Of a stretch of 64,000 nucleotides of DNA, positions 1 to 64,000 are shown piece after piece; position 1 is the first letter of the stretch, and each line of letters starts with the position of its first letter. The notes under the pieces are model-generated. The model searched no databases and had not been told where the DNA came from. It was given only the letters and a program-made list of their open reading frames with translations. This DNA comes from Akkermansiaceae bacterium (GTDB lineage Bacteria > Verrucomicrobiota > Verrucomicrobiia > Verrucomicrobiales > Akkermansiaceae): the NCBI GenBank assembly GCA_013041925.1, contig JABDRB010000021.1, positions 1 to 64,000 on the forward strand. The letters run 5' to 3'. The position numbers and the translations under genes are program-made.

Positions 1-193
1 CATCACCCGTGACAACCTTGGAACCAACCAGTGAGGGAGCCATCTTTTTGTCACCAATCGGAAGCCCCGTGCCATCAGCATGATGACAGGCTGAGCAAAG
101 CATATAGGCTGCCTTGCCAGCGGCTTCGTCTGCATCAGCCGCCGTAACGGCAAAACCGAGAATTAAAGGCATAAGGAGTCGTTTTTTAATCAT
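1..193 (-). CDS. Secreted c-type cytochrome, N-terminal part (cut by window edge)
   Basis: Only the first 64 codons are in the window, and the 3' end lies beyond the left edge. The ATG at 193 opens a signal peptide (basic MIKKR start, hydrophobic core, Ala-rich end). A CSACH sequence follows, the CxxCH haem c attachment motif, then a glycine- and lysine-rich stretch (GTGLP, then MAPSL) as seen after the haem motif in small class I cytochromes. The mature protein should be periplasmic and carry one covalent haem, acting in electron transfer. The partner is unknown because the upstream and downstream context is missing. The gene diverges from gatB across about 240 bp. Family identity beyond monohaem cytochrome c cannot be judged from the fragment. 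Confidence 0.8.
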   Translation of the reverse strand, partial: MIKKRLLMPLILGFAVTAADADEAAGKAAYMLCSACHHADGTGLPIGDKKMAPSLVGSKVVTGD

Positions 194-435
194 AATAGTA
201 TGTGTATTGTTGATGGCATGCTTGGCACGTATGAATGTTCACATAAGTGACTAAGGCACGTGCACCATGTCATACTTCAGTCAAACATCCAGAATTTTCC
301 TTTCCAAACCCCTATCGCATGCCTAACCGCCTCATTAAATGCTATTCCCCCTGAAAAGTGATGCAATCGAGCGTTGATGTTGACCCATTATTCCGCTTAG
401 TTCTTTTTACGCGCAAAAGCGAGCACTCAGTCACC

Positions 436-1896
436 ATGCCCATCTCAGATTACATTGTCACCATTGGCCTCGAAGTCCACTGTCAGATCAAGTCGAACAG
501 CAAAATGTTCTGCGCCTGCGCCACCAGCTTCGGGGAGGAACCCAATAGTAACGTCTGCCCCGTCTGCCTCGGCCTGCCCGGTGCCTTGCCTGTGCTCAAT
601 CAACATGCCATCGAGCAAACTATCCTCGCCGGCATGATGATCAACTGCACCACCCCGGAAATATCGAAGTGGGACCGGAAAAACTATTTTTATCCGGACA
701 TGCCGAAAAACTTCCAACTCACCCAGTTTGACCTCCCGCTCTGTCTCGGTGGTGGCGTCCCGCTTTACGATCTTGCCTACCCCAAGGAGATACAGAAATC
801 CATCCCCAACCCCGGCAAGACCGTGAAGGTCACCCGTATCCACCTTGAGGAAGACGTGGCCAAATCCACCCATCACGCCACGAATACAACCATCGATTTT
901 AACCGCGCTGGAACGCCCCTCATGGAGATTGTTTCCGACCCCGATATCGACACCCCAGAGGAAGCATTCGCCTACCTCAAGTCACTCCAACAAATCCTCG
1001 TCTACGGCGGAATTTCAGACGCCGATATGGAAAAAGGTCAGATGCGCTGTGACGTCAACGTCTCACTCCGTCCACCTGGCCAGAAAGAACTCGGTGAGAA
1101 AGTCGAACTCAAGAACCTAAACTCCATCTCCGCCGTCAGAGCCTCCCTGCACTACGAAATCCAACGCCAGGCCGAGGAACTCGATGCCGGCATCCCCCAA
1201 ATCCAATCGACCCGCCGCTGGGATGCCACCATGGGCGAAACTCAGATGATGCGAACCAAGGAAGACGCCCACGACTACCGCTACTTCCCTGAACCCGACC
1301 TCCTTCCCATCCGCACCGCCAGCTTAGTCGAAAAAGTTCGCCCGCAAGTTCCAGAACTTCCCCATGAAAAACGCCAGCGGTTTGAGGAAAACTTCGGTAT
1401 CAATGCCTACGATGCAGGGGTGCTTACCAGCGACCAATCTCTCGCCAACTACTTTGAACAAGCCGCCACCGACCCGAAACTCGGAAAAAAAGTCGCCAAC
1501 TGGATCACCAACAGCGTGCTTGCCAAACTCAATGAAAATAACACCAGCATCCTCGATTGCCCGCTGCCCGCCAGCCACATCATGGAGCTCGTCCAACTCG
1601 TCGAAGCCGGCACCATTTCCAACAACCAAGCCCGCGATGTCTTCGCCGCCCTCTGGGAATCGCCCGATCAACAACCTGCCGCCACGGTCAAGGCCATGGG
1701 CTTCGAACCCGCTGATACCGGCGCCATCGAGGGGATCGTCGATACCGTCATCGCTGCCAACCCAGACAAAGTGGCAGAAATTCAGGCAGGTAACGAAAAA
1801 CTGCTCAATTTCCTCACGGGTCAGGTCATGAAAGCCTCCCGAGGAAAAGCCAACCCGAAAATGGTCACCGACACGCTGCGCGGAAAAATTCTTTAA
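436..1896 (+). CDS. gatB: Asp-tRNA(Asn)/Glu-tRNA(Gln) amidotransferase subunit B
   Basis: GatB is the tRNA-binding and kinase subunit of the GatCAB amidotransferase, which converts misacylated Glu-tRNA(Gln) or Asp-tRNA(Asn) to the cognate amide form in the cytoplasm. The protein starts with the family hallmark IVTIGLEVHCQ, has the HLEEDVAKSTH segment typical of the catalytic domain, and ends in a YqeY-like helical tail (LTGQVMKASRGKANP). I chose the ATG at 436 because it puts the conserved IVTIGLEVH a few residues from the start, as is usual. A GTG at 358 would add 26 unconserved residues. At 486 aa the length is normal. gatA and gatC are not in the window. The gene pairs functionally with gltX at 41.8 kb, which would then be a non-discriminating GluRS (inference). 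Confidence 0.95.
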   Translation: MPISDYIVTIGLEVHCQIKSNSKMFCACATSFGEEPNSNVCPVCLGLPGALPVLNQHAIEQTILAGMMINCTTPEISKWDRKNYFYPDMPKNFQLTQFDLPLCLGGGVPLYDLAYPKEIQKSIPNPGKTVKVTRIHLEEDVAKSTHHATNTTIDFNRAGTPLMEIVSDPDIDTPEEAFAYLKSLQQILVYGGISDADMEKGQMRCDVNVSLRPPGQKELGEKVELKNLNSISAVRASLHYEIQRQAEELDAGIPQIQSTRRWDATMGETQMMRTKEDAHDYRYFPEPDLLPIRTASLVEKVRPQVPELPHEKRQRFEENFGINAYDAGVLTSDQSLANYFEQAATDPKLGKKVANWITNSVLAKLNENNTSILDCPLPASHIMELVQLVEAGTISNNQARDVFAALWESPDQQPAATVKAMGFEPADTGAIEGIVDTVIAANPDKVAEIQAGNEKLLNFLTGQVMKASRGKANPKMVTDTLRGKIL

Positions 1897-1952
1897 GCTA
1901 CGCCAACGGATCGGCAAGTCCCCTCCCCTTTTTATCAACCCGCTGACACACC

Positions 1953-2507
1953 ATGATTCATCACCTCCTTACCACCTGCTTTGCCATTGCCCTTCTTGCC
2001 TGTAACTCGCTTGATGCCGGCGTCTACGGCACGCTCGAGTTCGGCGACAGCCGCGATACCGTCACCCGCAAACTGGATAAATCCGAGCTCGTCACAAGTT
2101 CGCTCAACAAAACATTTTTCGGCCGCACCGGAATCAACGGAATCTTCAAATGCAAAAATAAACTCGCTGGACTCAACTACCACCTCTACTTCGGATGGAC
2201 AAATACGGGTAAACTCAAAGAAATCACCCTGCGCTCTGAAGAAATCAGCAAGAGCCAATACCAAACCACCCTCCTCGAATCTTGGAAAAAAGCCAACGCC
2301 CTGTTGACTCAAGCCTACCAAGCTCCAGCGCAAGATGGTAAATACCCAACTCAGGCCGACTTTCAAGGGCGCGACATCCTGATCTCGCACATCTGGCATA
2401 AAGGATCGGACCAATCCATCCTCATGGGACCAGGTATCATCAAGAACAAGTGCTTCCTCGCGATCCGTTTCGTTGACCACCGTATCGAGCCCATCCGCAC
2501 CCCTTAA
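1953..2507 (+). CDS. Secreted protein of unknown function
   Basis: I do not recognise this 184-residue protein. It begins with a clear signal sequence (hydrophobic residues 4-16). A cysteine in LLACNSL could be a lipobox, but the -1 position is Ala and the motif is only a fair fit, so either a lipoprotein or a cleaved periplasmic protein is possible. The mature part is mixed alpha/beta in composition, with a segment GTLEFGDSRDTVTRKL that resembles the start of small periplasmic domains in which a phrase of the form 'G.s.d.v...L' opens a ligand-binding fold. It starts 56 bp after gatB and precedes tdh on the same strand, so co-transcription is possible. No catalytic motif is visible. Confidence 0.7.
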   Translation: MIHHLLTTCFAIALLACNSLDAGVYGTLEFGDSRDTVTRKLDKSELVTSSLNKTFFGRTGINGIFKCKNKLAGLNYHLYFGWTNTGKLKEITLRSEEISKSQYQTTLLESWKKANALLTQAYQAPAQDGKYPTQADFQGRDILISHIWHKGSDQSILMGPGIIKNKCFLAIRFVDHRIEPIRTP

Positions 2508-2579
2508 TCCACCCTGCGGACTTGCCAAGGAAGGCCAAATTGACGCCCCCTTTCAGCCGATCCCTATTTCAAAGAAAGC

Positions 2580-3623
2580 ATGAAAGCACTGGTCAAATCC
2601 AAGGCCGAACCAGGTCTCTGGCTGGAAGATGTCCCGGAACCGGATGTCGGGCCCATGGATGTCCTTATCAAGATCCATAAAACGTCCATCTGCGGCACCG
2701 ATGTCCACATCTGGAACTGGGACCCGTGGGCGCAGAAAACCATCCCTGTGCCCATGACCGTAGGACACGAATACTCCGGCACCATCGCTGCCGTTGGCTC
2801 CGGTGTCACCGACTTTCAAATAGGCGAGCGTGTCTCGGGCGAAGGCCACATCGTCTGCGGTCACTGCCGTAACTGCTTAGCTGGCCGACGCCACCTCTGC
2901 CCTAACACCATGGGTGTAGGCGTCAACCGAACGGGTGCCTTCGCCGAATACCTCTCGATCCCCGCTCGGAACGCCTATAAAGTAGATGCTTCCATCCCCG
3001 AGGATGTGGTTTCAACCTTCGACCCGCTCGGCAATGCCGTCCACACCGCACTCTCATGGGACATGGTTGCCGAAGATGTCCTGATCACAGGAGCAGGCCC
3101 CATCGGCTGCATGGCCGCCGCCGTCGCCCAGTTTGCAGGCGCCGGCCACGTTGTCGTCACGGACATCAACCCTTACCGACTCGAACTCGCGAGCAAACTC
3201 GGTGCCACCCGCGTGGTCGATGTCTCCAAGGAATCACTCGACGACGTCAAAAAAGAACTCCATATGAACGAGGGATTCGACGTCTGCTTAGAAATGTCCG
3301 GCCACCCGAGCGGATTCAACGATATCCTCACGCACTCATCGAACGGAGCCAAGGTTTCGTTACTCGGAATCTTCCCCGAACCTGTCTCGATCGATTGGGA
3401 CAAGGTCATTTTCAAAGGGCTCATGCTCAAAGGCATCTACGGCCGAGAAATGTTTGAGACCTGGTATCGTATGACTTCCATGATTCGCGCTGGCCTCGAT
3501 ATCTCAGCCGTGATCACACACCGCTATCACTACACCGACTTTGCCAAGGCATTCGAAACCATGCTTTCAGGTGAGTCCGGCAAAGTCGTTCTCGATTGGA
3601 GTTCATCCTCCAACCATTCATGA
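2580..3623 (+). CDS. tdh: L-threonine 3-dehydrogenase (zinc-dependent MDR)
   Basis: It oxidises L-threonine with NAD+ to 2-amino-3-oxobutyrate, the first step of threonine breakdown to glycine and acetyl-CoA. The 347-residue medium-chain dehydrogenase shows the catalytic zinc ligand Cys38 (TSICGTD) and the GHEY motif at 62-65. The structural zinc cluster is Cys93, Cys96, Cys99 and Cys107. A Rossmann glycine motif ([12 protein letters not shown]) opens the central domain. The early WNWDPWA stretch after Cys38 is typical of Tdh rather than of sorbitol or alcohol dehydrogenases. The ATG at 2580 is preceded by an A-rich but non-Shine-Dalgarno leader. No kbl (2-amino-3-ketobutyrate ligase) is adjacent, so the second pathway step must be encoded elsewhere. 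Confidence 0.92.
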
Positions 3624-3645
3624 GCATCAAATCGCCCCTATCACC

Positions 3646-4002
3646 TTGAATACAAACCTCGAAAAATCAGCCAGATCCATAGGCATCCCCGAGAACATCG
3701 AACGTCATATTTTCCTCTGTGCCGATCAAACCAAGGACAAATGCTGCAAACGTGAGGACAGTCTGATCGCATGGAACTACCTGAAAAACCGCCTCAACGA
3801 GCTCGATCTGAAACCTGTGGGAAAAGTTTTTCGCACCAAGGCAAACTGCTTACGTGCCTGCACGCAAGGACCGATCGCGGTCGTTTACCCAGAAGGAGTT
3901 TGGTATCACTCATGCAACCCCTACGTGCTCGAACGCATCATCCATGAACATCTCATCGGTGGCGAGGTCGTGAAGGAATTTCAAATTTCATCCCCCATCT
4001 AA
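3646..4002 (+). CDS. Thioredoxin-like [2Fe-2S] ferredoxin
   Basis: A 118-residue protein of the thioredoxin-like 2Fe-2S ferredoxin family, which also includes NuoE-type domains. The four expected cluster cysteines are visible: Cys25 in HIFLCADQ, the CC pair at 33-34, and Cys68 and Cys72 in ANCLRAC. The downstream [16 protein letters not shown] is the typical strand after the second cysteine pair. I placed the start at the TTG at 3646, just after tdh. The reading frame stays open back to 3541, but that would overlap the tdh 3' end by 83 bp with unconserved sequence. It likely carries electrons in the cytoplasm, with partner unknown. It converges with murJ, whose stop lies 3 bp away. Confidence 0.85.
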
Positions 4003-4004
4003 TC

Positions 4005-5981
4005 TCACGCCCTGCGGAATCCGGACTTCAGCTCAGAGATACTGGTGGCTTTCAAAACAAGCACCAGCACCGCGTAGGTGGACATCCCCAGACCGATCAG
4101 CAACCCGAGGGCGACACATTGTTTCCAGAAGGCCGTTTCAAACCACGACCCTAGCACTTGATACCCGAGCCAGACGATGAATCCCATCGCGACACTGGCG
4201 AGGCTAATGCGCAGCGATTTCATCCAGAACTCCTTACCAGGGTGGACGAGACCCTTCAACCCGCGTGCCAGCAAGGCCACATTGACCCATGCCGCAACGC
4301 TGGTGGCAATCGCAATACCCACATGCCCAAGCGGCCCAAAAAGAAGCAGGCTCACAACAATATTGACGCATACGGTAACCGCCGCCATCAGCATCGGCGC
4401 CCGTGTGTTTTCGCGGGCAAAATACCCCGGCTGTAACACCTTGATCAACACGTAACCTGGCAAACCAAGGGCAAACCCACGCAGTGCCATCCCCGCCTGA
4501 TAGGCATCATCCGCGGTAAATGCACCCCGCTGAAACAAGACCGTCATGATGGGCTCAGGAATCACTAACATCGCCACAGCCGCAGGGAGCGTAATCAGCA
4601 ATCCAAGCTCCATGCCGCGCACCATACTGTGGGATGCACCCACGGCATCATCACGCCTGACAAGTCGCGTTACCTCGGGAAGCAGCACCACACCGAGAGC
4701 AATACCGATCATCCCCAGAGGTAGTTGGTAAACACGATCCGAATAATACAACCATGATATAGCGCCCTGTTTAAAGGAGGCAATAACCCCTCCCACCAAG
4801 AGATTGATCTGCTGAATTCCCGCAGCAAGGATACCGGGGATCATCAACAGAAAAAGCTTCTTCATCGAGCTATCAAAAACAGGTTTCTGAATTCTCACCG
4901 CGTAACCATTTTTCCAACACGCCCCATAAAGCATCGCAAACTGAAGCAATCCGGCAATCGCCACACACCATGCCAAAACATGGGCTGGAACCTCCGACTT
5001 CATCCCGGCCACAAACACACCCAACCCCAGCAAAAAAACAAGATTCAGCAAAATAGGCGCCGCCGCCGGCACACCAAAAAATCTAAACGTGTTCAAAACA
5101 CCACTCAGGTGCGCCACCAGCGCCATAAACAACAGGTAACAAAACGTAATCTGAGAAAGACGCACCGTAAGATCAAACGTCTCTGGGTGATTGCGGTAGA
5201 GACTCAAATGAGCATTCGAGCCAGCTGCCATGGCGCTCCGGACCAATTCTCCTTCAAACCATCCAAAATCATGCCCTTTTGGAAGGTAGATCCACGCCCT
5301 GTTCCCGTAAGGGATCACCCTCTCGTCTCCTTCGCTCAGGATCAAGTCTACTAGAGGGTCACTCTGCGATCTTTCCTCCGCACTATCCCCCGCCATAATA
5401 GACTGTTGATAATCCCCTAAATCTATCGACTCACCACGATCACCCGCCCCCCAAAAATGAGAAAACTTTTTCGGCTTTTCTTTAACCAAACGTAAATTGG
5501 CTAACTGGTGAGGTGCATCATCACCCAACTCTCCCACCGACAAACATATCGTCCGAGAACCATCAATCACCATGGAGAACTTTTCCCGCGCAGGGGCCTC
5601 GTCTGTCATCGCCAAGGGCATCTCGACCTTCGCTTTAAACCCAGGAACCACCGCCCCCATAATCCATGGCATGCAGGGAATTGCCACGATGGTCAGCACG
5701 ATAAGTATCACCAGAAGCGTGGAAAACGCATTGGACGCAAACTTCATCGCCTCCGGCTCACCGTCGTGCTCCAACCTCCTGCCCAACATCGGCACGAAAG
5801 CTGCATTGAAGGCCCCTTCACCAAAAATGCGCCGGAACAGATTCGGGAAACGAAAAGCTGAGAAAAAAGCATCTCCTAATAACCCCGACCCCAGATAACG
5901 AGCAATCAGGATATCCCGCAAAAAACCCAGCACACGACTCATCGCCGTAAAGCCAGATACTTTCATCAGAGAGCGGAGCAT
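4005..5981 (-). CDS. murJ: MurJ-type lipid II flippase with a large periplasmic insertion
   Basis: MurJ moves lipid-linked peptidoglycan precursor across the inner membrane. The protein begins with the family signature FTAMSRVLGFLRDILIARYLG, followed by FRFPNLFRRIFGEGAFNAAF, and continues with many hydrophobic segments of the MOP exporter fold. With the ATG at 5981 (a TTG at 6011 would add ten residues) it has 658 residues, whereas MurJ proteins are usually about 500-550. The excess lies between the third segment (ending VVPGF, about residue 115) and the fourth (starting LTVRLSQITF, about residue 271): roughly 150 polar residues with an SHFWGAGDRGES stretch and several beta-like runs. With the family's N-in topology this loop is periplasmic. 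It converges with the ferredoxin gene and lies downstream of the tsaC gene. Confidence 0.92.
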   Translation of the reverse strand: MLRSLMKVSGFTAMSRVLGFLRDILIARYLGSGLLGDAFFSAFRFPNLFRRIFGEGAFNAAFVPMLGRRLEHDGEPEAMKFASNAFSTLLVILIVLTIVAIPCMPWIMGAVVPGFKAKVEMPLAMTDEAPAREKFSMVIDGSRTICLSVGELGDDAPHQLANLRLVKEKPKKFSHFWGAGDRGESIDLGDYQQSIMAGDSAEERSQSDPLVDLILSEGDERVIPYGNRAWIYLPKGHDFGWFEGELVRSAMAAGSNAHLSLYRNHPETFDLTVRLSQITFCYLLFMALVAHLSGVLNTFRFFGVPAAAPILLNLVFLLGLGVFVAGMKSEVPAHVLAWCVAIAGLLQFAMLYGACWKNGYAVRIQKPVFDSSMKKLFLLMIPGILAAGIQQINLLVGGVIASFKQGAISWLYYSDRVYQLPLGMIGIALGVVLLPEVTRLVRRDDAVGASHSMVRGMELGLLITLPAAVAMLVIPEPIMTVLFQRGAFTADDAYQAGMALRGFALGLPGYVLIKVLQPGYFARENTRAPMLMAAVTVCVNIVVSLLLFGPLGHVGIAIATSVAAWVNVALLARGLKGLVHPGKEFWMKSLRISLASVAMGFIVWLGYQVLGSWFETAFWKQCVALGLLIGLGMSTYAVLVLVLKATSISELKSGFRRA

Positions 5982-6042
5982 AGGAAAAAGTGCGTGGAGA
6001 CTAAACGGCAAAAATGGATATCACGGGAGGGGCCTCATCGCC

Positions 6043-7074
6043 TCATCGCACACTGGCGCGCTTGAGCTTGTCCATGATCGCCACACCCAGACCGGTTTCA
6101 GAGACAGGCTCAGCAATGATTTCATCCACGCCGCTTTCATCAAGTTTGCGCAGCACATAGAAAAACCGCACCGCCGCCTCGGAAAGCTTCCCATTCCCCG
6201 GCGAAAGCTCCTCAACCTGATCCCAATCGTATCCATTGATAAATCCCGTTTTTTCTGATCCACAGTAACTGAGCAAACCATAGGATTTCCCCGGCTCAGG
6301 TTGAAAATCGCCTATTTTCCTGAGCAGTCGAAGCGGCGTCACCGGCGCATAGTGGCTGGCGAGCTGACCGGGTGCCTCAGGTGACTCGTTGGATCGATTC
6401 CTCTTGGGTCGCTCGACTTTACCAAATCGCTGCAACATCTCCTTCGTTACGGGACCAGCGCGAAGCATGTGCAGCACTGGGCGCTTCTCACCCGCTTCGG
6501 GGCGGATGATCGTGCTTTCCAAGCCCTCACGGCACGCACCGCCATCAACAATCGTCGAAATCCGGCCTGCCAGTTCTTTTTCCACTGCGGCGGCTGACGT
6601 CGGGCTGATCCGACCAAACCGGTTGGCGCTTGGTGCCGCAATAGGTTTCCCCAGTTTTCTCACCACCGCCTTCATGATCGGGTGGGCACTCATTCTGACA
6701 GCAACCGTATCCAGACCACTGGTCACCATATCGGGCACGCAGTCCTTTTTGGGTAAAACCAGCGTCAACGGCCCAGGCCAGTGCGCCTTCATCAACTTGG
6801 CTACCACCTCTTTGATCTCGTCCGGCACCTCGGCAATTTCATCAACCTGCTCGTAGGATCCGACATGCACAATCAACGGGTCAAACTCCGGCCGCTCCTT
6901 CGCCGCAAACACCTTGGCCACGGCATCCGCATTCAAGGCATCAGCGCCAAGCCCATACACCGTTTCCGTAGGCAGAGCCACCACCTCACCCGCTTCCAGC
7001 AGGCCAGCAACTTCTTCCACAATCTTATTTTGATCCGCTGGATCCGAGGCATCAATTATTCGTGTTTCGCTCAC
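6043..7074 (-). CDS. tsaC: L-threonylcarbamoyladenylate synthase (Sua5/YwlC type)
   Basis: It makes threonylcarbamoyl-AMP from threonine, bicarbonate and ATP for the t6A37 modification of ANN-decoding tRNAs. The N-terminal YrdC domain shows PTETVYGLGADALN, the KERPEFDPLIVHV stretch (the KxRPxxxPL motif) and the SANRFGRISPTSA nucleotide-binding segment. From about residue 215 there is a linker (SNESPEAPGQLASHYAP) and a C-terminal Sua5 domain, so this is the long 343-residue form rather than the short TsaC. The start is a GTG at 7074, and I see no nearby ATG in frame. It reads towards murJ with a gap of about 60 bp and diverges from the YbaK gene. Confidence 0.92.
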   Translation of the reverse strand: MSETRIIDASDPADQNKIVEEVAGLLEAGEVVALPTETVYGLGADALNADAVAKVFAAKERPEFDPLIVHVGSYEQVDEIAEVPDEIKEVVAKLMKAHWPGPLTLVLPKKDCVPDMVTSGLDTVAVRMSAHPIMKAVVRKLGKPIAAPSANRFGRISPTSAAAVEKELAGRISTIVDGGACREGLESTIIRPEAGEKRPVLHMLRAGPVTKEMLQRFGKVERPKRNRSNESPEAPGQLASHYAPVTPLRLLRKIGDFQPEPGKSYGLLSYCGSEKTGFINGYDWDQVEELSPGNGKLSEAAVRFFYVLRKLDESGVDEIIAEPVSETGLGVAIMDKLKRASVR

Positions 7075-7239
7075 GCCCAGTGCGTAACGTATTCATCCGA
7101 AAAATAGAAGCCAAATACACAGCAAGGATGATTCCCCGCTTTTATTTGAATACCTCGATCACATGGGGTAGACTGTAGGTGATTATGAATCACACATGCC
7201 CCCCGTGTGTGTGGGTCACATGAACCCATCATATCCATT

Positions 7240-7267
7240 AACCCCCAACCCCCAACCCCCAACCCCC
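7240..7267. repeat. Four perfect tandem copies of AACCCCC
   Basis: Four uninterrupted heptamers AACCCCC run from 7240 to 7267, and the next gene starts at 7275. On the complementary strand this reads as four runs of five G separated by TT, a canonical intramolecular G-quadruplex pattern. The array occupies the position where a ribosome-binding site or leader would be. Copy number could vary by slippage. Confidence 0.95.
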
Positions 7268-7274
7268 AGAAACC

Positions 7275-7769
7275 ATGATCACTCAAAAACTCAAGGAGCA
7301 CCTCAATGCTCACAACATCAAATACACCACCACCAGCCACTCCCCAGCATTTACGGCCATGGAGGTTGCCGCCATGGCACACGTACCAGGCAAACAAATG
7401 GCCAAAGTTGTCATCATGCAAATTGAAAGCCGACCTATCATGGCGGTGCTTCCCGCCAACTACCGTATCAACTCAGGCCGTATGATGCAGGCGCTTCACA
7501 CCGAGAACATGCGCCTCGCCGATGAAACCGAGTTCGGCAACCTCTTTCGCGACTGCGAACTCGGAGCCATGCCTCCATTCGGCAACCTCTACGGCATGCA
7601 AACCATCGTGGCACAAAGTCTTGCCGAGGATGAATACATCACCTTCAGTGCCGGCACCCACGCCGAGGTCATGACCCTGCTCTTCGAGGATTATCGAAAC
7701 CTCGTAAAACCCAAGGTCATTTCGTTCACCGACCGATTCATCCCCACCGAAGCCGATCAGGACGGCTAG
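7275..7769 (+). CDS. YbaK/EbsC-family aminoacyl-tRNA deacylase
   Basis: A 164-residue member of the YbaK/ProX editing-domain family, which hydrolyses mischarged aminoacyl-tRNAs in trans. The visible family features are the early HSPAFTAMEVA, then AKVVIMQ, where the conserved catalytic lysine of the family lies (GKQMAKVV), and GAMPPFGNLYGM, the glycine-rich segment lining the active site. It is single-domain with no synthetase attached. The substrate (Cys-tRNA(Pro), Ala-tRNA(Pro) or another) cannot be told from sequence. The ATG at 7275 is the first in frame. The leader contains the AACCCCC repeat, which might influence expression (inference). Confidence 0.85.
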   Translation: MITQKLKEHLNAHNIKYTTTSHSPAFTAMEVAAMAHVPGKQMAKVVIMQIESRPIMAVLPANYRINSGRMMQALHTENMRLADETEFGNLFRDCELGAMPPFGNLYGMQTIVAQSLAEDEYITFSAGTHAEVMTLLFEDYRNLVKPKVISFTDRFIPTEADQDG

Positions 7770-7796
7770 AAGATCGGCCCCATCATGCTCTCCCCA

Positions 7797-7842
7797 ATGC
7801 TCCATCCCGCCTGCAATCGATACGACGGGACTGGGGCATTTG
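7797..7842 (+). terminator. Possible intrinsic terminator after the YbaK gene
   Basis: The arms 7797-7809 and 7826-7839 (ATGCTCCATCCCG and CGGGACTGGGGCAT) pair over 13 bp with one bulged C and one G-T wobble, closing a 16-nt loop, and are followed by TTGTT. The loop is long and the T-run short, so it is only a moderate candidate. Confidence 0.45.
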
Positions 7843-7947
7843 TTATCCTGTCGGATCCACAGACGTCTTCCATGAGAACCATCGGCATGGAAATTTTTCC
7901 CATCTTCCCTATCGCCTCCCGTCACCATTCCCTCTAAGCTCTCGGGC

Positions 7948-8520
7948 ATGAACCAAGGGAATGAAACCACACTCGAGCCTATGCATAACATTGTGCTTAT
8001 CGGCTTCATGGGTTGTGGAAAGTCCACGATTGGCCGGGAACTCAACAAAAAACTCGGCTATCGCCTACTTGATACCGATCACTCGATCAGCCAAGAAACA
8101 GGAAAAACCATCCCTGAGATCTTTCAACAAGACGGTGAGGACCACTTTCGTTCACTCGAAACCCAACTGCTCGAAAACTTACTCATCGAAAAAACCAACC
8201 ATCAGATCATCTCAACCGGCGGCGGTATGATCAGTCGCCCCGAAAACCCACCGCTCCTGCGCCAATTAGGCTTTGTCGTCTGGCTCTCTTGCACACCCGA
8301 TGATATTTTCTCCCGCACATCGCGAAACTCCAATCGTCCCCTCCTCCAATGCGATGATCCCATGGCTGTCATCACCCAACTGCTCGAAGAACGAGCTCCC
8401 CTCTACGAGCAAACAGCCCATCTGGAAATTAATACATCCGACCTCGATTTCGACGAAATATCTTGCGGCATCCTCGAAAGCGCACGCTACCATTTCGGAT
8501 CACTTCCGGCCCCCCGCTAA
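7948..8520 (+). CDS. aroK: Shikimate kinase
   Basis: It phosphorylates shikimate at the 3-position with ATP, the fifth step of chorismate synthesis. The 190-residue protein has a P-loop GFMGCGKST (residues 19-27). It also has LLDTDHSIS (the conserved shikimate-binding Asp), FRSLETQLLE (Arg/Glu of the core) and STGGGMI, the family's GGG motif before the lid. The lid arginine region is NRPLLQ. The ATG at 7948 is used, but an in-frame ATG at 7981 just before HNIVLIGFMG would also give a complete enzyme. It stands alone and is followed by the dnaB upstream region. aroE lies separately at 43.2 kb. Confidence 0.93.
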   Translation: MNQGNETTLEPMHNIVLIGFMGCGKSTIGRELNKKLGYRLLDTDHSISQETGKTIPEIFQQDGEDHFRSLETQLLENLLIEKTNHQIISTGGGMISRPENPPLLRQLGFVVWLSCTPDDIFSRTSRNSNRPLLQCDDPMAVITQLLEERAPLYEQTAHLEINTSDLDFDEISCGILESARYHFGSLPAPR

Positions 8521-8592
8521 CCCGCGCAACCACCCACCCCGGGACGGCGGCTTGCTCACGCCAGCGCCGACAGCGATTGCCCTTTTCTCAAC

Positions 8593-8688
8593 TTATTCAG
8601 AGGTTATTCACATTCTCGATGCGCCTTGATCCTTGTGACGCTCGATTCTCGGCGGTGACTTATTCACAGATTTTCTCACTTACTCACA
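8593..8688 (+). promoter_or_regulatory. Cluster of DnaA-box-like 9-mers upstream of dnaB
   Basis: Two exact TTATTCACA sequences (8604-8612 and 8660-8668) match the general bacterial DnaA box TTATNCACA. One-mismatch copies lie at 8593-8601 (TTATTCAGA) and 8680-8688 (TTACTCACA). The first pair is spaced 11 bp, as in the array at 57.5 kb, which also contains the TTACTCACA variant. All sites are on the same strand within 135 bp of the dnaB start, so DnaA control of dnaB or a secondary DnaA-binding locus is plausible (inference). Confidence 0.6.
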
Positions 8689-8727
8689 TTGACCTTTTCC
8701 GTCTTTGTCCTCAATGTGGCGCTCCTT

Positions 8728-10200
8728 ATGGCCACCGACTCTCCATCCAAACTCTCACCGGGCTCGTTTAGCAACGACAAAGGCCCAGCCCTACAGAAAG
8801 CGCCAACGGCCGAAGATCACTCATCTGCCGCGCGTGCCTTGCCCCACGCCATGGGCCCCGAGAAGAGTATTCTCTCGTCGATGTTTCAGGATCCACAAGA
8901 ATACATTGCGCAGGCCGTCGAAAACAAGCTGACAGAGGAGCATTTTTACCATCCGGCACACGGTGCCCTGTTTTCCATCCTGATGGAGTCGTTTGAAAAA
9001 AATGAACCCGTCGAGTTGGTTTCGTTTTCGCAGACATTGATGGATCGCGGCGTGATGCCCTCGGTTGGTGGCCCGGCTGCGATCACAGAGATCTATACCT
9101 ACTCCCCGACCCACGCCCACTTCCTGCATCACCTTGATATCGTTAAAGATAAGTATGTGCTGCGCTCGGTGATCAAGCACTGCACCGAGGCCATCACACG
9201 CGCCTACGATGACCAAGAGGAAGTCGAACAACTACTCGACAATGTTGAGCAGCAGGTCTTGGCCATCCGTGAGGGCGCGGAAAAAAATCAGGAGGTTACG
9301 GTCGAGCAATCCGTCGAGCAGGTTATTGACATGCTTCAGGATTTCCTCGCAGGAAAAGGTCAAGGCAATGGCATCCCCACAGGCTACAAGGAAATTGATA
9401 AAATGTCCAGTGGGCTCAAGGCGGGTGAGATGTTTGTTGTAGCAGCACGTCCGTCGATGGGAAAAACGTCATTTGCCATGAACCTGATAGAGCACATGTG
9501 CCTTGACCAAGGGCACTCCTCGATGGTGTTTTCCCTGGAGATGAGTTCGATACAACTCGTTGAGCGCCTGCTCTACGCCCGTGCCCGATTCGACAAATCC
9601 AGCCTGATGAAAGGCTACAAACCAGTCAAAGCGGATTTACTCAAAATCAAACGGGCCTCAGAGGAGATCAAGGAATGTAAGCTATTCATCGACGACACCC
9701 CATCGATCAGCATCAACGAACTGCGGGCCAAGGCACGCCGGAAGAAAAAAGAAGCCGACATCAAGGTGATCGCCGTGGATTACCTCCAGCTTATGCGGTC
9801 GAACTCAAAACAGGCACAGAATTCACGGGAACGTGAGGTGGCTGAAATCTCCGCCGGTCTCAAAGGCCTCGCCAAGGAGTTGGAAATCCCCATCATTGTA
9901 CTAGCCCAGTTAAACCGTGGTCCTGAAAGCCGTGTGGGGACTAGCGGTGGCGGAGGAAAACCCCGAATGTCCGACCTACGTGAGTCCGGATCCATCGAGC
10001 AGGACGCCGATATGGTCGGCCTGCTCTATCGATCGGCCTATTACGCCGACAACAAGGAAGATCGTGACGAAGAAGGCGGAAAAGCCGAGCTTGTTATCGC
10101 CAAAAACCGTAACGGTCCGACTGGTGACGTCCCACTCACCTTTATCAAGGAAATGATGCGCTTCGAGACCCGCGCGTGGGATAATGAGGAGCATGCGTAA
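8728..10200 (+). CDS. dnaB: Replicative DNA helicase DnaB
   Basis: The hexameric helicase that unwinds the fork ahead of the polymerase. The N-terminal primase-interaction domain begins near GPEKSILSSMFQDPQEY. The RecA-like domain carries the Walker A AARPSMGKTSFA, the SLEMSSIQL segment, the Walker B VIAVDYLQLM, and the QLNRGPESR arginine finger region with the DLRESGSIEQDADMV signature. The length of 490 aa is normal and there is no intein. I chose the ATG at 8728. The frame is open from a TTG at 8689, but that start would lie within the DnaA-box-like region and adds hydrophobic residues not typical of DnaB. The gene is preceded by DnaA-box-like motifs. Confidence 0.95.
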   Translation: MATDSPSKLSPGSFSNDKGPALQKAPTAEDHSSAARALPHAMGPEKSILSSMFQDPQEYIAQAVENKLTEEHFYHPAHGALFSILMESFEKNEPVELVSFSQTLMDRGVMPSVGGPAAITEIYTYSPTHAHFLHHLDIVKDKYVLRSVIKHCTEAITRAYDDQEEVEQLLDNVEQQVLAIREGAEKNQEVTVEQSVEQVIDMLQDFLAGKGQGNGIPTGYKEIDKMSSGLKAGEMFVVAARPSMGKTSFAMNLIEHMCLDQGHSSMVFSLEMSSIQLVERLLYARARFDKSSLMKGYKPVKADLLKIKRASEEIKECKLFIDDTPSISINELRAKARRKKKEADIKVIAVDYLQLMRSNSKQAQNSREREVAEISAGLKGLAKELEIPIIVLAQLNRGPESRVGTSGGGGKPRMSDLRESGSIEQDADMVGLLYRSAYYADNKEDRDEEGGKAELVIAKNRNGPTGDVPLTFIKEMMRFETRAWDNEEHA

Positions 10201-10303
10201 AAATCGGAATCTCCCGTAGCAAGACAAAGCCGCATGCTTCGCCCATGAGCCTTCCCTCTCATCCTCGCCCCCCATCCAGCAACATCCACCCTGCAACATT
10301 CAC

Positions 10304-10732
10304 ATGACCGATCATGCTTCTTCCCCTGTAAGAACGAGAGCCGAATCCCTGTGCCCGTGTAAAAGTGGCGAGAGCTACTACACCTGCTGTATGCCGCTCC
10401 ACTACCAAAAGGCCCAACCAGACACCGCCGAGGAGTTGATGCGATCGCGTTACAGCGCCTACTTTTTCAGACTCACGGATTATCTCGTCGAGACCACGCA
10501 CCCGTCCACCCGCGAACCTGGACTCAAAGACGAACTGGAGAAAACCATCCACGACATCAACTGGAAATTTTTAACCATCGTCGGCACCTCCAAAGGAGGG
10601 AAAAACGACAAGGTGGGGAAGGTCGAGTTTATCGCAGATTGTTATGTCGATGGTGAACCGCACGAGCTGCATGAACGCGCGCGGTTCAGACGCTACAAAG
10701 GTGCATGGAAATACCTCGCAGGCAAAGCCTAG
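10304..10732 (+). CDS. YchJ-like SEC-C metal-binding protein
   Basis: A 142-residue protein with an N-terminal SEC-C type cluster (CPCKSGESYYTCC, about residues 18-30), a short zinc-binding module also found at the end of SecA. The following part, ADTAEELMRSRYSAYFFR in approximate pattern, then EFIADCYVDGE and FRRYKGAWKYLAG, matches the YchJ/UPF0225 arrangement (an NTF2-like domain). Function is unknown in the family. It follows dnaB by 103 bp with an A/C-rich leader and converges with the RND pump gene. Confidence 0.8.
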   Translation: MTDHASSPVRTRAESLCPCKSGESYYTCCMPLHYQKAQPDTAEELMRSRYSAYFFRLTDYLVETTHPSTREPGLKDELEKTIHDINWKFLTIVGTSKGGKNDKVGKVEFIADCYVDGEPHELHERARFRRYKGAWKYLAGKA

Positions 10733-10768
10733 ACCTCGATCCTAGGATTCTAGGTGAAAACCCCCTCA

Positions 10769-13700
10769 TCAATCCCCATGCGGGATATTGTAAAGGTCCC
10801 TCAACCCATCTTTGACCTCCTTCGCAATCACCATCAATGCCGGTAAAAGCACCAGTGTGATCAGGGTGGCAAAAAGAATACCAAAGGCGAGCGAACTGGC
10901 CATCGGCTTGAGAAATTGAGCCTGCACTTCCGTCTCAAGCAACAACGGAGCAAGCCCCAAAAAGGTGGTCAGCGAAGTGAGAAGAATCGCGCGGAATCGG
11001 TCAGATCCAGCCTGACGGCATGCCTCAAGCAGGCTCGCCCCCTCAGCTCGCAGGTCATCCACACGGCAAACCAGCACCAGAGAATCGTTAACCACCACCC
11101 CGGACAATGCCAGGATTCCAAAGACAGAGAGGATCGAAACAGGTATCCCCATCAGGTAGTGACCCAACAGCGCACCAATAACCCCAAAGGGAATCACCGA
11201 CATAATCACCAACGGTTTGGCATAACTTTTCAGGGCGATCGCAATCAGAATATAGATGAAGATAATCGAAAAAAGAAAACCGACCACGAGTGATTTCATC
11301 GACTTCGCCCGTTGCTCCGCCTCACCACTCTGACTGACAGAAATCTCAGGAAAACGGGCACGCATCCGAGGGAAAAATTCCTTTTGTAAGCGTTGCAGCA
11401 CTTCGTCGGGCGATGTGATCGATTTATCCACCGACGCCTCAACACCAACGACCCGTTTATTATCGTAACGCTCGATCGACGCCAATGATTCCGAGTATCG
11501 GGTATCGGCAACGGTGTCAAACGGGGCGATGGTTCCGTCCTCTTTACGCACACGCATCTCCCGTAGCGTTTCAATGGATGACCGTTGGTCAAGTGGGTAG
11601 CGCACCATCACACGCACTTCATCACGGCCGCGTTGCACCCGCTGCGCTTCCCGTCCGTAAAAAGCATTACGCACGTTGTGAGCAAGATCACGCTTCGTCA
11701 ATCCGGCAGCCTGTCCTTCAGGTGTGATGGAATAGAGGATCTCGGGTTTCCCCGAATCAAAGGTATCAAGGATATCGTAAACCCCCTGATAGGTTGCAAG
11801 CACCTGCTTCATCTCATCGGCCGCCAGTTTAAGATCCTCCAGATTTTCACTTTCCAAATTTACGACCAAATCACCACCTGGCGGGCCAGCCCTAGCAGCA
11901 ACAGACAGCGCCCTCGCACCCGCAATGGGACCAATCGCCTCGCGCCAGTCTTTGATGATATCCGCGGTCGTGAGAAACTCGCGCGTAGTCGATCGTGTCA
12001 ACTCGGTCACCACCGACACCTGGGTGTTGGTGCTGGCCGATACCTGTAACTCCAAAAAGGGATTATGTCCGTGCTCCTGTTCATACTTCTCCCCAAGCTG
12101 GCGCGCCGTCCGTGCAATCCGTTCGGCATGGTTGTGGAGGTATTGAACCGACTGTCCTTGCTCAAGTTCTAGATTTACCGAGATATTATCGCGGTAAATA
12201 TTAGGGAAAAAGACAAAGCGAAGCTGCCCTGCGGGAAAAAGACCAATGACGAGAATGAAGACCCCCATAAAGGCGCCAACCACAGCGTAACGCCATGTGA
12301 TACAAACCCGAATCATGGGCCTGTAGATGGCATAAATCAACCATTTCAAACCGTTAGCCACGGCCTTCTGGAAGCGTGCCCAGAGTCGGGTCACTGGGTT
12401 ACGTGGCTTTTTATGCACATTGAGGTGCGCCAGATGCGAGGGTAAGATAAGCTTCGATTCAATCAGCGAAAAGATCAGGCAAAAGATCACGGTCGTGGCA
12501 ATCTGGCCAAACACATTCCCCAATCGACCACTCACCTGCGTCAGCGGGAGAAATGCGGCAATGGTCGTGATCACCCCAAACGTCGCAGGAGTCACCACCT
12601 TACTCACACCGCGCACCGTGGTCCTGATCGGACCATCCCCCTCCTCGGCATGGTCGTCTTTTTCCTTCTCCGAATAAATCGATTCACCAATGACGATGGC
12701 GTCATCGACCACAATCCCTAAGACAACAAGAAACCCAAATGCCGAGATGACATTCACGGATAGATCGAGTCCCGGAATAGGAAAAAGGGTCACGGCGCCA
12801 GCCAGGGAAACAGGAATTCCGACCGCCACCCAGAATGCGAGGCGCAGGTTAAGAAACACCATCAGAGAGCCGAGAACTAGCAGCACGCCAATCAAACCAT
12901 TCCGCCCCAACAACGATAATCGATCACGAATATTCACCGAGCCATCAAGCCAACTCGCGACTTGAATTCCCTCGGGTAAATCATGATATCCGCCGACCAC
13001 CTTACGTGCCTGATTGACAGCATCAATAATATCATCATTTCCCTCCGTCGTGATTTTCAAGCTGACGGTGGGTTCACCACGAAAGCGGTTCAGAAATTCC
13101 TGATCGACAAATGCGTCACGGACTTGAGCGACATCTTTGACTAAAACCCGAGTGCCGTCTGGGTTGGTGCGCACCGGGATGTTTTCAAAGTCGGCCTTAC
13201 GATACGCTTGATCACGTGCGCGCAGCGCGATGTCACCTCTTGCCGAGCGGATCACACCACCGCCGAGATCAAACGAATTCCAACTCACGGCGTCCGCAAC
13301 TTCATCAAAGGTCAACTGGTAAAATCGTAACTTTTCCTCCGACGGCTCAATGGACACCTCATAGTCACGCGACCCAAAGGTTTCAATTTTTGAAATCGCC
13401 GACTCACGCAGCAGCGCGTCACGGAGCTTTCTTGCCGCCTCCTTACGCACCGCCTCGGGGGCCTCCCCGAAGAGTTCTACCCAGAGCACATTCCCATTGC
13501 GTTTATTCTCAGTCACCACCGGCTTTTCCGCCTGCTCGGGAAGTGAGGGAATCGCGTCGACCCGGATTTTAACATCATCGAGCAACTTCTCCACAGCATA
13601 CCCATCTTTCGCCTGAATCGTAATCGTGGCGATGTTGTCTTTGCTCACCGACCGGACGTGGTCGATGCCGTCGACCGATTCAATCGACTCCTCGATTTTG

Positions 13701-13912
13701 ATCGCGACGCCGCGTTCGACATCTTCTGGGGTGCCACCACGGATGGGGACACGCACCGTCACCGACTCAGCAGCAAATGCCGGAAACCCCTCCTTGCGCA
13801 CCGTCAACCCCGTGAACACGCCCGCAGCAAGCAGGCTGATCATCAAAATATTCGCCACCACGGGGTTGGTGGCAAACCAGGTGATAAATGGGTGTTTCTG
13901 CAGCGGTGACAT
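10769..13912 (-). CDS. RND-family efflux transporter, inner-membrane permease
   Basis: The proton-driven pump of a tripartite efflux system. The ATG at 13912 (a TTG at 13939 adds nine residues) opens a protein of about 1,047 residues: a first transmembrane helix (NPVVANILMISLLAAGVFTGL), a porter domain, a bundle of helices including the FLVVLGIVVDDAIVIGE segment with the conserved Asp-Asp of proton relay, then a second half repeating the plan (LSGVVVNDSLVLV near the C-terminus). This is the AcrB/MdtB-like hydrophobe/amphiphile group rather than a heavy-metal pump. The preceding membrane-fusion and outer-membrane genes complete the complex. Substrates cannot be inferred. Confidence 0.93.
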   Translation of the reverse strand: MSPLQKHPFITWFATNPVVANILMISLLAAGVFTGLTVRKEGFPAFAAESVTVRVPIRGGTPEDVERGVAIKIEESIESVDGIDHVRSVSKDNIATITIQAKDGYAVEKLLDDVKIRVDAIPSLPEQAEKPVVTENKRNGNVLWVELFGEAPEAVRKEAARKLRDALLRESAISKIETFGSRDYEVSIEPSEEKLRFYQLTFDEVADAVSWNSFDLGGGVIRSARGDIALRARDQAYRKADFENIPVRTNPDGTRVLVKDVAQVRDAFVDQEFLNRFRGEPTVSLKITTEGNDDIIDAVNQARKVVGGYHDLPEGIQVASWLDGSVNIRDRLSLLGRNGLIGVLLVLGSLMVFLNLRLAFWVAVGIPVSLAGAVTLFPIPGLDLSVNVISAFGFLVVLGIVVDDAIVIGESIYSEKEKDDHAEEGDGPIRTTVRGVSKVVTPATFGVITTIAAFLPLTQVSGRLGNVFGQIATTVIFCLIFSLIESKLILPSHLAHLNVHKKPRNPVTRLWARFQKAVANGLKWLIYAIYRPMIRVCITWRYAVVGAFMGVFILVIGLFPAGQLRFVFFPNIYRDNISVNLELEQGQSVQYLHNHAERIARTARQLGEKYEQEHGHNPFLELQVSASTNTQVSVVTELTRSTTREFLTTADIIKDWREAIGPIAGARALSVAARAGPPGGDLVVNLESENLEDLKLAADEMKQVLATYQGVYDILDTFDSGKPEILYSITPEGQAAGLTKRDLAHNVRNAFYGREAQRVQRGRDEVRVMVRYPLDQRSSIETLREMRVRKEDGTIAPFDTVADTRYSESLASIERYDNKRVVGVEASVDKSITSPDEVLQRLQKEFFPRMRARFPEISVSQSGEAEQRAKSMKSLVVGFLFSIIFIYILIAIALKSYAKPLVIMSVIPFGVIGALLGHYLMGIPVSILSVFGILALSGVVVNDSLVLVCRVDDLRAEGASLLEACRQAGSDRFRAILLTSLTTFLGLAPLLLETEVQAQFLKPMASSLAFGILFATLITLVLLPALMVIAKEVKDGLRDLYNIPHGD

Positions 13913-13960
13913 GGATAAAGAAAGGCGATGAGGGGTCAAGTTCAGGAGAATCGGCGGTGC

Positions 13961-15121
13961 TTATTTTTCCTGAGGCTCAACGAGGTCGCCCGATTTAAAG
14001 TTGGTGAGTGGCCGAGAAACAATACGGAGCGGCGGCTTCAGCCCCTCTGTCATCAGGGTCAAAAAAACGTGCCCGTCATCACTATGCACCCGGTGAGCGG
14101 TCAGCCTGCACAGTTGATCATCAGCATTTAAAGCCCAGACAAAACGATCATTCACTAAGGCCGACTCCGGCAGCTTGTAGGCACCCGTGATCAGCTTGGC
14201 GGGAATCGAAGCATTGACAAAGGTCCCGATCCTGAGCGGTCGCGACTCTTCGGCGTAGGGGGTTTTCACCTCAACAATGACGTAGGTCACCTGACTTTGC
14301 ACATCCACCGCAGGTTCTGTTCTGACCAGTTCACCATACCACTTCTGCGTGGACTGAGCGGAACCGGTCAAGGTGACCTCCAATGCCCTACCCGTCTTTT
14401 CACGCGATGCTGCCCCTGGTAATTCGACACGCATCGCTTGCGCTGCCGTTAACGGCAAGCGGATCTCCACCCGCTCGGTCGCCACTAACACACCCAGCGA
14501 TAGCTGAGGGCTGGCAAAATTTCCTTCTGAGGCGGTGCGCTCAAGCACAAGCGCATCGTAGGGCGCCATGATCTGAGTGCGCTGGATATCAATCTCTGCT
14601 TTGTCCACCGCGGCCTCTGCCGATTCAATACCCGCCTCTGCCGATGCGAGCTGAGGTTGACGCAACACAAAATCCGAGGCGGTTGACTTGTCACGGCCCG
14701 ATGCCTCCCAGTCCTCGACCGCCTGCTTCGCTCTGATCTTCTCTTCCGCCCATGCGCGCTTGGCTTGGGATAGATTGGATTTCTCACGCGCTAAGGCCGC
14801 CACATAATCGGCCTCATCAAGTCGCGCCAACACGGTGCCTTTTTTCACCTCGCTGCCGACACGAAATGCAGGGGCCACCTCAATGATCCGACCGCTCACC
14901 TGCGGCGTAATGACCGATTCAAAATAACTTTTCACCGTGCCATAGCTCCGCACCGGGGGACGGTGGTCGGCTGGGGCAACGGTCACCATATCAGCCTGAA
15001 GCACCACTTCATCGACACTCCGAGCAGGTCTCGGTTTTTTACTCGCCGCCAGCTTCTTGAATGCCAACATGGCGAGTAAAACCAAACTGATAGGGAGGAG
15101 GATTTGTGCGATGAGTTTCAT
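13961..15121 (-). CDS. RND efflux membrane-fusion (periplasmic adaptor) protein
   Basis: The adaptor links the RND pump to the outer-membrane channel. It has an N-terminal anchor or signal helix (residues 4-20). A lipoyl/barrel-sandwich half follows (SYFESVITPQVSGRIIEVAP, then KKGTVLARLDEADY), then a helical hairpin rich in Ala/Glu/Lys (about 100-170). The second barrel half (MAPYDALVLERTASEGNF) and a beta-barrel domain come next. The length of 386 aa is normal for the HlyD/AcrA family. The upstream channel gene ends 50 bp before it and the permease starts 48 bp after it, so the three genes are almost certainly one transcription unit. Confidence 0.92.
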   Translation of the reverse strand: MKLIAQILLPISLVLLAMLAFKKLAASKKPRPARSVDEVVLQADMVTVAPADHRPPVRSYGTVKSYFESVITPQVSGRIIEVAPAFRVGSEVKKGTVLARLDEADYVAALAREKSNLSQAKRAWAEEKIRAKQAVEDWEASGRDKSTASDFVLRQPQLASAEAGIESAEAAVDKAEIDIQRTQIMAPYDALVLERTASEGNFASPQLSLGVLVATERVEIRLPLTAAQAMRVELPGAASREKTGRALEVTLTGSAQSTQKWYGELVRTEPAVDVQSQVTYVIVEVKTPYAEESRPLRIGTFVNASIPAKLITGAYKLPESALVNDRFVWALNADDQLCRLTAHRVHSDDGHVFLTLMTEGLKPPLRIVSRPLTNFKSGDLVEPQEK

Positions 15122-15171
15122 GATGATCAGTGCGTAAGGAGCGGCGAGAGTTGGCGGGACATCAAAAAGAG

Positions 15172-16584
15172 TTACAGACCCGTCCCTAAGGCGAGCGCTA
15201 GGGTGACGCGATTTTTCGAGCGGATTGATTGAATATCAATCAGAGATTCTTCGGTATCAAACGAACGTCGCTGGGTGTCGAGCAAGGTCAAAATCTCAAC
15301 CAAACCCGATTCATAATTCCGCCTGATTCGCGCCTCCGCACTGCGGGCCGCAGTCAGTGCCTTACGAGTCGATTGCTCCTGACGGCGAAGGTATTGCTCA
15401 GAACCAAGCGCATTTTCCACCTCACGAAATGCGTTAAGCACGGTCGATTGATACGCGGCAAGCGCCTGCTTCGCCCGTGCGTTGGCAGCGCCCAATTCAG
15501 CACGCCTGCGACCACCATCAAGGAGGGGTGCCACTAAGCCCCCGGTCATCGACCAGACGTTGAATGGTGAGTCGGTAATGCCTTTTAAAGTCGCCGACTG
15601 ATTACCGGCACTCGCCGTCAGCGAAAACCTCGGGTAGAGGTCGCGGTGGGCAACGGTGACTCGAGAGTCGGCCGCCCGGATACGCTGGTATGCAGCATCA
15701 ATATCAGGCCGACGCATCAAAAGATCCGACGGAATCCCAGCACGCACACCCCGCCGGAGCGACGGCCACGAACGACTTGATGATGACGGCGACGCATTCG
15801 GATACCGACCTGTGAGCACGGCCAGTCGACGCGCCGCCTGATCGCGTGCGTCCCGGCGCCGTGACAACTGCGCACGGGTATTTTCGACATCGGTCAGCGC
15901 AAGGTCAAGCTCACCCAAGTCCCCCGTCCCAGCTTCGAATCGACGGTTCACAAGCTGATACGATTTTTGAAAACTCGCGAGCCTCCGACGGGACAAAAGC
16001 ATACGTTTCTCTGCCGCCAACTGATCAAAATACGCCTGCATCGTCTGCGCAGCCATCGACTGACGAGCCGATGCATCATCGGATATCGCCGCAGATCGAT
16101 CACGAGAAGCGGCGGCAACACCAGCACGAATCCGTCCCCAGACATCGATTTCCCACTGGGTATCGAGTGCTAGCGAAAACCGATTTCCTCGCGACGACGC
16201 CCCACCTAACAACATCTGACTACGTGACCCACCGCCGTTGGCACTCAGTGATGGAATCGTCGACGCATAAGCTTTGCGGATGTTAAACCCAGCCTCTTCA
16301 AGGCGAGCAGCACTGGCATGGAGATCTGGGTTATGAGAGAGTGCGTGGTCGACGAATTGACGCAATCGGTCGTCAGCAAAAAGCGTGAGCAAGCCCTGAG
16401 TCACCTCCGGCACAGGTGGCGGAGTCGTGCCGTATCGTTTCGGGATCACGAGCGTTGCGTTCCTGATTTTCGACCATGCCGTCGGCTTATTGACACAACC
16501 GACCATCAGGAGAAAAACAGCCAACCCAAATGTGATGACCAGACACCATGTAGCACCTCGATTTAGGATCAAAAAAGATTTCAT
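15172..16584 (-). CDS. Outer-membrane efflux channel lipoprotein (NodT/OprM family)
   Basis: The outer-membrane channel of the pump. The signal peptide ends in FLLMVGC, a good lipobox with Cys30. The mature part holds two TolC-type repeats, recognisable by LRQFVDHALSHNPDLHASAARLEEA and the later counterpart around RIRAADSRVTVAHRDLYPRF, long Ala/Arg/Gln-rich helices, and an ENALGSEQYLRRQEQSTRKAL segment typical of NodT-type proteins. It is the first gene of the pump operon. The upstream gene (lpxI) ends 33 bp away on the same strand, so the operon may extend further. Confidence 0.92.
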   Translation of the reverse strand: MKSFLILNRGATWCLVITFGLAVFLLMVGCVNKPTAWSKIRNATLVIPKRYGTTPPPVPEVTQGLLTLFADDRLRQFVDHALSHNPDLHASAARLEEAGFNIRKAYASTIPSLSANGGGSRSQMLLGGASSRGNRFSLALDTQWEIDVWGRIRAGVAAASRDRSAAISDDASARQSMAAQTMQAYFDQLAAEKRMLLSRRRLASFQKSYQLVNRRFEAGTGDLGELDLALTDVENTRAQLSRRRDARDQAARRLAVLTGRYPNASPSSSSRSWPSLRRGVRAGIPSDLLMRRPDIDAAYQRIRAADSRVTVAHRDLYPRFSLTASAGNQSATLKGITDSPFNVWSMTGGLVAPLLDGGRRRAELGAANARAKQALAAYQSTVLNAFREVENALGSEQYLRRQEQSTRKALTAARSAEARIRRNYESGLVEILTLLDTQRRSFDTEESLIDIQSIRSKNRVTLALALGTGL

Positions 16585-16617
16585 CGTCTCATCTTCTAAG
16601 GTTGACTAACACAATAT

Positions 16618-17430
16618 TCATACCAGCGCCACGATGGATACTTTATGTTCGTTGCACAAGGCCATGACATCATCACCACCGAGCAGGAGTGTTTTATTAG
16701 CCTCGATCGCGATGACGCCGATACCCGACTTCGCGCAGTTCTTCACGGTGTCCGGACCAACAACCGGAACATCAAAACGGAAGTCTTGGTTCGGTTTGGA
16801 AACTTTTGCCAGCGTAACCTCTTTGCCTTTCCCTAACTCACCGCCACGCCGGATACACGCGTTGGTCCCCTCAAAGGCCTCGACCGCGAGCACGGTGCCA
16901 TTTCTGACCACCACGGTTTGTCCGATATCGAGTCGACTCGTTTCCTTGGCAATTTGAAACCCGTATTGGGCGTCCTCGATTGCCGAATCTTTCAATGCGG
17001 GCCCACAGACGTGACCTTCGCTAGGCATGATATCCTCGAGAAATGTCGTGGCTGGGAGCAGCGTGATGCCGTCTTTTGCCAGTTCTTCAGCAATGGCACC
17101 AAAGATCGACTCCGCATTCTTTTGTTTCAGCCTAGCAAGCAGCATCGCCGTGCGGATGTCGGGTCGAAGATCAAACAGATTGCGTGGTGCGATCTGTCCA
17201 ACCATCACCGCTTCCGTTGCGCCCTCTTTGCCCAGAAACTTGATCATCTTCCCCAGCTGGCCGACGCGAAACCACGCACAGGCGTTGGCTTGGTCAGCAA
17301 GTTCTTCACATGTCTCACCTTTAAAAGCAGCCATCACCAAGCGTGCATCAGGAGCTTTCTCCCGTGCCGCGTCGATAAACGTCTGCGGGTAGATACCCGA
17401 TCCTGAGATAATACCGATGGTGCGTGGCAT
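16618..17430 (-). CDS. lpxI: UDP-2,3-diacylglucosamine diphosphatase, LpxI type
   Basis: It cleaves UDP-2,3-diacylglucosamine to lipid X and UMP in lipid A synthesis at the inner face of the inner membrane. LpxI replaces LpxH in many non-gammaproteobacterial lineages. The 270-residue protein starts with IGIISGSGIYPQTF (the family's N-terminal glycine motif), contains MVGQIAPRNLFDLRPD, and ends with a C-terminal catalytic domain having DIGQTVVVRNGTVLAVEAFEGT and KNCAKSGIGVIAIEA. The presence of lipid A genes supports a Gram-negative envelope. No other lpx genes are adjacent. trpB precedes it by 43 bp. Confidence 0.92.
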   Translation of the reverse strand: MPRTIGIISGSGIYPQTFIDAAREKAPDARLVMAAFKGETCEELADQANACAWFRVGQLGKMIKFLGKEGATEAVMVGQIAPRNLFDLRPDIRTAMLLARLKQKNAESIFGAIAEELAKDGITLLPATTFLEDIMPSEGHVCGPALKDSAIEDAQYGFQIAKETSRLDIGQTVVVRNGTVLAVEAFEGTNACIRRGGELGKGKEVTLAKVSKPNQDFRFDVPVVGPDTVKNCAKSGIGVIAIEANKTLLLGGDDVMALCNEHKVSIVALV

Positions 17431-17473
17431 GGTGGATTGGTGTTATAATACCTTCAAATACTTATCGATGTAA

Positions 17474-18703
17474 TCACTCGCCTGCCCCATCATTCAAAAG
17501 GTATTTGGCAGCTTGCTCGACGTCTTTGTCTCCACGGCCTGAGAGGTTGACAATAATCACCGTGTCCGAGGACAGGGTAGGCGCAATCTTGGACACATGA
17601 GCCATGGCGTGGGAGGACTCGAGCGCTGGCAATATCCCCTCAGTCTCAGCAAGCTCCTTGAACGCGGCAAGCGCCTCGTCGTCAGTCGCATAGGTGTATT
17701 CGGCGCGTCCAATGTCCTTGAGGTAAGCATGCTCTGGGCCTACGGCAGCGTAGTCGAGACCCGCACTGACCGAGTGAGTGAGTTCGATCTGGCCATCGTC
17801 GTTGGCCAGCAACCAGGTTTTCGACCCCTGAAGGACACCGAGTTTCCCTCCTTGGAATCGAGCGGCATGACGCTCTGGCACAATCCCCTCGCCTCCGGCT
17901 TCCACGCCGATCATGCGGATATCCGGATCATTGAGAAACGGGTGAAAAAGACCGATCGCGTTTGAGCCGCCACCGACACAAGCAACCAGCATGTCTGGCA
18001 GCCTTCCTTCTTGCTCAAGGATTTGTTCACGGGCTTCCAAGCCAATCACACGGTGAAAATCGCGAACCATCATCGGGAATGGGTGCGACCCCAAGGCAGA
18101 ACCGAGGATGTAGTGGGTATTTTCCACCGTTGACACCCAGTCGCGCAGTGCCTCGTTCACGGCTTCCTTGAGGGTCGCTTGACCTGCGGTGACAGGAACA
18201 ACCGTGGCCCCCAATAACTGCATCCGGGCGACGTTGAGCGCTTGGCGTTCCATATCGACCGCACCCATGTAAACGATACATTCCATCCCGAAGCGGGCGC
18301 AGACGGTGGCGGTGGCCACACCGTGTTGGCCAGCACCTGTTTCTGCGATGATGCGTTGTTTACCAAGGCGCTTGGCGAGAAGGATCTGCCCGATGGCATT
18401 GTTAATTTTGTGCGCTCCGGTGTGGAGTAAGTCCTCGCGTTTGAGGTAGATTTTGGCGCCGCCGAGTTTTTCGGTCCAGCGCTCGGCGAAATAGAGTGGG
18501 GTTGGCCGACCGCAATACTGGCGTAACAGGTAATCGAGCTCTTTCTGAAACTCGGGGTCGGATTTTGCTTGTTCATATTCGGCCGCAAGCACCTGCATGG
18601 GATCCATCAAGGTTTCGGGGACAAACATGCCGCCATAGGTTCCAAAGTGCCCGTGAGAATCTGGGAGTTGCGGGATTTGCTGTGTAGTATTGGTCGTAGC
18701 CAC
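17474..18703 (-). CDS. trpB: Tryptophan synthase beta subunit
   Basis: It condenses indole with serine to tryptophan using PLP. The N-terminal [14 protein letters not shown], the PLP lysine Lys99 in HTGAHKINN, the glutamate-bearing [15 protein letters not shown] and the phosphate-binding [10 protein letters not shown] are all present. At 409 aa this is the TrpB1 type that partners with TrpA. No trpA or other trp gene is in the window, so this is a separated gene. The start is GTG at 18703, and the conserved core starts about 18 residues later. It lies 50 bp after the squalene/phytoene synthase gene on the same strand. Confidence 0.95.
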
Positions 18704-18753
18704 ACCCCTGCCTTAATCCATGAGAACGCATCCTGCAAGTGCTGTTCTTTGAT

Positions 18754-19719
18754 CTAAACAATGAGAGCGTCCCAAGCACTGCGATAAACTTCTCGGCGTG
18801 AAATCTTAACCCCCTGCTCGAGCTCATACCAATCAGCCGCATCCATCAGGTCAAGCGTGCGCTCGCCAATGAGCCCGGGGAGTGCCGTTGCCGCGCGGAT
18901 ACGTCGTTTCACCAGCGACTGAGCGTAGCTTTGCCCATCCTCCAAATATCGGCGAGCTTGGGTGCGCCAGCGCAAAGATTCAGCCATCAGGGCGTCGCGG
19001 TCAGTGGCGTCGACATGTGGAAGGTAACAACGACCCGCTTTGAGATCCGAGGGAAGATCACGCAGAATGTTGATTAACTGCAATCCCTTACCGTAATTTG
19101 CCCCCCAGCGCTTCAGCTTCGCGGTCTCAATATGACTAAATTCACCAAGCGAAATCGCCCCGATCTCCGTCCAGAACTCGCCGACCGATCCGGCCACAAG
19201 GAAGCAATACTCATCGAGTTCGGCATCGAGAGAAAATTGAAACCCTTGTTGAAGTTCGAAGCGCTCAATATCCAGCCGCTGTCCACGAAGGATATGATCC
19301 ATGACCGTGAGGATTGCGGCGTGCTGGCGAGAGCTGATCGATGGGGGCAGCGCGGGTTGATCATGATCGGCAGCCACAGAATCCGACGCCTCCCTGAGTG
19401 ATTCCAACCACGCCAGCACCCCATGCATCTTTTCTAAAAGAGATTTCTCCCCAACATGCTGCTGCCGTGGAATCACATCGCGCTCAAGTCGCCGTAACCA
19501 GTCTGAGCTGTCCGCACCGTGGAGGATGTCGCGCAAACCAGTTAACATCTCGAAGCGCAGCGAGGCATCGAGGTCGCCAGTATCTGCCAGGGTGTCACTG
19601 GCGCGTGCGAGAAGATATCCCAGACTGATCGGATCACGCATCGTCTTGGGCAGCACGCGCATACTGAGATAAAAGGATCTCGATACGTCTTTAAGAATGG
19701 TTTGGCCCAGCGGATTCAT
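18754..19719 (-). CDS. Squalene/phytoene synthase family protein
   Basis: A head-to-head prenyl transferase that joins two C15 (squalene, dehydrosqualene) or C20 (phytoene) diphosphates. The two Asp-rich motifs are visible: DTLAD (Asp42-Asp46) after LLARAS, and NILRDLPSD (Asp221, Asp225) followed by GRCYLP. The early SRSFYLSMRVLP is the family's N-terminal motif. The ATG at 19719 is 4 bp after the ispE stop, giving 321 residues. The frame is open to 19803 but would overlap ispE. Whether the product is squalene or a carotenoid precursor cannot be decided. The NILRD and CYLP pattern is shared by both. Linkage to ispE fits isoprenoid synthesis. Confidence 0.88.
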   Translation of the reverse strand: MNPLGQTILKDVSRSFYLSMRVLPKTMRDPISLGYLLARASDTLADTGDLDASLRFEMLTGLRDILHGADSSDWLRRLERDVIPRQQHVGEKSLLEKMHGVLAWLESLREASDSVAADHDQPALPPSISSRQHAAILTVMDHILRGQRLDIERFELQQGFQFSLDAELDEYCFLVAGSVGEFWTEIGAISLGEFSHIETAKLKRWGANYGKGLQLINILRDLPSDLKAGRCYLPHVDATDRDALMAESLRWRTQARRYLEDGQSYAQSLVKRRIRAATALPGLIGERTLDLMDAADWYELEQGVKISRREVYRSAWDALIV

Positions 19720-19723
19720 CACA

Positions 19724-20572
19724 TCATTGCGGTAGAGACACATGAACACATTGTCCCCATAGCGTAGGGTCAAGCTCCTGACGGGCACGCGCCAACAAGC
19801 CATCGGCTTGGCTTTTGTCCGACAGAAAAGCCATCATCGTGGAGCCCGATCCACTCATCATCGCGGCCTCGGTTTCAGGCTGGGCGAGCAGCCACATTTT
19901 TATTTCGGCAAGAAACCGGTGTTTCTGAAAAACCGGTTTTTCAAGGTCGTTGACAATCTCACCCCAAGGCAATGCTTGCGCATGGTATGGAACACGGGGA
20001 AGGGGTTTGGCGGTCAGGCAATGTTGATAAGCATCGGGTGTAGAGACCCCGAAACTGGGTTTAAGCAATAAGATGGGACAGCGATCAAGCCCTGGCACAT
20101 CAACCGGCTCTACCCGCTCTCCCCTGCCACCAATCATCCCCAACCCTCGATAAATAAAAAAGGGCACGTCCGAGCCACACTCGGCCGCCATCGAGGCCAA
20201 CTCGCGCTCGGTAAAACCAGCTTGTTCGAGTTGATTCAGCGCCAACAATGCCGATGCCGCATCACTACTGCCACCGCCAAGACCCGCACCGTGCGGAACA
20301 TTTTTGACTAACGAAACATTCCACAAACAACGTCTCCCGTATTGTTTTTCAAAGGCTCGCACCGCCATCGTGATCAGGTTACTCTCGTCCAATGGCACTC
20401 CCGGTGTGTCACAGTGTAAACGGTATTGATCCGATTTCTCAAACTGCAAGGAGTCGCCTAAATCGAGAGGAGCCATCAGACTCTCCAACTCGTGAAACCC
20501 ATCTTCGCGCTTCCCCAAAACCCTCAAGGTCAGGTTCACCTTCGCGGGCGCTATCCAAGTTCTCTGAGGCAT
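19724..20572 (-). CDS. ispE: 4-diphosphocytidyl-2-C-methyl-D-erythritol kinase
   Basis: The GHMP kinase of the non-mevalonate isoprenoid pathway, phosphorylating CDP-ME. The 282-residue protein opens with APAKVNLTLRVLGKREDGFHEL, has the GHMP ATP-binding loop PHGAGLGGGSSDAASAL, and carries the C-terminal MMSGSGSTMMAF motif. It lies 22 bp downstream of the HAD gene and is followed 4 bp later by the squalene/phytoene synthase gene, so it couples precursor supply to a C30/C40 branch. Confidence 0.95.
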   Translation of the reverse strand: MPQRTWIAPAKVNLTLRVLGKREDGFHELESLMAPLDLGDSLQFEKSDQYRLHCDTPGVPLDESNLITMAVRAFEKQYGRRCLWNVSLVKNVPHGAGLGGGSSDAASALLALNQLEQAGFTERELASMAAECGSDVPFFIYRGLGMIGGRGERVEPVDVPGLDRCPILLLKPSFGVSTPDAYQHCLTAKPLPRVPYHAQALPWGEIVNDLEKPVFQKHRFLAEIKMWLLAQPETEAAMMSGSGSTMMAFLSDKSQADGLLARARQELDPTLWGQCVHVSLPQ

Positions 20573-20594
20573 AAACGTAAGTGCGCAAGAAAGA

Positions 20595-21206
20595 TCAATG
20601 CACCCTCACAGGTGCTGGAACCGTCACCACCTGCATCCCAGCAGATTGTGCTGCTATCAGGCCTGCAGGCGCATCTTCAAGCACAAGGCAGCGCTCAGGA
20701 GCAACGCCTAACCGGTCCGCTGATTCAAGATAAACATCGGGAGCAGGCTTACCACATGCCACGTCATTCGCCGTAACCACCTCGTCAAAAAGATCACTCA
20801 GTCCGACAGCTTGCAGCGTTTTTTCTGCCACTACCCGCGTGCCACCTGTGGCGACGCCCATCGGCATTTTACCACGCAAACTCTGCGCAAAGGCAACCAC
20901 ATCCTCAATGATTTCAACCTGCTTGATGTTCCGGAGAAAGGCCTCACGCTTATCCACAGCCAACTCTTCCGCATTTAAATGCAACCCACACTCGCCATTG
21001 AGGTCCTCGACAATATCCTTCGTTGGTCGACCACCGAGGGCGTAAAAAACGTCCTCAGGAAAGACATTCGGGGCATCGTGTTTGGTGAGTGCCTCGCACC
21101 ATGCCTTGAAGTGGATAGGCATCGAGTCCACGAGCGTGCCGTCGAGGTCAAAGATCACGGCGTCATAGCCGCCATCGGGTATATTTAGGGATGAAAATTG
21201 TGTCAT
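20595..21206 (-). CDS. HAD-superfamily hydrolase, beta-phosphoglucomutase-like
   Basis: A 203-residue HAD protein with the catalytic motif FDLDGTLVDS (nucleophile and acid/base Asp), a helical cap, the second motif VATGGT, and the third and fourth motifs GKPAPDVY and LVLEDAPAGL. The cap and the DAPAGLIAAQSAGM ending are typical of beta-phosphoglucomutase-like phosphatases acting on sugar phosphates. I prefer the ATG at 21206. An ATG at 21233 and a GTG at 21257 are also in frame. It lies between UGPase and ispE on the same strand. The substrate is unknown. Confidence 0.88.
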   Translation of the reverse strand: MTQFSSLNIPDGGYDAVIFDLDGTLVDSMPIHFKAWCEALTKHDAPNVFPEDVFYALGGRPTKDIVEDLNGECGLHLNAEELAVDKREAFLRNIKQVEIIEDVVAFAQSLRGKMPMGVATGGTRVVAEKTLQAVGLSDLFDEVVTANDVACGKPAPDVYLESADRLGVAPERCLVLEDAPAGLIAAQSAGMQVVTVPAPVRVH

Positions 21207-21348
21207 TTCAAGGTGGGTATGAAGTGTCTGCATGTTTCTTGCAACAGCATAAATCACACAATATTGTCATCGACCGCTATATCCCGACGTGTTCCATTTA
21301 CTGAAAACCACTTAGCGCCGGAAAACCCTTGCCCCATCCTGCATCCAC

Positions 21349-22743
21349 TCAGAGCTCGACCGCTTCGTTGGTGTAGCTTCCCGCGGCCACCCACTTGGTT
21401 TCGCCCGTTTCATTGAGAAACTCGACATCTCCCACGATCGTTACCCCGTCCGTGAAACGCACTGGCCCGCGCACCGTGAGCTTACCCGCTTTGATGAGCG
21501 ATGGCATACCGAGCCCTTCGAGGCTATCGACCATCTTATACTCGTCGCTGAGATCGATGACTGGCGGGATCCCAGCCCGTTCCGCCACGAGCGCGATACG
21601 ACCGTCTGGCGTTTGTTCATAAGCATCGGAACGCAGAGCAAATAGATCAGACGTGGTTTTAACCGGAGCAAACCGTGAGCGTGGGACGCAGACGGCACTC
21701 GAACCAGGGAACGATTCGATCGCCGCCCCCATGGCCACTTCAAGCTGAAACACCGACTTGGACTTTTTATCACGAGGGTCGATCGTTTTGGTGTTTTTAA
21801 TCATCGGCAAGGGCAACACCCCATTCTCTTTTTCCAGCAATTCCTTGAGCACATCCAAGCGAATCCACAGGCTGTTGGTATTAAAGTAACGATGGCGGTC
21901 GATATCCTGAAACTGGTCGATGTCCTCATCGGCACACTGGGCGACCTCGCGCAGAAGCAGTTGTTGATCCGCATCCCGCACCGCAAGATGTCCTCCTTTT
22001 TTATCTGCACCGGTGCGCCGTGTCGCCTCCATCAGAAAGGGGGTGTCGCTTTCTGCAAAGTAACGCAGCAGCCCCGCATCCAGCACAGCCCCCAAGTTAT
22101 CCGCATTGGAAACAAAGGCGTATTTTACACCACCCGCCAACAAGGCATCCAACCAACCACTCCCAGCAAGCGCCGCATAAAGATCACCGTGACCAGGAGG
22201 ACACCATTCCAGAGACGGGGCACTCTCCCAGGTGGCCGGTTCCATTGTTTCTCCATCGATCTTAGGCACCTGATTTTGCATCAACTCAATGTTTTCAGCA
22301 CCAGATAACCCTTGGTCGGCATAGGTCTCCATGTGCTCCAGCGTGTCCTCGGACGTGCTGAAACTATCCATCAAAAGAAAACGAACTTTGGCTCCTGTCT
22401 GCTCACGTAAATGAATAACCTGATTCGCGATGATATCGAGAAAAGTCGTCTCCCCTTTCACAGGAAGCAAGCTCTTGGCTTTTTTTAATCCCATACTCGT
22501 CCCGAGACCACCATTGAGCTTTATCACAACCGTCTGAGCCAATAACGCCGAATCAAACACCTCATCGCCAGAGGTCACCACATCAAGCATCGGAACACGA
22601 TCGCAGGGACTGATACTCTGCTCTGGGATCATCCCGCTCTCATTGCGAAGCAGCGCTTCATAGTTGCGTTCAAAGGCACGGATGGCAGCTTCACTAACAG
22701 CTGCTGATTCCATCTTCTTGCGGAAGGGTAAAAAGTCGCTCAT
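21349..22743 (-). CDS. UTP-glucose-1-phosphate uridylyltransferase (UDPGP family)
   Basis: It makes UDP-glucose from UTP and glucose-1-phosphate. The 464-residue protein is of the eukaryote-type UDPGP family, not the bacterial GalU type: LNGGLGTSMGLKKAKSLLPVK is the nucleotide-binding loop, PPGHGDLYAAL the uridine-binding region, and a left-handed beta-helix-like tail follows (GPVRFTDGVTIVGDVEF). It sits 60 bp downstream of the fRMsr gene and upstream of the HAD gene on the minus strand. Confidence 0.93.
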   Translation of the reverse strand: MSDFLPFRKKMESAAVSEAAIRAFERNYEALLRNESGMIPEQSISPCDRVPMLDVVTSGDEVFDSALLAQTVVIKLNGGLGTSMGLKKAKSLLPVKGETTFLDIIANQVIHLREQTGAKVRFLLMDSFSTSEDTLEHMETYADQGLSGAENIELMQNQVPKIDGETMEPATWESAPSLEWCPPGHGDLYAALAGSGWLDALLAGGVKYAFVSNADNLGAVLDAGLLRYFAESDTPFLMEATRRTGADKKGGHLAVRDADQQLLLREVAQCADEDIDQFQDIDRHRYFNTNSLWIRLDVLKELLEKENGVLPLPMIKNTKTIDPRDKKSKSVFQLEVAMGAAIESFPGSSAVCVPRSRFAPVKTTSDLFALRSDAYEQTPDGRIALVAERAGIPPVIDLSDEYKMVDSLEGLGMPSLIKAGKLTVRGPVRFTDGVTIVGDVEFLNETGETKWVAAGSYTNEAVEL

Positions 22744-22803
22744 ATTGATGAATGCGAATAGTTCGCGCCCGCGCCATAACCCGCTGAACCCGTCTTTTCA
22801 ACC

Positions 22804-23298
22804 TCAATCCAGTGCATTTTGACATGGCGTTTCCTCACAGGCAAAAACGGCCGCAACGATCCGCTCCAACCCCAGACGATCAATATCACCAAACGCGCCC
22901 ACCTGCTCAGAGTCGATATCAAGCACCGCCACCAGCATCCCCGCGGCATTCCACACGGGCACGACAATCTCACTGCGCGACTTCGCATCACAGGCAATAT
23001 GCCCCGGAAAAACATGCACATTATCCACCACCAACGTCTCACCCTGTCGCACCGCAGCACCACAAATCCCGCGATCCAACGCAATCCTCAAGCAGCCAGG
23101 CGTCCCTTGATATGGGCCAATCACCAACCCACCCGCTTGCATCCGGTAAAAACCTGTCCAATAAAAATAATCAAACTCCCCCGCCAGCACCGCGCTCACC
23201 GTAGCCATTCTGGCCACATCATCCCTCTCACCATCGAGCATCGCTGTGATTTGACCCAACACCCGCTGGTAATGTTCCGCTTTATCATACTTATTCAC
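22804..23298 (-). CDS. Free methionine-R-sulfoxide reductase (GAF domain)
   Basis: A single GAF domain of 164 residues reducing free methionine-(R)-sulfoxide. The three family cysteines are all present: Cys69 in GPYQGTPGCLRI, Cys79 in DRGICG and Cys103 in FPGHIACDAKSRSEIVVP. YYWTGFYR-like FDYFYWTGFY is also typical. The start is GTG at 23298, with no nearby ATG. It is the first gene of a long minus-strand run and diverges from dnaX across 111 bp. Confidence 0.92.
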   Translation of the reverse strand: MNKYDKAEHYQRVLGQITAMLDGERDDVARMATVSAVLAGEFDYFYWTGFYRMQAGGLVIGPYQGTPGCLRIALDRGICGAAVRQGETLVVDNVHVFPGHIACDAKSRSEIVVPVWNAAGMLVAVLDIDSEQVGAFGDIDRLGLERIVAAVFACEETPCQNALD

Positions 23299-23409
23299 GA
23301 CGGCACTTTTTCCTAGTTCGATGGCGTCATCCAGACAAATCCGTGAGTTTTTCGCGCATTTCTCAATTTCACCATTTCCAAAACCAAGATCTTCATTAAA
23401 TTAACCCGC

Positions 23410-24918
23410 GTGAGCTACCAGGTCTTTGCCAGAAAATACCGTCCCAAAACGTTTGCCGACGTGCTGGGACAGGATCATGTCGTGTCCACCCTCCGTAATG
23501 CCATCGAGCGGGATCGGCTTGCACACGCATGGTTATTTGTCGGCCCGCGTGGCACCGGAAAAACATCCACCGCACGCATCCTCGCCAAGGCACTCAATTG
23601 CCCCGAGGGCCCGACCATTGATTTCGACCCCGACTCGACCGTCTGCCAAGAAATTGCCGAAGGCCGGTCACTCGATGTTTTAGAAATTGACGGTGCGTCC
23701 AATAACGGCGTCGAACAAGTCCGTGAGTTGCGCGAAAATGTCCAATTTGCACCGTCTCAGGGGAAGTTTAAAATTTATTACATCGATGAGGTGCACATGC
23801 TCACCACCGCCGCGTTTAACGCCTTGCTCAAAACGCTGGAGGAGCCACCCGAACACGTCAAATTCATTTTTGCCACCACCGAGCCCAATAAAATCCTGCC
23901 CACCATCATCTCGCGTTGCCAGAGGTTCGACCTCAGACCGATCCCGACGGAAACCATCGCCAAACACCTTCAGTTCATCGCCTCTGAGGAAGGCGTCCAA
24001 CTCGATGACCCCGCAGCATGGGCGATCGCCAAGGGCGCCGACGGCGGCATGCGCGACGCCCAATCCATGCTCGATCAACTCGTTGCCTTCTGTGGCGAGG
24101 AAATCACCGAAGCCAACGTGCTCGAAATCTTCGGCTTCACATCACGCGAAACCGTTGCCACCCTCACCACAGCACTCGTCAAAAAAGACAGCCCCGCCGC
24201 GCTCGACCTCATTCACCAACAAGCCGAAAGCGGTAAAGAGCTATCGCAATTACTCGGCGAGCTCATCAGCTGCCTGCGCGCTATGTTAGTCAATCGGCTC
24301 GACCCCGGAGCCGGCAACGAAGGATTTCCCGAGGAACTCTGGCACCCCCTCGCCGAGGCCGCTAAGTCGATCCAGACCGACCGAATTCTTTGCCTCATCG
24401 ACATCCTAGCCGATACCGAAGGCCGGATGAAATGGGCGTCCAACAAGCGACTCCACTTCGAGATTGGCATCATCAAAGCCATCCAATCACTCAACGACGC
24501 CCGGATCAGCGACGTCATCAAGGCCCTCGCTGGGGCCGGTCCTATTGAAAAAAACACCCCGCCAGCGGCGACACCTATGGCGGAAGAACCCGCCCCCACA
24601 CCGAATCCTGCCAGCGCTCCCGCCCCAGAATCCGTCTCGCCCCCCACCCTAGCGCCCACGCCTGCTGCGCCCCCCCCATCTCCGCCCGCGCAGGATCAGC
24701 CGATTCAAGAGGATCCGCGAAAAAGCAGCCTCGATGATCTCATCAATAATGCCGCGGACGAACCCGCCGCCACCATCCCACAACCAGGCCCCACCCTCAC
24801 CCCCAAGGAACCTGCACCCCAAGAAGAGAAAACCGAAGTGCCAGCCGATAACTCCTTCTACGAAGACCCTCTGATCAAAAGTGCCTTGGCCATCTTCGAA
24901 GGTAACCTGAAAAAATAA
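23410..24918 (+). CDS. dnaX: DNA polymerase III clamp-loader subunit (tau/gamma)
   Basis: The ATPase subunit of the clamp loader. The start is GTG at 23410 (SYQVFARKYRPKTFADVLGQ). The Walker A is GPRGTGKTS (45-53), Walker B YYIDEVHML, the SRC motif is ISRCQRF, and domain III follows to about residue 375. Then comes a Pro/Ala-rich linker (about 383-455) and a short C-terminal end. The zinc module of DnaX, normally four cysteines, keeps only Cys64 and Cys79, while the middle CxxC is replaced by DPDST. An in-frame A AAA AAC heptamer lies at 24549-24555, exactly at the junction with the linker. ybaB follows 46 bp later, as in many bacteria, but recR is absent. Confidence 0.93.
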   Translation: MSYQVFARKYRPKTFADVLGQDHVVSTLRNAIERDRLAHAWLFVGPRGTGKTSTARILAKALNCPEGPTIDFDPDSTVCQEIAEGRSLDVLEIDGASNNGVEQVRELRENVQFAPSQGKFKIYYIDEVHMLTTAAFNALLKTLEEPPEHVKFIFATTEPNKILPTIISRCQRFDLRPIPTETIAKHLQFIASEEGVQLDDPAAWAIAKGADGGMRDAQSMLDQLVAFCGEEITEANVLEIFGFTSRETVATLTTALVKKDSPAALDLIHQQAESGKELSQLLGELISCLRAMLVNRLDPGAGNEGFPEELWHPLAEAAKSIQTDRILCLIDILADTEGRMKWASNKRLHFEIGIIKAIQSLNDARISDVIKALAGAGPIEKNTPPAATPMAEEPAPTPNPASAPAPESVSPPTLAPTPAAPPPSPPAQDQPIQEDPRKSSLDDLINNAADEPAATIPQPGPTLTPKEPAPQEEKTEVPADNSFYEDPLIKSALAIFEGNLKK

Positions 24919-24964
24919 CACCCCACCCGCTTTTCTACAAACAACAGATCAACCCACCCACACT

Positions 24965-25270
24965 ATGGACATCCAAAAACTCATGCAGCAGGCCCAGCAA
25001 ATGCAAGCCGGTATGCAAAAAACCCAAGAAGAACTCGCCGCTAAACATGTCGAAGCCAGCGTCGGCGGCGGTAAGGTCACCGTCGTAGCCAACGGCTCAG
25101 GCGACGTCGTCTCCATCAACATCGACCCGTCCGTGGTCGACCCCAACGATGTCGATTTCCTTCAGGATCTCGTCCTCTCCGGCGTGCAGGAAGCCGTCGC
25201 CAAAGGCAAAGAAATGGCCTCATCAGAAATGGCCAAGCTGACAGGCGGACTCGGCATCCCCGGCATGTAA
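24965..25270 (+). CDS. YbaB/EbfC family nucleoid-associated protein
   Basis: A 101-residue DNA-binding protein found next to dnaX in many genomes. The sequence starts IQKLMQQAQQMQAGMQKTQEELA (helix). The core VSIGGGKVTV-like VGGGKVTVVANGSGDVVSINIDPSV and DPNDVDFLQDLVLSGVQEAVAKGKE follow, and a methionine-rich GLGIPGM tail ends the protein. It forms dimers that bind DNA non-specifically (family knowledge). Confidence 0.93.
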   Translation: MDIQKLMQQAQQMQAGMQKTQEELAAKHVEASVGGGKVTVVANGSGDVVSINIDPSVVDPNDVDFLQDLVLSGVQEAVAKGKEMASSEMAKLTGGLGIPGM

Positions 25271-25394
25271 CACACACCCCCACCTATCGGCAAATCCACT
25301 AACGGCCGCGCTTAGCCCCCTGCCTCCCTTATGGACGGCATGGGCGACTCCGATGATTTGCCATCGTATCCACGGACCTCCAACCTCTTCCTTC

Positions 25395-26564
25395 TTGTCC
25401 TTTTTAACTCACCATCAATGCCCCGACACCTCGGCGCGCACCGGCACACTCAGCACGGCACACGGCGATATCCCGACGCCCATCTTTATGCCTGTCGGCA
25501 CCCAGGGCATGGTCAAAACCCTCTCGCCCGATGAACTCACCGACGTCGTCGACGCCAAGATCATCCTCGGGAACACCTACCACCTCTACCTCCGCCCCGG
25601 CCTCGATGTCATCCGCCAACTCGGCGGACTGCACCAATTCAGCACATGGGATAAACCGATTCTGACTGATTCCGGGGGGTTCCAGGTCTGGTCATTAGCC
25701 AAACTACGCAAAATCACCGAGGAGGGTGTGCAGTTCTCCAATCACCTCGATGGGGCTAAAACCATGCTTACCCCCGAGCTAAGCATGGAAATCCAGGCCA
25801 CACTCGGCAGCGATATCGCCATGCTCTTTGACGAGTGCCCGCCCTACCCCTGCGAGGAAAAATACGCCGCCGACTCCTTGGCGCTCACCACCCGATGGGC
25901 CAAACGTTGTAAACAATGGCATCAGGAAAATGCCCATCTGCACGTGCCGTGGCTTCAGCCGTCATCGCCACCTTTACACTCAACCAATCCACGCCAACTG
26001 ATCTTCGGCATCGTCCAAGGCAGCACCTACGCCGACCTCCGTGAGCAGTCGGCCCGCGAACTCGTCGAGATCGGCTTCGATGGCTACGCCGTCGGCGGCA
26101 TCTCCGTGGGAGAGCCCGAACACGAAATGATGCGCGCCATCGAAAATGCCGTCCCCTTTTTACCCGCCGACAAACCGCGCTATGCGATGGGGCTCGGCAC
26201 GCCCCCGCAGATGCTCGAGATGATTGCGCGCGGCGTCGATATGTTTGATTGTGTCATGCCTACCCGCGTTGCCCGCCACGGACTCGCGTTTACCGCAGAC
26301 GGTCCGATCCACATTAAAAACAAGGAATTCGAGTTCGATCCGCGCCCACTCGACGAAAACACCCACCCGTCGATCCAGAAATACAGTCGATCCTTTATCC
26401 GGCACCTGTTCCGGTCACGCGAAATGCTCTCTTTAAGGTTGCTTTCCCTGCATAATCTGCATTTCTACCTGCGCCTCATGCGCGATGCACGTCAAGCCAT
26501 CGAATCAGGCACCTTTACCAGCTTCAAAAACGACTTCAATCAACGATACCTTCAACAACCATGA
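25395..26564 (+). CDS. tgt: tRNA-guanine transglycosylase lacking the zinc cysteines
   Basis: It exchanges G34 of GUN-anticodon tRNAs for preQ1, in queuosine synthesis. The barrel core is clear: PIFMPVGTQGMVKTLS, IILGNTYHLYLRPG, ILTDSGGFQVWSL (general acid/base Asp), FDECPPYP, GFDGYAVGGISVGEP, and the nucleophile Asp in MFDCVMPTR. However, the C-terminal structural zinc motif CxCxxC of the family is replaced: DENTHPSIQKYSR (26352-26384) stands where canonical enzymes have DPECDCYTCRNYSR. The following LHNL histidine remains. GIVQGG reads GIVQGS. I chose TTG at 25395, which gives MSFLTHHQ and 13 residues before ARTGTL. An ATG at 25353 is also in frame. yajC overlaps the stop by 4 bp. Confidence 0.92.
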   Translation: MSFLTHHQCPDTSARTGTLSTAHGDIPTPIFMPVGTQGMVKTLSPDELTDVVDAKIILGNTYHLYLRPGLDVIRQLGGLHQFSTWDKPILTDSGGFQVWSLAKLRKITEEGVQFSNHLDGAKTMLTPELSMEIQATLGSDIAMLFDECPPYPCEEKYAADSLALTTRWAKRCKQWHQENAHLHVPWLQPSSPPLHSTNPRQLIFGIVQGSTYADLREQSARELVEIGFDGYAVGGISVGEPEHEMMRAIENAVPFLPADKPRYAMGLGTPPQMLEMIARGVDMFDCVMPTRVARHGLAFTADGPIHIKNKEFEFDPRPLDENTHPSIQKYSRSFIRHLFRSREMLSLRLLSLHNLHFYLRLMRDARQAIESGTFTSFKNDFNQRYLQQP

Positions 26565-26920
26565 ACCACACCATCGCAACACTCCACTCTCTCCCCACCA
26601 TCTTCGCAGAAGGTGGCAGCAACCCGCTCGGCAGCCCGATCATCATGATGGTGCTCATGTTTGTCATCTTCTGGGTCGTGCTCATCCGCCCCCAACAAAA
26701 ACAGAGAAAAGAACTGGCCGCCCGCCAATCCGCTCTGAAAAAAGGGGATAAAGTCGTCACCATCGGCGGCATGCACGCCAGTGTCAACGCCGTCAGCGAA
26801 AAAACCGTTTCCCTCAAACTTGCCGAAGGAATCTTTGTCAAATACGACAAAACCGCCATCGCCACCGTCAGCGCCAAAGATGACAAAAACGAAAAGTCCG
26901 ATAGCCCCGCCAAAGGCTGA
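26561..26920 (+). CDS. yajC: Preprotein translocase subunit YajC
   Basis: A 119-residue single-pass membrane protein that associates with SecDF. The transmembrane segment IMMVLMFVIFWVVLIRPQQKQRKEL is diagnostic, followed by KKGDKVVTIGGMHASV (the GGI/GGM motif) and a charged tail. Its ATG overlaps the tgt stop (ATGA), suggesting translational coupling. The order tgt-yajC-secDF matches the classic enterobacterial arrangement. Confidence 0.95.
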   Translation: MNHTIATLHSLPTIFAEGGSNPLGSPIIMMVLMFVIFWVVLIRPQQKQRKELAARQSALKKGDKVVTIGGMHASVNAVSEKTVSLKLAEGIFVKYDKTAIATVSAKDDKNEKSDSPAKG

Positions 26921-27018
26921 GGCATCTAATCCTAGGGAGCTTCGTTGAAGCCCCCTCTTGAATTACCCCCTTCCCGTTTCCACCTTTCCCTTTTTTCCTC
27001 TCTACATCCACCCATACC

Positions 27019-29541
27019 ATGTTTGCCTCTCTCTTCAGTGACGACCGCCTCCTGACCTTCCTATCAGGTCTTGGACTGCTTGCTCTCTTTTTCTGGTACT
27101 TTGCGACCGATTTTGAACGTAAAAAACGCAACATCGGAACCATCATCGTGGTCTTGATCGCTGTATTTAGCCTGCTCTCCATCGTCCCTAAGGGGAAATG
27201 GGGTGATGTCCTCACAGGCAAAACTCCCATCTCAGAAGCCCATAACCTCAAGGGAGGCATCGACCTCATCGGTGGGTCATCCTTCACCCTGCGCGTGCAA
27301 CCCAGCACCGATGCCAACGGCTCCGAAATCCCCGTTTCACCCAATGCCGTGCAACAAGCGATCGAAACCGTCGAAAGCCGACTCAACGCCTTTGGCACCG
27401 CCGACCTCCTCATTGTCGCTCAGGGCAGCGACCGCATCCTCGTGCAAATGCCAGGAGTGACACCTGAAGCCGCCGCTCGCGTGCGTAGCATCCTTGAAAA
27501 AGTCGCCAAGCTGGAACTCAAAATCGTCCACTCCGATACCCGCAGCCTCGCCAACAAGGTCGCGGCCGACCCCGAAAACGAAATCGTCCCCGGCTATGAA
27601 CTCAAAACACTTCAGGACGAAGACGAGGACGGCAAAATCACCACAGAAAACATCCTCATCAAACGCCGCGCCGCCCTCGACGGATCCTATGTCAAACACG
27701 CCCAAGAACTTTACGGCCCATACGAAGGCAAACTCAGCGTCGAACTCAACAACGACGGGGCGACTAAAATGTTCGACCTCACCAAAAACATGCGCCACGG
27801 CTCTGACCGCCTCGCCATTGTTCTCGACGGCAAAGTCCTCAGTGCCCCTACTGTGCAAAGCAGCCTGAGCCAAAGGTTTGAGATTTCCGGAATGAAAGAC
27901 GCTGCCGAGGCCAAGGCTCTCGCAGCCGCCTTGCTTAACCCACTGAAAAACCCACTCATCGTCGATGAGGAACGCACCGTTTCTGCCACCCTCGGTAAGG
28001 AAACCGTTTCCCAAGGCATCGTCGCCGGCATGGCTGGGCTCGGGCTCACCCTGATCTTTGTCCTGATCTATTACCGCTTTGCTGGTATGATTGCCCTGAT
28101 CGGCCTCAGCCTGAATATCCTCATCTTGTTTGGCACGATGGCCATGTTTGGCTTCACCTTCACCCTCCCTGGCATCGCCGGTATCATCCTCACCATCGGT
28201 GTCGCCGTGGATGCCAACGTGCTCATCTACGAACGCCTCCGCGAGGAACTCGCCCACGGCAAATCCGTCAAGGCGGCCATCTCCGCCGCCTACGAAAAAG
28301 CGTTCTCCGCGATTTTTGATGCCAACATCACCACCCTCCTCACCGCCCTCATCCTCTTCTGGAGAGCCAGCGGCACCGTCAAGGGATTCGCCATCACACT
28401 GACCATCGGTATCCTCGCCTCCATGCTCGCCGCCCTGCTCTGCACCCGCGTCCTGTTCTGGTGGTTTGCCGACGCCGGCATCCTCAAGAAGCTCAGCTTC
28501 ATGAACCTGATCCCGAAAAATGCTTTTCAATTCCTCAGCCAGCGCAAGTTCGCCTTCAGCGTATCCGCTGTGCTCATCCTCGCAGGTGTCAGTGCCGTCG
28601 GCATCAAAGGCGAAAAAGCTCTCGGTATCGACTTCACTGGTGGCGCCCAGCTATCATTCCAGTTTGCCGATGATACCCGCGTCGACCAAGCTGCAGCCCA
28701 AAAGGTCATCAACGGACTGAAACTCACCAAGGTCGCCACCACCCAAGAGGAACAAAACACGACCGGCGAACTCCTCACCGTTCGCTGTGCTAATAATACC
28801 GTCACCGAAGGGAAAACAGACCCCGAAATCATCGAGGAAGCGCTCCGTAATGCCTTCCCCGTCCTCCAGCTCCAAGAAAATGTGCTTGATGACGAAGGAC
28901 AACCCAAACTCGCTGGGGACAACTCCCCGCTCATGCAATACAAGTATCAGATGGCCAAGGAAACCATCAGTGCCAGCCTCGGCGGTGAATTCCTCACCAC
29001 CGCCATCTGGGCGCTACTCATCGGTTTGATCGCCATCCTCATCTACATCACGATCCGCTTTGAGTTTTCGTTTGCCCTCGGTGCCTTTGCCGCCCTTTTC
29101 CACGATATCTTGATCTGCCTCGGCATCATCGTCTTCGCAGGACAAGAGCTCTCACTGATCCACGTCGGCGCCTTCCTCACCATCGCCGGATACTCCATCA
29201 ATGATACCATTGTGGTCTTCGACCGAATTCGCGAGGACCTGCGCACCCGTCGCGGTGATGTCGAGGACGTCATGAACCACGCGATCAACTCCACCCTGTC
29301 ACGGACCGTGCTCACCTCGCTGACCACCTTCGTGGCGGTGCTCGTCCTCTACATCTATGGAGGATCCGCTCTGAAAGACTTCTCCTTCTCCATCATGATC
29401 GGCGTGCTCGTAGGAACTTACTCCTCGATCTTTATCGCCTCCCCGATCGTTTACATCTGGAGCAAACTACGTGGAGCCAACCTCCGCCGCGAACTACTCG
29501 ACGCCAACCTCGAGGCCGAAGTCAACCCCGCAAAGTCCTGA
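27019..29541 (+). CDS. secDF: Fused protein translocase subunits SecD-SecF
   Basis: SecD and SecF use the proton gradient to pull proteins through SecYEG. Here both are one 840-residue chain. The SecD half has the N-terminal helix, the NLKGGIDLIGG motif, a large periplasmic P1 domain, and helices with GTMAMFGFTFTLPGIAGIIL and the DANVLIYERLREEL motif. The SecF half begins near residue 515 with GIDFTGGAQLSFQF and has the counterpart SINDTIVVFDRIREDL. A strong hairpin with T-run follows at 29.58 kb. The gap to yajC is 98 bp. Fused SecDF is common in Bacteroidota, Firmicutes and PVC bacteria. Confidence 0.95.
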   Translation: MFASLFSDDRLLTFLSGLGLLALFFWYFATDFERKKRNIGTIIVVLIAVFSLLSIVPKGKWGDVLTGKTPISEAHNLKGGIDLIGGSSFTLRVQPSTDANGSEIPVSPNAVQQAIETVESRLNAFGTADLLIVAQGSDRILVQMPGVTPEAAARVRSILEKVAKLELKIVHSDTRSLANKVAADPENEIVPGYELKTLQDEDEDGKITTENILIKRRAALDGSYVKHAQELYGPYEGKLSVELNNDGATKMFDLTKNMRHGSDRLAIVLDGKVLSAPTVQSSLSQRFEISGMKDAAEAKALAAALLNPLKNPLIVDEERTVSATLGKETVSQGIVAGMAGLGLTLIFVLIYYRFAGMIALIGLSLNILILFGTMAMFGFTFTLPGIAGIILTIGVAVDANVLIYERLREELAHGKSVKAAISAAYEKAFSAIFDANITTLLTALILFWRASGTVKGFAITLTIGILASMLAALLCTRVLFWWFADAGILKKLSFMNLIPKNAFQFLSQRKFAFSVSAVLILAGVSAVGIKGEKALGIDFTGGAQLSFQFADDTRVDQAAAQKVINGLKLTKVATTQEEQNTTGELLTVRCANNTVTEGKTDPEIIEEALRNAFPVLQLQENVLDDEGQPKLAGDNSPLMQYKYQMAKETISASLGGEFLTTAIWALLIGLIAILIYITIRFEFSFALGAFAALFHDILICLGIIVFAGQELSLIHVGAFLTIAGYSINDTIVVFDRIREDLRTRRGDVEDVMNHAINSTLSRTVLTSLTTFVAVLVLYIYGGSALKDFSFSIMIGVLVGTYSSIFIASPIVYIWSKLRGANLRRELLDANLEAEVNPAKS

Positions 29542-29582
29542 TGACAACACCTTGACCCCCCGTTATTTCATCTCCCTTTTCA

Positions 29583-29613
29583 AATCGGCAGCACTTCGGT
29601 GCTGCCGATTTTG
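29583..29613 (+). terminator. Strong intrinsic terminator after secDF
   Basis: A perfect 12-bp stem (29583-29594 with 29599-29610) closed by a TTCG tetraloop, followed by T residues. It ends the tgt-yajC-secDF unit. Confidence 0.92.
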
Positions 29614-29748
29614 CGTGTGAAACCACTTTCAACGAGGCGATAAAAAAAATGACCTTTTTTCATCGAAAAAATCTTGCATTACTCGGTTAATCTGGCACTT
29701 TCCCGCCCGTCCCACCCCTGCAAAGGGCAAACGACAACAAATGGAAAT

Positions 29749-29823
29749 TCCTGCGTAGCTCAGCGGTAGAGCGGGTGACTGTTAATCACTAGGTCCTTGG
29801 TTCGATCCCAAGCGCAGGAGCCA
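29749..29823 (+). tRNA. tRNA-Asn (GTT)
   Basis: A full cloverleaf is visible. The acceptor TCCTGCG pairs with CGCAGGA, the D-arm is GCTC/GAGC, and the anticodon loop CTGTTAA carries GTT. The T-arm CTTGG/CCAAG closes a TTCGATC loop. The discriminator is G and the CCA end is encoded (29821-29823). A hairpin terminator follows within 4 bp. Confidence 0.97.
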
Positions 29824-29826
29824 TAT

Positions 29827-29866
29827 GAAAGCCCTCATCCCCAGCGGATGGGGGCTTTCGCCTTTT
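29827..29866 (+). terminator. Intrinsic terminator after tRNA-Asn
   Basis: A 14-bp stem (29827-29840 with 29846-29859, one T-G wobble) with a short loop, followed by CCTTTT, starting right after the tRNA CCA end. Confidence 0.9.
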
Positions 29867-29963
29867 CACGGGTCGACACCCAAGTTAGGAGGGCAACAAA
29901 CCTCATCTTGATGGCTGATAGCAGGCTTGCTAAATCACCCGTCACCCCACTAAGATAGGCCCC

Positions 29964-30398
29964 ATGAAAGCACCTTTGATCGCCGCATTGGCTCTCTCCC
30001 TGGCCGTCACATCCTGTAACTCCTTTTTCAAACCCAAAGGCTGGCCTGTGACGGTGGCGCCCAGCGACAAATCCGTCAACCACCTCATCGAACACGTCAA
30101 ATTCACAGGCTCTGGCATCCCCTTGACCCAACAAGAGCGCACCCTGCTCACGTTTCTCGACAGCAAACCAAATATCGCCGCATCAACCGGTAAAAAAAAT
30201 CGACCCCAGTCGCACCAGTGGTCGGCCGCCGAGATCTACCGCGTCGATCCCGGAAAACATATCTCCGTCCTCTGCGAAAACGGCTACCAACAAACCGCCG
30301 TCTATTTCCACTACGATAAACAGAAAAAAACGTGGTTCCGGGTTAAACACCTCGGCGAAAACCACAACCGCGGAGTGCCCGCCGTCGTGGTCAAATAA
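29964..30398 (+). CDS. Small lipoprotein of unknown function
   Basis: A 144-residue protein with a lipobox (LAVTSC, Cys18) after a short signal peptide, so it is probably an outer- or inner-membrane-anchored lipoprotein. After a Pro/Val-rich segment, the mature domain has ISVLCENGYQQTAVYFHYDKQKKTWFR, an amphipathic beta pattern. It lies between two tRNA genes, each followed by its own terminator, and appears to be monocistronic. I do not recognise a family. Confidence 0.8.
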   Translation: MKAPLIAALALSLAVTSCNSFFKPKGWPVTVAPSDKSVNHLIEHVKFTGSGIPLTQQERTLLTFLDSKPNIAASTGKKNRPQSHQWSAAEIYRVDPGKHISVLCENGYQQTAVYFHYDKQKKTWFRVKHLGENHNRGVPAVVVK

Positions 30399-30504
30399 CG
30401 TATCCTGCAATGCTGGCAGAAAAAAGAATTGCCATCGGCAAAAGTGCACGCTAGTTTGCGCCTCCCCCAAGACCTAGGTCAATTTTTTTGACCGATGATT
30501 ACCC

Positions 30505-30594
30505 GGACAGGTGGCAGAGTGGTCGAATGCGCACGCTTGGAAAGCGTGTGAGGCAGCAATGTCTCCGCGGGTTCGAATCCCGCCCTGTCCGCCA
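30505..30594 (+). tRNA. tRNA-Ser (GGA)
   Basis: A type II tRNA. The acceptor GGACAGG pairs with CCTGTCC, the anticodon loop is CTTGGAAA with anticodon GGA, and there is a long variable arm (between the anticodon stem and GCGGGTTCGAATCCCGC). The CCA end is encoded (30592-30594). A small inverted repeat (GGTCAA, 5 T, TTGACC, 30477-30493) lies just upstream. Confidence 0.97.
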
Positions 30595-30601
30595 TCTTTT
30601 T

Positions 30602-30630
30602 AAGGCTCCGATTAACCTCGGAGCCTTTTT
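30602..30630 (+). terminator. Intrinsic terminator after tRNA-Ser
   Basis: A 10-bp perfect stem AAGGCTCCGA/TCGGAGCCTT (30602-30611 with 30618-30627) with a 6-nt loop and following T-run. Confidence 0.9.
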
Positions 30631-30639
30631 CTTGCCTAG

Positions 30640-30669
30640 CCCGTATCGATCACCCACCTGGAGGCGAAG
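30640..30669 (+). repeat. Dispersed intergenic repeat, copy 1
   Basis: The sequence starting CCCGTATCGATCACCCAC recurs almost identically at 54649-54680, with one C/T change and a 2-bp indel. Both copies lie a few tens of bases downstream of an intrinsic terminator. No coding role is apparent. The rest of 30670-30800 holds nothing I can identify. Confidence 0.7.
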
Positions 30670-30803
30670 GTCGTGGACCCCTCTTTGATGAAAAACTCAT
30701 TGAGGATGAGCCTCAGGAGCCTGATCTCCTTGCCAGTATTTGCTCAACGAGGGACAAGATTGCGGGAGTTTCACTGACAACCGTCAACTAGGGTTTAGCT
30801 GTG

Positions 30804-31391
30804 ATGAATTTTCATATTCCTGCGATGCTGTCCACGCTCTTCATGATCGGTCTTGGCTTGCTGACCTTGGTTCACTGCCACCATGGTGGATCGAAACCCG
30901 ATGCTGTCCAAAATGGTCACACTCTCATGCTCCCATCGGAAAGCGTTCAAAAAGACCCATCGGATCCTAACACCCAGCCATCTATCGACTCAGACCATGC
31001 GGCTCAACCTAACGCGATGTATCCGGTCAGGGTGCCCCGAACGATCGTCTTTGAGCGCGATCTCAAACCGATTCTCGAAATTTTATGTGTGCAATGCCAC
31101 AACGCAACAGACGCGCACCTCTACGCTGGTCTCAACCTTGAGACACGGCAGTCTGCCATGAACACGGGAGTCAACCGCCCTGTGATCATCCCAGGCGCCC
31201 CCGATAAAAGCAGAATCGTTCAGGTGTTGAAATTGGATGTGCAGCACCCAACGAACATGCCTCCATCACCCGATAAAATCCGAGGTATCCGTCTGCAAAT
31301 ACTCAGAAAATGGATTCTCCAAGGTGCCGACTGGCCCGATAACGTCAGCATGGTCAAACCCGAAGACCCGATGGATGCGCCACTTCCCTAA
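30804..31391 (+). CDS. Exported planctomycete-type c-type cytochrome domain protein
   Basis: An N-terminal hydrophobic signal (about residues 5-22) leads into a low-complexity Ser/Asp/Pro linker and then a haem-binding domain. ILCVQCHNATDAH holds the CxxCH motif, followed by GLNLETRQSAMNTG and PGAPDKSRIVQVLKLD, the order typical of the PSCyt1 domain common in Planctomycetes and Verrucomicrobia. The tail NMPPSPDKIRGIRLQILRKWILQGADWP also fits. The ATG at 30804 is chosen over GTG 30801. It precedes the formate dehydrogenase genes by only 17 bp, so co-transcription is likely although the haem protein is exported and the dehydrogenase looks cytoplasmic. Confidence 0.85.
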   Translation: MNFHIPAMLSTLFMIGLGLLTLVHCHHGGSKPDAVQNGHTLMLPSESVQKDPSDPNTQPSIDSDHAAQPNAMYPVRVPRTIVFERDLKPILEILCVQCHNATDAHLYAGLNLETRQSAMNTGVNRPVIIPGAPDKSRIVQVLKLDVQHPTNMPPSPDKIRGIRLQILRKWILQGADWPDNVSMVKPEDPMDAPLP

Positions 31392-31408
31392 GCCCCCCCA
31401 CAATCCAT

Positions 31409-33022
31409 ATGTCATCTCCCCCACTCTACCGATCTCCCGCCACGGGCTACCGCGCTGCCCACGGGAGCGTGGGATATCCATTAGAAATCATTGCCCGCTT
31501 TATCCAGAAAAAGGGGGTTCCCAAGGGGGATGATCTCGCCGCCTTAGCCGCCGAACTCAAACTCCCCATTGCCGTCGTTCGATCAACGCTCTCCTCTTAT
31601 CAGGACTACATCGAGCCCTCAAACGATGCCGTCAAAGTCTGCCATGGCATGTCCTGCCACCTTGGCGGAGCAGAGGATCTTTATCGCGACCTTCATGGCC
31701 AAAGGGCATCGTGTCTCGGCCACTGCTACACGGCCACCAATTACCTCGATCAAGAGGCCATCCAAACGCGTTCTCCGGAAAATGAGCTGTCGGTTCTTTG
31801 TCTCGCCCCCCAGCCGGTCATCACAAGAAACCTGCTGGGAAACCATGCCGAAAGTCTGGATACAGCGATCGATCACGGGTGTTATGAAGCCTATCACTAT
31901 GCCATCCAACAGCCACCGCACAAAGTCATCGAGGACATCACTGCCGCCGGCCTCTGCGGTCGGGGCGGAGCCGCCTTCCCCACGGGCGCGAAATGGCATG
32001 CCTGCGCCTCAACAAAATCCGACCAGCGGTATGTCATCGCTAACGGGGACGAAGGAGACCCAGGGTCCTACATTGACCGCGTATTAATGGAGCAAGACCC
32101 ACACAGCATCATCGAAGGTTTACTGCTGTGCGGCTACGCGGTTGGGGCCCATGAAGGTATTGTCTTTATCCGATCAGAATACCCGCGAGCTGCCACCATC
32201 ATGGAGCAAGCGATCTCTGACGCAAAAAAGGCGGGTTTGCTCAGCCACCCCAAGTTTTCTTTCAACATCACCGTCATCCGAGGAGCAGGCAGTTATGTAT
32301 GCGGCGAGGAAACGGCGATGTTAAATGCCATCGAAGGACTACGCGCAGAAGTCCGCCTCCGTCCCCCCTACCCGACCCAATCCGGGTTGTTTGGCCAACC
32401 CACCGTGGTGGACAATGTCGAGACCCTCGTCAACGTCCCCTACATCGTCGGCAATGGGGTGCAAACGTATACTCATACTGGGACCCCGAACTACTCAGGA
32501 ACCAAAGCACTCTGTTTCGACAGTGGCTTTATGCGACCAGGTATAATCGAGGTCGAGTTCGGCACGCCTTTCCGCGATGCGCTCAACGCCGCGGGAGGCG
32601 GAAGGACAGAGCTCGATGCCGTGTTCATAGGCGGCCCGATGGGGAGCATCATCACCAAGGATCATTGGGACACCCCCATCTGCTACGATGCGATGCACGC
32701 CCAAGGGCTTGAACTCGGGCATGGTGGCGTGATTGCCCTGCCCAAAGCCGCCGACAAGCGAAGTTTACTGAGAAATTGGCTCAATTTCATGGCGGATGAA
32801 TCGTGTGGCCAATGCATGCCGTGCCGGCTTGGTTCGCGAAAAGCCGTGGATATCATGGACAGCCCGGCGGGTTTCCATTCGCGAGCCGACCTCGATGCCC
32901 TCCTTCATACGATCATACAATCAAGCCTGTGTGCGTTCGGGCGTGATATCCCGAGAGCGGTGATCCAATACATCGACCTCTTTGGGGATGAAATCTTCAA
33001 CACCTCAACGTCATCCAGCTGA
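31409..33022 (+). CDS. NAD-dependent formate dehydrogenase beta-type subunit (NuoE-NuoF fusion)
   Basis: The diaphorase unit that passes electrons to NAD+. The N-terminal 140 residues form a NuoE/FdsG-like thioredoxin [2Fe-2S] domain with Cys78, Cys83, Cys102 and Cys106. The rest is NuoF/FdsB-like: GLCGRGGAAFPTG (FMN/NADH binding, 182-193), GDEGDPGSYIDRVLMEQDPH, and GAGSYVCGEETAMLNAIEGLR. A [4Fe-4S] site follows with Cys466, Cys469, Cys472 and Cys508 (ESCGQCMPCRLG and SLCAFG). The stop overlaps the next gene's ATG (TGATG), so the two are translated together. A hydrogenase HoxF/HndC role is an alternative on this sequence alone, but the downstream catalytic subunit argues for formate. Confidence 0.88.
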   Translation: MSSPPLYRSPATGYRAAHGSVGYPLEIIARFIQKKGVPKGDDLAALAAELKLPIAVVRSTLSSYQDYIEPSNDAVKVCHGMSCHLGGAEDLYRDLHGQRASCLGHCYTATNYLDQEAIQTRSPENELSVLCLAPQPVITRNLLGNHAESLDTAIDHGCYEAYHYAIQQPPHKVIEDITAAGLCGRGGAAFPTGAKWHACASTKSDQRYVIANGDEGDPGSYIDRVLMEQDPHSIIEGLLLCGYAVGAHEGIVFIRSEYPRAATIMEQAISDAKKAGLLSHPKFSFNITVIRGAGSYVCGEETAMLNAIEGLRAEVRLRPPYPTQSGLFGQPTVVDNVETLVNVPYIVGNGVQTYTHTGTPNYSGTKALCFDSGFMRPGIIEVEFGTPFRDALNAAGGGRTELDAVFIGGPMGSIITKDHWDTPICYDAMHAQGLELGHGGVIALPKAADKRSLLRNWLNFMADESCGQCMPCRLGSRKAVDIMDSPAGFHSRADLDALLHTIIQSSLCAFGRDIPRAVIQYIDLFGDEIFNTSTSSS

Positions 33023-35694
33023 TGAGCACCGCAACCGTCAACGGAATCCCAGTTTCCCCCATCCACAAGGAAACGATTCTCGAAGTCTGTGAGCGACTGG
33101 GGATTCACATCCCCACTCTCTGCCATGGCCCTGGAAAAAAACCGTGCAGCGAGTGCCGTTTATGCCTTGTCGAGTCCAAGGACCACCCACATCCGGTAGC
33201 GGCCTGCCACACCCTTTTTGAGCCAGGCATGGTCATTGAAACGCATTCTCAAGCAATCGAATCATTAAGATCGAACATCCTCTCCCTTTACCGTGACACC
33301 TCAACGCTCAGGGATGGAGTCGCCATGGAAACATCCGATACGTTCCGCGCACTCCTCGAGGAATATCACATTTCACCACCACCACCACCAGCAGCAGCAC
33401 CATCGAACCGTCCGCGCCATGAAGAAAAACACCCCTACCTCCGGTTCGACCCAACCACCTGCATCCACTGCCGACTTTGCCTCAATACCTGTGAACACGT
33501 CCAAGGGCAGTTTGTTTTCAGCCTCACCGGCCGGGGGGCAGACACTCGTATCAGCATTGGTGAACATGATACCTTCCACGACAGCCCCTGCGTCGCCTGT
33601 GGCGCCTGTGTTGATGTCTGCCCGACGGGCGCGATCGATGACATCGACTGCGCGAAGGTAAGCTCCACGTCCTCAACGATTTCAAGCATCTGCGGATTCT
33701 GCGGTGTTGGATGTCGTATTGAGGCAGACGTCGATTCCCAGCAGGTGGTGCGCATCAAGGGGGCGCCAAGTGCCACCGTCAACCATGGACATCTCTGTGC
33801 CAAAGGACGCTACACCCACAGCTACCTCCAAGCCGATGATCGACTAAAAAAACCTCTAATCAGACGAACTGACGGACTCCATGAAGTCGGCTGGGATGAG
33901 GCCCTCGAGTATATCGTCCAGAAGTTCAAAGGTCTGATCGATCATCATGGCCCCGACAGCTTAGGCACCTTTACCTCGTCACGATCCACCAATGAATCGT
34001 GCTACCTTTTGCAAAAATTTTTCCGTGAAGTCATCGGGACCAACAACGTCGACTGCTGCGCTCGGGTTTGCCACGCATCCACGGCCCTTGCGCTTCAGCT
34101 AGTTACCGGAACGGGTGCGGCGTCAGCCTCCTACGAAGACATCGAGCAAAGTCGCTGCATCGTGGTCGCGGGTGCCAATCCAACCGAAGCGCACCCCGTG
34201 ATCGGGGCGAGGATCAAGCAGCGTGCCATGCAGGGCGTGCCACTCATTGTGATCGACCCCCGTAAAATTGAGCTGGCGGATTACGCGACGGTCCACCTCC
34301 AGCTCACCCCGGGAACCAACGTATGCCTATTTAATGGACTGGCCAAATTACTCATTGAAAATGGAACCATCGATACCACCTACCTGACCCAACGCGTCGA
34401 TGGGTTTGAGACGTTGGTTCATTTTCTCACCCACCTTTCGCTGGATGAGGTCGAGCGCACCACGGGTCTTTCCCGTGATTTACTTGATCAGGCGAGCTCA
34501 CTGATGGGTCAATGTCACGGGTCGCTCTTTGTGCACGGACTGGGTCTCTCCGAGCTTGAGCAGGGAACCGCCTCCGTCATGACCCTCTGTAACCTCGGCA
34601 TGCTCACTGGCAGCATCGGTCGGCTCGGGTCGGGAATGCTTCCCTTGCGAGGACAAAACAATGTTCAAGGCAGTGCTGATATGGGATCGATGCCCAATAA
34701 TTTCACGGGTTACCAATCCATCAGCGATGCCGGCGTGCGTGCACATTTAGAAACCATCTGGGAGAAACTCCCACCCGAACACGCTGGTCTTACCATCCCA
34801 GAGATGGTCGATGCCGCGGCGGCGGGCAGCCTACATGGGCTGTGGATCCAGGGTGAAGATATCGTTCAGAGTGACCCCAACGAATCCCACGTCATCGAGG
34901 CCCTCAACCGACTCGATTTCCTTGTCATACAAGAACTGTTTCATTCGGAAACATGCCGCTACGCCGACGTCATCCTCCCAGCCGCAAGTTACTTGGAACA
35001 AGACGGAACATTCACCAACGGCGAGCGCCGCATTCAGCGTGTGCGACCTGCCGTCCCCGCTCCCGGCGAGGCACGCCAGGATTGGTGCGTGATCCGTGAC
35101 GTCGCCCGCATGATGGGGGCGGAGTGGAACTACCAACACCCGTCCGAGGTGATGGATGAAATTGCCCGCGTGGCCCCGAAGCTTTTTGGTGGCATCCGTT
35201 ACCATCGACTCGGTGACGACGGCTTACAGTGGCCCTGCCCTACCCTGGAGAGCCACGGGACGGCTTGCGTTCATGCCGACGGGTTTATGCGCGGCAAAGG
35301 ACAGCTTGTCGCGCTCGATCACACCTCCAGCTCGGAACATGACATCCCAGGTTTCCCCTACCTACTCATCACGGGAAGGGTGCTTGAGCACTACAACGTC
35401 GGAACCATGACTCGCCGATCCCAGCAGACTGAGCTGCTCGCCTGTGACTACCTTGAAATCCACCCCGCCGACGCCCAGCGCGATGACATCAAGGAGGGTG
35501 AACCCATCACCATCCAAAGCCGCTGGGGCAAAACCTGCGTCCCCGTCAAACATTCCCTCAGAATGGCGCCCGGCACGCTTTTTCTCTCCTTCCACTTTCC
35601 GGAATCCCACACCAACCGATTAACCGGCCCCGCCGTCGACCCTCAGTCGAAGTGCCCACAATACAAGGCGACCGCCGTGCGCTTGTTGCCCTGA
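33022..35694 (+). CDS. Formate dehydrogenase alpha (molybdopterin) subunit
   Basis: The catalytic subunit oxidising formate to CO2 in the cytoplasm. The 890 residues contain an N-terminal [2Fe-2S] region (PTLCHGPGKKPCSECRLC), two ferredoxin-type [4Fe-4S] sites (CIHCRLCLNTC and CVACGACVDVCPTG) and the Mo-domain [4Fe-4S] (CGFCGVGCRIE). The active-site stretch is ARVCHASTALAL, with Cys350 where other formate dehydrogenases have Cys or Sec. LRGQNNVQGSADMG is the typical MGD-binding motif. A Pro-rich PPPPPAAAP linker lies at about 118-126. The gene overlaps the beta subunit by 1 bp. No fdhD or gamma/delta genes follow. ppsA converges. Confidence 0.9.
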   Translation: MSTATVNGIPVSPIHKETILEVCERLGIHIPTLCHGPGKKPCSECRLCLVESKDHPHPVAACHTLFEPGMVIETHSQAIESLRSNILSLYRDTSTLRDGVAMETSDTFRALLEEYHISPPPPPAAAPSNRPRHEEKHPYLRFDPTTCIHCRLCLNTCEHVQGQFVFSLTGRGADTRISIGEHDTFHDSPCVACGACVDVCPTGAIDDIDCAKVSSTSSTISSICGFCGVGCRIEADVDSQQVVRIKGAPSATVNHGHLCAKGRYTHSYLQADDRLKKPLIRRTDGLHEVGWDEALEYIVQKFKGLIDHHGPDSLGTFTSSRSTNESCYLLQKFFREVIGTNNVDCCARVCHASTALALQLVTGTGAASASYEDIEQSRCIVVAGANPTEAHPVIGARIKQRAMQGVPLIVIDPRKIELADYATVHLQLTPGTNVCLFNGLAKLLIENGTIDTTYLTQRVDGFETLVHFLTHLSLDEVERTTGLSRDLLDQASSLMGQCHGSLFVHGLGLSELEQGTASVMTLCNLGMLTGSIGRLGSGMLPLRGQNNVQGSADMGSMPNNFTGYQSISDAGVRAHLETIWEKLPPEHAGLTIPEMVDAAAAGSLHGLWIQGEDIVQSDPNESHVIEALNRLDFLVIQELFHSETCRYADVILPAASYLEQDGTFTNGERRIQRVRPAVPAPGEARQDWCVIRDVARMMGAEWNYQHPSEVMDEIARVAPKLFGGIRYHRLGDDGLQWPCPTLESHGTACVHADGFMRGKGQLVALDHTSSSEHDIPGFPYLLITGRVLEHYNVGTMTRRSQQTELLACDYLEIHPADAQRDDIKEGEPITIQSRWGKTCVPVKHSLRMAPGTLFLSFHFPESHTNRLTGPAVDPQSKCPQYKATAVRLLP

Positions 35695-35714
35695 TCGAAT
35701 ACGTCGGATACCGC

Positions 35715-38135
35715 TCACCCCACCAAGATTGACTCCTGCTCGGCGATAGCGCGTTTCGTGGCGGCAAAGCTATCTGGCGTCAGAGAAATCGAATCGATAC
35801 CGGCCTCGACCAAAAACCGAGCAAACTCGGGTTTATCACTGGGCGCTTGCCCACAGATCCCAACCTTACGCCCATGGGCATGTGCGGTCTTGATCAGCTG
35901 CCGGATCACCACGCGGATCGCCTCATGATTTTCATCAAAAAGGGTGGCCAACTTATCGGAATCTCGGTCAATCCCAAGCACCAGCTGAGTCAGGTCATTT
36001 GAGCCGATGGAAAACCCGTCAAACCTCTCGGCAAAATCATCGGCGAGAATAATATTGCTCGGTATCTCCGCCATCACGTAGACCTGCAATCCATTTTCAC
36101 CCCGCACGAGACCCTTGTCCGCCATCACAGCTAATACCTTATCCGCCTCCTCGGGCGTCCGGCAGAAAGGAATCATGACGATGACATTATCAAGCCCCAT
36201 GGACTCCCTGACCCGTTTGATGGCCTCGCACTCCAAGGCAAAGCCTTCTCGGTAATCATCGCTGTAATACCGAGACGCCCCACGGAAACCCAACATGGGG
36301 TTTTCTTCACTCGGTTCAAACTCGGCACCTCCTATCAAATCACGATATTCGTTGGTTTTAAAATCGCTGGTTCTCACGATCACAGGTCGGGGGTAATGGC
36401 TGGCGGCAATCCGAGCAATCCCCATGGTGAGACGATCAACAAAGTAACGTGTCTTGTCGGTATACTGCCGCGTCAGACTCTGAATTTCCTCCCAAGCATT
36501 GCTGTCTTTGAGATCATCAAACCGAACCAGTGCCATTGGGTGAATTTTGATGAAATTGGAGATAATAAACTCCATCCTTGCAAGACCAATACCGGCGCTG
36601 GGAAGTCGCCACCAGTAGTTTGCGGCATCCGGGTTAGCGATATTGAGCATCACCTCGGTCTTGGTTTCAGGTAGATCAGACAGGCTGGTCTCCGTGATTT
36701 CATAATCAAGGATCCCCTCATACACAAGCCCGCGCCCCGCATCGGCACAGCTCAGCGTCACCTTCTGCCCGTTGTGAAGTTTTTGGGTTGCTGTCCCCGT
36801 CCCTATGACGGCAGGCACTCCCAGCTCTCGACTAACAATAGCCGCATGACTCGTCCGGCCACCGTGGTCGGTGATCAGCCCGGCCGCCGATTTCATCAGA
36901 GGCACCCAGTCAGGGTCGGTCACCGAGGTCACCAAAATCCTCCCTGGCTTAAATTTCTTTGCCTCACTCAAATTGCGGATCACCATCACCTTGCCGTTGG
37001 CAATGCTCGATCCGATACCGAGCGCCTTGAGGATCGGCGCGGGCCGTTTCCCAGTGATTTTTGCCGTCACGAGACTTGTCGCTGACGCCTGTGAATGAAC
37101 GGTCTCTGGTCGGGCTTGCAGGATAGCCAGTTCACCAGTCTGACCGTCTAGCGCCCACTCAATATCCATCGCTTTACCGTAGTGGTTTTCGATCCCAACC
37201 GCCCATTGTGAGAGCTTCATAATCTGAGAGTCGGTGATACAAAATACGCGCGATTTTTCGATCGGTGTCGGTAAATTAATCACGGACTCATGATCGCGAT
37301 CGCTATAAACCATCATCAAATCCTTGTCGCCGAGCTCCCTGCCAATAATTGGAACGGCATCAGACTGCCCGACAAGCGCCTTACACACACGGAACTCATC
37401 TGGGTTGACCACCCCCTTCACGACATTCTCACCCAGCCCGTAGGCCGCATTGATGACAATCACACCGGGGAAGCCCGTGTCGCTGTCGATGCTAAACATC
37501 ACACCCGCAGCGCCTCGATCTGACCGCACCATCTTCTGCACACCCACAGAAAGGTAGACATTGACGTCGGCAAACCCTTTTTGTTCACGGTAACTGATCG
37601 CCCGGTTCGTGTAGAGTGAAGCAAAACACTTCCTGCACGCATCCAGCAATGCCATCTCACCACGGACGTTCAGATAACTTTCCTGCTGCCCCGCGAAGCT
37701 CGCATCGGGAAGATCCTCTGCCGTCGCGCTACTCCTCACCGCCACATCTGCCTCGCCGACGTCATATCGCGCACTCAAGTCACGGTAGGCATCAAGGATG
37801 TCCGCCATCATCTCGGGGGGAAACTCCGCATCTAAAATCAACTGACGGATCACGGCTCCGGTTTCATCCAACCCCGACTCCCCTCGCTGAAACGCACCAA
37901 TCTGTAAATCGATCATGTCCTCAATCCCATTGTATTGGAGAAAGCGACGATACGCACAGGCGGTGGTAGCAAACCCCTGTGGCACAGGGATCCCCATCTC
38001 GCCAAGATGCTGAATCATCTCGCCAAGCGATGCATTTTTCCCTCCCACCACGGAGACCGACTCCATGTTCACCTCCTCAAACCATCGAAGTGTCCGGTCA
38101 GACACGTCCACACCATCGTCATCCTTCGTCTTCAT
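35715..38135 (-). CDS. ppsA: Phosphoenolpyruvate synthase
   Basis: It makes PEP, AMP and phosphate from pyruvate, ATP and water in gluconeogenesis. The 806-residue protein has an N-terminal ATP-grasp domain (VGGKNASLGEM, VRSSATAEDLPDASFAGQQES). The central phosphohistidine domain has His430 in TDHGGRTSHAAIVSRE. The C-terminal PEP/pyruvate-binding barrel has IPFCRTPEEADKVL, SIGSNDLTQLVLGIDRD and VGICGQAPSD. It converges with the formate dehydrogenase genes with a 20-bp gap. The symporter gene lies 204 bp upstream on the same strand. Confidence 0.95.
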   Translation of the reverse strand: MKTKDDDGVDVSDRTLRWFEEVNMESVSVVGGKNASLGEMIQHLGEMGIPVPQGFATTACAYRRFLQYNGIEDMIDLQIGAFQRGESGLDETGAVIRQLILDAEFPPEMMADILDAYRDLSARYDVGEADVAVRSSATAEDLPDASFAGQQESYLNVRGEMALLDACRKCFASLYTNRAISYREQKGFADVNVYLSVGVQKMVRSDRGAAGVMFSIDSDTGFPGVIVINAAYGLGENVVKGVVNPDEFRVCKALVGQSDAVPIIGRELGDKDLMMVYSDRDHESVINLPTPIEKSRVFCITDSQIMKLSQWAVGIENHYGKAMDIEWALDGQTGELAILQARPETVHSQASATSLVTAKITGKRPAPILKALGIGSSIANGKVMVIRNLSEAKKFKPGRILVTSVTDPDWVPLMKSAAGLITDHGGRTSHAAIVSRELGVPAVIGTGTATQKLHNGQKVTLSCADAGRGLVYEGILDYEITETSLSDLPETKTEVMLNIANPDAANYWWRLPSAGIGLARMEFIISNFIKIHPMALVRFDDLKDSNAWEEIQSLTRQYTDKTRYFVDRLTMGIARIAASHYPRPVIVRTSDFKTNEYRDLIGGAEFEPSEENPMLGFRGASRYYSDDYREGFALECEAIKRVRESMGLDNVIVMIPFCRTPEEADKVLAVMADKGLVRGENGLQVYVMAEIPSNIILADDFAERFDGFSIGSNDLTQLVLGIDRDSDKLATLFDENHEAIRVVIRQLIKTAHAHGRKVGICGQAPSDKPEFARFLVEAGIDSISLTPDSFAATKRAIAEQESILVG

Positions 38136-38339
38136 AAGATTATGCCATTAGCAGCACTTAAGCATCACATTACCCCAACACCATTAGCTCATCTTCAATT
38201 GGCCAAAATGACCTCTATTTTGTTAATCCACCCCCGAACCACTGGAAACTCCCGCAACCACCCGACGACACCGCCCCCCAGTGTGCCCACCCATGACACG
38301 CTACGATGGTCCAAGCATCAAGGCACTGGGCACCAACAG

Positions 38340-39665
38340 TCAGGACACCAATAAGTCCTCGCCCTCGGACTTGGCAATGACAACCGCTGCGCAAGAATCA
38401 CCAAAGATATTCACGGCGGTTCGGCTCATATCGAGCAAGCGGTCGACCGCTAACAGGGCCACCACAGCCATTTCTGCATTCGGGATACCTGAGCTATTTA
38501 AAATCAAGAGGATGGCCACGAGGCTGGCGGAAGGAATCCCGGCCACACCAATACTGGTGAGCAACGCCGTGATAACAACGGCAAACTGGGCGGAGAGACT
38601 CAGGTCAATCCCCATGACTTGCGCCACAAAGATGACCGCGACACATTCGTAGAGGGCCGTTCCATCCATATTGACAGTAGCTCCGAGAGGTAAGGTAAAA
38701 CTCGAGACGCGCTTGGAGACACCCGCATTTTTCTGCACACAAAACATGGTTTCGGGAAGGGTGGCCGCCGATGAGGCCGTGGAAAAAGCCGTCAGCATCG
38801 CCATACGCATCGCCCGAAAATGCGCCCATGGATTCACCCGCGCTACACAACGCAGAACCAGCGGCATCACCACAAAAAGATGGATCGCCAACGCTAAAAC
38901 TACCGTCAAAAAATACTTCCCAAGGCTCATAAAGATCTCAGGCCCACTTTTAAAAATGGTGGGTAACAATAACCCAAACACGCCCAAGGGAGCAAAAACC
39001 ATAATCCACTGAGTCACCCGAATCATCACGTCATTGATCGCCTGGATACTCCCGAGAAGGGGTCGCATGTGATCGACCGGCAAACGTGCCATGGCGATGG
39101 CAAAGAGGATGGAGAAAAAAATCATCCCCAACAGCTGGCCATTTTCGGTGGCCGCCTTAATGACATTGGCGGGGATCATTTTTTTAAACAGATCCGCGTA
39201 GTCGCCGGCTTTCTTTTCCCCCGCCTTGGCCACTTTATCTTTCTCAGCTTGACTGGCACCCTCGGCTTTTTGTTCGAGGGCGGCACGGATCTCTGGGTTG
39301 GCCGTCCCATTTTCCAACCCAGGCTGGATCGTATTCACCAAAACGAGACCCACAAGCACAGCACTTAAGCTGGTGCCCATGTAGAACCCGAGAGTCTTGA
39401 CCCCTAAACGACCAAAACCCTTCACGCCCCCTAAACCCGCAATACCCGCAATGATGGAACTCGCCACTAAAGGAACGATAATCATCTTCAGCGCTTGTAT
39501 AAATAGCTTGCCAACAAAGTCACTCACCGCGATGGCATTCTGGATAAAATAAAATGCCTGCGTATCACCCGCAACCGCTCTGCTGATATTACGAAAGACG
39601 ATGGCTGTGCCCGTGGCCAATACCAAGGCCAACAGAATCTGCCAATGAGGAGCAATCTTCTTCAT
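38340..39665 (-). CDS. Dicarboxylate/amino acid:cation symporter (DAACS family)
   Basis: A 441-residue inner-membrane transporter for C4-dicarboxylates or acidic amino acids driven by Na+ or H+. The family signature SSAATLPETM (the SSxxTLP serine-rich loop) is present. So are the NMDGTALYE segment that binds cation and substrate and the hairpin-rich AGIPSASLVAILLILNSSGIP end. A polar loop of about 40 residues near 120-160 (EQKAEGASQAEKDKVAKAGEKK) is longer than in GltP. The substrate is not assignable. The next gene on the same strand is ppsA, 204 bp downstream, and succinate or malate uptake would feed gluconeogenesis (inference). Confidence 0.9.
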   Translation of the reverse strand: MKKIAPHWQILLALVLATGTAIVFRNISRAVAGDTQAFYFIQNAIAVSDFVGKLFIQALKMIIVPLVASSIIAGIAGLGGVKGFGRLGVKTLGFYMGTSLSAVLVGLVLVNTIQPGLENGTANPEIRAALEQKAEGASQAEKDKVAKAGEKKAGDYADLFKKMIPANVIKAATENGQLLGMIFFSILFAIAMARLPVDHMRPLLGSIQAINDVMIRVTQWIMVFAPLGVFGLLLPTIFKSGPEIFMSLGKYFLTVVLALAIHLFVVMPLVLRCVARVNPWAHFRAMRMAMLTAFSTASSAATLPETMFCVQKNAGVSKRVSSFTLPLGATVNMDGTALYECVAVIFVAQVMGIDLSLSAQFAVVITALLTSIGVAGIPSASLVAILLILNSSGIPNAEMAVVALLAVDRLLDMSRTAVNIFGDSCAAVVIAKSEGEDLLVS

Positions 39666-39773
39666 GCGACCGATCCTAGGGGCTCATCAGGAAAAGGAAA
39701 ACCACGAATCCTTGTTTTTCACAACTTGCCACGTGAGCCCATCAAGCGAGCCATTCCGTCGTTTGACGTCATT

Positions 39774-41720
39774 TCATGTCTTACGCGACACCTCCAAGAG
39801 AAAAACAATCTGCTGTCTTTCTGAATAGAGTGAGCGGGCTTCATACACCGCATTTTGCGGGGTTATCTTTTGCGCCAGTGTCCGCGCCACGGTGTCTTCC
39901 GCCCTGAGACGTATACGATCAGAAGAAATCGAAAGCACCGACTGCTGGGCGGCTTGGATATCATAGCGGGCAAAGGTGCGGGCTAAGCTTCCGTAGGTGG
40001 CATCGCGCTGACGTAAATTGCGGATGCTATCCGCAATGAGTAGCGAATGGCCGGATTCCTGACGCTCGGCGTAGGCGACCGCCATCCCTGCTTGGATCCG
40101 TCCGACCGCTCCAACCGATTGGAGTGATTGAATTTCACGGCCCGCGTCCTCCAGCATCAGCAACGCCTGTCGGCTATCCCCTTGTCTCTGCCGAGCCCGA
40201 GCCATGGACACCAGGGCCATCGCTTTTTCATCAGATCGGTTAATTTCTTGGAGTGTATTATACGCCGCGGCGTGGTCGCCATCGGCAGCCGCAGCCTGCG
40301 CAATAGATCGATAGGCACGATCGCGAGCCCTGATCGAGTTAATCCTGATCGCTACGTTACGTGCCCGCGCAGGACTTCCCCCGTCTGCCGTAACACGGGA
40401 AACATAACCCAGCGTCCGCTCCCGGATGGCATCGATAGGAATGGAATCCGTCCTCACCAAGGAACCACTCAGGTCACCTGTCCGTGCCTGCTCGACCGAT
40501 AACTGCTCAAGAGCATACGACCGCTCGCGATCGTCATGGATGCGGGTGGTGATGTATGCGCTCTCCGAAAACTGACCCAAGGCTGCCAACTCGGTGACCA
40601 TCTCACGCAGTGACGAATCAACGATCGATTGATCACGCACATTCTGGACCATTTGCAAGCCACCCGCAACATCCCCGCTCTGCGCACGCAGTCGCGCCAG
40701 CGCTGCCAACGTCAGGTCTTTCAGGTTTTCATTTTTCATCATCTGCACCGATTGCTCGGCCCCTGAAAAGTCTTTCAGCGTTCCTCGTTTCAGCGCAACC
40801 CGCCGGTAAGCGTCATCTTTTCTTCTTCCGTTAATGATGGTGCTTGCTGTTTGCATCGCGACGGATGCCCCCTCGTAAGACGCTTCACTTTCCGCAATGG
40901 CAATGAGCGCAACATCACGATCACTGCCGTTGATAATCTGCACAATGAGTGTGCGCGCCATATCGACCTTACCGAGGCGGGCTGACCATGCCGCGACCTC
41001 GCCGAGTGCGCGTTCACGCTGACGCGGGTTCTGAATATCATGTAATGCCTCCATGGCGTCCGCGGCTTGCCGTTGACTCAACATTGCCTTGATCACCTCG
41101 CGCACCGCGATCGATGATGCGAGCTGATCATCAGGATCGGCCGCCATTTTTTTGGCCATTTGTAAAACCTCCCGTGCGTCCCGTTTCTCACCGCGACGGT
41201 ATTGCTCCATGGCAACGGCAATCAAGTTTTTCCATGGGGTTTCACTCTTGAGGGCGAGATCATACGCTGCGTCTATAATCGAGGCACGCAAGGCCACGCT
41301 GGCGCGGGCCTTGGCCGATGTCGTGCTGCGCCAACCTAGGGGGCCACCCTTGATACCTGCTAGATTAACACTGGAGATCGATGCCCCAGAGGCTCCAGAT
41401 GATGGGCCACTCGCTCCGGACATCTGAGCAGAGACTAACGACTTACCATCGGCCCGAGATGTTGGACGGACGTCGGCGCTGTCCGCGCCATATCGAGAGT
41501 CTGAACCCGAGCTATGCCCCCCGCCTTGGGAACTCACATCCAACCCGCTGGCGGAAGATGACCCATCCTGACGGTCTGGCCTAGCATCCTGCTGATGACC
41601 AATGTCATGGATCGGCCCAAACATGGAAACCGCACCTAAATACAGAGACCAGAGAGCCACTAACGCAAGCCCAGCAGGGGCAAGGCCGTTTTTCCAATGA
41701 CTCTGATTCAGGTGTATCAC
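39774..41720 (-). CDS. Membrane-anchored TPR-like repeat protein
   Basis: No family is recognised. One transmembrane helix (about 14-33) is followed by a long Ser/Gly/Asp-rich segment (about 46-125) and then roughly 480 residues of helical repeats. Motifs such as ALGEVAAWSARLGKVDMART, YGSLARTFARYDIQAA, RSIAQAAAADGDHAAAYNTL and LAALARLRAQSGDVAGGLQM recur every 30-40 residues, resembling tetratricopeptide or SEL1-like solenoids with many Arg/Asp pairs (RDRAYRSIA). The start is GTG at 41720. The protein probably forms an extracytoplasmic scaffold. It diverges from gltX across about 115 bp. Confidence 0.8.
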   Translation of the reverse strand: MIHLNQSHWKNGLAPAGLALVALWSLYLGAVSMFGPIHDIGHQQDARPDRQDGSSSASGLDVSSQGGGHSSGSDSRYGADSADVRPTSRADGKSLVSAQMSGASGPSSGASGASISSVNLAGIKGGPLGWRSTTSAKARASVALRASIIDAAYDLALKSETPWKNLIAVAMEQYRRGEKRDAREVLQMAKKMAADPDDQLASSIAVREVIKAMLSQRQAADAMEALHDIQNPRQRERALGEVAAWSARLGKVDMARTLIVQIINGSDRDVALIAIAESEASYEGASVAMQTASTIINGRRKDDAYRRVALKRGTLKDFSGAEQSVQMMKNENLKDLTLAALARLRAQSGDVAGGLQMVQNVRDQSIVDSSLREMVTELAALGQFSESAYITTRIHDDRERSYALEQLSVEQARTGDLSGSLVRTDSIPIDAIRERTLGYVSRVTADGGSPARARNVAIRINSIRARDRAYRSIAQAAAADGDHAAAYNTLQEINRSDEKAMALVSMARARQRQGDSRQALLMLEDAGREIQSLQSVGAVGRIQAGMAVAYAERQESGHSLLIADSIRNLRQRDATYGSLARTFARYDIQAAQQSVLSISSDRIRLRAEDTVARTLAQKITPQNAVYEARSLYSERQQIVFLLEVSRKT

Positions 41721-41835
41721 ATTTTATTTACGCCTCGCCGCACACAACCTTTTCACCTTTCTTAAATAATAGTTATTTTTTCACCTCACGTGCTCCACCC
41801 TTGCCCTCGGGATGATGTCGCGTTACACCGCGCAT

Positions 41836-43155
41836 GTGAAAAACGCTCAAGTACGCACCCGATTTGCACCATCTCCCACCGGCTACCTCCATGTAGGAGG
41901 CGCTCGGACAGCCCTTTTCAACTGGCTCTTTGCCCGTAAACACGGCGGCCGTTTTGTCCTGCGTGTGGAAGACACGGATGAGGCCCGCAATACCGAGGAA
42001 GCCCGGCAGGCGATTTTCGAGGGGATGCAATGGCTTGGACTAGACTGGGACGAAGGACCGCAAGCGGATGGCAGTTCGTCAGGGGACTTCGGCCCCTATT
42101 TCCAAAGCCAACGCCGAGAAATTTATGACAAGTGGTTTGAGAAGCTACGTGCGGACGGTCGTGTTTATGAAGACGACGGTGCGTGGAGGTTCAAATTTGC
42201 GCGCAAAGCGGTGGTCATGCAGGATTTAATCTGCGGCGAGGTCACCATCGACTACACCAACACATCCAATACACCTGACATGGTGGTGCGCCGCTCTGAC
42301 GGGTCATACGTCTTTCATTTCGTCAACGTGGTGGATGATTTGGAAATGAAAATCAGTCACGTTCTACGTGGCGAAGACCACCTGATGAACACCCCGAAAC
42401 ACCTCCAACTCTTTGAGGCCTTCGGTGTCGAGCCCCCCCAATACGGACATATCCCACTGATCCTCAATAAAGATGGATCCAAGATGAGTAAACGTGACAC
42501 GGGGGCCGCTGTCGGCGGTTATGCCCAAGAGGGGTACACGTCTGAGGCCGTGTTTAATTTCCTCGCTCTGCTCGGCTGGTCGCCAAAGGATGAATCCGAG
42601 ATCATGCCAGTGAGCGAGATCATCGACCGCTTTAGCCTCGAAGGAGTCAACCGGTCACCCGCAAAGTTTGACGCCGAAAAATGTGCCTGGATCAACCAGC
42701 AGCATTTAATGCAGCTTGATGCCGAGGCCTTTGCGCACGCAGCCGCCCCTTATCTTGAACAAGCGGGTGTTGCGCTGCCGGAGAACTACACGGCCATTGC
42801 CGCCTCGGTGCAGGAGAAGGTCAGGCTACTCAATGAGGTGCCTGCTGCGATCGCCTTTTTCGCAGAACTTCAATTTGATCAATCGGCATTGGAGAAGGTG
42901 AGAAGTCAAGAGCTCGCCAAGGGCTTGCTAGAAAAACTTGCGGAGGCTTTCAGAATCAACGATGATTGGTCCCAAGCGAAGCAAACGATCGGCAACACCG
43001 CAAAAGCCCATGGTGCGAAACCTGGGCAGTTGATGTTCCCGACCCGTGTCGCACTCAGCGGACAATCCGGCGGACCCGACCTCGGCGCCATCCTCGACAT
43101 CCTCGGCAAAGAGGAATCCATCCGTCGTATCCAACACACCGTGTCCATTCTCTAA
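41836..43155 (+). CDS. gltX: Glutamyl-tRNA synthetase
   Basis: It charges glutamate onto tRNA. The class I signatures are GYLHVGGARTALFNWLFARKHGG (HIGH-like, residues about 12-34) and NKDGSKMSKRDTG (KMSKR). The catalytic VLRVEDTDEARN stretch and the C-terminal helical anticodon domain are normal. I prefer the GTG at 41836, which gives MKNAQVRTRFAPSPTG. ATG codons at 41812 and 41815 would add eight or seven residues. With gatB present and no visible GlnRS, it may be non-discriminating (inference). aroE follows 12 bp after the stop. Confidence 0.94.
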   Translation: MKNAQVRTRFAPSPTGYLHVGGARTALFNWLFARKHGGRFVLRVEDTDEARNTEEARQAIFEGMQWLGLDWDEGPQADGSSSGDFGPYFQSQRREIYDKWFEKLRADGRVYEDDGAWRFKFARKAVVMQDLICGEVTIDYTNTSNTPDMVVRRSDGSYVFHFVNVVDDLEMKISHVLRGEDHLMNTPKHLQLFEAFGVEPPQYGHIPLILNKDGSKMSKRDTGAAVGGYAQEGYTSEAVFNFLALLGWSPKDESEIMPVSEIIDRFSLEGVNRSPAKFDAEKCAWINQQHLMQLDAEAFAHAAAPYLEQAGVALPENYTAIAASVQEKVRLLNEVPAAIAFFAELQFDQSALEKVRSQELAKGLLEKLAEAFRINDDWSQAKQTIGNTAKAHGAKPGQLMFPTRVALSGQSGGPDLGAILDILGKEESIRRIQHTVSIL

Positions 43156-43167
43156 ATATTATTCCCC

Positions 43168-44094
43168 ATGAAAGACGTTTACCAGATCTCCGATCTCGCC
43201 AGCCGCAAGATCCTCGACCAAGGAGCCGAGAAACCCGCACGCCTCGCCGTGATCGGATACCCCGTGGCACACTCGGCATCCCCTGCGATGCATCAGGCCG
43301 CTCTCGACGCGCTCGATGTGGACGCACGCTACATCCGACTCGAGGTCAAACCTGGCCAAGTCGCTGAAGCGATCGACCGCATGAAGGAGCTCGAGTTTAT
43401 CGGCTGCAACGTCACCGTCCCGCATAAGCTCGAGGTGATAGACAGCTGTGATGACCTCAGCGAGGACGCGCGTGCATTGGGCGCAGTGAACACACTTTTG
43501 TTGGGCGACCAAGTTCTCGGACACAATACCGATGCCCCTGGACTCGTCCGCGCCATCCATGAGGACTTCGGGATCGACCTAGCCGACCTCAAAGTGATGA
43601 TCGTTGGGGTTGGTGGTGGAGCTGGCCGTGCCGTGGCCACCCAGTGCTCACGGATCGGTTGCGATCAACTCTGGCTGGTGAATCGCACGCTAGAAAAAGC
43701 GGAAGACCTCGCCCAACACCTCCGTGTCTTCAGCGACCAAGCCCAGCACCTCGAAGGCCCTGGTGAAAAACTCTACGCCATGACACCCGATGATCCATCT
43801 ATTGTGGAGGCCGCCGGCCACGCAGATCTCATCATCAATGCCACCTCGCTTGGGCTCAAGTCGTTTGACCCCCTGCCGCTTACCCGCGGGTGTGTGCAAC
43901 CTCACCACCTCGTGTATGACATGATCTACAACCCGCCCAGCACGCCGCTCATCAAGCATGCACAATCGATGGGAGCCCGCACCTCCAATGGCCTCTCGAT
44001 GTTACTGCATCAAGGGGCGTTGGCCTATGAATGCTGGTTCCCTGGGACAAACCCGCTAACACACATGAAACGCGGATTACTCAGCCCGCTCTGA
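43168..44094 (+). CDS. aroE: Shikimate dehydrogenase
   Basis: NADPH-dependent reduction of 3-dehydroshikimate. Substrate-binding motifs are VIGYPVAHSASPAMHQAAL (SxS pair) and GCNVTVPHKLEV with the catalytic Lys; the later GHNTDAPGLVRAI holds the partner Asp. The nucleotide-binding GVGGGAGRAVA glycine motif and NRTLEKAEDL (NRT) follow. The protein is 308 aa, slightly longer than typical because of an N-terminal extension of about 25 residues (MKDVYQISDL...). The 3' end overlaps the convergent downstream gene by 18 bp. Confidence 0.93.
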   Translation: MKDVYQISDLASRKILDQGAEKPARLAVIGYPVAHSASPAMHQAALDALDVDARYIRLEVKPGQVAEAIDRMKELEFIGCNVTVPHKLEVIDSCDDLSEDARALGAVNTLLLGDQVLGHNTDAPGLVRAIHEDFGIDLADLKVMIVGVGGGAGRAVATQCSRIGCDQLWLVNRTLEKAEDLAQHLRVFSDQAQHLEGPGEKLYAMTPDDPSIVEAAGHADLIINATSLGLKSFDPLPLTRGCVQPHHLVYDMIYNPPSTPLIKHAQSMGARTSNGLSMLLHQGALAYECWFPGTNPLTHMKRGLLSPL

Positions 44095-45303
44095 GCCACT
44101 GGTGCGCGCGGCAGCCTCGGCATCTTCTGCGGCTTCGATCTTCACGCCATACCAATGGTTGTCCAAGATCTCGAGCAGTTCCAGCTGGGTTTCCTCCCCC
44201 TCTTCTTTGCGTAACCGCAGTCTCACTCTAACGCGGTGATAGCGGTATGGGTCCCTATCTCCTAGGGTGAATCCAGCGGCGTCCTTAGCGACACCCTCGT
44301 CAGCATCTTCGCTCTGCAACATCTTCTGAATCCATTTACCTGATGGGCTATCGACAGGAACCCTCACACTTGTCGATGCCACACCATCAAATTCATGTTT
44401 CGTATAAATATTCGGCTTGTAAAAAACGACATCGAACTCATCACGCGCATAATCTTCTCCGATGTCACGGACGCGCATATAAAGACGAAAGACCCCCTCG
44501 TCTCCATCATGACCAGACGGAAAAAGTAACCACGGGCGGGTATCGTATCGGACAAAGGACTCCCAATCGATCTTCCACTGCTTCCCGTCATCAATAAAAA
44601 TCACCTCGAACTGCTCGCCGATTTTATTTTTACATAGGGTGCCAATGACCGTTTCTCCTGACACATCGAGCAAATCCCCATGGTCGATTCTGATGTTATT
44701 GCGCTTCACGGAGATGCTCGGGTGAGCTTGGTAGTAGCGCTCCATCACACCGGACAAGCGAGGTCCACGGTAGACATACTGAGCTTTACCCGCTGAGCTC
44801 GGATCATTCAGAAAGGAGAGCATCACCTGCTCACAGGAAGCAACGGAACCCGCCACAAAGAGCCGCTTTTTTTTCTCCTCAGCTTTCGCTAAAAACTCCT
44901 GACGTTCGAACTCCTTCTTCTTTGCATCGGACTCAGCCTCACCCCCCGAATCAAACGTGTAGACAACCAAGCGGACGACGAGCATGGCGAGCATGGCAAA
45001 CAAAAAGCCCGCAGCGACAAAGCGTAGTTTCCGATTTCCATTCACTTTGCGTTTCCCGCGCGTAATGCGACGTCGGCCATGATGACTGTCGTCATCCAAT
45101 GTGGGCTCGCCACTTTCTGGAGCCTCTGGATTGACTCTTTGAAGGTTGCCGATCGGCCCTTGCTGACGGGTTTTCCCCGTCGGCGGGTAACCGCAAACCG
45201 AGCATTTCTGCTGACTCACGTCGCGAATAGAAGATTTGAAAAGTGCCCCACATTCGCGGCAGTGGTAATGCCCTTGAGTTAATTTTTGGGTTTTTCTAGT
45301 CAT
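44077..45303 (-). CDS. Zinc-ribbon membrane protein, paralogue 2 of tandem pair
   Basis: Unrecognised family. A four-cysteine zinc ribbon lies at the N-terminus (Cys15, Cys18, Cys34, Cys37 in CRECG and CSVCG), followed by a basic, disordered stretch and one transmembrane helix (94-116). Then comes a long mixed alpha/beta domain. The C-terminal 150 residues resemble those of the gene just upstream on the same strand: QWKIDWESF versus QLKLDWQAT, and QLELLEILDNHWYGV versus QVELVEIVNTEWV at the very end. The start is 6 bp after that gene's stop, so the two are co-transcribed. With the zinc ribbon inside the cell, the large domain would be periplasmic (inference). It overlaps the aroE 3' end by 18 bp. 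Confidence 0.8.
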   Translation of the reverse strand: MTRKTQKLTQGHYHCRECGALFKSSIRDVSQQKCSVCGYPPTGKTRQQGPIGNLQRVNPEAPESGEPTLDDDSHHGRRRITRGKRKVNGNRKLRFVAAGFLFAMLAMLVVRLVVYTFDSGGEAESDAKKKEFERQEFLAKAEEKKKRLFVAGSVASCEQVMLSFLNDPSSAGKAQYVYRGPRLSGVMERYYQAHPSISVKRNNIRIDHGDLLDVSGETVIGTLCKNKIGEQFEVIFIDDGKQWKIDWESFVRYDTRPWLLFPSGHDGDEGVFRLYMRVRDIGEDYARDEFDVVFYKPNIYTKHEFDGVASTSVRVPVDSPSGKWIQKMLQSEDADEGVAKDAAGFTLGDRDPYRYHRVRVRLRLRKEEGEETQLELLEILDNHWYGVKIEAAEDAEAAARTSGSERAE

Positions 45304-45309
45304 CTTATC

Positions 45310-46581
45310 TTAAGGGGTCACCCATTCGGTGTTCACTATTTCCACCAATTCCACCTGAGATAGCAAGGCCTCTTTTTGATGGCACCGAATACGCAGCGTC
45401 ACGCGAATATCTTTTTTGAGAGAAACAATAAACCGTCCGTGGTCGAGCAGCCGTCTCAATTCGAGATCCAAGGCTGAATCGCGCGCCGTGTAAGCCCATA
45501 GATAGTGGGCCTTATCCGCAGACAGCAACATGTAGGATGAGTGCTCAAGGTCATTGTATGGGCCTGCGTAAAAGTCATTCCGTCGGCGGATCATACAACG
45601 GACCAGGACCGGCTCCGTGTAGAGTAAGGGAGTGGACTCAGGCTGCCCACCCTGAGCATCACGCGTCTGTTTATCGATCCGGAACCACTGGTCTTTGAGC
45701 TTCTTTTTCATCGTTTCCAGAGTGACCTCCGACCACGCTGTCGTTGCTTGCCAATCGAGTTTCAACTGCTCACCTTCGCATGTGAAATAGGCGCGAAACG
45801 GCAGGAAATCCGTATCTTTACCATCCATGGTCAAAAAGGCGGTATTCCCTGTATGCTGGACCGACCACCCTTGTGCCCCGTTATGATTCAAATGGGGATT
45901 TACCTCCCCATCCCACCGCTTCACCTTCTCGAGGTATCCATCAGGATCGCGCACCCACTTACTGCGTGCCACATCATCAGGCGCTTCCATAAACCCCCTC
46001 AGCACAGCGTTGGCTTGATCGCCAATTGTTCCAGATCGCTCATGAAACCACTTTCCAGGACTTCCCGCATGGATACTCTCCTCTTCGGGAGCGGGTGGTA
46101 TCGAGGTGTCCTCTTGATATTCATCGCCATCGAAACAGCTTTTTATGGTGAGACTTCCCAGCAGGACAGCGGCGGAACAGGCCCCAGCAATCACCATCCA
46201 CCATCCCGAAAAAACCTTACTGCCCCATTGTTCCTCCTGCTTTTCGGCTTCATCAAGACGCTCCTCGAGTTTTTCAAACTTGGGTTGATCAACTTTGATT
46301 CTCTCCTTGCCGGGATGGCTCTCACGCACCAGTCGCTTCACGGTTTCTCCCGTAGGAGTATCGGACTCTTGTTCTTGTGGGTGGAATGAAACGGAACGAG
46401 GTTCTGGGCGGATCGCCCTAGGCTCATCAGGCTGCACCTTTTTCCCCTCGGATATGACGAGCTTCGCATGGCCCTTATTGATCACCTTGGCACGCCCCGA
46501 TTCGGTCTCCCCTTGCTTATCCGAGCTCCCCTGCGCGTCATCGCTCGCCTCAGCTGCCTCCTTGTCCTCACGCTTGCTCAT
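45310..46581 (-). CDS. Single-pass membrane protein, paralogue 1 of tandem pair
   Basis: Unrecognised. Residues 1-125 are highly charged and apparently disordered (EDKEAAEASDDAQGSSDKQ at the start), with a possible coiled-coil segment near 100-120 (KLEERLDEAEKQEEQ). One transmembrane helix (126-146) follows, then a domain of about 275 residues with an acidic linker (APEEESIHAG). The C-terminal half is related to the adjacent downstream protein by the DW core and the ending QVELVEIVNTEWV. Unlike its neighbour it has no zinc ribbon. The EF-hand gene lies upstream on the same strand, 164 bp away. Confidence 0.78.
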   Translation of the reverse strand: MSKREDKEAAEASDDAQGSSDKQGETESGRAKVINKGHAKLVISEGKKVQPDEPRAIRPEPRSVSFHPQEQESDTPTGETVKRLVRESHPGKERIKVDQPKFEKLEERLDEAEKQEEQWGSKVFSGWWMVIAGACSAAVLLGSLTIKSCFDGDEYQEDTSIPPAPEEESIHAGSPGKWFHERSGTIGDQANAVLRGFMEAPDDVARSKWVRDPDGYLEKVKRWDGEVNPHLNHNGAQGWSVQHTGNTAFLTMDGKDTDFLPFRAYFTCEGEQLKLDWQATTAWSEVTLETMKKKLKDQWFRIDKQTRDAQGGQPESTPLLYTEPVLVRCMIRRRNDFYAGPYNDLEHSSYMLLSADKAHYLWAYTARDSALDLELRRLLDHGRFIVSLKKDIRVTLRIRCHQKEALLSQVELVEIVNTEWVTP

Positions 46582-46745
46582 GTTCTAGAAAGAAAACACC
46601 TCATTTTTCAGCATCTTGCAAGCTTGCCTTTCTGACATTTGCGCCAGATCGATCAAGCAAAGGCATCCCCCCCCGCTCATTGGGCATCATTCAGCGATCG
46701 CCCTTCAAGAGCATCACCTAATCCGTGGATCCGTCGCCCAGCTGT

Positions 46746-47639
46746 TTATCGCCGAGGCCCTGCTGGCCTGCGACGTAGAGGTTTTCCGCCTCCTGGCCTT
46801 CGGTCATGACTAGGTCTCATCTCCTGACCAGGCCTCCTCTCTTGACCCGCTTTCCTCTCTTGACCGGGTCTCATAGGGCGGCGCAGCGGTTGATTCCGGC
46901 GCCCCTGATGGGCGGCCTTGATTTCGCTGGGTAAGATCTCACCATCTCCATCGGCATCCACACGCTCAAAAATTTTCTTTCGCCGCTCCTCGGGGATTTT
47001 TTTCATCAGAGGGATTTTTGAGTATTCTTGAAAATCAAGGCCGCTACTCCGATTTGTATCGTATTGGACAAAATCAATCGCCGGTTTGTCTCTTGATCCT
47101 CCTGACCATTGCAGCTCGAAACGTTCGATCTTGTTATCATGATTGCGGTCAGTTTTCTTAAAAAGACGCGCAACCATGCCCCTCCCTTTTTCGGTCATCT
47201 GAGGAGATCGGGCGAACTCTTTAAGATCGAGACCGCCGTCGCCATCAGCATCAAGTTGGGAAAATCTCTTACGCAGCGAATCCAGCCACTCTGGCTTACG
47301 AGGCTGCAGTTCACGCATGTGGAGTTGACCATCTTGATTGCGGTCCAGAAAATCGTAGAGCTTACGCCTCTTCTTCTCCTCCATTTGAGTAAGTCGGCGC
47401 ATTTGCGAAAACTCCTCGAAGGTGAGCACCCCATCCTTGTCGGCATCAACGGCTTCAAATGACTTGGTGCGCGAATGGTCGGGTCGGGAACCACGTTGGT
47501 CGCCAGCCGAGTCACCTCTCTCCCTGAGCGGGCGTCCCCCCTGCTGATTCACCGCCGCATCCTGCGCAACCGCAGCGGATGCGAGGCCAATGACCAAGCA
47601 TAACTTGGCCGCGAATGGATTAAGCGTTGAAGATTTCAT
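46746..47639 (-). CDS. Secreted protein with six EF-hand calcium-binding loops
   Basis: A signal peptide (residues 1-26, ending AVAQ) precedes a chain of 12-residue EF-hand loops at 65-76, 99-110, 130-141, 164-175, 194-205 and 228-239. Loops such as DADKDGVLTFEE and DADGDGGLDLKE are canonical. The fourth (DRNHDNKIERFE) and fifth (DTNRSSGLDFQE) are degenerate. The C-terminal 50 residues are Arg/Pro/Gly-rich with GQER-type repeats and a basic end. Periplasmic or extracellular calcium binding is expected, but the role is unknown. It diverges from metF across 250 bp. Confidence 0.9.
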   Translation of the reverse strand: MKSSTLNPFAAKLCLVIGLASAAVAQDAAVNQQGGRPLRERGDSAGDQRGSRPDHSRTKSFEAVDADKDGVLTFEEFSQMRRLTQMEEKKRRKLYDFLDRNQDGQLHMRELQPRKPEWLDSLRKRFSQLDADGDGGLDLKEFARSPQMTEKGRGMVARLFKKTDRNHDNKIERFELQWSGGSRDKPAIDFVQYDTNRSSGLDFQEYSKIPLMKKIPEERRKKIFERVDADGDGEILPSEIKAAHQGRRNQPLRRPMRPGQERKAGQERRPGQEMRPSHDRRPGGGKPLRRRPAGPRR

Positions 47640-47888
47640 AGAGGTCTAGAGGGTTGATGAATCGCTGATGAAGGACTGATTCCGAGGACGCGTTGAGGTT
47701 GAAAATAGGATTGGCACACGCCATTATCCAGCCAAATCATCCGTATCCATCAAGAAACTTGACCATCATCAGCGGGTGATCAGGCATCCCATTTGCGCCG
47801 ATTCAACCCCACAACACCTCGAGAGTTGTGCCAGTAACGCGATTTTTTATTTGTTTCTGCTCACATTGCAGGATAACTCCCCGCAGCG

Positions 47889-48785
47889 ATGCATATCCGA
47901 GACATTATCAAACCCCACGAGCCTACTTTCTCTTTTGAGTTTTTCCCACCCAAGAGCAGCGAAGCAGCCGACACCCTTTTTGAGACCATCAAGCAACTCT
48001 CATCGCGTCACCCCTCATTTGTCAGTGTTACCTACGGGGCGGGTGGATCAACCCGAGAGCTCACTCACGACCTCGTCGTTCGGATTAAGGAAACCACCTC
48101 GACACCGCCGATCCCGCACCTGACGTGTGTCGATCACACCGCGGAGGAAATCACCACCACCCTCGAGCGCTACGCATCCGTGGGTATCGGTAACATCCTC
48201 GCGCTCCGAGGTGACCCCCCTTCGGATAACGGCAACTACAACCGATCGAATGATGCCTTCCCCTATGCCGCTGATCTCGTTAGACACATCCGTCAATTCA
48301 ACGAATCAGGCAAACACCCGGACCCTCGCGGATTTGGCATTGGTGTGGCGGCCTTCCCCGAAGGGCACCCAGGCACCCCCAACCGCCTTCTCGAGATGGA
48401 TCATCTCAAGGCAAAGGTCGACGAGGGAGCCGATTTTATATGCACCCAGCTCTTTTTTGATAATCATGATTTCTTCGATTTCAGAGATCGTTGCCGGTTA
48501 GCGGGCATCAGCCTCCCGATCATTGCGGGCATCATGCCAATCACCTCAGCCAAGGGCATCAAACGGATGGCGGAACTCGCCGCAGGGGCACATTTCCCCG
48601 CCAAACTTCTCCGCGCGCTCAAACGTGCGGGAGACAACCAAGAGGCCGTGCAACGCGTCGGTATCCATCATGCGGCCGAGCAATGCGCGGGTCTCCTCAA
48701 TGCCGATGTCGATGGCATCCATTTATACACGCTTAACCAGAGCCGCGCGACGCAAGAGGTCTACGCATCGCTCGGGATGGGGTAG
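47889..48785 (+). CDS. metF: 5,10-methylenetetrahydrofolate reductase
   Basis: FAD-dependent reduction of methylene-THF to methyl-THF for methionine synthesis. The catalytic PHEPTFSFEFFPPKS opening (Glu of the EFFPP motif), VSVTYGAGGSTRELT, HLTCVDHTAEEI, ILALRGDPP, GVAAFPEGHP, DEGADFICTQLFFD and PIIAGIMPITS all match the family. The protein has 298 residues. The 250-bp upstream intergenic DNA shows no S-adenosylmethionine-type riboswitch that I can recognise. The DNA here links to the one-carbon role of glyA at 58.6 kb. Confidence 0.95.
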   Translation: MHIRDIIKPHEPTFSFEFFPPKSSEAADTLFETIKQLSSRHPSFVSVTYGAGGSTRELTHDLVVRIKETTSTPPIPHLTCVDHTAEEITTTLERYASVGIGNILALRGDPPSDNGNYNRSNDAFPYAADLVRHIRQFNESGKHPDPRGFGIGVAAFPEGHPGTPNRLLEMDHLKAKVDEGADFICTQLFFDNHDFFDFRDRCRLAGISLPIIAGIMPITSAKGIKRMAELAAGAHFPAKLLRALKRAGDNQEAVQRVGIHHAAEQCAGLLNADVDGIHLYTLNQSRATQEVYASLGMG

Positions 48786-48825
48786 TTAATCAACCCCGCA
48801 AAACCACCCCAACGGGTTCGGCTAC

Positions 48826-50436
48826 TTATTCCCTTTTTCGGCCTAAGACGTAAAGGCGCTCGGCCAATGCCAAGGTGAGCGACTGCAGTCGACCACTGAG
48901 TGGCACGTCCAACCAAATTCTTCCGCTCGACGCGTCAATAGGGTAGGCCCTTTTTAACTCTGGAGCTTTATCAAAGGCGTCTCTTTTGAGACCTACTTTC
49001 ACCAGTCCACCGAATCGACGGACATTTTTTTCCACCAAAACAGACGTTGTTCTTACATCATCTGCACCTCCTTTGGATCGACCCGGATTAAACTGCTCAA
49101 TATCGCCTACACCTTTTGCAGCATCGGCAAGCGATACACGAAAGTCTAAGGACTGGAGGATTTCATCATTTATCTTCCAATTGTCTTCGATGATGCCACG
49201 AACGACTTTCACATCCTTAATATCAAGGGCCTCGGCAATTTCAGCATCGGTTGGCGGCCTGACATCGATCTCGCCAGCGAGCTGAAGCAAATCCTCCTCT
49301 CCTCCTAAATGAATTTGATCGATTTTCAGTGTATTCCCACCTGTGCGGATGTGCACCCCCCCCTCGGTAAAAGAAACCTTACGGTAGCTGTTAAACAAGT
49401 CCACCACCGTCAGCGCGGAGAACAACGGTAACTTGTCGCGCATCACCAAGACATCTCCATCATCCAGAGATAAATCTAGGTCCATCACGATACCTTCTTG
49501 GCTATTGGTCGACCCTGAGACTGTCCCCTTGCCCGAAATGGTTCCCTCCATCCTGTCGTGATACAGCGCTGGAAGCAGTGCTTTAATCGGCATGGATTGA
49601 AGCGCCACCACACCTGTCGCCTGAGGTTGGCCACCCGATCCCATATTCAGTTTGATAGAAATCTCACCGCCACCGCTCTGCAGTGTCCCCCTTTTTATCT
49701 GTATACCATCTTGGTTGCATACGACAACGAGTTGGGCAATGGTCAGGTCGCGCAACCAGTTTTGGCTGAACCTGCCGCCTTTAAATTCGATCCTCCAGCT
49801 CTCACCGTCACGCACAGCCGTCATATGGCTTCCCGTGATCGAGCCACGGTTATTGGCCGAATATCCCCAACGGATATTCGCCGTGTCCGCTTCAATCCAA
49901 TCATAAGAAAAACGGTCCCGTTGATCAAAGAGTGCGCTGTAGGATTGGGCGGCTGCGGCGTCATCGCTAGCGCCCGCCTTAACAAGCATATCAAGCTGCC
50001 TCAGATAAATACCACCCGCATCCCAGTGACCGATCAAGCCATCGGCTACCTTCATACTCATGCGCACCGATCGTGCCTTCATCTGGTGGAAAAAGGAGTC
50101 GCCCGTCCCCATCATTTCAATCGATGCAAAAGTGAGAACGTCCCTCTCCTTCTTAACCCCAGACACCTTACAATCGCTTCCATGAAGTGCGGACTCGACG
50201 GACAACTCAACATCCGTCCGAAAACTCTCACCTTCGACACGCTTGACGAGGTAAAACCAGAAAACGAGAAGCATCAGGAAAAGCAAGAAGCCAAAGCGCA
50301 GGCCGATCCGGGTCATCCGTGCTATCACCGTCTGACCGTCAGCCGCATGACGCAGCTGGAACCAGAGCCCCTGGCGGGACACCCACTCGTTCATCTGTTG
50401 ATTGAACGCGCTACGTTCCTCGTCGATTGGATTCAT
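48826..50436 (-). CDS. AsmA-like membrane-anchored periplasmic protein
   Basis: One transmembrane helix (43-65) is followed by about 470 residues of mainly beta structure, with repeated short strands and glycine turns (GEISIKLNMGSGGQPQATGVV, EGTISGKGTVSGSTNSQEGI). This layout resembles AsmA/TamB-type proteins used in lipid traffic, but I see no diagnostic motif, so the link is weak. It lies between metF (convergent, 40-bp gap) and the YlbF gene (same strand, upstream). Confidence 0.65.
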   Translation of the reverse strand: MNPIDEERSAFNQQMNEWVSRQGLWFQLRHAADGQTVIARMTRIGLRFGFLLFLMLLVFWFYLVKRVEGESFRTDVELSVESALHGSDCKVSGVKKERDVLTFASIEMMGTGDSFFHQMKARSVRMSMKVADGLIGHWDAGGIYLRQLDMLVKAGASDDAAAAQSYSALFDQRDRFSYDWIEADTANIRWGYSANNRGSITGSHMTAVRDGESWRIEFKGGRFSQNWLRDLTIAQLVVVCNQDGIQIKRGTLQSGGGEISIKLNMGSGGQPQATGVVALQSMPIKALLPALYHDRMEGTISGKGTVSGSTNSQEGIVMDLDLSLDDGDVLVMRDKLPLFSALTVVDLFNSYRKVSFTEGGVHIRTGGNTLKIDQIHLGGEEDLLQLAGEIDVRPPTDAEIAEALDIKDVKVVRGIIEDNWKINDEILQSLDFRVSLADAAKGVGDIEQFNPGRSKGGADDVRTTSVLVEKNVRRFGGLVKVGLKRDAFDKAPELKRAYPIDASSGRIWLDVPLSGRLQSLTLALAERLYVLGRKRE

Positions 50437-50491
50437 CTTGGTTTATCAGCGCCTTTAACATTTGAGGGCCAGCCTTAATGGGCTCCCTCCT

Positions 50492-50517
50492 CCATGGCAC
50501 ATCGGCCTGTGCCATGG
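50492..50517. repeat. 10-bp perfect inverted repeat
   Basis: The arms CCATGGCACA and TGTGCCATGG (50492-50501 and 50508-50517) flank a 6-bp spacer. No T-run follows on either strand, so it is not a clear terminator. An operator or an mRNA hairpin between the YlbF gene and the AsmA-like gene is possible. Confidence 0.6.
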
Positions 50518-50538
50518 TCGACGGATCACATGCCGTGA

Positions 50539-50934
50539 TTAGCAGCCGCAGCCGCCACCACCGCAGCAGCCACCGCCATCGGCAGCTTGCTCCATGTCCT
50601 CGGGCTCGGGCACACGGCCAAGCTCGAGCGTCATTCCGATGTATTTACCCACAGTTTTCTGCAAGGTTTGCAGGTTTTGCTGGGCGTCCATAAAATCACG
50701 GGCGACATCGTTACTCATCAAGGCATCACGTGCCTCTTCAAAGTCTTTGATTTCTTTGTCCGCAAGCTCCACGCCGCCGTGTTGCTTCTGATGAAGCTCT
50801 TCTCCGCGCTCATGCACCGATTGGTATTGAAGTTTAGCGGCGTCATCCTCAAGGAAGCGCTCCACCTGCCCTTGGAGGGCAACAAATTCAATATCTTGTG
50901 CGATGGCATCACACAGTTCACGGGTCTTCGTCAT
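50539..50934 (-). CDS. YlbF-family regulator with cysteine-rich tail
   Basis: A 131-residue helical protein of the YlbF/YmcA type (TRELCDAIAQDIEFVALQGQVERFL and ARDALMSNDVARDFMDAQ are characteristic), ending in GGGCCGGGGCGC with four cysteines. In Bacillus, YlbF and YmcA with YaaT affect RNA processing and bind iron-sulfur clusters (family knowledge), and here the tail could hold a cluster (inference). The ATG at 50934 (MTKTREL) is preferred over upstream in-frame starts at 50964 and 50973. Confidence 0.82.
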   Translation of the reverse strand: MTKTRELCDAIAQDIEFVALQGQVERFLEDDAAKLQYQSVHERGEELHQKQHGGVELADKEIKDFEEARDALMSNDVARDFMDAQQNLQTLQKTVGKYIGMTLELGRVPEPEDMEQAADGGGCCGGGGCGC

Positions 50935-51096
50935 TACGTTGGATTCTTTAGCAAGCATGCTCATGCAGATCACTTATCCCCTCTCGAGCTATTTGGCAAC
51001 CTCTGAGCTGTCCTTTTTGTGAAAAAGTGGATACATCGTGGCTGCAGCAGACGTTTCCTCCGTCATCGCCGTCGACGACTCCTCGCCATCCTCCCT

Positions 51097-51582
51097 ATGA
51101 AAAAAACCATCGTTATCACCCTCTGCGCCCTCACCCTGATCATCACCTCGCTGGTCTGGTGGTTCAGTGATACGCAGGTCATCAAACGCCAGACCCACGA
51201 GCTTGCCCACGTACTTTCGGTCGACCGCTCCGATGGAAAAACCCGCCGTGCCCATAAAAACCAACGTTTCGCCAACCTCCTGGCCGCCTCCGCCTCCTGC
51301 CGTGTCGATACCCCCCATTACCAAACAGAGCTTCACCACACCGACCTCGTTTCCGCCCATCACATGCTGGTGCACAGCTGCCAATCATCCTCAGCTACCC
51401 CCACCGATATCCACATCTCGACTCCCGACCGCCATCGGTCGACCGTCACCGCCGACCTCGACCTCACCGTCACCGAAAAAGAGGGCACCCGTCACCACGA
51501 GACGTGTCGAGCCGTCCTCCTATGGCAAAAAAATGCCCAAGGGCAGTGGAAACTCCACACCATCGACGTCATCGCCCGCTAA
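51097..51582 (+). CDS. Small exported protein of unknown function
   Basis: About 160 residues. A signal or anchor helix (residues 3-22, KKTIVITLCALTLIITSLVWW) is followed by a His/Thr-rich, mixed domain with two cysteines (about 66 and 90). The ATG at 51097 starts with the signal. An in-frame ATG at 51019 would add Arg-rich residues before it and is unlikely. No family is recognised. acnA follows after 160 bp with its own promoter-like sequence. Confidence 0.7.
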   Translation: MKKTIVITLCALTLIITSLVWWFSDTQVIKRQTHELAHVLSVDRSDGKTRRAHKNQRFANLLAASASCRVDTPHYQTELHHTDLVSAHHMLVHSCQSSSATPTDIHISTPDRHRSTVTADLDLTVTEKEGTRHHETCRAVLLWQKNAQGQWKLHTIDVIAR

Positions 51583-51641
51583 TCATCGCGCCCACCCGCC
51601 CCCAAAAACCACCCTCCTCTGCGCTCGCCCCTCTTGCTTTC

Positions 51642-51669
51642 TTGACAAGCCCTCATCCCCCCGTATTCT
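51642..51669 (+). promoter_or_regulatory. Probable sigma-70 type promoter of acnA
   Basis: TTGACA at 51642-51647 is an exact -35 consensus, 16 bp before TATTCT at 51664-51669 (four of six -10 positions). It places transcription start near 51676, giving a leader of about 68 nt before the acnA ATG. Confidence 0.7.
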
Positions 51670-51743
51670 GCCGCGCCTACCCCCCCCAAGGTAGGCTTCA
51701 TTATCATTACACCTCTCTCCCAACTTAACCTCTCAACTTTATC

Positions 51744-54557
51744 ATGGACACCATCCGCACATTCCAAACAGGCGCCGGCACCGAAGGCCAATTTCACTCA
51801 CTTCCAGCGCTCGAAGAAGCTGGCCTCGGCAAAATCTCACGCCTCCCGATCTCCATCCGTATCGTTCTCGAGTCACTGCTGCGTAACTGCGACGGCCGTA
51901 AAGTCAGCGAGCAGGATGTCAAAAACCTCGCCAACTGGAACGCCACCTCCCCCGGCAACTACGAGGTACCCTTCACCGTCGCCCGCGTCGTCCTTCAGGA
52001 TTTCACCGGTGTCCCCCTCGTCGTCGACCTCGCCGCCATGCGCAATGCCGCGGCCGAAGCTGGCGCTGATGCCTCCGTCGTCGAGCCCCTCGTCCCCGTC
52101 GATCTCGTGATCGACCACTCGGTTCAGGTCGACTTCGCTGGCTCCCAGACCGCGCTCGACAACAACCTCAAGGTCGAGTTCATCCGCAACAAAGAACGCT
52201 ACGAATTCCTCAAGTGGGGTCAGCAAGCCTTTGAAACCTTCGGCGTCGTGCCTCCCGGCATCGGTATCGTCCATCAGGTCAACCTCGAGTATCTCGCCAA
52301 GGGCGTGCTTGAGAAAGATAACACCTACTACCCCGATACCCTCGTCGGCACCGACTCCCACACCACCATGATCAACGGCCTCGGCGTCGTCGGTTGGGGC
52401 GTAGGCGGCATCGAAGCCGAAGCCGGCATGCTCGGACAGCCAGTCACCTTCCTCGTCCCCGAGGTCGTCGGTGTCCACCTCGATGGCCAACTCGCCGAGG
52501 GAGTCACCGCCACTGACCTCACCCTGAGCATCACTCAGCTGCTGCGCGAGCACGGTGTGGTGGGCAAATTTGTCGAGTTCTACGGCCCAGGTGCCAAAGC
52601 ACTCTCGCTGCCTGACCGTGCCACCGTTGCCAACATGGCCCCCGAATACGGTGCCACCATGGGCTTCTTCCCGGTCGACGAAGAAACCATCGCTTACCTC
52701 AAAGGAACCGGCCGCTCGGAGGAAACCTGCAACACCGTGGAAAACTACTTCCAAGCCCAGGACATGTTCGGCATCCCTGAAAAAGGTGACATCGATTACT
52801 CCGTGTCCCTCGAGTTCGACCTGGCATCCGTCGTCCCCGCCGTCGCCGGCCCCAAGCGACCTCAGGATCGGGTCGACGTCACCGACCTCGGCTCCAAGTT
52901 CAACGAGCTCTTTACCGCCCCAATCGCCGACGGCGGCTTCGAGCGACCCGCAGCGACCCGCAACACCGAGATGGCTCTCGATCTTGCCTCATCCGCTGGT
53001 TTTTCCTCCACGGCGCAAAACCTCCTCACCGAGGCAGGTAACACCGTCACTGCGGACACCACCGCCTCCCACAGCGCACTCAAACACGGGTCCGTGCTCA
53101 TCGCCGCCATCACCTCCTGCACCAACACCTCCAACCCAAGCGTTATGCTTGCCGCAGGTCTTGTCGCGAAAAAGGCGAACGCACTCGGACTCACCGTCGC
53201 ACCTTATGTGAAAACCTCCCTCGGACCTGGCTCCCGTGTCGTCACCGATTACTTAAACGCCACCGAGCTCCAGAGCGAGCTCGACCAACTCGGATTCCAA
53301 ACCGTCGGCTACGGCTGCACCACCTGCATCGGAAACTCCGGCCCACTCGCACCGGAAATCGAAGATGCCATCTCAGAGGGCGACCTCGTCACGGCTTCCG
53401 TGCTCTCCGGAAACCGGAACTTCGAGGCCCGCGTCCACGGGTCCGTGCGTGCCAGCTTCCTGATGTCACCCCCACTCGTCGTCGCCTACGCCATCGCTGG
53501 CCGGGTCGATCTTGACCTCGCCAACGACCCGATCGGCACCGACCAACACGGCAACGTCGTTTACCTCAAGGACATCTGGCCAAGCGCCGAGGAACTCAAG
53601 GAGGTCATCGACGCCGCACTCGTTCCCGAGGTGTTTAACAAGCTCTACAGCGACCTCGATAACGCGAACCAGAACTGGGTCGATATCGAATCCTCCACCG
53701 GCCCCACCTTCGACTGGCAAGACGATTCCACCTACATCCAGAACCCACCATTCTTCGATGGTTTCTCCCGCACCCCAGCCACCGAGGCCAAGGACGTCGT
53801 CAACGCCCGCGCACTCGGCATCTTCGCGGATTCCGTCACCACCGACCACATCTCACCCGCCGGAGCCATCGTCCCGACCTCCCCCGCCGGCCAATACCTG
53901 CTGGAAAATGGTGTCGAAAAAGCGAAGTTCAACTCGTTTGGCTCACGCCGTGGTAACGACCGCATCATGACCCGTGGCACCTTTGCCAACGTGCGTATCA
54001 AAAACCTGATGTGTGCCGGCACCGAGGGCGGATACACCCAGTACTTCGGCCCGTCCGATGTGCCCGCCCCCGACACCCAGATCGCTGCCGCAGGCGCAGG
54101 CAAACCTGCCTTCATCTACGACGCCGCCCAGGCCTACAAAGCCGATGGCACCGACCTCATTGTCATCGGTGGTGAAGACTACGGCATGGGATCATCCCGC
54201 GACTGGGCCGCCAAAGGAACCTCACTGCTCGGTGTCTCCGCGGTCATCACCAAGTCGTTCGAGCGTATCCACCGCTCCAACCTCATCGGTATGGGCGTGC
54301 TGCCGCTCAACTTCAAAAACAAGGCCGACTACGACAAAGTTTCCGGCCTTGCCGATGCCACCTTCTCCATCACCGGCCTCGCCGGTGAACTCACCCCGAT
54401 GCAAGACGCCACCCTCACCGTCACCCAAACAGACGGCACCAGCTTCGAGATCCCACTGGTCGTCCGCATCGATACCCCAGCTGAAGTCGACTACTACCTC
54501 TCCGGCGGTATCCTCCCCTACGTCCTCAACCAGATCCTCGACTCCGCCAAGGCGTAG
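51744..54557 (+). CDS. acnA: Aconitate hydratase, AcnA type
   Basis: It isomerises citrate to isocitrate in the TCA cycle using a [4Fe-4S] cluster. Cluster ligands are Cys459 ([10 protein letters not shown]) and Cys525/Cys528 ([12 protein letters not shown]), with the same 66- and 3-residue spacings as other AcnA proteins. The N-terminal [18 protein letters not shown], the [21 protein letters not shown] segment and the C-terminal swivel domain ([17 protein letters not shown]) are typical. The protein is 937 residues, a little longer than the E. coli enzyme. It has its own promoter-like sequence and a terminator, so it is probably monocistronic. Confidence 0.96.
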
Positions 54558-54575
54558 ACTTAAAAAAATCCAATC

Positions 54576-54632
54576 CAAAGCGGCTCCGAGCAATCGGCGC
54601 CGCTTTTTTTGTCGCCATCACCGGATCAAATC
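54576..54632 (+). repeat. Terminator-containing direct repeat, copy 1 (after acnA)
   Basis: The first 34 bases form a hairpin: an 8-bp AAAGCGGC/GCCGCTTT stem, one mismatch, four more pairs and a GCAA (GNRA-type) loop, then seven T. The unit, including 22 bp beyond the T-run (ending CACCGGATCAAATC), recurs at 57179-57235 with only a few changes. Copy 1 terminates acnA. Confidence 0.88.
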
Positions 54633-54648
54633 CTCCATGAGGGACTAA

Positions 54649-54680
54649 CCCGTATCGATCACCCACTTGGAGAGGCGAAG
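54649..54680 (+). repeat. Dispersed intergenic repeat, copy 2
   Basis: A near-identical copy of 30640-30669 (CCCGTATCGATCACCCAC core), again just downstream of a terminator hairpin. Confidence 0.7.
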
Positions 54681-54907
54681 CACAAAGAATGTCGATACTG
54701 ACAAGACGGAGGTGGAATGAGCCGGTCTGTAAAAGTTGGGCAGCTTGCTGAGCTCAAAGGCAAGAAATCTGGATTACACCCAAACCCGTCACGGGACCTG
54801 TCCAAGAAACCCGACCACTTCAGACATCCGTTGCCGTTTTTTATAAATCACCACAATCGTCCGTTTTCGTTACCCCTTTTTTATCTTTATGATAGATTGT
54901 GAAGACT
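54681..54907. other. Intergenic stretch without a recognisable gene
   Basis: After the two repeats, about 225 bp carry no convincing coding sequence. Short open frames are not supported by any family pattern. It ends in AT-rich DNA (TTTTTTATAAATC) just before the next gene and may hold its promoter. Confidence 0.6.
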
Positions 54908-56374
54908 ATGAAGTTTCTCATCACGGGTGCCAATGGCTATATTGGTCTACGCTTGCTCTCCGCCCTCAGCGAAACCGAGCACGATGTCGTCGTCGTGGTG
55001 CGAAACAAAGACAGACTCCCGGATGAACTAATCCAGTTGTTCGGGACCCGACTCACCATTGTCGAATTTGACTTTTTATCTCCTGCAGACAAACAGGCCC
55101 CCTGTCCAAAAGACATCGATATCGCCTACTACCTCATCCACTCGATGGGAACAGGCGCAGGGTTTGAGCAACGAGAAGGCCGCTGCGCCCATCATTTTAT
55201 GGACTGGATCTCCTCGACCCACTGCCGCCAGATCATTTACCTCTCTGGGCTCATCCCAGACATGCCCGTGGGAGAAAACCTCTCCCAACACCTCGCATCA
55301 CGGAACCATGTATTTGAAATTTTAAAAAGCTCTTCCATCGCACTCACCACCCTCCGTGCATCGATCATCGTGGGCTCAGGCTCCGCGTCGTTTGAAATCA
55401 TCCGCGACCTCGCAGAAAAGCTCCCGTTCATGATCACACCCAAGTGGGCCAACACCCTCTGCCAGCCCATCTCCATACGCAACGTCATCGACTACCTGAT
55501 CGGTGTGAGTCAGCAAAGCGAATGCCTCGGTAAATCATTTGATATTGGTGGCCCAGAGCAACTCACCTACCGGGACATGCTACTCGGCTACGCCAAGGTG
55601 CGCGGCCTCACCCGTTTCATTATCCCAGTTCCCTTTTTCACCCCGCAACTCTCAACCTATTGGCTCTGTCTAGTCACCGCCACCAACCACCACCTCGCCA
55701 AAGCCCTCGTCGGTAGTCTGCACATGGAAACCATTTGCCGTGAAAAAAGCATTCACCAGATCGTTCCACTCACGCTCATTTCCTATTCAGGTGCCATCCA
55801 GCGAGCCCTCTCACTCATCGCACAAAACCGTGTCCCCTCGACCTGGTATGACGCTCTCTCATCTGGCCAGCTTAGCCCGCAACAGATCAAAAACATCCAG
55901 GTTCCTGAACACGGCACCATCACCGACCATCAATCCTCCCCGTTGCAAGCCTCTGAACAAAAAGTCATCGATGCCCTCTGGTCGCTGGGCGGCCAACACG
56001 GATGGCCCAGCATGACCTGGGCATGGAAACTCCGGGGAAGCATGGACAAACTCATCGGCGGCACTGGCATGCGCCGTGGTCGGCGTAGCCCCACCGAACT
56101 TAAACCCGGCGATGCGCTCGACTTCTGGCGTGTCATCGTCGCCGACCGCGAATCTGGCAGACTCACCCTCTACGCCGAAATGAAAGTCCCCGGCGAAGCA
56201 TGGTTAGAATTCAAACTCACCGATAACCAACTCCACCAGACCGCCACCTTCCGCCCCAAAGGGCTTGCCGGCAGGCTCTACTGGTATGCCTTCCTCCCTA
56301 TTCACCTCATCCTCTTCCCCCGCATGAACCGCACCCTCGCCGCAGGTTGGCCATCCCTCATCACACGGCATTGA
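54908..56374 (+). CDS. NAD(P)-binding Rossmann/DUF2867-type oxidoreductase
   Basis: An extended-SDR-like protein of 488 residues. The N-terminal nucleotide-binding motif is FLITGANGYIGLRLL (residues 2-16), and YYLIHSMGTG and the IIYLSGLIPD stretch are typical. The C-terminal part (about 340 onward: GMRRGRRSPTELKPGDALDFWRV and ESGRLTLYAEMKVPGEAWLEF) is a DUF2867 domain. The combination is found in many bacteria with unknown substrate. The ATG at 54908 is preferred over a GTG at 54899. The gene is flanked by the two direct repeats. Confidence 0.85.
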   Translation: MKFLITGANGYIGLRLLSALSETEHDVVVVVRNKDRLPDELIQLFGTRLTIVEFDFLSPADKQAPCPKDIDIAYYLIHSMGTGAGFEQREGRCAHHFMDWISSTHCRQIIYLSGLIPDMPVGENLSQHLASRNHVFEILKSSSIALTTLRASIIVGSGSASFEIIRDLAEKLPFMITPKWANTLCQPISIRNVIDYLIGVSQQSECLGKSFDIGGPEQLTYRDMLLGYAKVRGLTRFIIPVPFFTPQLSTYWLCLVTATNHHLAKALVGSLHMETICREKSIHQIVPLTLISYSGAIQRALSLIAQNRVPSTWYDALSSGQLSPQQIKNIQVPEHGTITDHQSSPLQASEQKVIDALWSLGGQHGWPSMTWAWKLRGSMDKLIGGTGMRRGRRSPTELKPGDALDFWRVIVADRESGRLTLYAEMKVPGEAWLEFKLTDNQLHQTATFRPKGLAGRLYWYAFLPIHLILFPRMNRTLAAGWPSLITRH

Positions 56375-56745
56375 CTGGCATGACAGAACTACTTGAGGGT
56401 TCATGCTGATTTACCACACCCTCGAAACTGTTAGCAGAACCTCAATCATTATCAGGAGGGGCATAGAGGCGCCATCTGAGAAGTAAAAAAAGACAACTAG
56501 CTCGCTTGAGGGTGAGGGAAAGATAAGGGCATGACTCCTCCAGCCGCCGCGACACACGTGCCACGGGCATCACCTCCCTCTTTGCTCGGCTCGGCATTTT
56601 TCTTTAAGCCACCCCCCCTCTTTGTCCCACCCCAACAGGCAAAGTAGCCCCGCACCTCAGGTTACGCCTAAAGTTCTTCATCACTCCAATCATGAAGCAC
56701 ATGAACGTTCCTCAGGCGGCATAAACAAATAACACTTAATCCTTT
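56375..56745. other. 371-bp intergenic region, no gene seen
   Basis: I see no credible coding frame, tRNA or known RNA motif. It contains only a weak GAGGGT/ACCCTC inverted repeat near 56395-56423. The composition is more AT-rich toward the lipoprotein gene that follows. Confidence 0.6.
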
Positions 56746-57156
56746 ATGATGAAAAAACAAATACTACCACTAATCATAGCCCTCGGGTTTACGAGCTGCT
56801 CCTCCATTGTCAGCAAATCAGACTACCCAGTTACCTTTACGAGTTCAAAACCCACATCCGTGAAGGTCATTGATCAAAAATCTGGAAAAGTTGTTCACCA
56901 GGCTACAACACCTACCACAACAACACTTTCCGCATCTTCAGGTTTCTTTAGACCTGCAAAATATAGCTTAATGACAAAGAGCGTGAAGAAAAACTTGAAT
57001 GCTAAGTTGGACTCTTGGTATGTCGGAAATGTTTTATTTGGCGGTTTGATTGGCTTTCTCATTGTCGATCCAGCAACGGGCAACATGTGGAAGCTCCCCA
57101 ATGATATAGACTTAACCCCCCAACAAGCATACAGCGTGACCAACCCATCACCCTGA
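56746..57156 (+). CDS. Small lipoprotein of unknown function
   Basis: A signal peptide with a good lipobox (LGFTSC, Cys18) opens a 136-residue protein. The mature part (SDYPVTFTSSKPTSVKVIDQ, then GKVVHQATTP) has a PEGA-like beta pattern. Near the end WYVGNVLFGGLIGFLIVDPATGNMW is a hydrophobic hairpin-like segment found in small lipoproteins of phage and bacteria. The coding sequence is AT-richer than its neighbours, which may indicate acquisition. It lies between the two direct repeats. Confidence 0.78.
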   Translation: MMKKQILPLIIALGFTSCSSIVSKSDYPVTFTSSKPTSVKVIDQKSGKVVHQATTPTTTTLSASSGFFRPAKYSLMTKSVKKNLNAKLDSWYVGNVLFGGLIGFLIVDPATGNMWKLPNDIDLTPQQAYSVTNPSP

Positions 57157-57178
57157 TCTTCACACACCCCCCTCACCC

Positions 57179-57235
57179 CAAAGCGGCTCCGAGCAATCGG
57201 CGCCGCTTTTTTCGTCACAACACCGGATCAAATCG
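57179..57235 (+). repeat. Terminator-containing direct repeat, copy 2
   Basis: The first 34 bases are identical to those at 54576-54609 (hairpin with GCAA loop and T-run), followed by a diverged but recognisable tail. It terminates the lipoprotein gene. Confidence 0.88.
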
Positions 57236-57512
57236 ATAGTGAAGGGCATGACTGCGGATGCCCCCAAACTCCCCAGGGCCACCCAGTAGCTGGCATTTTG
57301 ATACGCGCAACCCCACTTATACCTAGCACATTTTAATTCTCTCTATCATGAGATGATTCAACCAAGGCATTACGATTGTCAGCGGGGTCATCGTCAGGGT
57401 CGTTGCCTCGGATGAGTGGATTACATCAGGGCATCTGGCCAGAGAGGGTGAGCAAGGCAACCTGAGATCATACAGCTCTAAAAAAGACTGTTAAATCAAG
57501 GGTTTAAGATGC
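57236..57512. other. Intergenic stretch before the DnaA-box array
   Basis: About 275 bp with no gene I can support. An AT-rich run (TTTTAATTCTCTC near 57331) and AAAAAAGACTGTTAAATC (57480-57497) precede the array and could serve as an unwinding region if it is an origin (inference). Confidence 0.5.
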
Positions 57513-57653
57513 TTATCCACAAACTACTCACATACTATTTACCACTTATTCATATCTTTATACACAGGTTACTCGCATTTTACTCACAACTTATCCACAT
57601 GCGCATAACCACGTGAACAAGCCGTGGATAAAGGGTGAGCAGATGGTGAATAA
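57513..57653. other. Phased array of 12 DnaA-box-like 9-mers, candidate oriC
   Basis: On the plus strand, 9-mers start at 57513, 57524, 57535, 57546, 57558, 57569, 57580 and 57591, all 11 bp apart except one 12-bp step. Those at 57513 and 57591 are TTATCCACA and that at 57558 is TTATACACA, exact consensus boxes. The others have one to three mismatches (TTACTCACA, TTATTCATA and similar). On the minus strand four more start at 57612, 57623, 57634 and 57645 with exact 11-bp steps, the best being TTATCCACG and TTATTCACC. Helical phasing, opposed blocks and AT-rich flanks suggest a DnaA filament site, either oriC or a titration locus. No dnaA is nearby. Confidence 0.6.
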
Positions 57654-57774
57654 GTGACCGCTACGATGTATCTGCCCCCTGCCCGTTGGATCGGGAAAAA
57701 TGGGGTCGACCGACTTGGCTTAAAAAAATCTAGGCAATCTCGTCAGATCGGTTTAATAACCCGACCAACAAGCC

Positions 57775-58626
57775 ATGGCAGGATTTTTCAAAAAGCTCTT
57801 TAACAAGGTATCGAATCGCGCGGAGATTGATTGGGACGAACTTGAGGCCGACCTCATTGGTGCCGATCTCGGTGCCCGCACCACGATGGGGATTGTTGAT
57901 GACCTACAAGGGATGGGCCGCAAGATCTCAGCGGACGACGTCATCGAGGTCTGTAAACAACACATTGCAGGCATCCTTGAAGAAGACCTCCCGGTGCTCA
58001 CCCCCCGCAGCGATGGCCGACCGACGGTGATTCTCGTTGTCGGTGTGAATGGAACCGGCAAAACGACCTCATCGGCAAAACTTGCCTACCTTCTTAAAAA
58101 CCAAGGGCACTCGGTGATGCTCGCGGCCGCGGACACCTTCCGGGCCGCCGCGGTCGAGCAGCTCGGTGTCTGGGCCGATCGGCTCGGGATTCCCATCGTC
58201 AAGGGAGCACCGAATGCGGACCCCGCATCCGTCTGTTACACTGCCCATCAAAAGGCGCTCAACGACGGCACTCAGTTTCTGATCTGCGACACCGCAGGGA
58301 GGATTCACACCCGCCACAACCTGATGGAAGAGCTCGGAAAGATCGAGCGCACCATTGGCAAGCAGGATGACGATGCACCACACCTCAAGCTCTTGGTGGT
58401 GGATGCCACCACGGGCGGCAATGCGCTTGCTCAGGCGAAGGAGTTTAACAAAGCGATCGCGCTCGACGGGTTGATCGTGACCAAGCTCGACGGTTCAGGC
58501 AAGGGAGGTGTGGCCGTGCTGATCCAGCAGGAACTTGCGATCCCGACCCAATTCATCGGGCTCGGCGAGGAGCCTGAACAATTTAAACCCTTCAACAAAC
58601 AGGAATTTGTTGAAGGGATCTTTTAA
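57775..58626 (+). CDS. ftsY: Signal recognition particle receptor FtsY
   Basis: The GTPase receptor that docks SRP-ribosome complexes at the membrane. The short 283-residue form lacks the long acidic N-terminal domain. The N-domain is followed by the G-domain motifs GVNGTGKTTSSAKLA (P-loop), AADTFRAAAVEQL, ICDTAGRIHTRHNLMEEL and TKLDGSGKGG, and the closing region PTQFIGLGEEPEQFKPF. The last codons form a hairpin terminator. The gene starts 121 bp after the DnaA-box array and converges with rpiB-glyA. Confidence 0.95.
   Translation: MAGFFKKLFNKVSNRAEIDWDELEADLIGADLGARTTMGIVDDLQGMGRKISADDVIEVCKQHIAGILEEDLPVLTPRSDGRPTVILVVGVNGTGKTTSSAKLAYLLKNQGHSVMLAAADTFRAAAVEQLGVWADRLGIPIVKGAPNADPASVCYTAHQKALNDGTQFLICDTAGRIHTRHNLMEELGKIERTIGKQDDDAPHLKLLVVDATTGGNALAQAKEFNKAIALDGLIVTKLDGSGKGGVAVLIQQELAIPTQFIGLGEEPEQFKPFNKQEFVEGIF
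58588..58624 (+). terminator. Terminator hairpin overlapping the ftsY 3' end
   Basis: CCCTTCAACAAA and TTTGTTGAAGGG (58588-58599 and 58606-58617) form a perfect 12-bp stem with a 6-nt loop, followed by ATCTTTT that runs into the ftsY stop codon. The hairpin is coding sequence for the FtsY C-terminus and lies between convergent genes. Confidence 0.85.
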
Positions 58627-58648
58627 CGAGGGGCGCGAACTCTCCCTT

Positions 58649-60307
58649 CTACTCAGGCAACGGAAAATCACGGTTAAACAGGTAAACCTGCTCGCGGATT
58701 TCAGCCAACTTGGCGTCGTTGTCGTAATTTTGCAGTGCCTCGTGAATGAAGTCGGCGACTTTTTCGACATCGGGGGCCTTCATTCCGCGGGTGGTCACGG
58801 CGGGTGTGCCGATGCGGATTCCGCTAGGCTTGAACGGACCTGCGGTATCAAAGGGGATCGAGTTTTTATTCACCGTGATCCCCGACTCATCGAGGGCGTG
58901 CTGGGCGATGGACCCATCGATTCCCGCCGGACGGAGGTCGACAAGCATGAGGTGGTTATCCGTGCCGCCGGAAACAATCCGGTAGCCGTGACTCGTGAGG
59001 CGCGCAGCCATCGCTTGGGCATTTTTAACCACCTGCTCGGAATACGCCTTGAAGTCCGTGTTGAGGATCTCACCGAAGCATGCGGCCTTGGCAGCGATGA
59101 CATGCATCAGCGGCCCGCCTTGGATGCCGGGAAACACAGTGCCATCGATCTTTTTAGCATACTCCTCCTTACAAAGGATAATACCTCCACGTGGGCCACG
59201 CAGTGACTTGTGAGTGGTGGTGGTGACAAAGTCGGCGTGAGGCACGGGGTTAGGATGCACACCAGCGGCAACCAGGCCGGCAATGTGTGCCATATCCACA
59301 AAGAGATAAGCACCCACCTTCTTGGCAATCTGCGCCATACGTTCGAAATCGATCTCACGTGGGTAGGCACTGGCACCGGTTGTGATCAGCTTTGGCTGCA
59401 CCTCCACCGCGGTTTTCTCCAACGCATCATAATCGATCCGCTCGTCCTTCTCGCTGACCCCGTAGTGGGTCACCTCGTAGAACTTTCCGGAGAAATTCGC
59501 CTTGTGTCCGTGGGTCAGATGACCGCCGTGGGCGAGGTCCATGGTCAAAATCTTATCGCCTGGCTTAAGCACGGAGAAATAGACTGCCGTGTTTGCCTGC
59601 GAGCCTGAGTGCGGCTGCACGTTGGCATGATCCGCACCAAAGATCTCCTTCGCACGATCGATCGCCAATTGTTCAGCCACATCAACAAATTCACAACCAC
59701 CATACCAGCGACGGCCTGGGTAGCCTTCGGCGTATTTATTGGTTAACAGACTCCCCTGCGCCTCCATCACGGCACCGCTGGTGAAGTTCTCGGAAGCGAT
59801 CAGCTCAATGTTTTGATTCTGGCGTTGTTCCTCAGCCGCCATCGCGGCATAGAGCTCGGGGTCGGTGATCGCGAGCCTGCTTCCGGATGCCTTGGTCACA
59901 CGCGCCTGATGACGCCCGCCAGCAAAGGCCGTGTCGGTAAAGGCAGTGACCATCGCGAGCGCTTCCTCATCATCCAGATGACCCGCCCCCAAACAAAGCA
60001 CATTGGCATCGTTGTGTTCGCGGGTAGTCACCGTCTCGGCAACGTTACGGACGTTGGCACCACGGATACCGCGAAAACGGTTCACCGCCATACACATGCC
60101 CACACCGGACTTACAAATCAGGATACCTCGGTCAATATTTCCACTGACCACAGCGCGTGCGACAGCATTGGAAAAATCCGCGTAATCGACGGGATCATCA
60201 CTGCTGGTTCCGTAGTCAGTGACACAGTGGCCTGCAGCTTGCAGGTGGCTAACAATGGCGTGTTTGAGGTCTAAGCCTCCGTGGTCGGCTCCGATAGCAA
60301 TATTCAT
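58649..60307 (-). CDS. Fused ribose-5-phosphate isomerase B / serine hydroxymethyltransferase
   Basis: One 552-residue chain joins two enzymes. Residues 1-140 are RpiB-like: [10 protein letters not shown] (Asp8, His9), the catalytic Cys65 in [10 protein letters not shown] (where Lys replaces the usual Gly after Cys), REHNDAN (His98), and GGRHQARV (Arg132, Arg136). From about 146 on it is a complete Gly[48 protein letters not shown] and the PLP lysine Lys367 in [14 protein letters not shown]. There is no stop or frameshift between domains. RpiB interconverts ribulose-5-P and ribose-5-P, and GlyA makes glycine and methylene-THF from serine. tkt lies 43 bp upstream (at the 62333 start side) on the same strand, linking the RpiB domain to the pentose phosphate pathway. 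Confidence 0.93.
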
Positions 60308-60350
60308 GGTCTCTAGTGATTAAGATGGTTACTGATGGATAATTCTAGGT

Positions 60351-62333
60351 TTAGCTAAGACGCTGGACGGCCTTAACCACATCATCCGCGGTCATGCCAA
60401 GCTGGGCCATGACCACATCACCTGGGGCGGAAATACCGAAGCGGTCGATCCCGAGGACCTCACCGCCGCAGCCGACGTATTTCCACCAAAGACCGGAAAC
60501 GCCGGCTTCGATGGCGACACGGCGTGCGCAGGATGACGGCAGCACGCTTTGTTTGTATTCCTGAGTCTGACGGTCAAAGCGTTCCATACAGGGCACGGAA
60601 ACAACACGCACGCCGTCGCCGAGTTTTTCAGCCGCTTGCATGCAGTGTTCCACCTCGGAGCCGCTGGCCATGAGGATAGTGGTGAGTTCTCCCTTTTCCT
60701 GTTTCAGCACATAAGCCCCGAAATAGGCACCTTCACGGCGCGTTTTCACAGGTGTTTCGCTGTAGGTAGGCACCGCTTGACGTGTGAGGAAAAGAGCACT
60801 TGGCCCATCGGTGCGGTGCATCGATGCCGCCCAGGCGCCTGCTGTTTCCTCGGGGTCCGCAGGGCGGAACACATCGAGACCGGGGATGACACGCAGGCCA
60901 CTAACGGTTTCTACCGGCTGGTGGGTGGGACCATCTTCCCCGACACCAACGGAATCATGGGTGAGGATATAGGTCACGGGAAGCTTGGCTAAGGCAGCCA
61001 GTCGGATCGATGGACGTAAGTAATCGGCAAACACCGCAAAGGTTGCACCAGATGCACGGAACAATCCGTCGTAGGCGATCCCATTGCAGATCGCACCCAT
61101 CGCGTGTTCACGGATACCGAACCAGATATTGCGGCCGGTGAAGTTGTCGCCGCCAATGTCGCCACCGTCATTGATGTAATTTTTTGTCGACCCGTAGAGG
61201 TCGGCCGATCCGGTGATCAGGCTGGGCATGGCGGCGGCCACGGCTTGAATCACGTCACCACCGGAGGCACGGGTGGCATTTTTATAGTCGGCGCCAAACT
61301 CGGGGATACGATCGAGCAGGTCACTTGGCACTGACTTGGTGACACCATCTGACAGTTCGTCGGCGAGTGCTGGGTTAGCGTCAGCCCATGCGGCATAGGT
61401 CGCATTCCAAGCATCAAAGGCCGCAACTTCAGCCTGTTTGCGGCTGGCAAAATAGGCCTTCGTCTGCTCGGAGACGTAGAATGACCCCTCGGGGAGCCCG
61501 AGTCCCTTACGGGCGGACTCCGCAAAGTTAGCACCTCCTTCGCCGTGGCCTTTGGCGGTTCCTGCCACCTCGGGGATACCGCGGCCAATTTCGGTTTTGG
61601 CAATAATGACCTTCGGGCGTCCGTTATCGTCTGACTTGGCGGTTGCTAGTGCGCTGGAGACGGCAGTGAGATCGTGACCGTCAATGGTGACCGCGTCCCA
61701 CCCTTGTGAGGTGAAGTACTGCTCAGCATTTTCGCTTTGGGAAACATCCGCCATGGCATCGAGCGTGACGTCATTGCTATCGTAAATAAGAATCAGGTTA
61801 TCGAGTTTGTTGTGCCCAGCGAAGGCGATCGCCTCCTTGGCAACGCCCTCCTGCAGACAGCCATCACCATTCAGCGCAATCACATGGTGGTTAAAAAGGG
61901 TGTGCTCATTGGTGTTGTATTTGGCAGCTGCCAGCTTCCCACTGAGAGCATAACCGACGGCATTGGCGACTCCCTGCCCGAGTGGGCCGGTGGTGGCCTC
62001 GACACCAGGGGTTTCATCAAACTCAGGGTGACCTGGGGTGATGCTGTGCAGCTTGCGGAAGGCTTTCACCTCATCGAGAGAGACGGCATAACCCGACAGA
62101 TGGAGCCAGCTATAGATAAACATTGATCCATGACCGGCCGAAAGCACAAAGCGGTCGCGATTCAACCACTTCGGGGCATCGGGGTTATAACTAAGGCTTT
62201 CACCGAAAAGAACGGCACCGATTTCGGCACAACCCAATGGAAGGCCAAGGTGACCTGATGAACATGCGTGAACGGCATCGATGGCAAGGCCTCGGGCCTC
62301 GTTGGCAGCTTGAGCGAGAATTTCTTGATTCAT
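60351..62333 (-). CDS. tkt: Transketolase
   Basis: It moves two-carbon ketol units in the pentose phosphate pathway using thiamine diphosphate. The ATG at 62333 ([22 protein letters not shown]) gives 660 residues, the usual length. In-frame starts at 62363 and further upstream add unconserved sequence. Motifs are [18 protein letters not shown]-like [20 protein letters not shown], the ThDP/Mg motif [18 protein letters not shown], and the pyrimidine-domain [14 protein letters not shown] and [16 protein letters not shown]. It is followed 43 bp later by the rpiB-glyA fusion. hisG diverges upstream. Confidence 0.95.
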
Positions 62334-62505
62334 GACGCGCGCAGAGTCTACGGATGTCCCCATTGCCGCAAGCCTGAATCCTGTCAAATCACCGTATCTG
62401 ACGACTTTTTCACCCGAATGTCGGAAAATTATGCCCAATTGCAAAATTTCGCGTTGATTCTTGTGAGTTTGAAGCTACACAAGCCGCCCGTCACCACCTG
62501 GTCCT

Positions 62506-63381
62506 ATGTCGAAAAAACTCAAAATAGCACTCCCGAAAGGCTCACTTCAGGATCCTACGATCAACCTTCTGAAGCAGGCTGGGTATAATGTGTATATGTC
62601 CGACCGCGGTCTCCGTCCAAATTCCGACGATGGCGAGCTCGACATCTACCTGATCCGCGCACAAGAAATTGGACGTTATCTTGCCCAAGGGTTTATTGAT
62701 TGCGGCATCACGGGACTCGACTGGGCATCGATGCACGAGGACAGCCTCGTCGATCTCGCCGAACTCCCCTACTCCCGCTCCACCGTCCGCCCGACCAAGT
62801 GGGTGCTGGTTGTCCCCGATAACTCCCCGATTCAGAGTGTCAAGGACCTCGAAGGCAAACGCATCGCCACCGAAGGGGTGGAGATCACGCAGAACTACCT
62901 CGATCAACACGGCGTCAACGCTGAGATCGAATACTCATGGGGCGCAACCGAGGTGAAAGTCCCCGACCTCGTCGACGCCATCGTCGATGTCACCGAAACC
63001 GGATCATCCATCCGTGCTAACAACCTCCGTATCGTCGACACCCTGTTGACGTCCTTCCCGCACTTCTACGCGTCCAAGAAATCCTACGAAGACAACTGGA
63101 AAATGAGCAAAATGGACCGCATGGTGCTCATGCTTAAAGCCGCCCTCGAAGCCCGGGGAAAAGTCGGCCTCAAGATGAACTTACCCGAAAAGTCCTTGCC
63201 TGCTGTGCTGGATAAACTACCTTCCCTGCGTCGGCCCACCGTTTCCCACCTCGCGGAAGACAGCTGGGTGGCCGTCGAAACCATCATCGAGGACTCCGTG
63301 GCACGCCACCTCATCCCCGACCTCAAAGAACTCGGAGCCGAGGGCATCATCGAATACCCACTCTCCAAGATCGTCCGCTAA
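62506..63381 (+). CDS. hisG: ATP phosphoribosyltransferase, long form
   Basis: The first enzyme of histidine synthesis. LKIALPKGSLQDPTINLLKQAG is the N-terminal signature, DIYLIRAQEIGRYLAQGFIDCGITGLDW follows, and DLVDAIVDVTETGSSIRANNLRIVDTLL is the catalytic PRPP-binding segment. The C-terminal 75 residues (MNLPEKSLPAVLDKLPSL...) are the regulatory domain that binds histidine, so this is the HisG-long, feedback-inhibited type (291 aa), needing no HisZ. The other his genes are not in the window. Confidence 0.95.
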   Translation: MSKKLKIALPKGSLQDPTINLLKQAGYNVYMSDRGLRPNSDDGELDIYLIRAQEIGRYLAQGFIDCGITGLDWASMHEDSLVDLAELPYSRSTVRPTKWVLVVPDNSPIQSVKDLEGKRIATEGVEITQNYLDQHGVNAEIEYSWGATEVKVPDLVDAIVDVTETGSSIRANNLRIVDTLLTSFPHFYASKKSYEDNWKMSKMDRMVLMLKAALEARGKVGLKMNLPEKSLPAVLDKLPSLRRPTVSHLAEDSWVAVETIIEDSVARHLIPDLKELGAEGIIEYPLSKIVR

Positions 63382-63464
63382 AACACCCCCTCCATTTCCC
63401 CTTTTCTCAACACTCTCTATCTTCAGTAATCTGCTGACGAACTCAAACACGAACACCAAATACC

Positions 63465-63569
63465 ATGGGATGTCTCAAAAAACGTCGTAAGACAAAAATT
63501 AGTAAGCACAAGCGCAAGAAGCGCATGAAGGCAAATCGTCATAAGAAGCGCCTTCGTTACAAGTCCTAA
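63465..63569 (+). CDS. 34-residue highly basic protein, bS22/AURKAIP1-COX24-like
   Basis: A very small protein beginning MGCLKKRRKTKISKHKRKKR and ending HKKRLRYKS; about two thirds of the residues are Lys or Arg. The MGxxKKRRK start and the KHKRKKRMKANRHKKRLR run resemble the bacterial AURKAIP1/COX24-domain family, of which the mycobacterial ribosomal protein bS22 is a member, so it is probably a small-subunit ribosomal protein (inference). The leader AACACGAACACCAAATACC has no Shine-Dalgarno sequence. It is followed by a terminator hairpin and lies 84 bp after hisG. Confidence 0.75.
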   Translation: MGCLKKRRKTKISKHKRKKRMKANRHKKRLRYKS

Positions 63570-63601
63570 CGGACTTCGAACGTGTATTACACACACTCTG
63601 G

Positions 63602-63635
63602 AAAAGGGATACGACCTCGCGCCGTGTCCCTTTTT
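63602..63635 (+). terminator. Intrinsic terminator after the small basic protein
   Basis: AAAAGGGATACG and CGTGTCCCTTTT (63602-63613 and 63623-63634) pair over 12 bp with one T-G wobble and a 9-nt loop, leading into T residues. Confidence 0.85.
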
Positions 63636-63667
63636 CTGCGTACTTTTTCCTACTGCATTCGGGGTGT

Positions 63668-64000
63668 TTATTGCGCGTCAGCATCTGATGCGGTGAACCA
63701 ATGCAGCCTGAGCATACTGGGAGCAGGCAGCGGTGGTTGACGTGGGCGATCATGGTTGCGGCCCAACGTTTCCCACTGGAGGATCGAGCGCACGCCCCCC
63801 GCCGCCGTACGGCCGATGTCATTTGTCCGTCGGATCACCATACCTGGAAAATCACTCTGCACCTGGTTCAACGCAGCGGGATACTCCGGGACATGATCGA
63901 TTTTTTGATTGAGCGGTTTCAACGTTTTTTCATCGAAGACTAGGTGACCACTTCCATAATCACGATGGCGATAACGCATCGATAACACCCCAGGCTTCAA
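63668..64000 (-). CDS. C-terminal fragment of a larger gene (possible BNR_4 family)
   Basis: An open frame enters from the right edge and stops at 63668. The visible 110 residues contain YRHRDYGSGHLVFDEKTLKPL, IDHVPEYPAALNQVQSDFPG and VLQWETLGRN-like LQWETLGRNHDRPRQPPLP, which resembles the end of exported BNR-repeat (BNR_4) proteins of planctomycetes and relatives. This is recalled similarity and not certain. No start codon can be assigned because the gene continues outside the window. Confidence 0.5.
   Translation of the reverse strand: MKPGVLSMRYRHRDYGSGHLVFDEKTLKPLNQKIDHVPEYPAALNQVQSDFPGMVIRRTNDIGRTAAGGVRSILQWETLGRNHDRPRQPPLPAPSMLRLHWFTASDADAQ

Follow-up and report, generated by a model that had tools for sequence, protein, structure and literature searches.

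The window analysed here is a stretch of 64,000 nucleotides (bases 1 to 64000 of the 134,517-base contig C21) from an Akkermansiaceae genome of 3.28 Mb, which is assembled in 33 contigs and is 98% complete. It contains an intergenic cluster of DnaA-box-like sites between an ORF of 136 aa, ending at 57156, and the gene ftsY, starting at 57775. The features of this locus are as follows.

56746 to 57156, plus strand: ORF of 136 aa upstream of the array, lipoprotein-like by eye and without a Pfam family
57457 to 57512, no strand: AT-rich DNA with 37.5% GC, to the left of the outermost exact box; by position only, a candidate unwinding element in case the site were an origin
57513 to 57599, plus strand: eight DnaA-box-like 9-mers that form the plus half of the array, with steps of 11, 11, 11, 12, 11, 11 and 11 bp
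57600 to 57608, minus strand: additional box TTATGCGCA with 7 of 8 matches, 12 bp from 57612 and abutting the plus half
57612 to 57653, minus strand: minus half of the array, four 9-mers with a step of 11 bp, converging on the plus half
57775 to 58626, plus strand: ftsY, encoding the SRP receptor GTPase of 283 aa (PF00448, PF02881)

An earlier note on this DNA had described eight 9-mers on the plus strand and four on the minus strand in 11-bp steps (one of 12), and all twelve sites are present where it had placed them. The plus-strand sites start at 57513, 57524, 57535, 57546, 57558, 57569, 57580 and 57591 and match the eight fixed positions of TTATNCACA at 8, 6, 5, 7, 8, 6, 7 and 8 positions, respectively (in 5' to 3' order), so that the three boxes which had been called exact (57513, 57558 and 57591) are indeed exact copies of TTATNCACA. 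The minus-strand sites at 57612, 57623, 57634 and 57645 have 6, 7, 4 and 7 out of 8 matches, and two sites of the array are weak, namely 57535 (5/8) and 57634 (4/8). The short spacer that had been proposed between the two halves does not exist, as the gap is filled by a fifth, overlooked minus-strand box at 57600. Furthermore, the AT-rich flanks that had been noted were found on the left (57457-57512) and also inside the plus half, which itself has a GC content of 32.2%, while the right flank (57654-57774) reaches 51.2% GC. The start of ftsY lies 122 bp past the last base of the array. Inspection by eye and with Pfam revealed no replication gene among the close neighbours of the array, and dnaA, correctly described as absent from the vicinity, sits on another contig, C22.

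The phasing of the array is far above chance and specific to a step of 11 bp. Scoring DnaA boxes in 11-bp phase as chains, separately for each strand, gave 16.0 for the plus half and 6.0 for the minus half, compared with a maximum of 5.0 in each of two sets of controls, 150 Markov-resampled versions of the 64-kb window and 5000 resampled versions of the intergenic region. A scan of 1,076,214 bases in 54 stretches, representing about a third of the genome, identified six chains with a score of at least 6 at step 11, with the ftsY array at the top (16.0), followed by chains on C22 (13.5), upstream of dnaB (6.5) and on C29 (6.5), the minus half of the array itself (6.0) and a site at a ribonucleotide reductase beta-like gene (6.0), which is still included in the six. 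At steps of 8, 9, 10, 12, 13, 14 and 15 bp, the numbers of such chains were 0, 0, 1, 1, 1, 0 and 1, with 7.0 as the highest score, and those at steps 10 and 12 are pieces of the window's own arrays. Moreover, when up to three mismatches were allowed, a pattern of two boxes in 11-bp phase had 26 matches in this genome (one of them again the ribonucleotide reductase site) versus 4 for the reversed control, and with up to two mismatches at least 55 of 58 genomes contained a match, with 0 to 3 control matches per genome, among the matches listed.

In the accessible parts of the respective papers, E. coli DnaA is described to bind pairs of boxes spaced by 2 or 3 bp (PMC11317965), and DnaA of T. maritima to form dimers and complexes best on boxes of the same direction with a 2-bp gap (PMC10316083). 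Gaps of 2 and 3 bp between 9-mers correspond to steps of 11 and 12, and thus the array, with its same-strand boxes 2 or 3 bp apart, has the spacing of cooperative DnaA binding; the earlier claim that the phasing suits an ordered DnaA oligomer agrees with the gaps published for these two organisms. Going by the available text of the sources, the published spacing rules found come from E. coli and Thermotoga. Among viral contigs, three exact boxes in tandem occurred in at least 120 stretches at step 11 and at least 120 at step 12, while a step of 10 gave 7 such stretches and a step of 13 gave 4, and this concentration makes the spacing look like a general constraint. The best chains on the viral contigs with tandem boxes (L315-L434, L439-L557) mostly comprise 3 to 8 positions, with a few of up to 15 and one of 30; four of these contigs (L323, L365, L393 and L347) were confirmed as phage by portal, terminase or head proteins, and L361 has a helicase/primase match. 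Tandem boxes on viral contigs might represent phage-borne DnaA sinks or recruiters. The genome itself has a single dnaA, and the encoded protein of 508 aa contains DnaA_N, ATPase and C-terminal box-binding domains and aligns to solved DnaA structures, with 8btg as the best match. The C-terminal DnaA motif, which we take to be the part that reads the box, is DHGTV in all eight genomes checked (L296-L303) and DHTTV in 8btg.

Sites of the GTATCCACAAATTATTAACA type are common to many relatives and near-identical among them, and in this genome they form a two-site element (L028 9660-9720). This element, located by eye upstream of the ribonucleotide reductase beta-like gene, mimics phased DnaA boxes and presumably resembles NrdR boxes, and it was therefore set aside from the DnaA argument. 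That an NrdR-like site also looks phased means that phase alone is no proof of DnaA. In this respect, the ftsY repeats could be bound by a protein other than DnaA, such as a plasmid Rep protein acting on iterons, or could be a decayed relic, and both the variation among the boxes (4 to 8 matches of 8) and the phased-looking NrdR-like site speak for it. We nevertheless regard this as very unlikely, considering that the repeat unit is the canonical DnaA box at the published DnaA spacing, that such boxes recur upstream of dnaB, and that no plasmid record matching 57480-57700 was found.

An established bidirectional origin is expected to show a change in the sign of the skew. The earlier note had taken the array for a candidate chromosomal origin and proposed GC skew as a check, and along C21 the raw GC skew is below zero in every 4-kb window. 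As the coding strand also shifts the skew, third-position skew was computed per gene strand and the two strands were then averaged, which gave -0.27, -0.29 and -0.28 to the left of the array and -0.17, -0.37, -0.36 and -0.26 to the right. On the 134.5-kb contig, the skew hence stays negative to either side of the array, without a sign change there, and this absence is independent of skew polarity. The weakest block (-0.17) adjoins the array on the right, where minus-strand genes alone gave +0.04, and in 1-kb windows the skew at 58.0-62.5 kb, where the genes are on the minus strand, is near zero (-0.06 to +0.04) over the 4-5 kb that adjoin the array on this side. Where 20 kb around an array locus was available, the raw skew in no case turned from minus to plus.

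An origin at this site, chromosomal, second or newly acquired, would require DnaA to fill the two converging halves and to open the AT-rich sequence to the left of 57513. Its geometry resembles that of E. coli oriC as presented in the accessible part of a review (PMC4285127), a strong outer box lies beside the 37.5%-GC DNA, the array scores best in the 1.08 Mb scanned, the skew directly to its right is near zero, and a young origin could precede any skew change. However, the negative skew on both sides, in raw 4-kb windows and after strand correction, and the lack of a replication gene close to the array argue against it, and no origin was located in the approximately one third of the genome covered, which leaves no known oriC for comparison; overall, we consider an origin at the array distinctly unlikely. 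The dnaA locus was likewise rejected as the origin, as dnaA-dnaN, located near C22:173-176 kb, show no skew switch and the nearest exact box is about 35 kb off at C22:140009, although the lack of any exact box within that distance of dnaA also counts in favour of an origin at the ftsY array. No exact boxes were found in the 2.4-3.2 kb around the DnaA C-terminal domain in seven relatives, stretches which barely extend upstream of dnaA.

Elsewhere in the genome, the strand-corrected skew turns from plus to minus on C22 at approximately 100-125 kb (L012, L013), near groEL- and dnaK-like genes. This change, about 50-75 kb from dnaA, is the clearest sign change in the part of this genome covered and would be terminus-like if the leading strand is G-rich; whether it marks a terminus or an origin depends on the polarity. 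In G031, a genome in one contig, both rRNA genes are plus-strand genes and fall into the half with positive skew, which fits a G-rich leading strand, although the strand-corrected skew at the two rRNA places is about zero. In the genome studied here, 11 of 15 tRNA genes are on the C-rich strand, as are 50.9% of the coding bases, an even share, and these counts do not fix the polarity. A scan with a dif consensus gave nothing exceeding background. The skew minimum of G031 falls within approximately 3.3-3.85 Mb, too blurred to indicate a site, and this region contains single exact boxes and no cluster.

Conservation next to ftsY, the second check that the earlier note had suggested, was examined in the 600 bp upstream of 108 ftsY loci including our own, with orientation determined by tblastn and a phased chain defined as a score of at least 5. 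None of the 107 other loci has a phased chain and one has an exact box, whereby the 107 loci represent fewer than 107 genomes because two collections overlap, and L041, L099 and L105 are too short upstream of ftsY to accommodate the array. Thus, nothing conserved supports a role of the array in the control of ftsY. The closest genome by dnaB (G010, 93%) gave no ftsY match, nor did G007, and with no ftsY to compare in G010 the array could be shared with that genome. The closest FtsY among named contigs belongs to Akkermansiaceae/Verrucomicrobiales. Upstream of ftsY in 78 relatives' loci, the acnA-like, 491-aa and 136-aa ORFs had no match (E 1e-10) except for a weak acnA match of 34% (L134), a result to be read in view of many loci spanning 5 kb or less, so that acnA could be out of reach, and of the 136-aa ORF possibly being too short to detect. 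Downstream, glyA-tkt-hisG follows ftsY in L066, L071 and L136. The array may accordingly lie near a synteny break, with genes upstream of ftsY that may differ from those of relatives, a point which would suit a recent origin, whereas the missing conservation of the array at ftsY argues against an origin. On the minus strand, the window further contains a single ORF of 552 aa (58649-60307) which by eye begins RpiB-like and continues as a serine hydroxymethyltransferase (GlyA)-like protein, with 85-88% matches in L066, L071 and L136. Since skew switch and conserved position were both tested and both are lacking, we do not file the array as oriC, and the candidate origin of the earlier note is rejected as the main reading.

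Phased boxes are also found upstream of dnaB, at the opposite side of the window, where two further features are of relevance.

8582 to 8688, plus strand: a second group of DnaA boxes in the window, located ahead of dnaB, with boxes at 8593, 8604, 8660 and 8680
8689 to 10200, plus strand: dnaB, replicative DNA helicase (PF03796, PF00772); the ORF list has it start at a TTG, and translation may in fact begin further inside

The phased chain in this cluster starts at a weaker site, 8582. Examining 600 bp upstream of dnaB in 30 loci out of 36 genomes with a dnaB match (L239 and L248 with less than 300 bp upstream), we found that 18 of the 23 loci belonging to the family (11/13 in the genus, 7/10 in the rest) have an exact box, compared with none of the seven from other families. 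A chain score of at least 5 was reached in 8/13 loci of the genus, 2/10 of the rest of the family and 0/7 of other families, and phased arrays upstream of dnaB also occur in G003, G005, G006, G009, G012, G013 and G026. In Caulobacter, the DnaA regulon includes dnaB (PMC8203912). The recurrent boxes suggest that the family couples helicase supply to DnaA.

Additional arrays were identified at the mraZ-mraW division cluster, approximately 0.15-0.3 kb before mraZ in the genome studied here and in G001 and G002, and 1.2-2 kb before mraZ in G012 and G013. Within up to 1400 bp upstream of mraW, 5 of 28 loci have a chain, all five in the genus (28 of 30 loci were counted, L279 and L281 being dropped as too short). 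Other arrays are located at gene ends, such as the one at the 3' end of the DUF455 gene (C29 of this genome; G001, G002, G007) and the one-strand array at C22:69429-69526 (L007 9429-9526), which has nine chain positions with seven good boxes and sits between the 3' ends of a convergent SDR gene and Na/H-exchanger gene. G010 carries an array of ten chain positions (L153 9684-9794) in the same SDR / Na/H-exchanger context. In G012, a partly 11-bp phased minus-strand cluster (L149 9909-10033) lies by eye past the 3' end of a SecA-like ORF, and the ORFs flanking it matched none of the other array loci compared. G022 belongs to a different genus of the family and carries on C4 (L164 9284-9371) a chain of eight positions in phase, with a score of 12.0.

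Considering that some arrays lie between or past the 3' ends of genes, not all of them are promoters, and those at C22, DUF455 and G012 favour the role of a sink over that of a promoter element. The earlier note had offered a DnaA-titration site as its alternative to an origin, and the ftsY array could serve purely as a sink for DnaA, or could switch the nucleotide state of DnaA in the manner of datA or DARS, and would then take no part in ftsY transcription; its many boxes, its intergenic position, the lack of conservation at ftsY and the comparable long array between the SDR and Na/H-exchanger 3' ends in this genome and in G010 are all in line with such a role. On the other hand, ftsY begins only 122 bp past the array, and the boxes with the best conservation, those at dnaB, lie upstream of their gene, so that we retain the pure sink as a tentative alternative and a somewhat unlikely one. 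A further idea is that the array mimics an origin or is an ectopic one, having arisen recently in a single lineage at a distance from the origin that the skew defines, with oriC-like converging filaments beside AT-rich DNA. It would then fire as a secondary origin or act as an orisome-like decoy, and the same grammar of phased boxes would mark dnaB as well as, in some species, the division-gene cluster; we consider this idea unlikely.

The explanation that we prefer, with a probability of roughly 0.5, is that the array forms a nucleoprotein site with DnaA away from the origin, which would make nearby transcription responsive to DnaA and act as a local sink for the protein, and at which replication would not start. 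The sites, their phasing and its rarity, the other arrays and the missing skew switch are observations, whereas DnaA binding, its cooperativity and any influence on ftsY or on the pool of free DnaA are what we infer. DnaA would nucleate on the exact boxes at 57513, 57558 and 57591 and on the better minus-strand boxes, and the weaker in-phase boxes would then be filled cooperatively, because each neighbouring box is 2-3 bp away and on one face of the helix. Two DnaA filaments could thereby grow toward each other and meet at 57600, so that the array might hold roughly a dozen DnaA molecules and its occupancy would be coupled to the DNA directly upstream of ftsY. Such an off-origin filament can be expected to block or stimulate transcription and to hold DnaA, and the other phased arrays of the lineage may act likewise as DnaA-responsive elements and sinks. 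The link to ftsY is the weakest step of this explanation, because ftsY has no conserved array, no plus-strand sigma-70-like promoter was found between array and ftsY, and several arrays are at 3' ends. The phylum may use other promoters than the sigma-70-like type searched for; in 57100-57800, two sigma-70-like matches were present against a chance expectation of 0.9, and both are minus-strand matches.

In comparison with known systems, E. coli oriC is close in layout, which comprises two arrays in opposite orientation with strong boxes at their flanks (PMC4285127), as far as the available text of this review goes. On that basis, both have two opposed arrays with strong outer boxes and AT-rich DNA at one end, whereas the ftsY array lacks a skew switch, a conserved position and a middle box between the halves. 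It would work like the paired arrays of oriC in geometry, but going by the two tests of skew and position we do not class it as an oriC. In the titles and abstract openings of the papers found on Verrucomicrobia DnaA boxes and replication origins and on Akkermansia oriC and DnaA, no such arrays are addressed. The double DnaA-box regulatory sites of E. coli, judged from the accessible part of PMC11317965, share the spacing of 2 or 3 bp and the location upstream of genes, but they are pairs, in contrast to the eight plus four (or five) predicted sites of the ftsY array with its converging halves. According to the portions available of two further sources, datA, DARS1 and DARS2 are loci of DnaA titration or switching (PMC12371093, PMC4585315); the ftsY array is similarly a DnaA-box cluster off the origin, predicted to be able to hold many DnaA molecules, and differs from them, as described there, in its strict phasing and in the lack of conservation of its position at ftsY. 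The boxes upstream of dnaB are of the same kind, follow the same 11-bp phase and stand in the same genome as those of the ftsY array, but they recur across the family, occupy one strand and are shorter, while the ftsY array was found in its own genome only. As a long, strictly phased and two-sided array away from the origin, it offers a natural test of how a DnaA filament may behave without a replication start.
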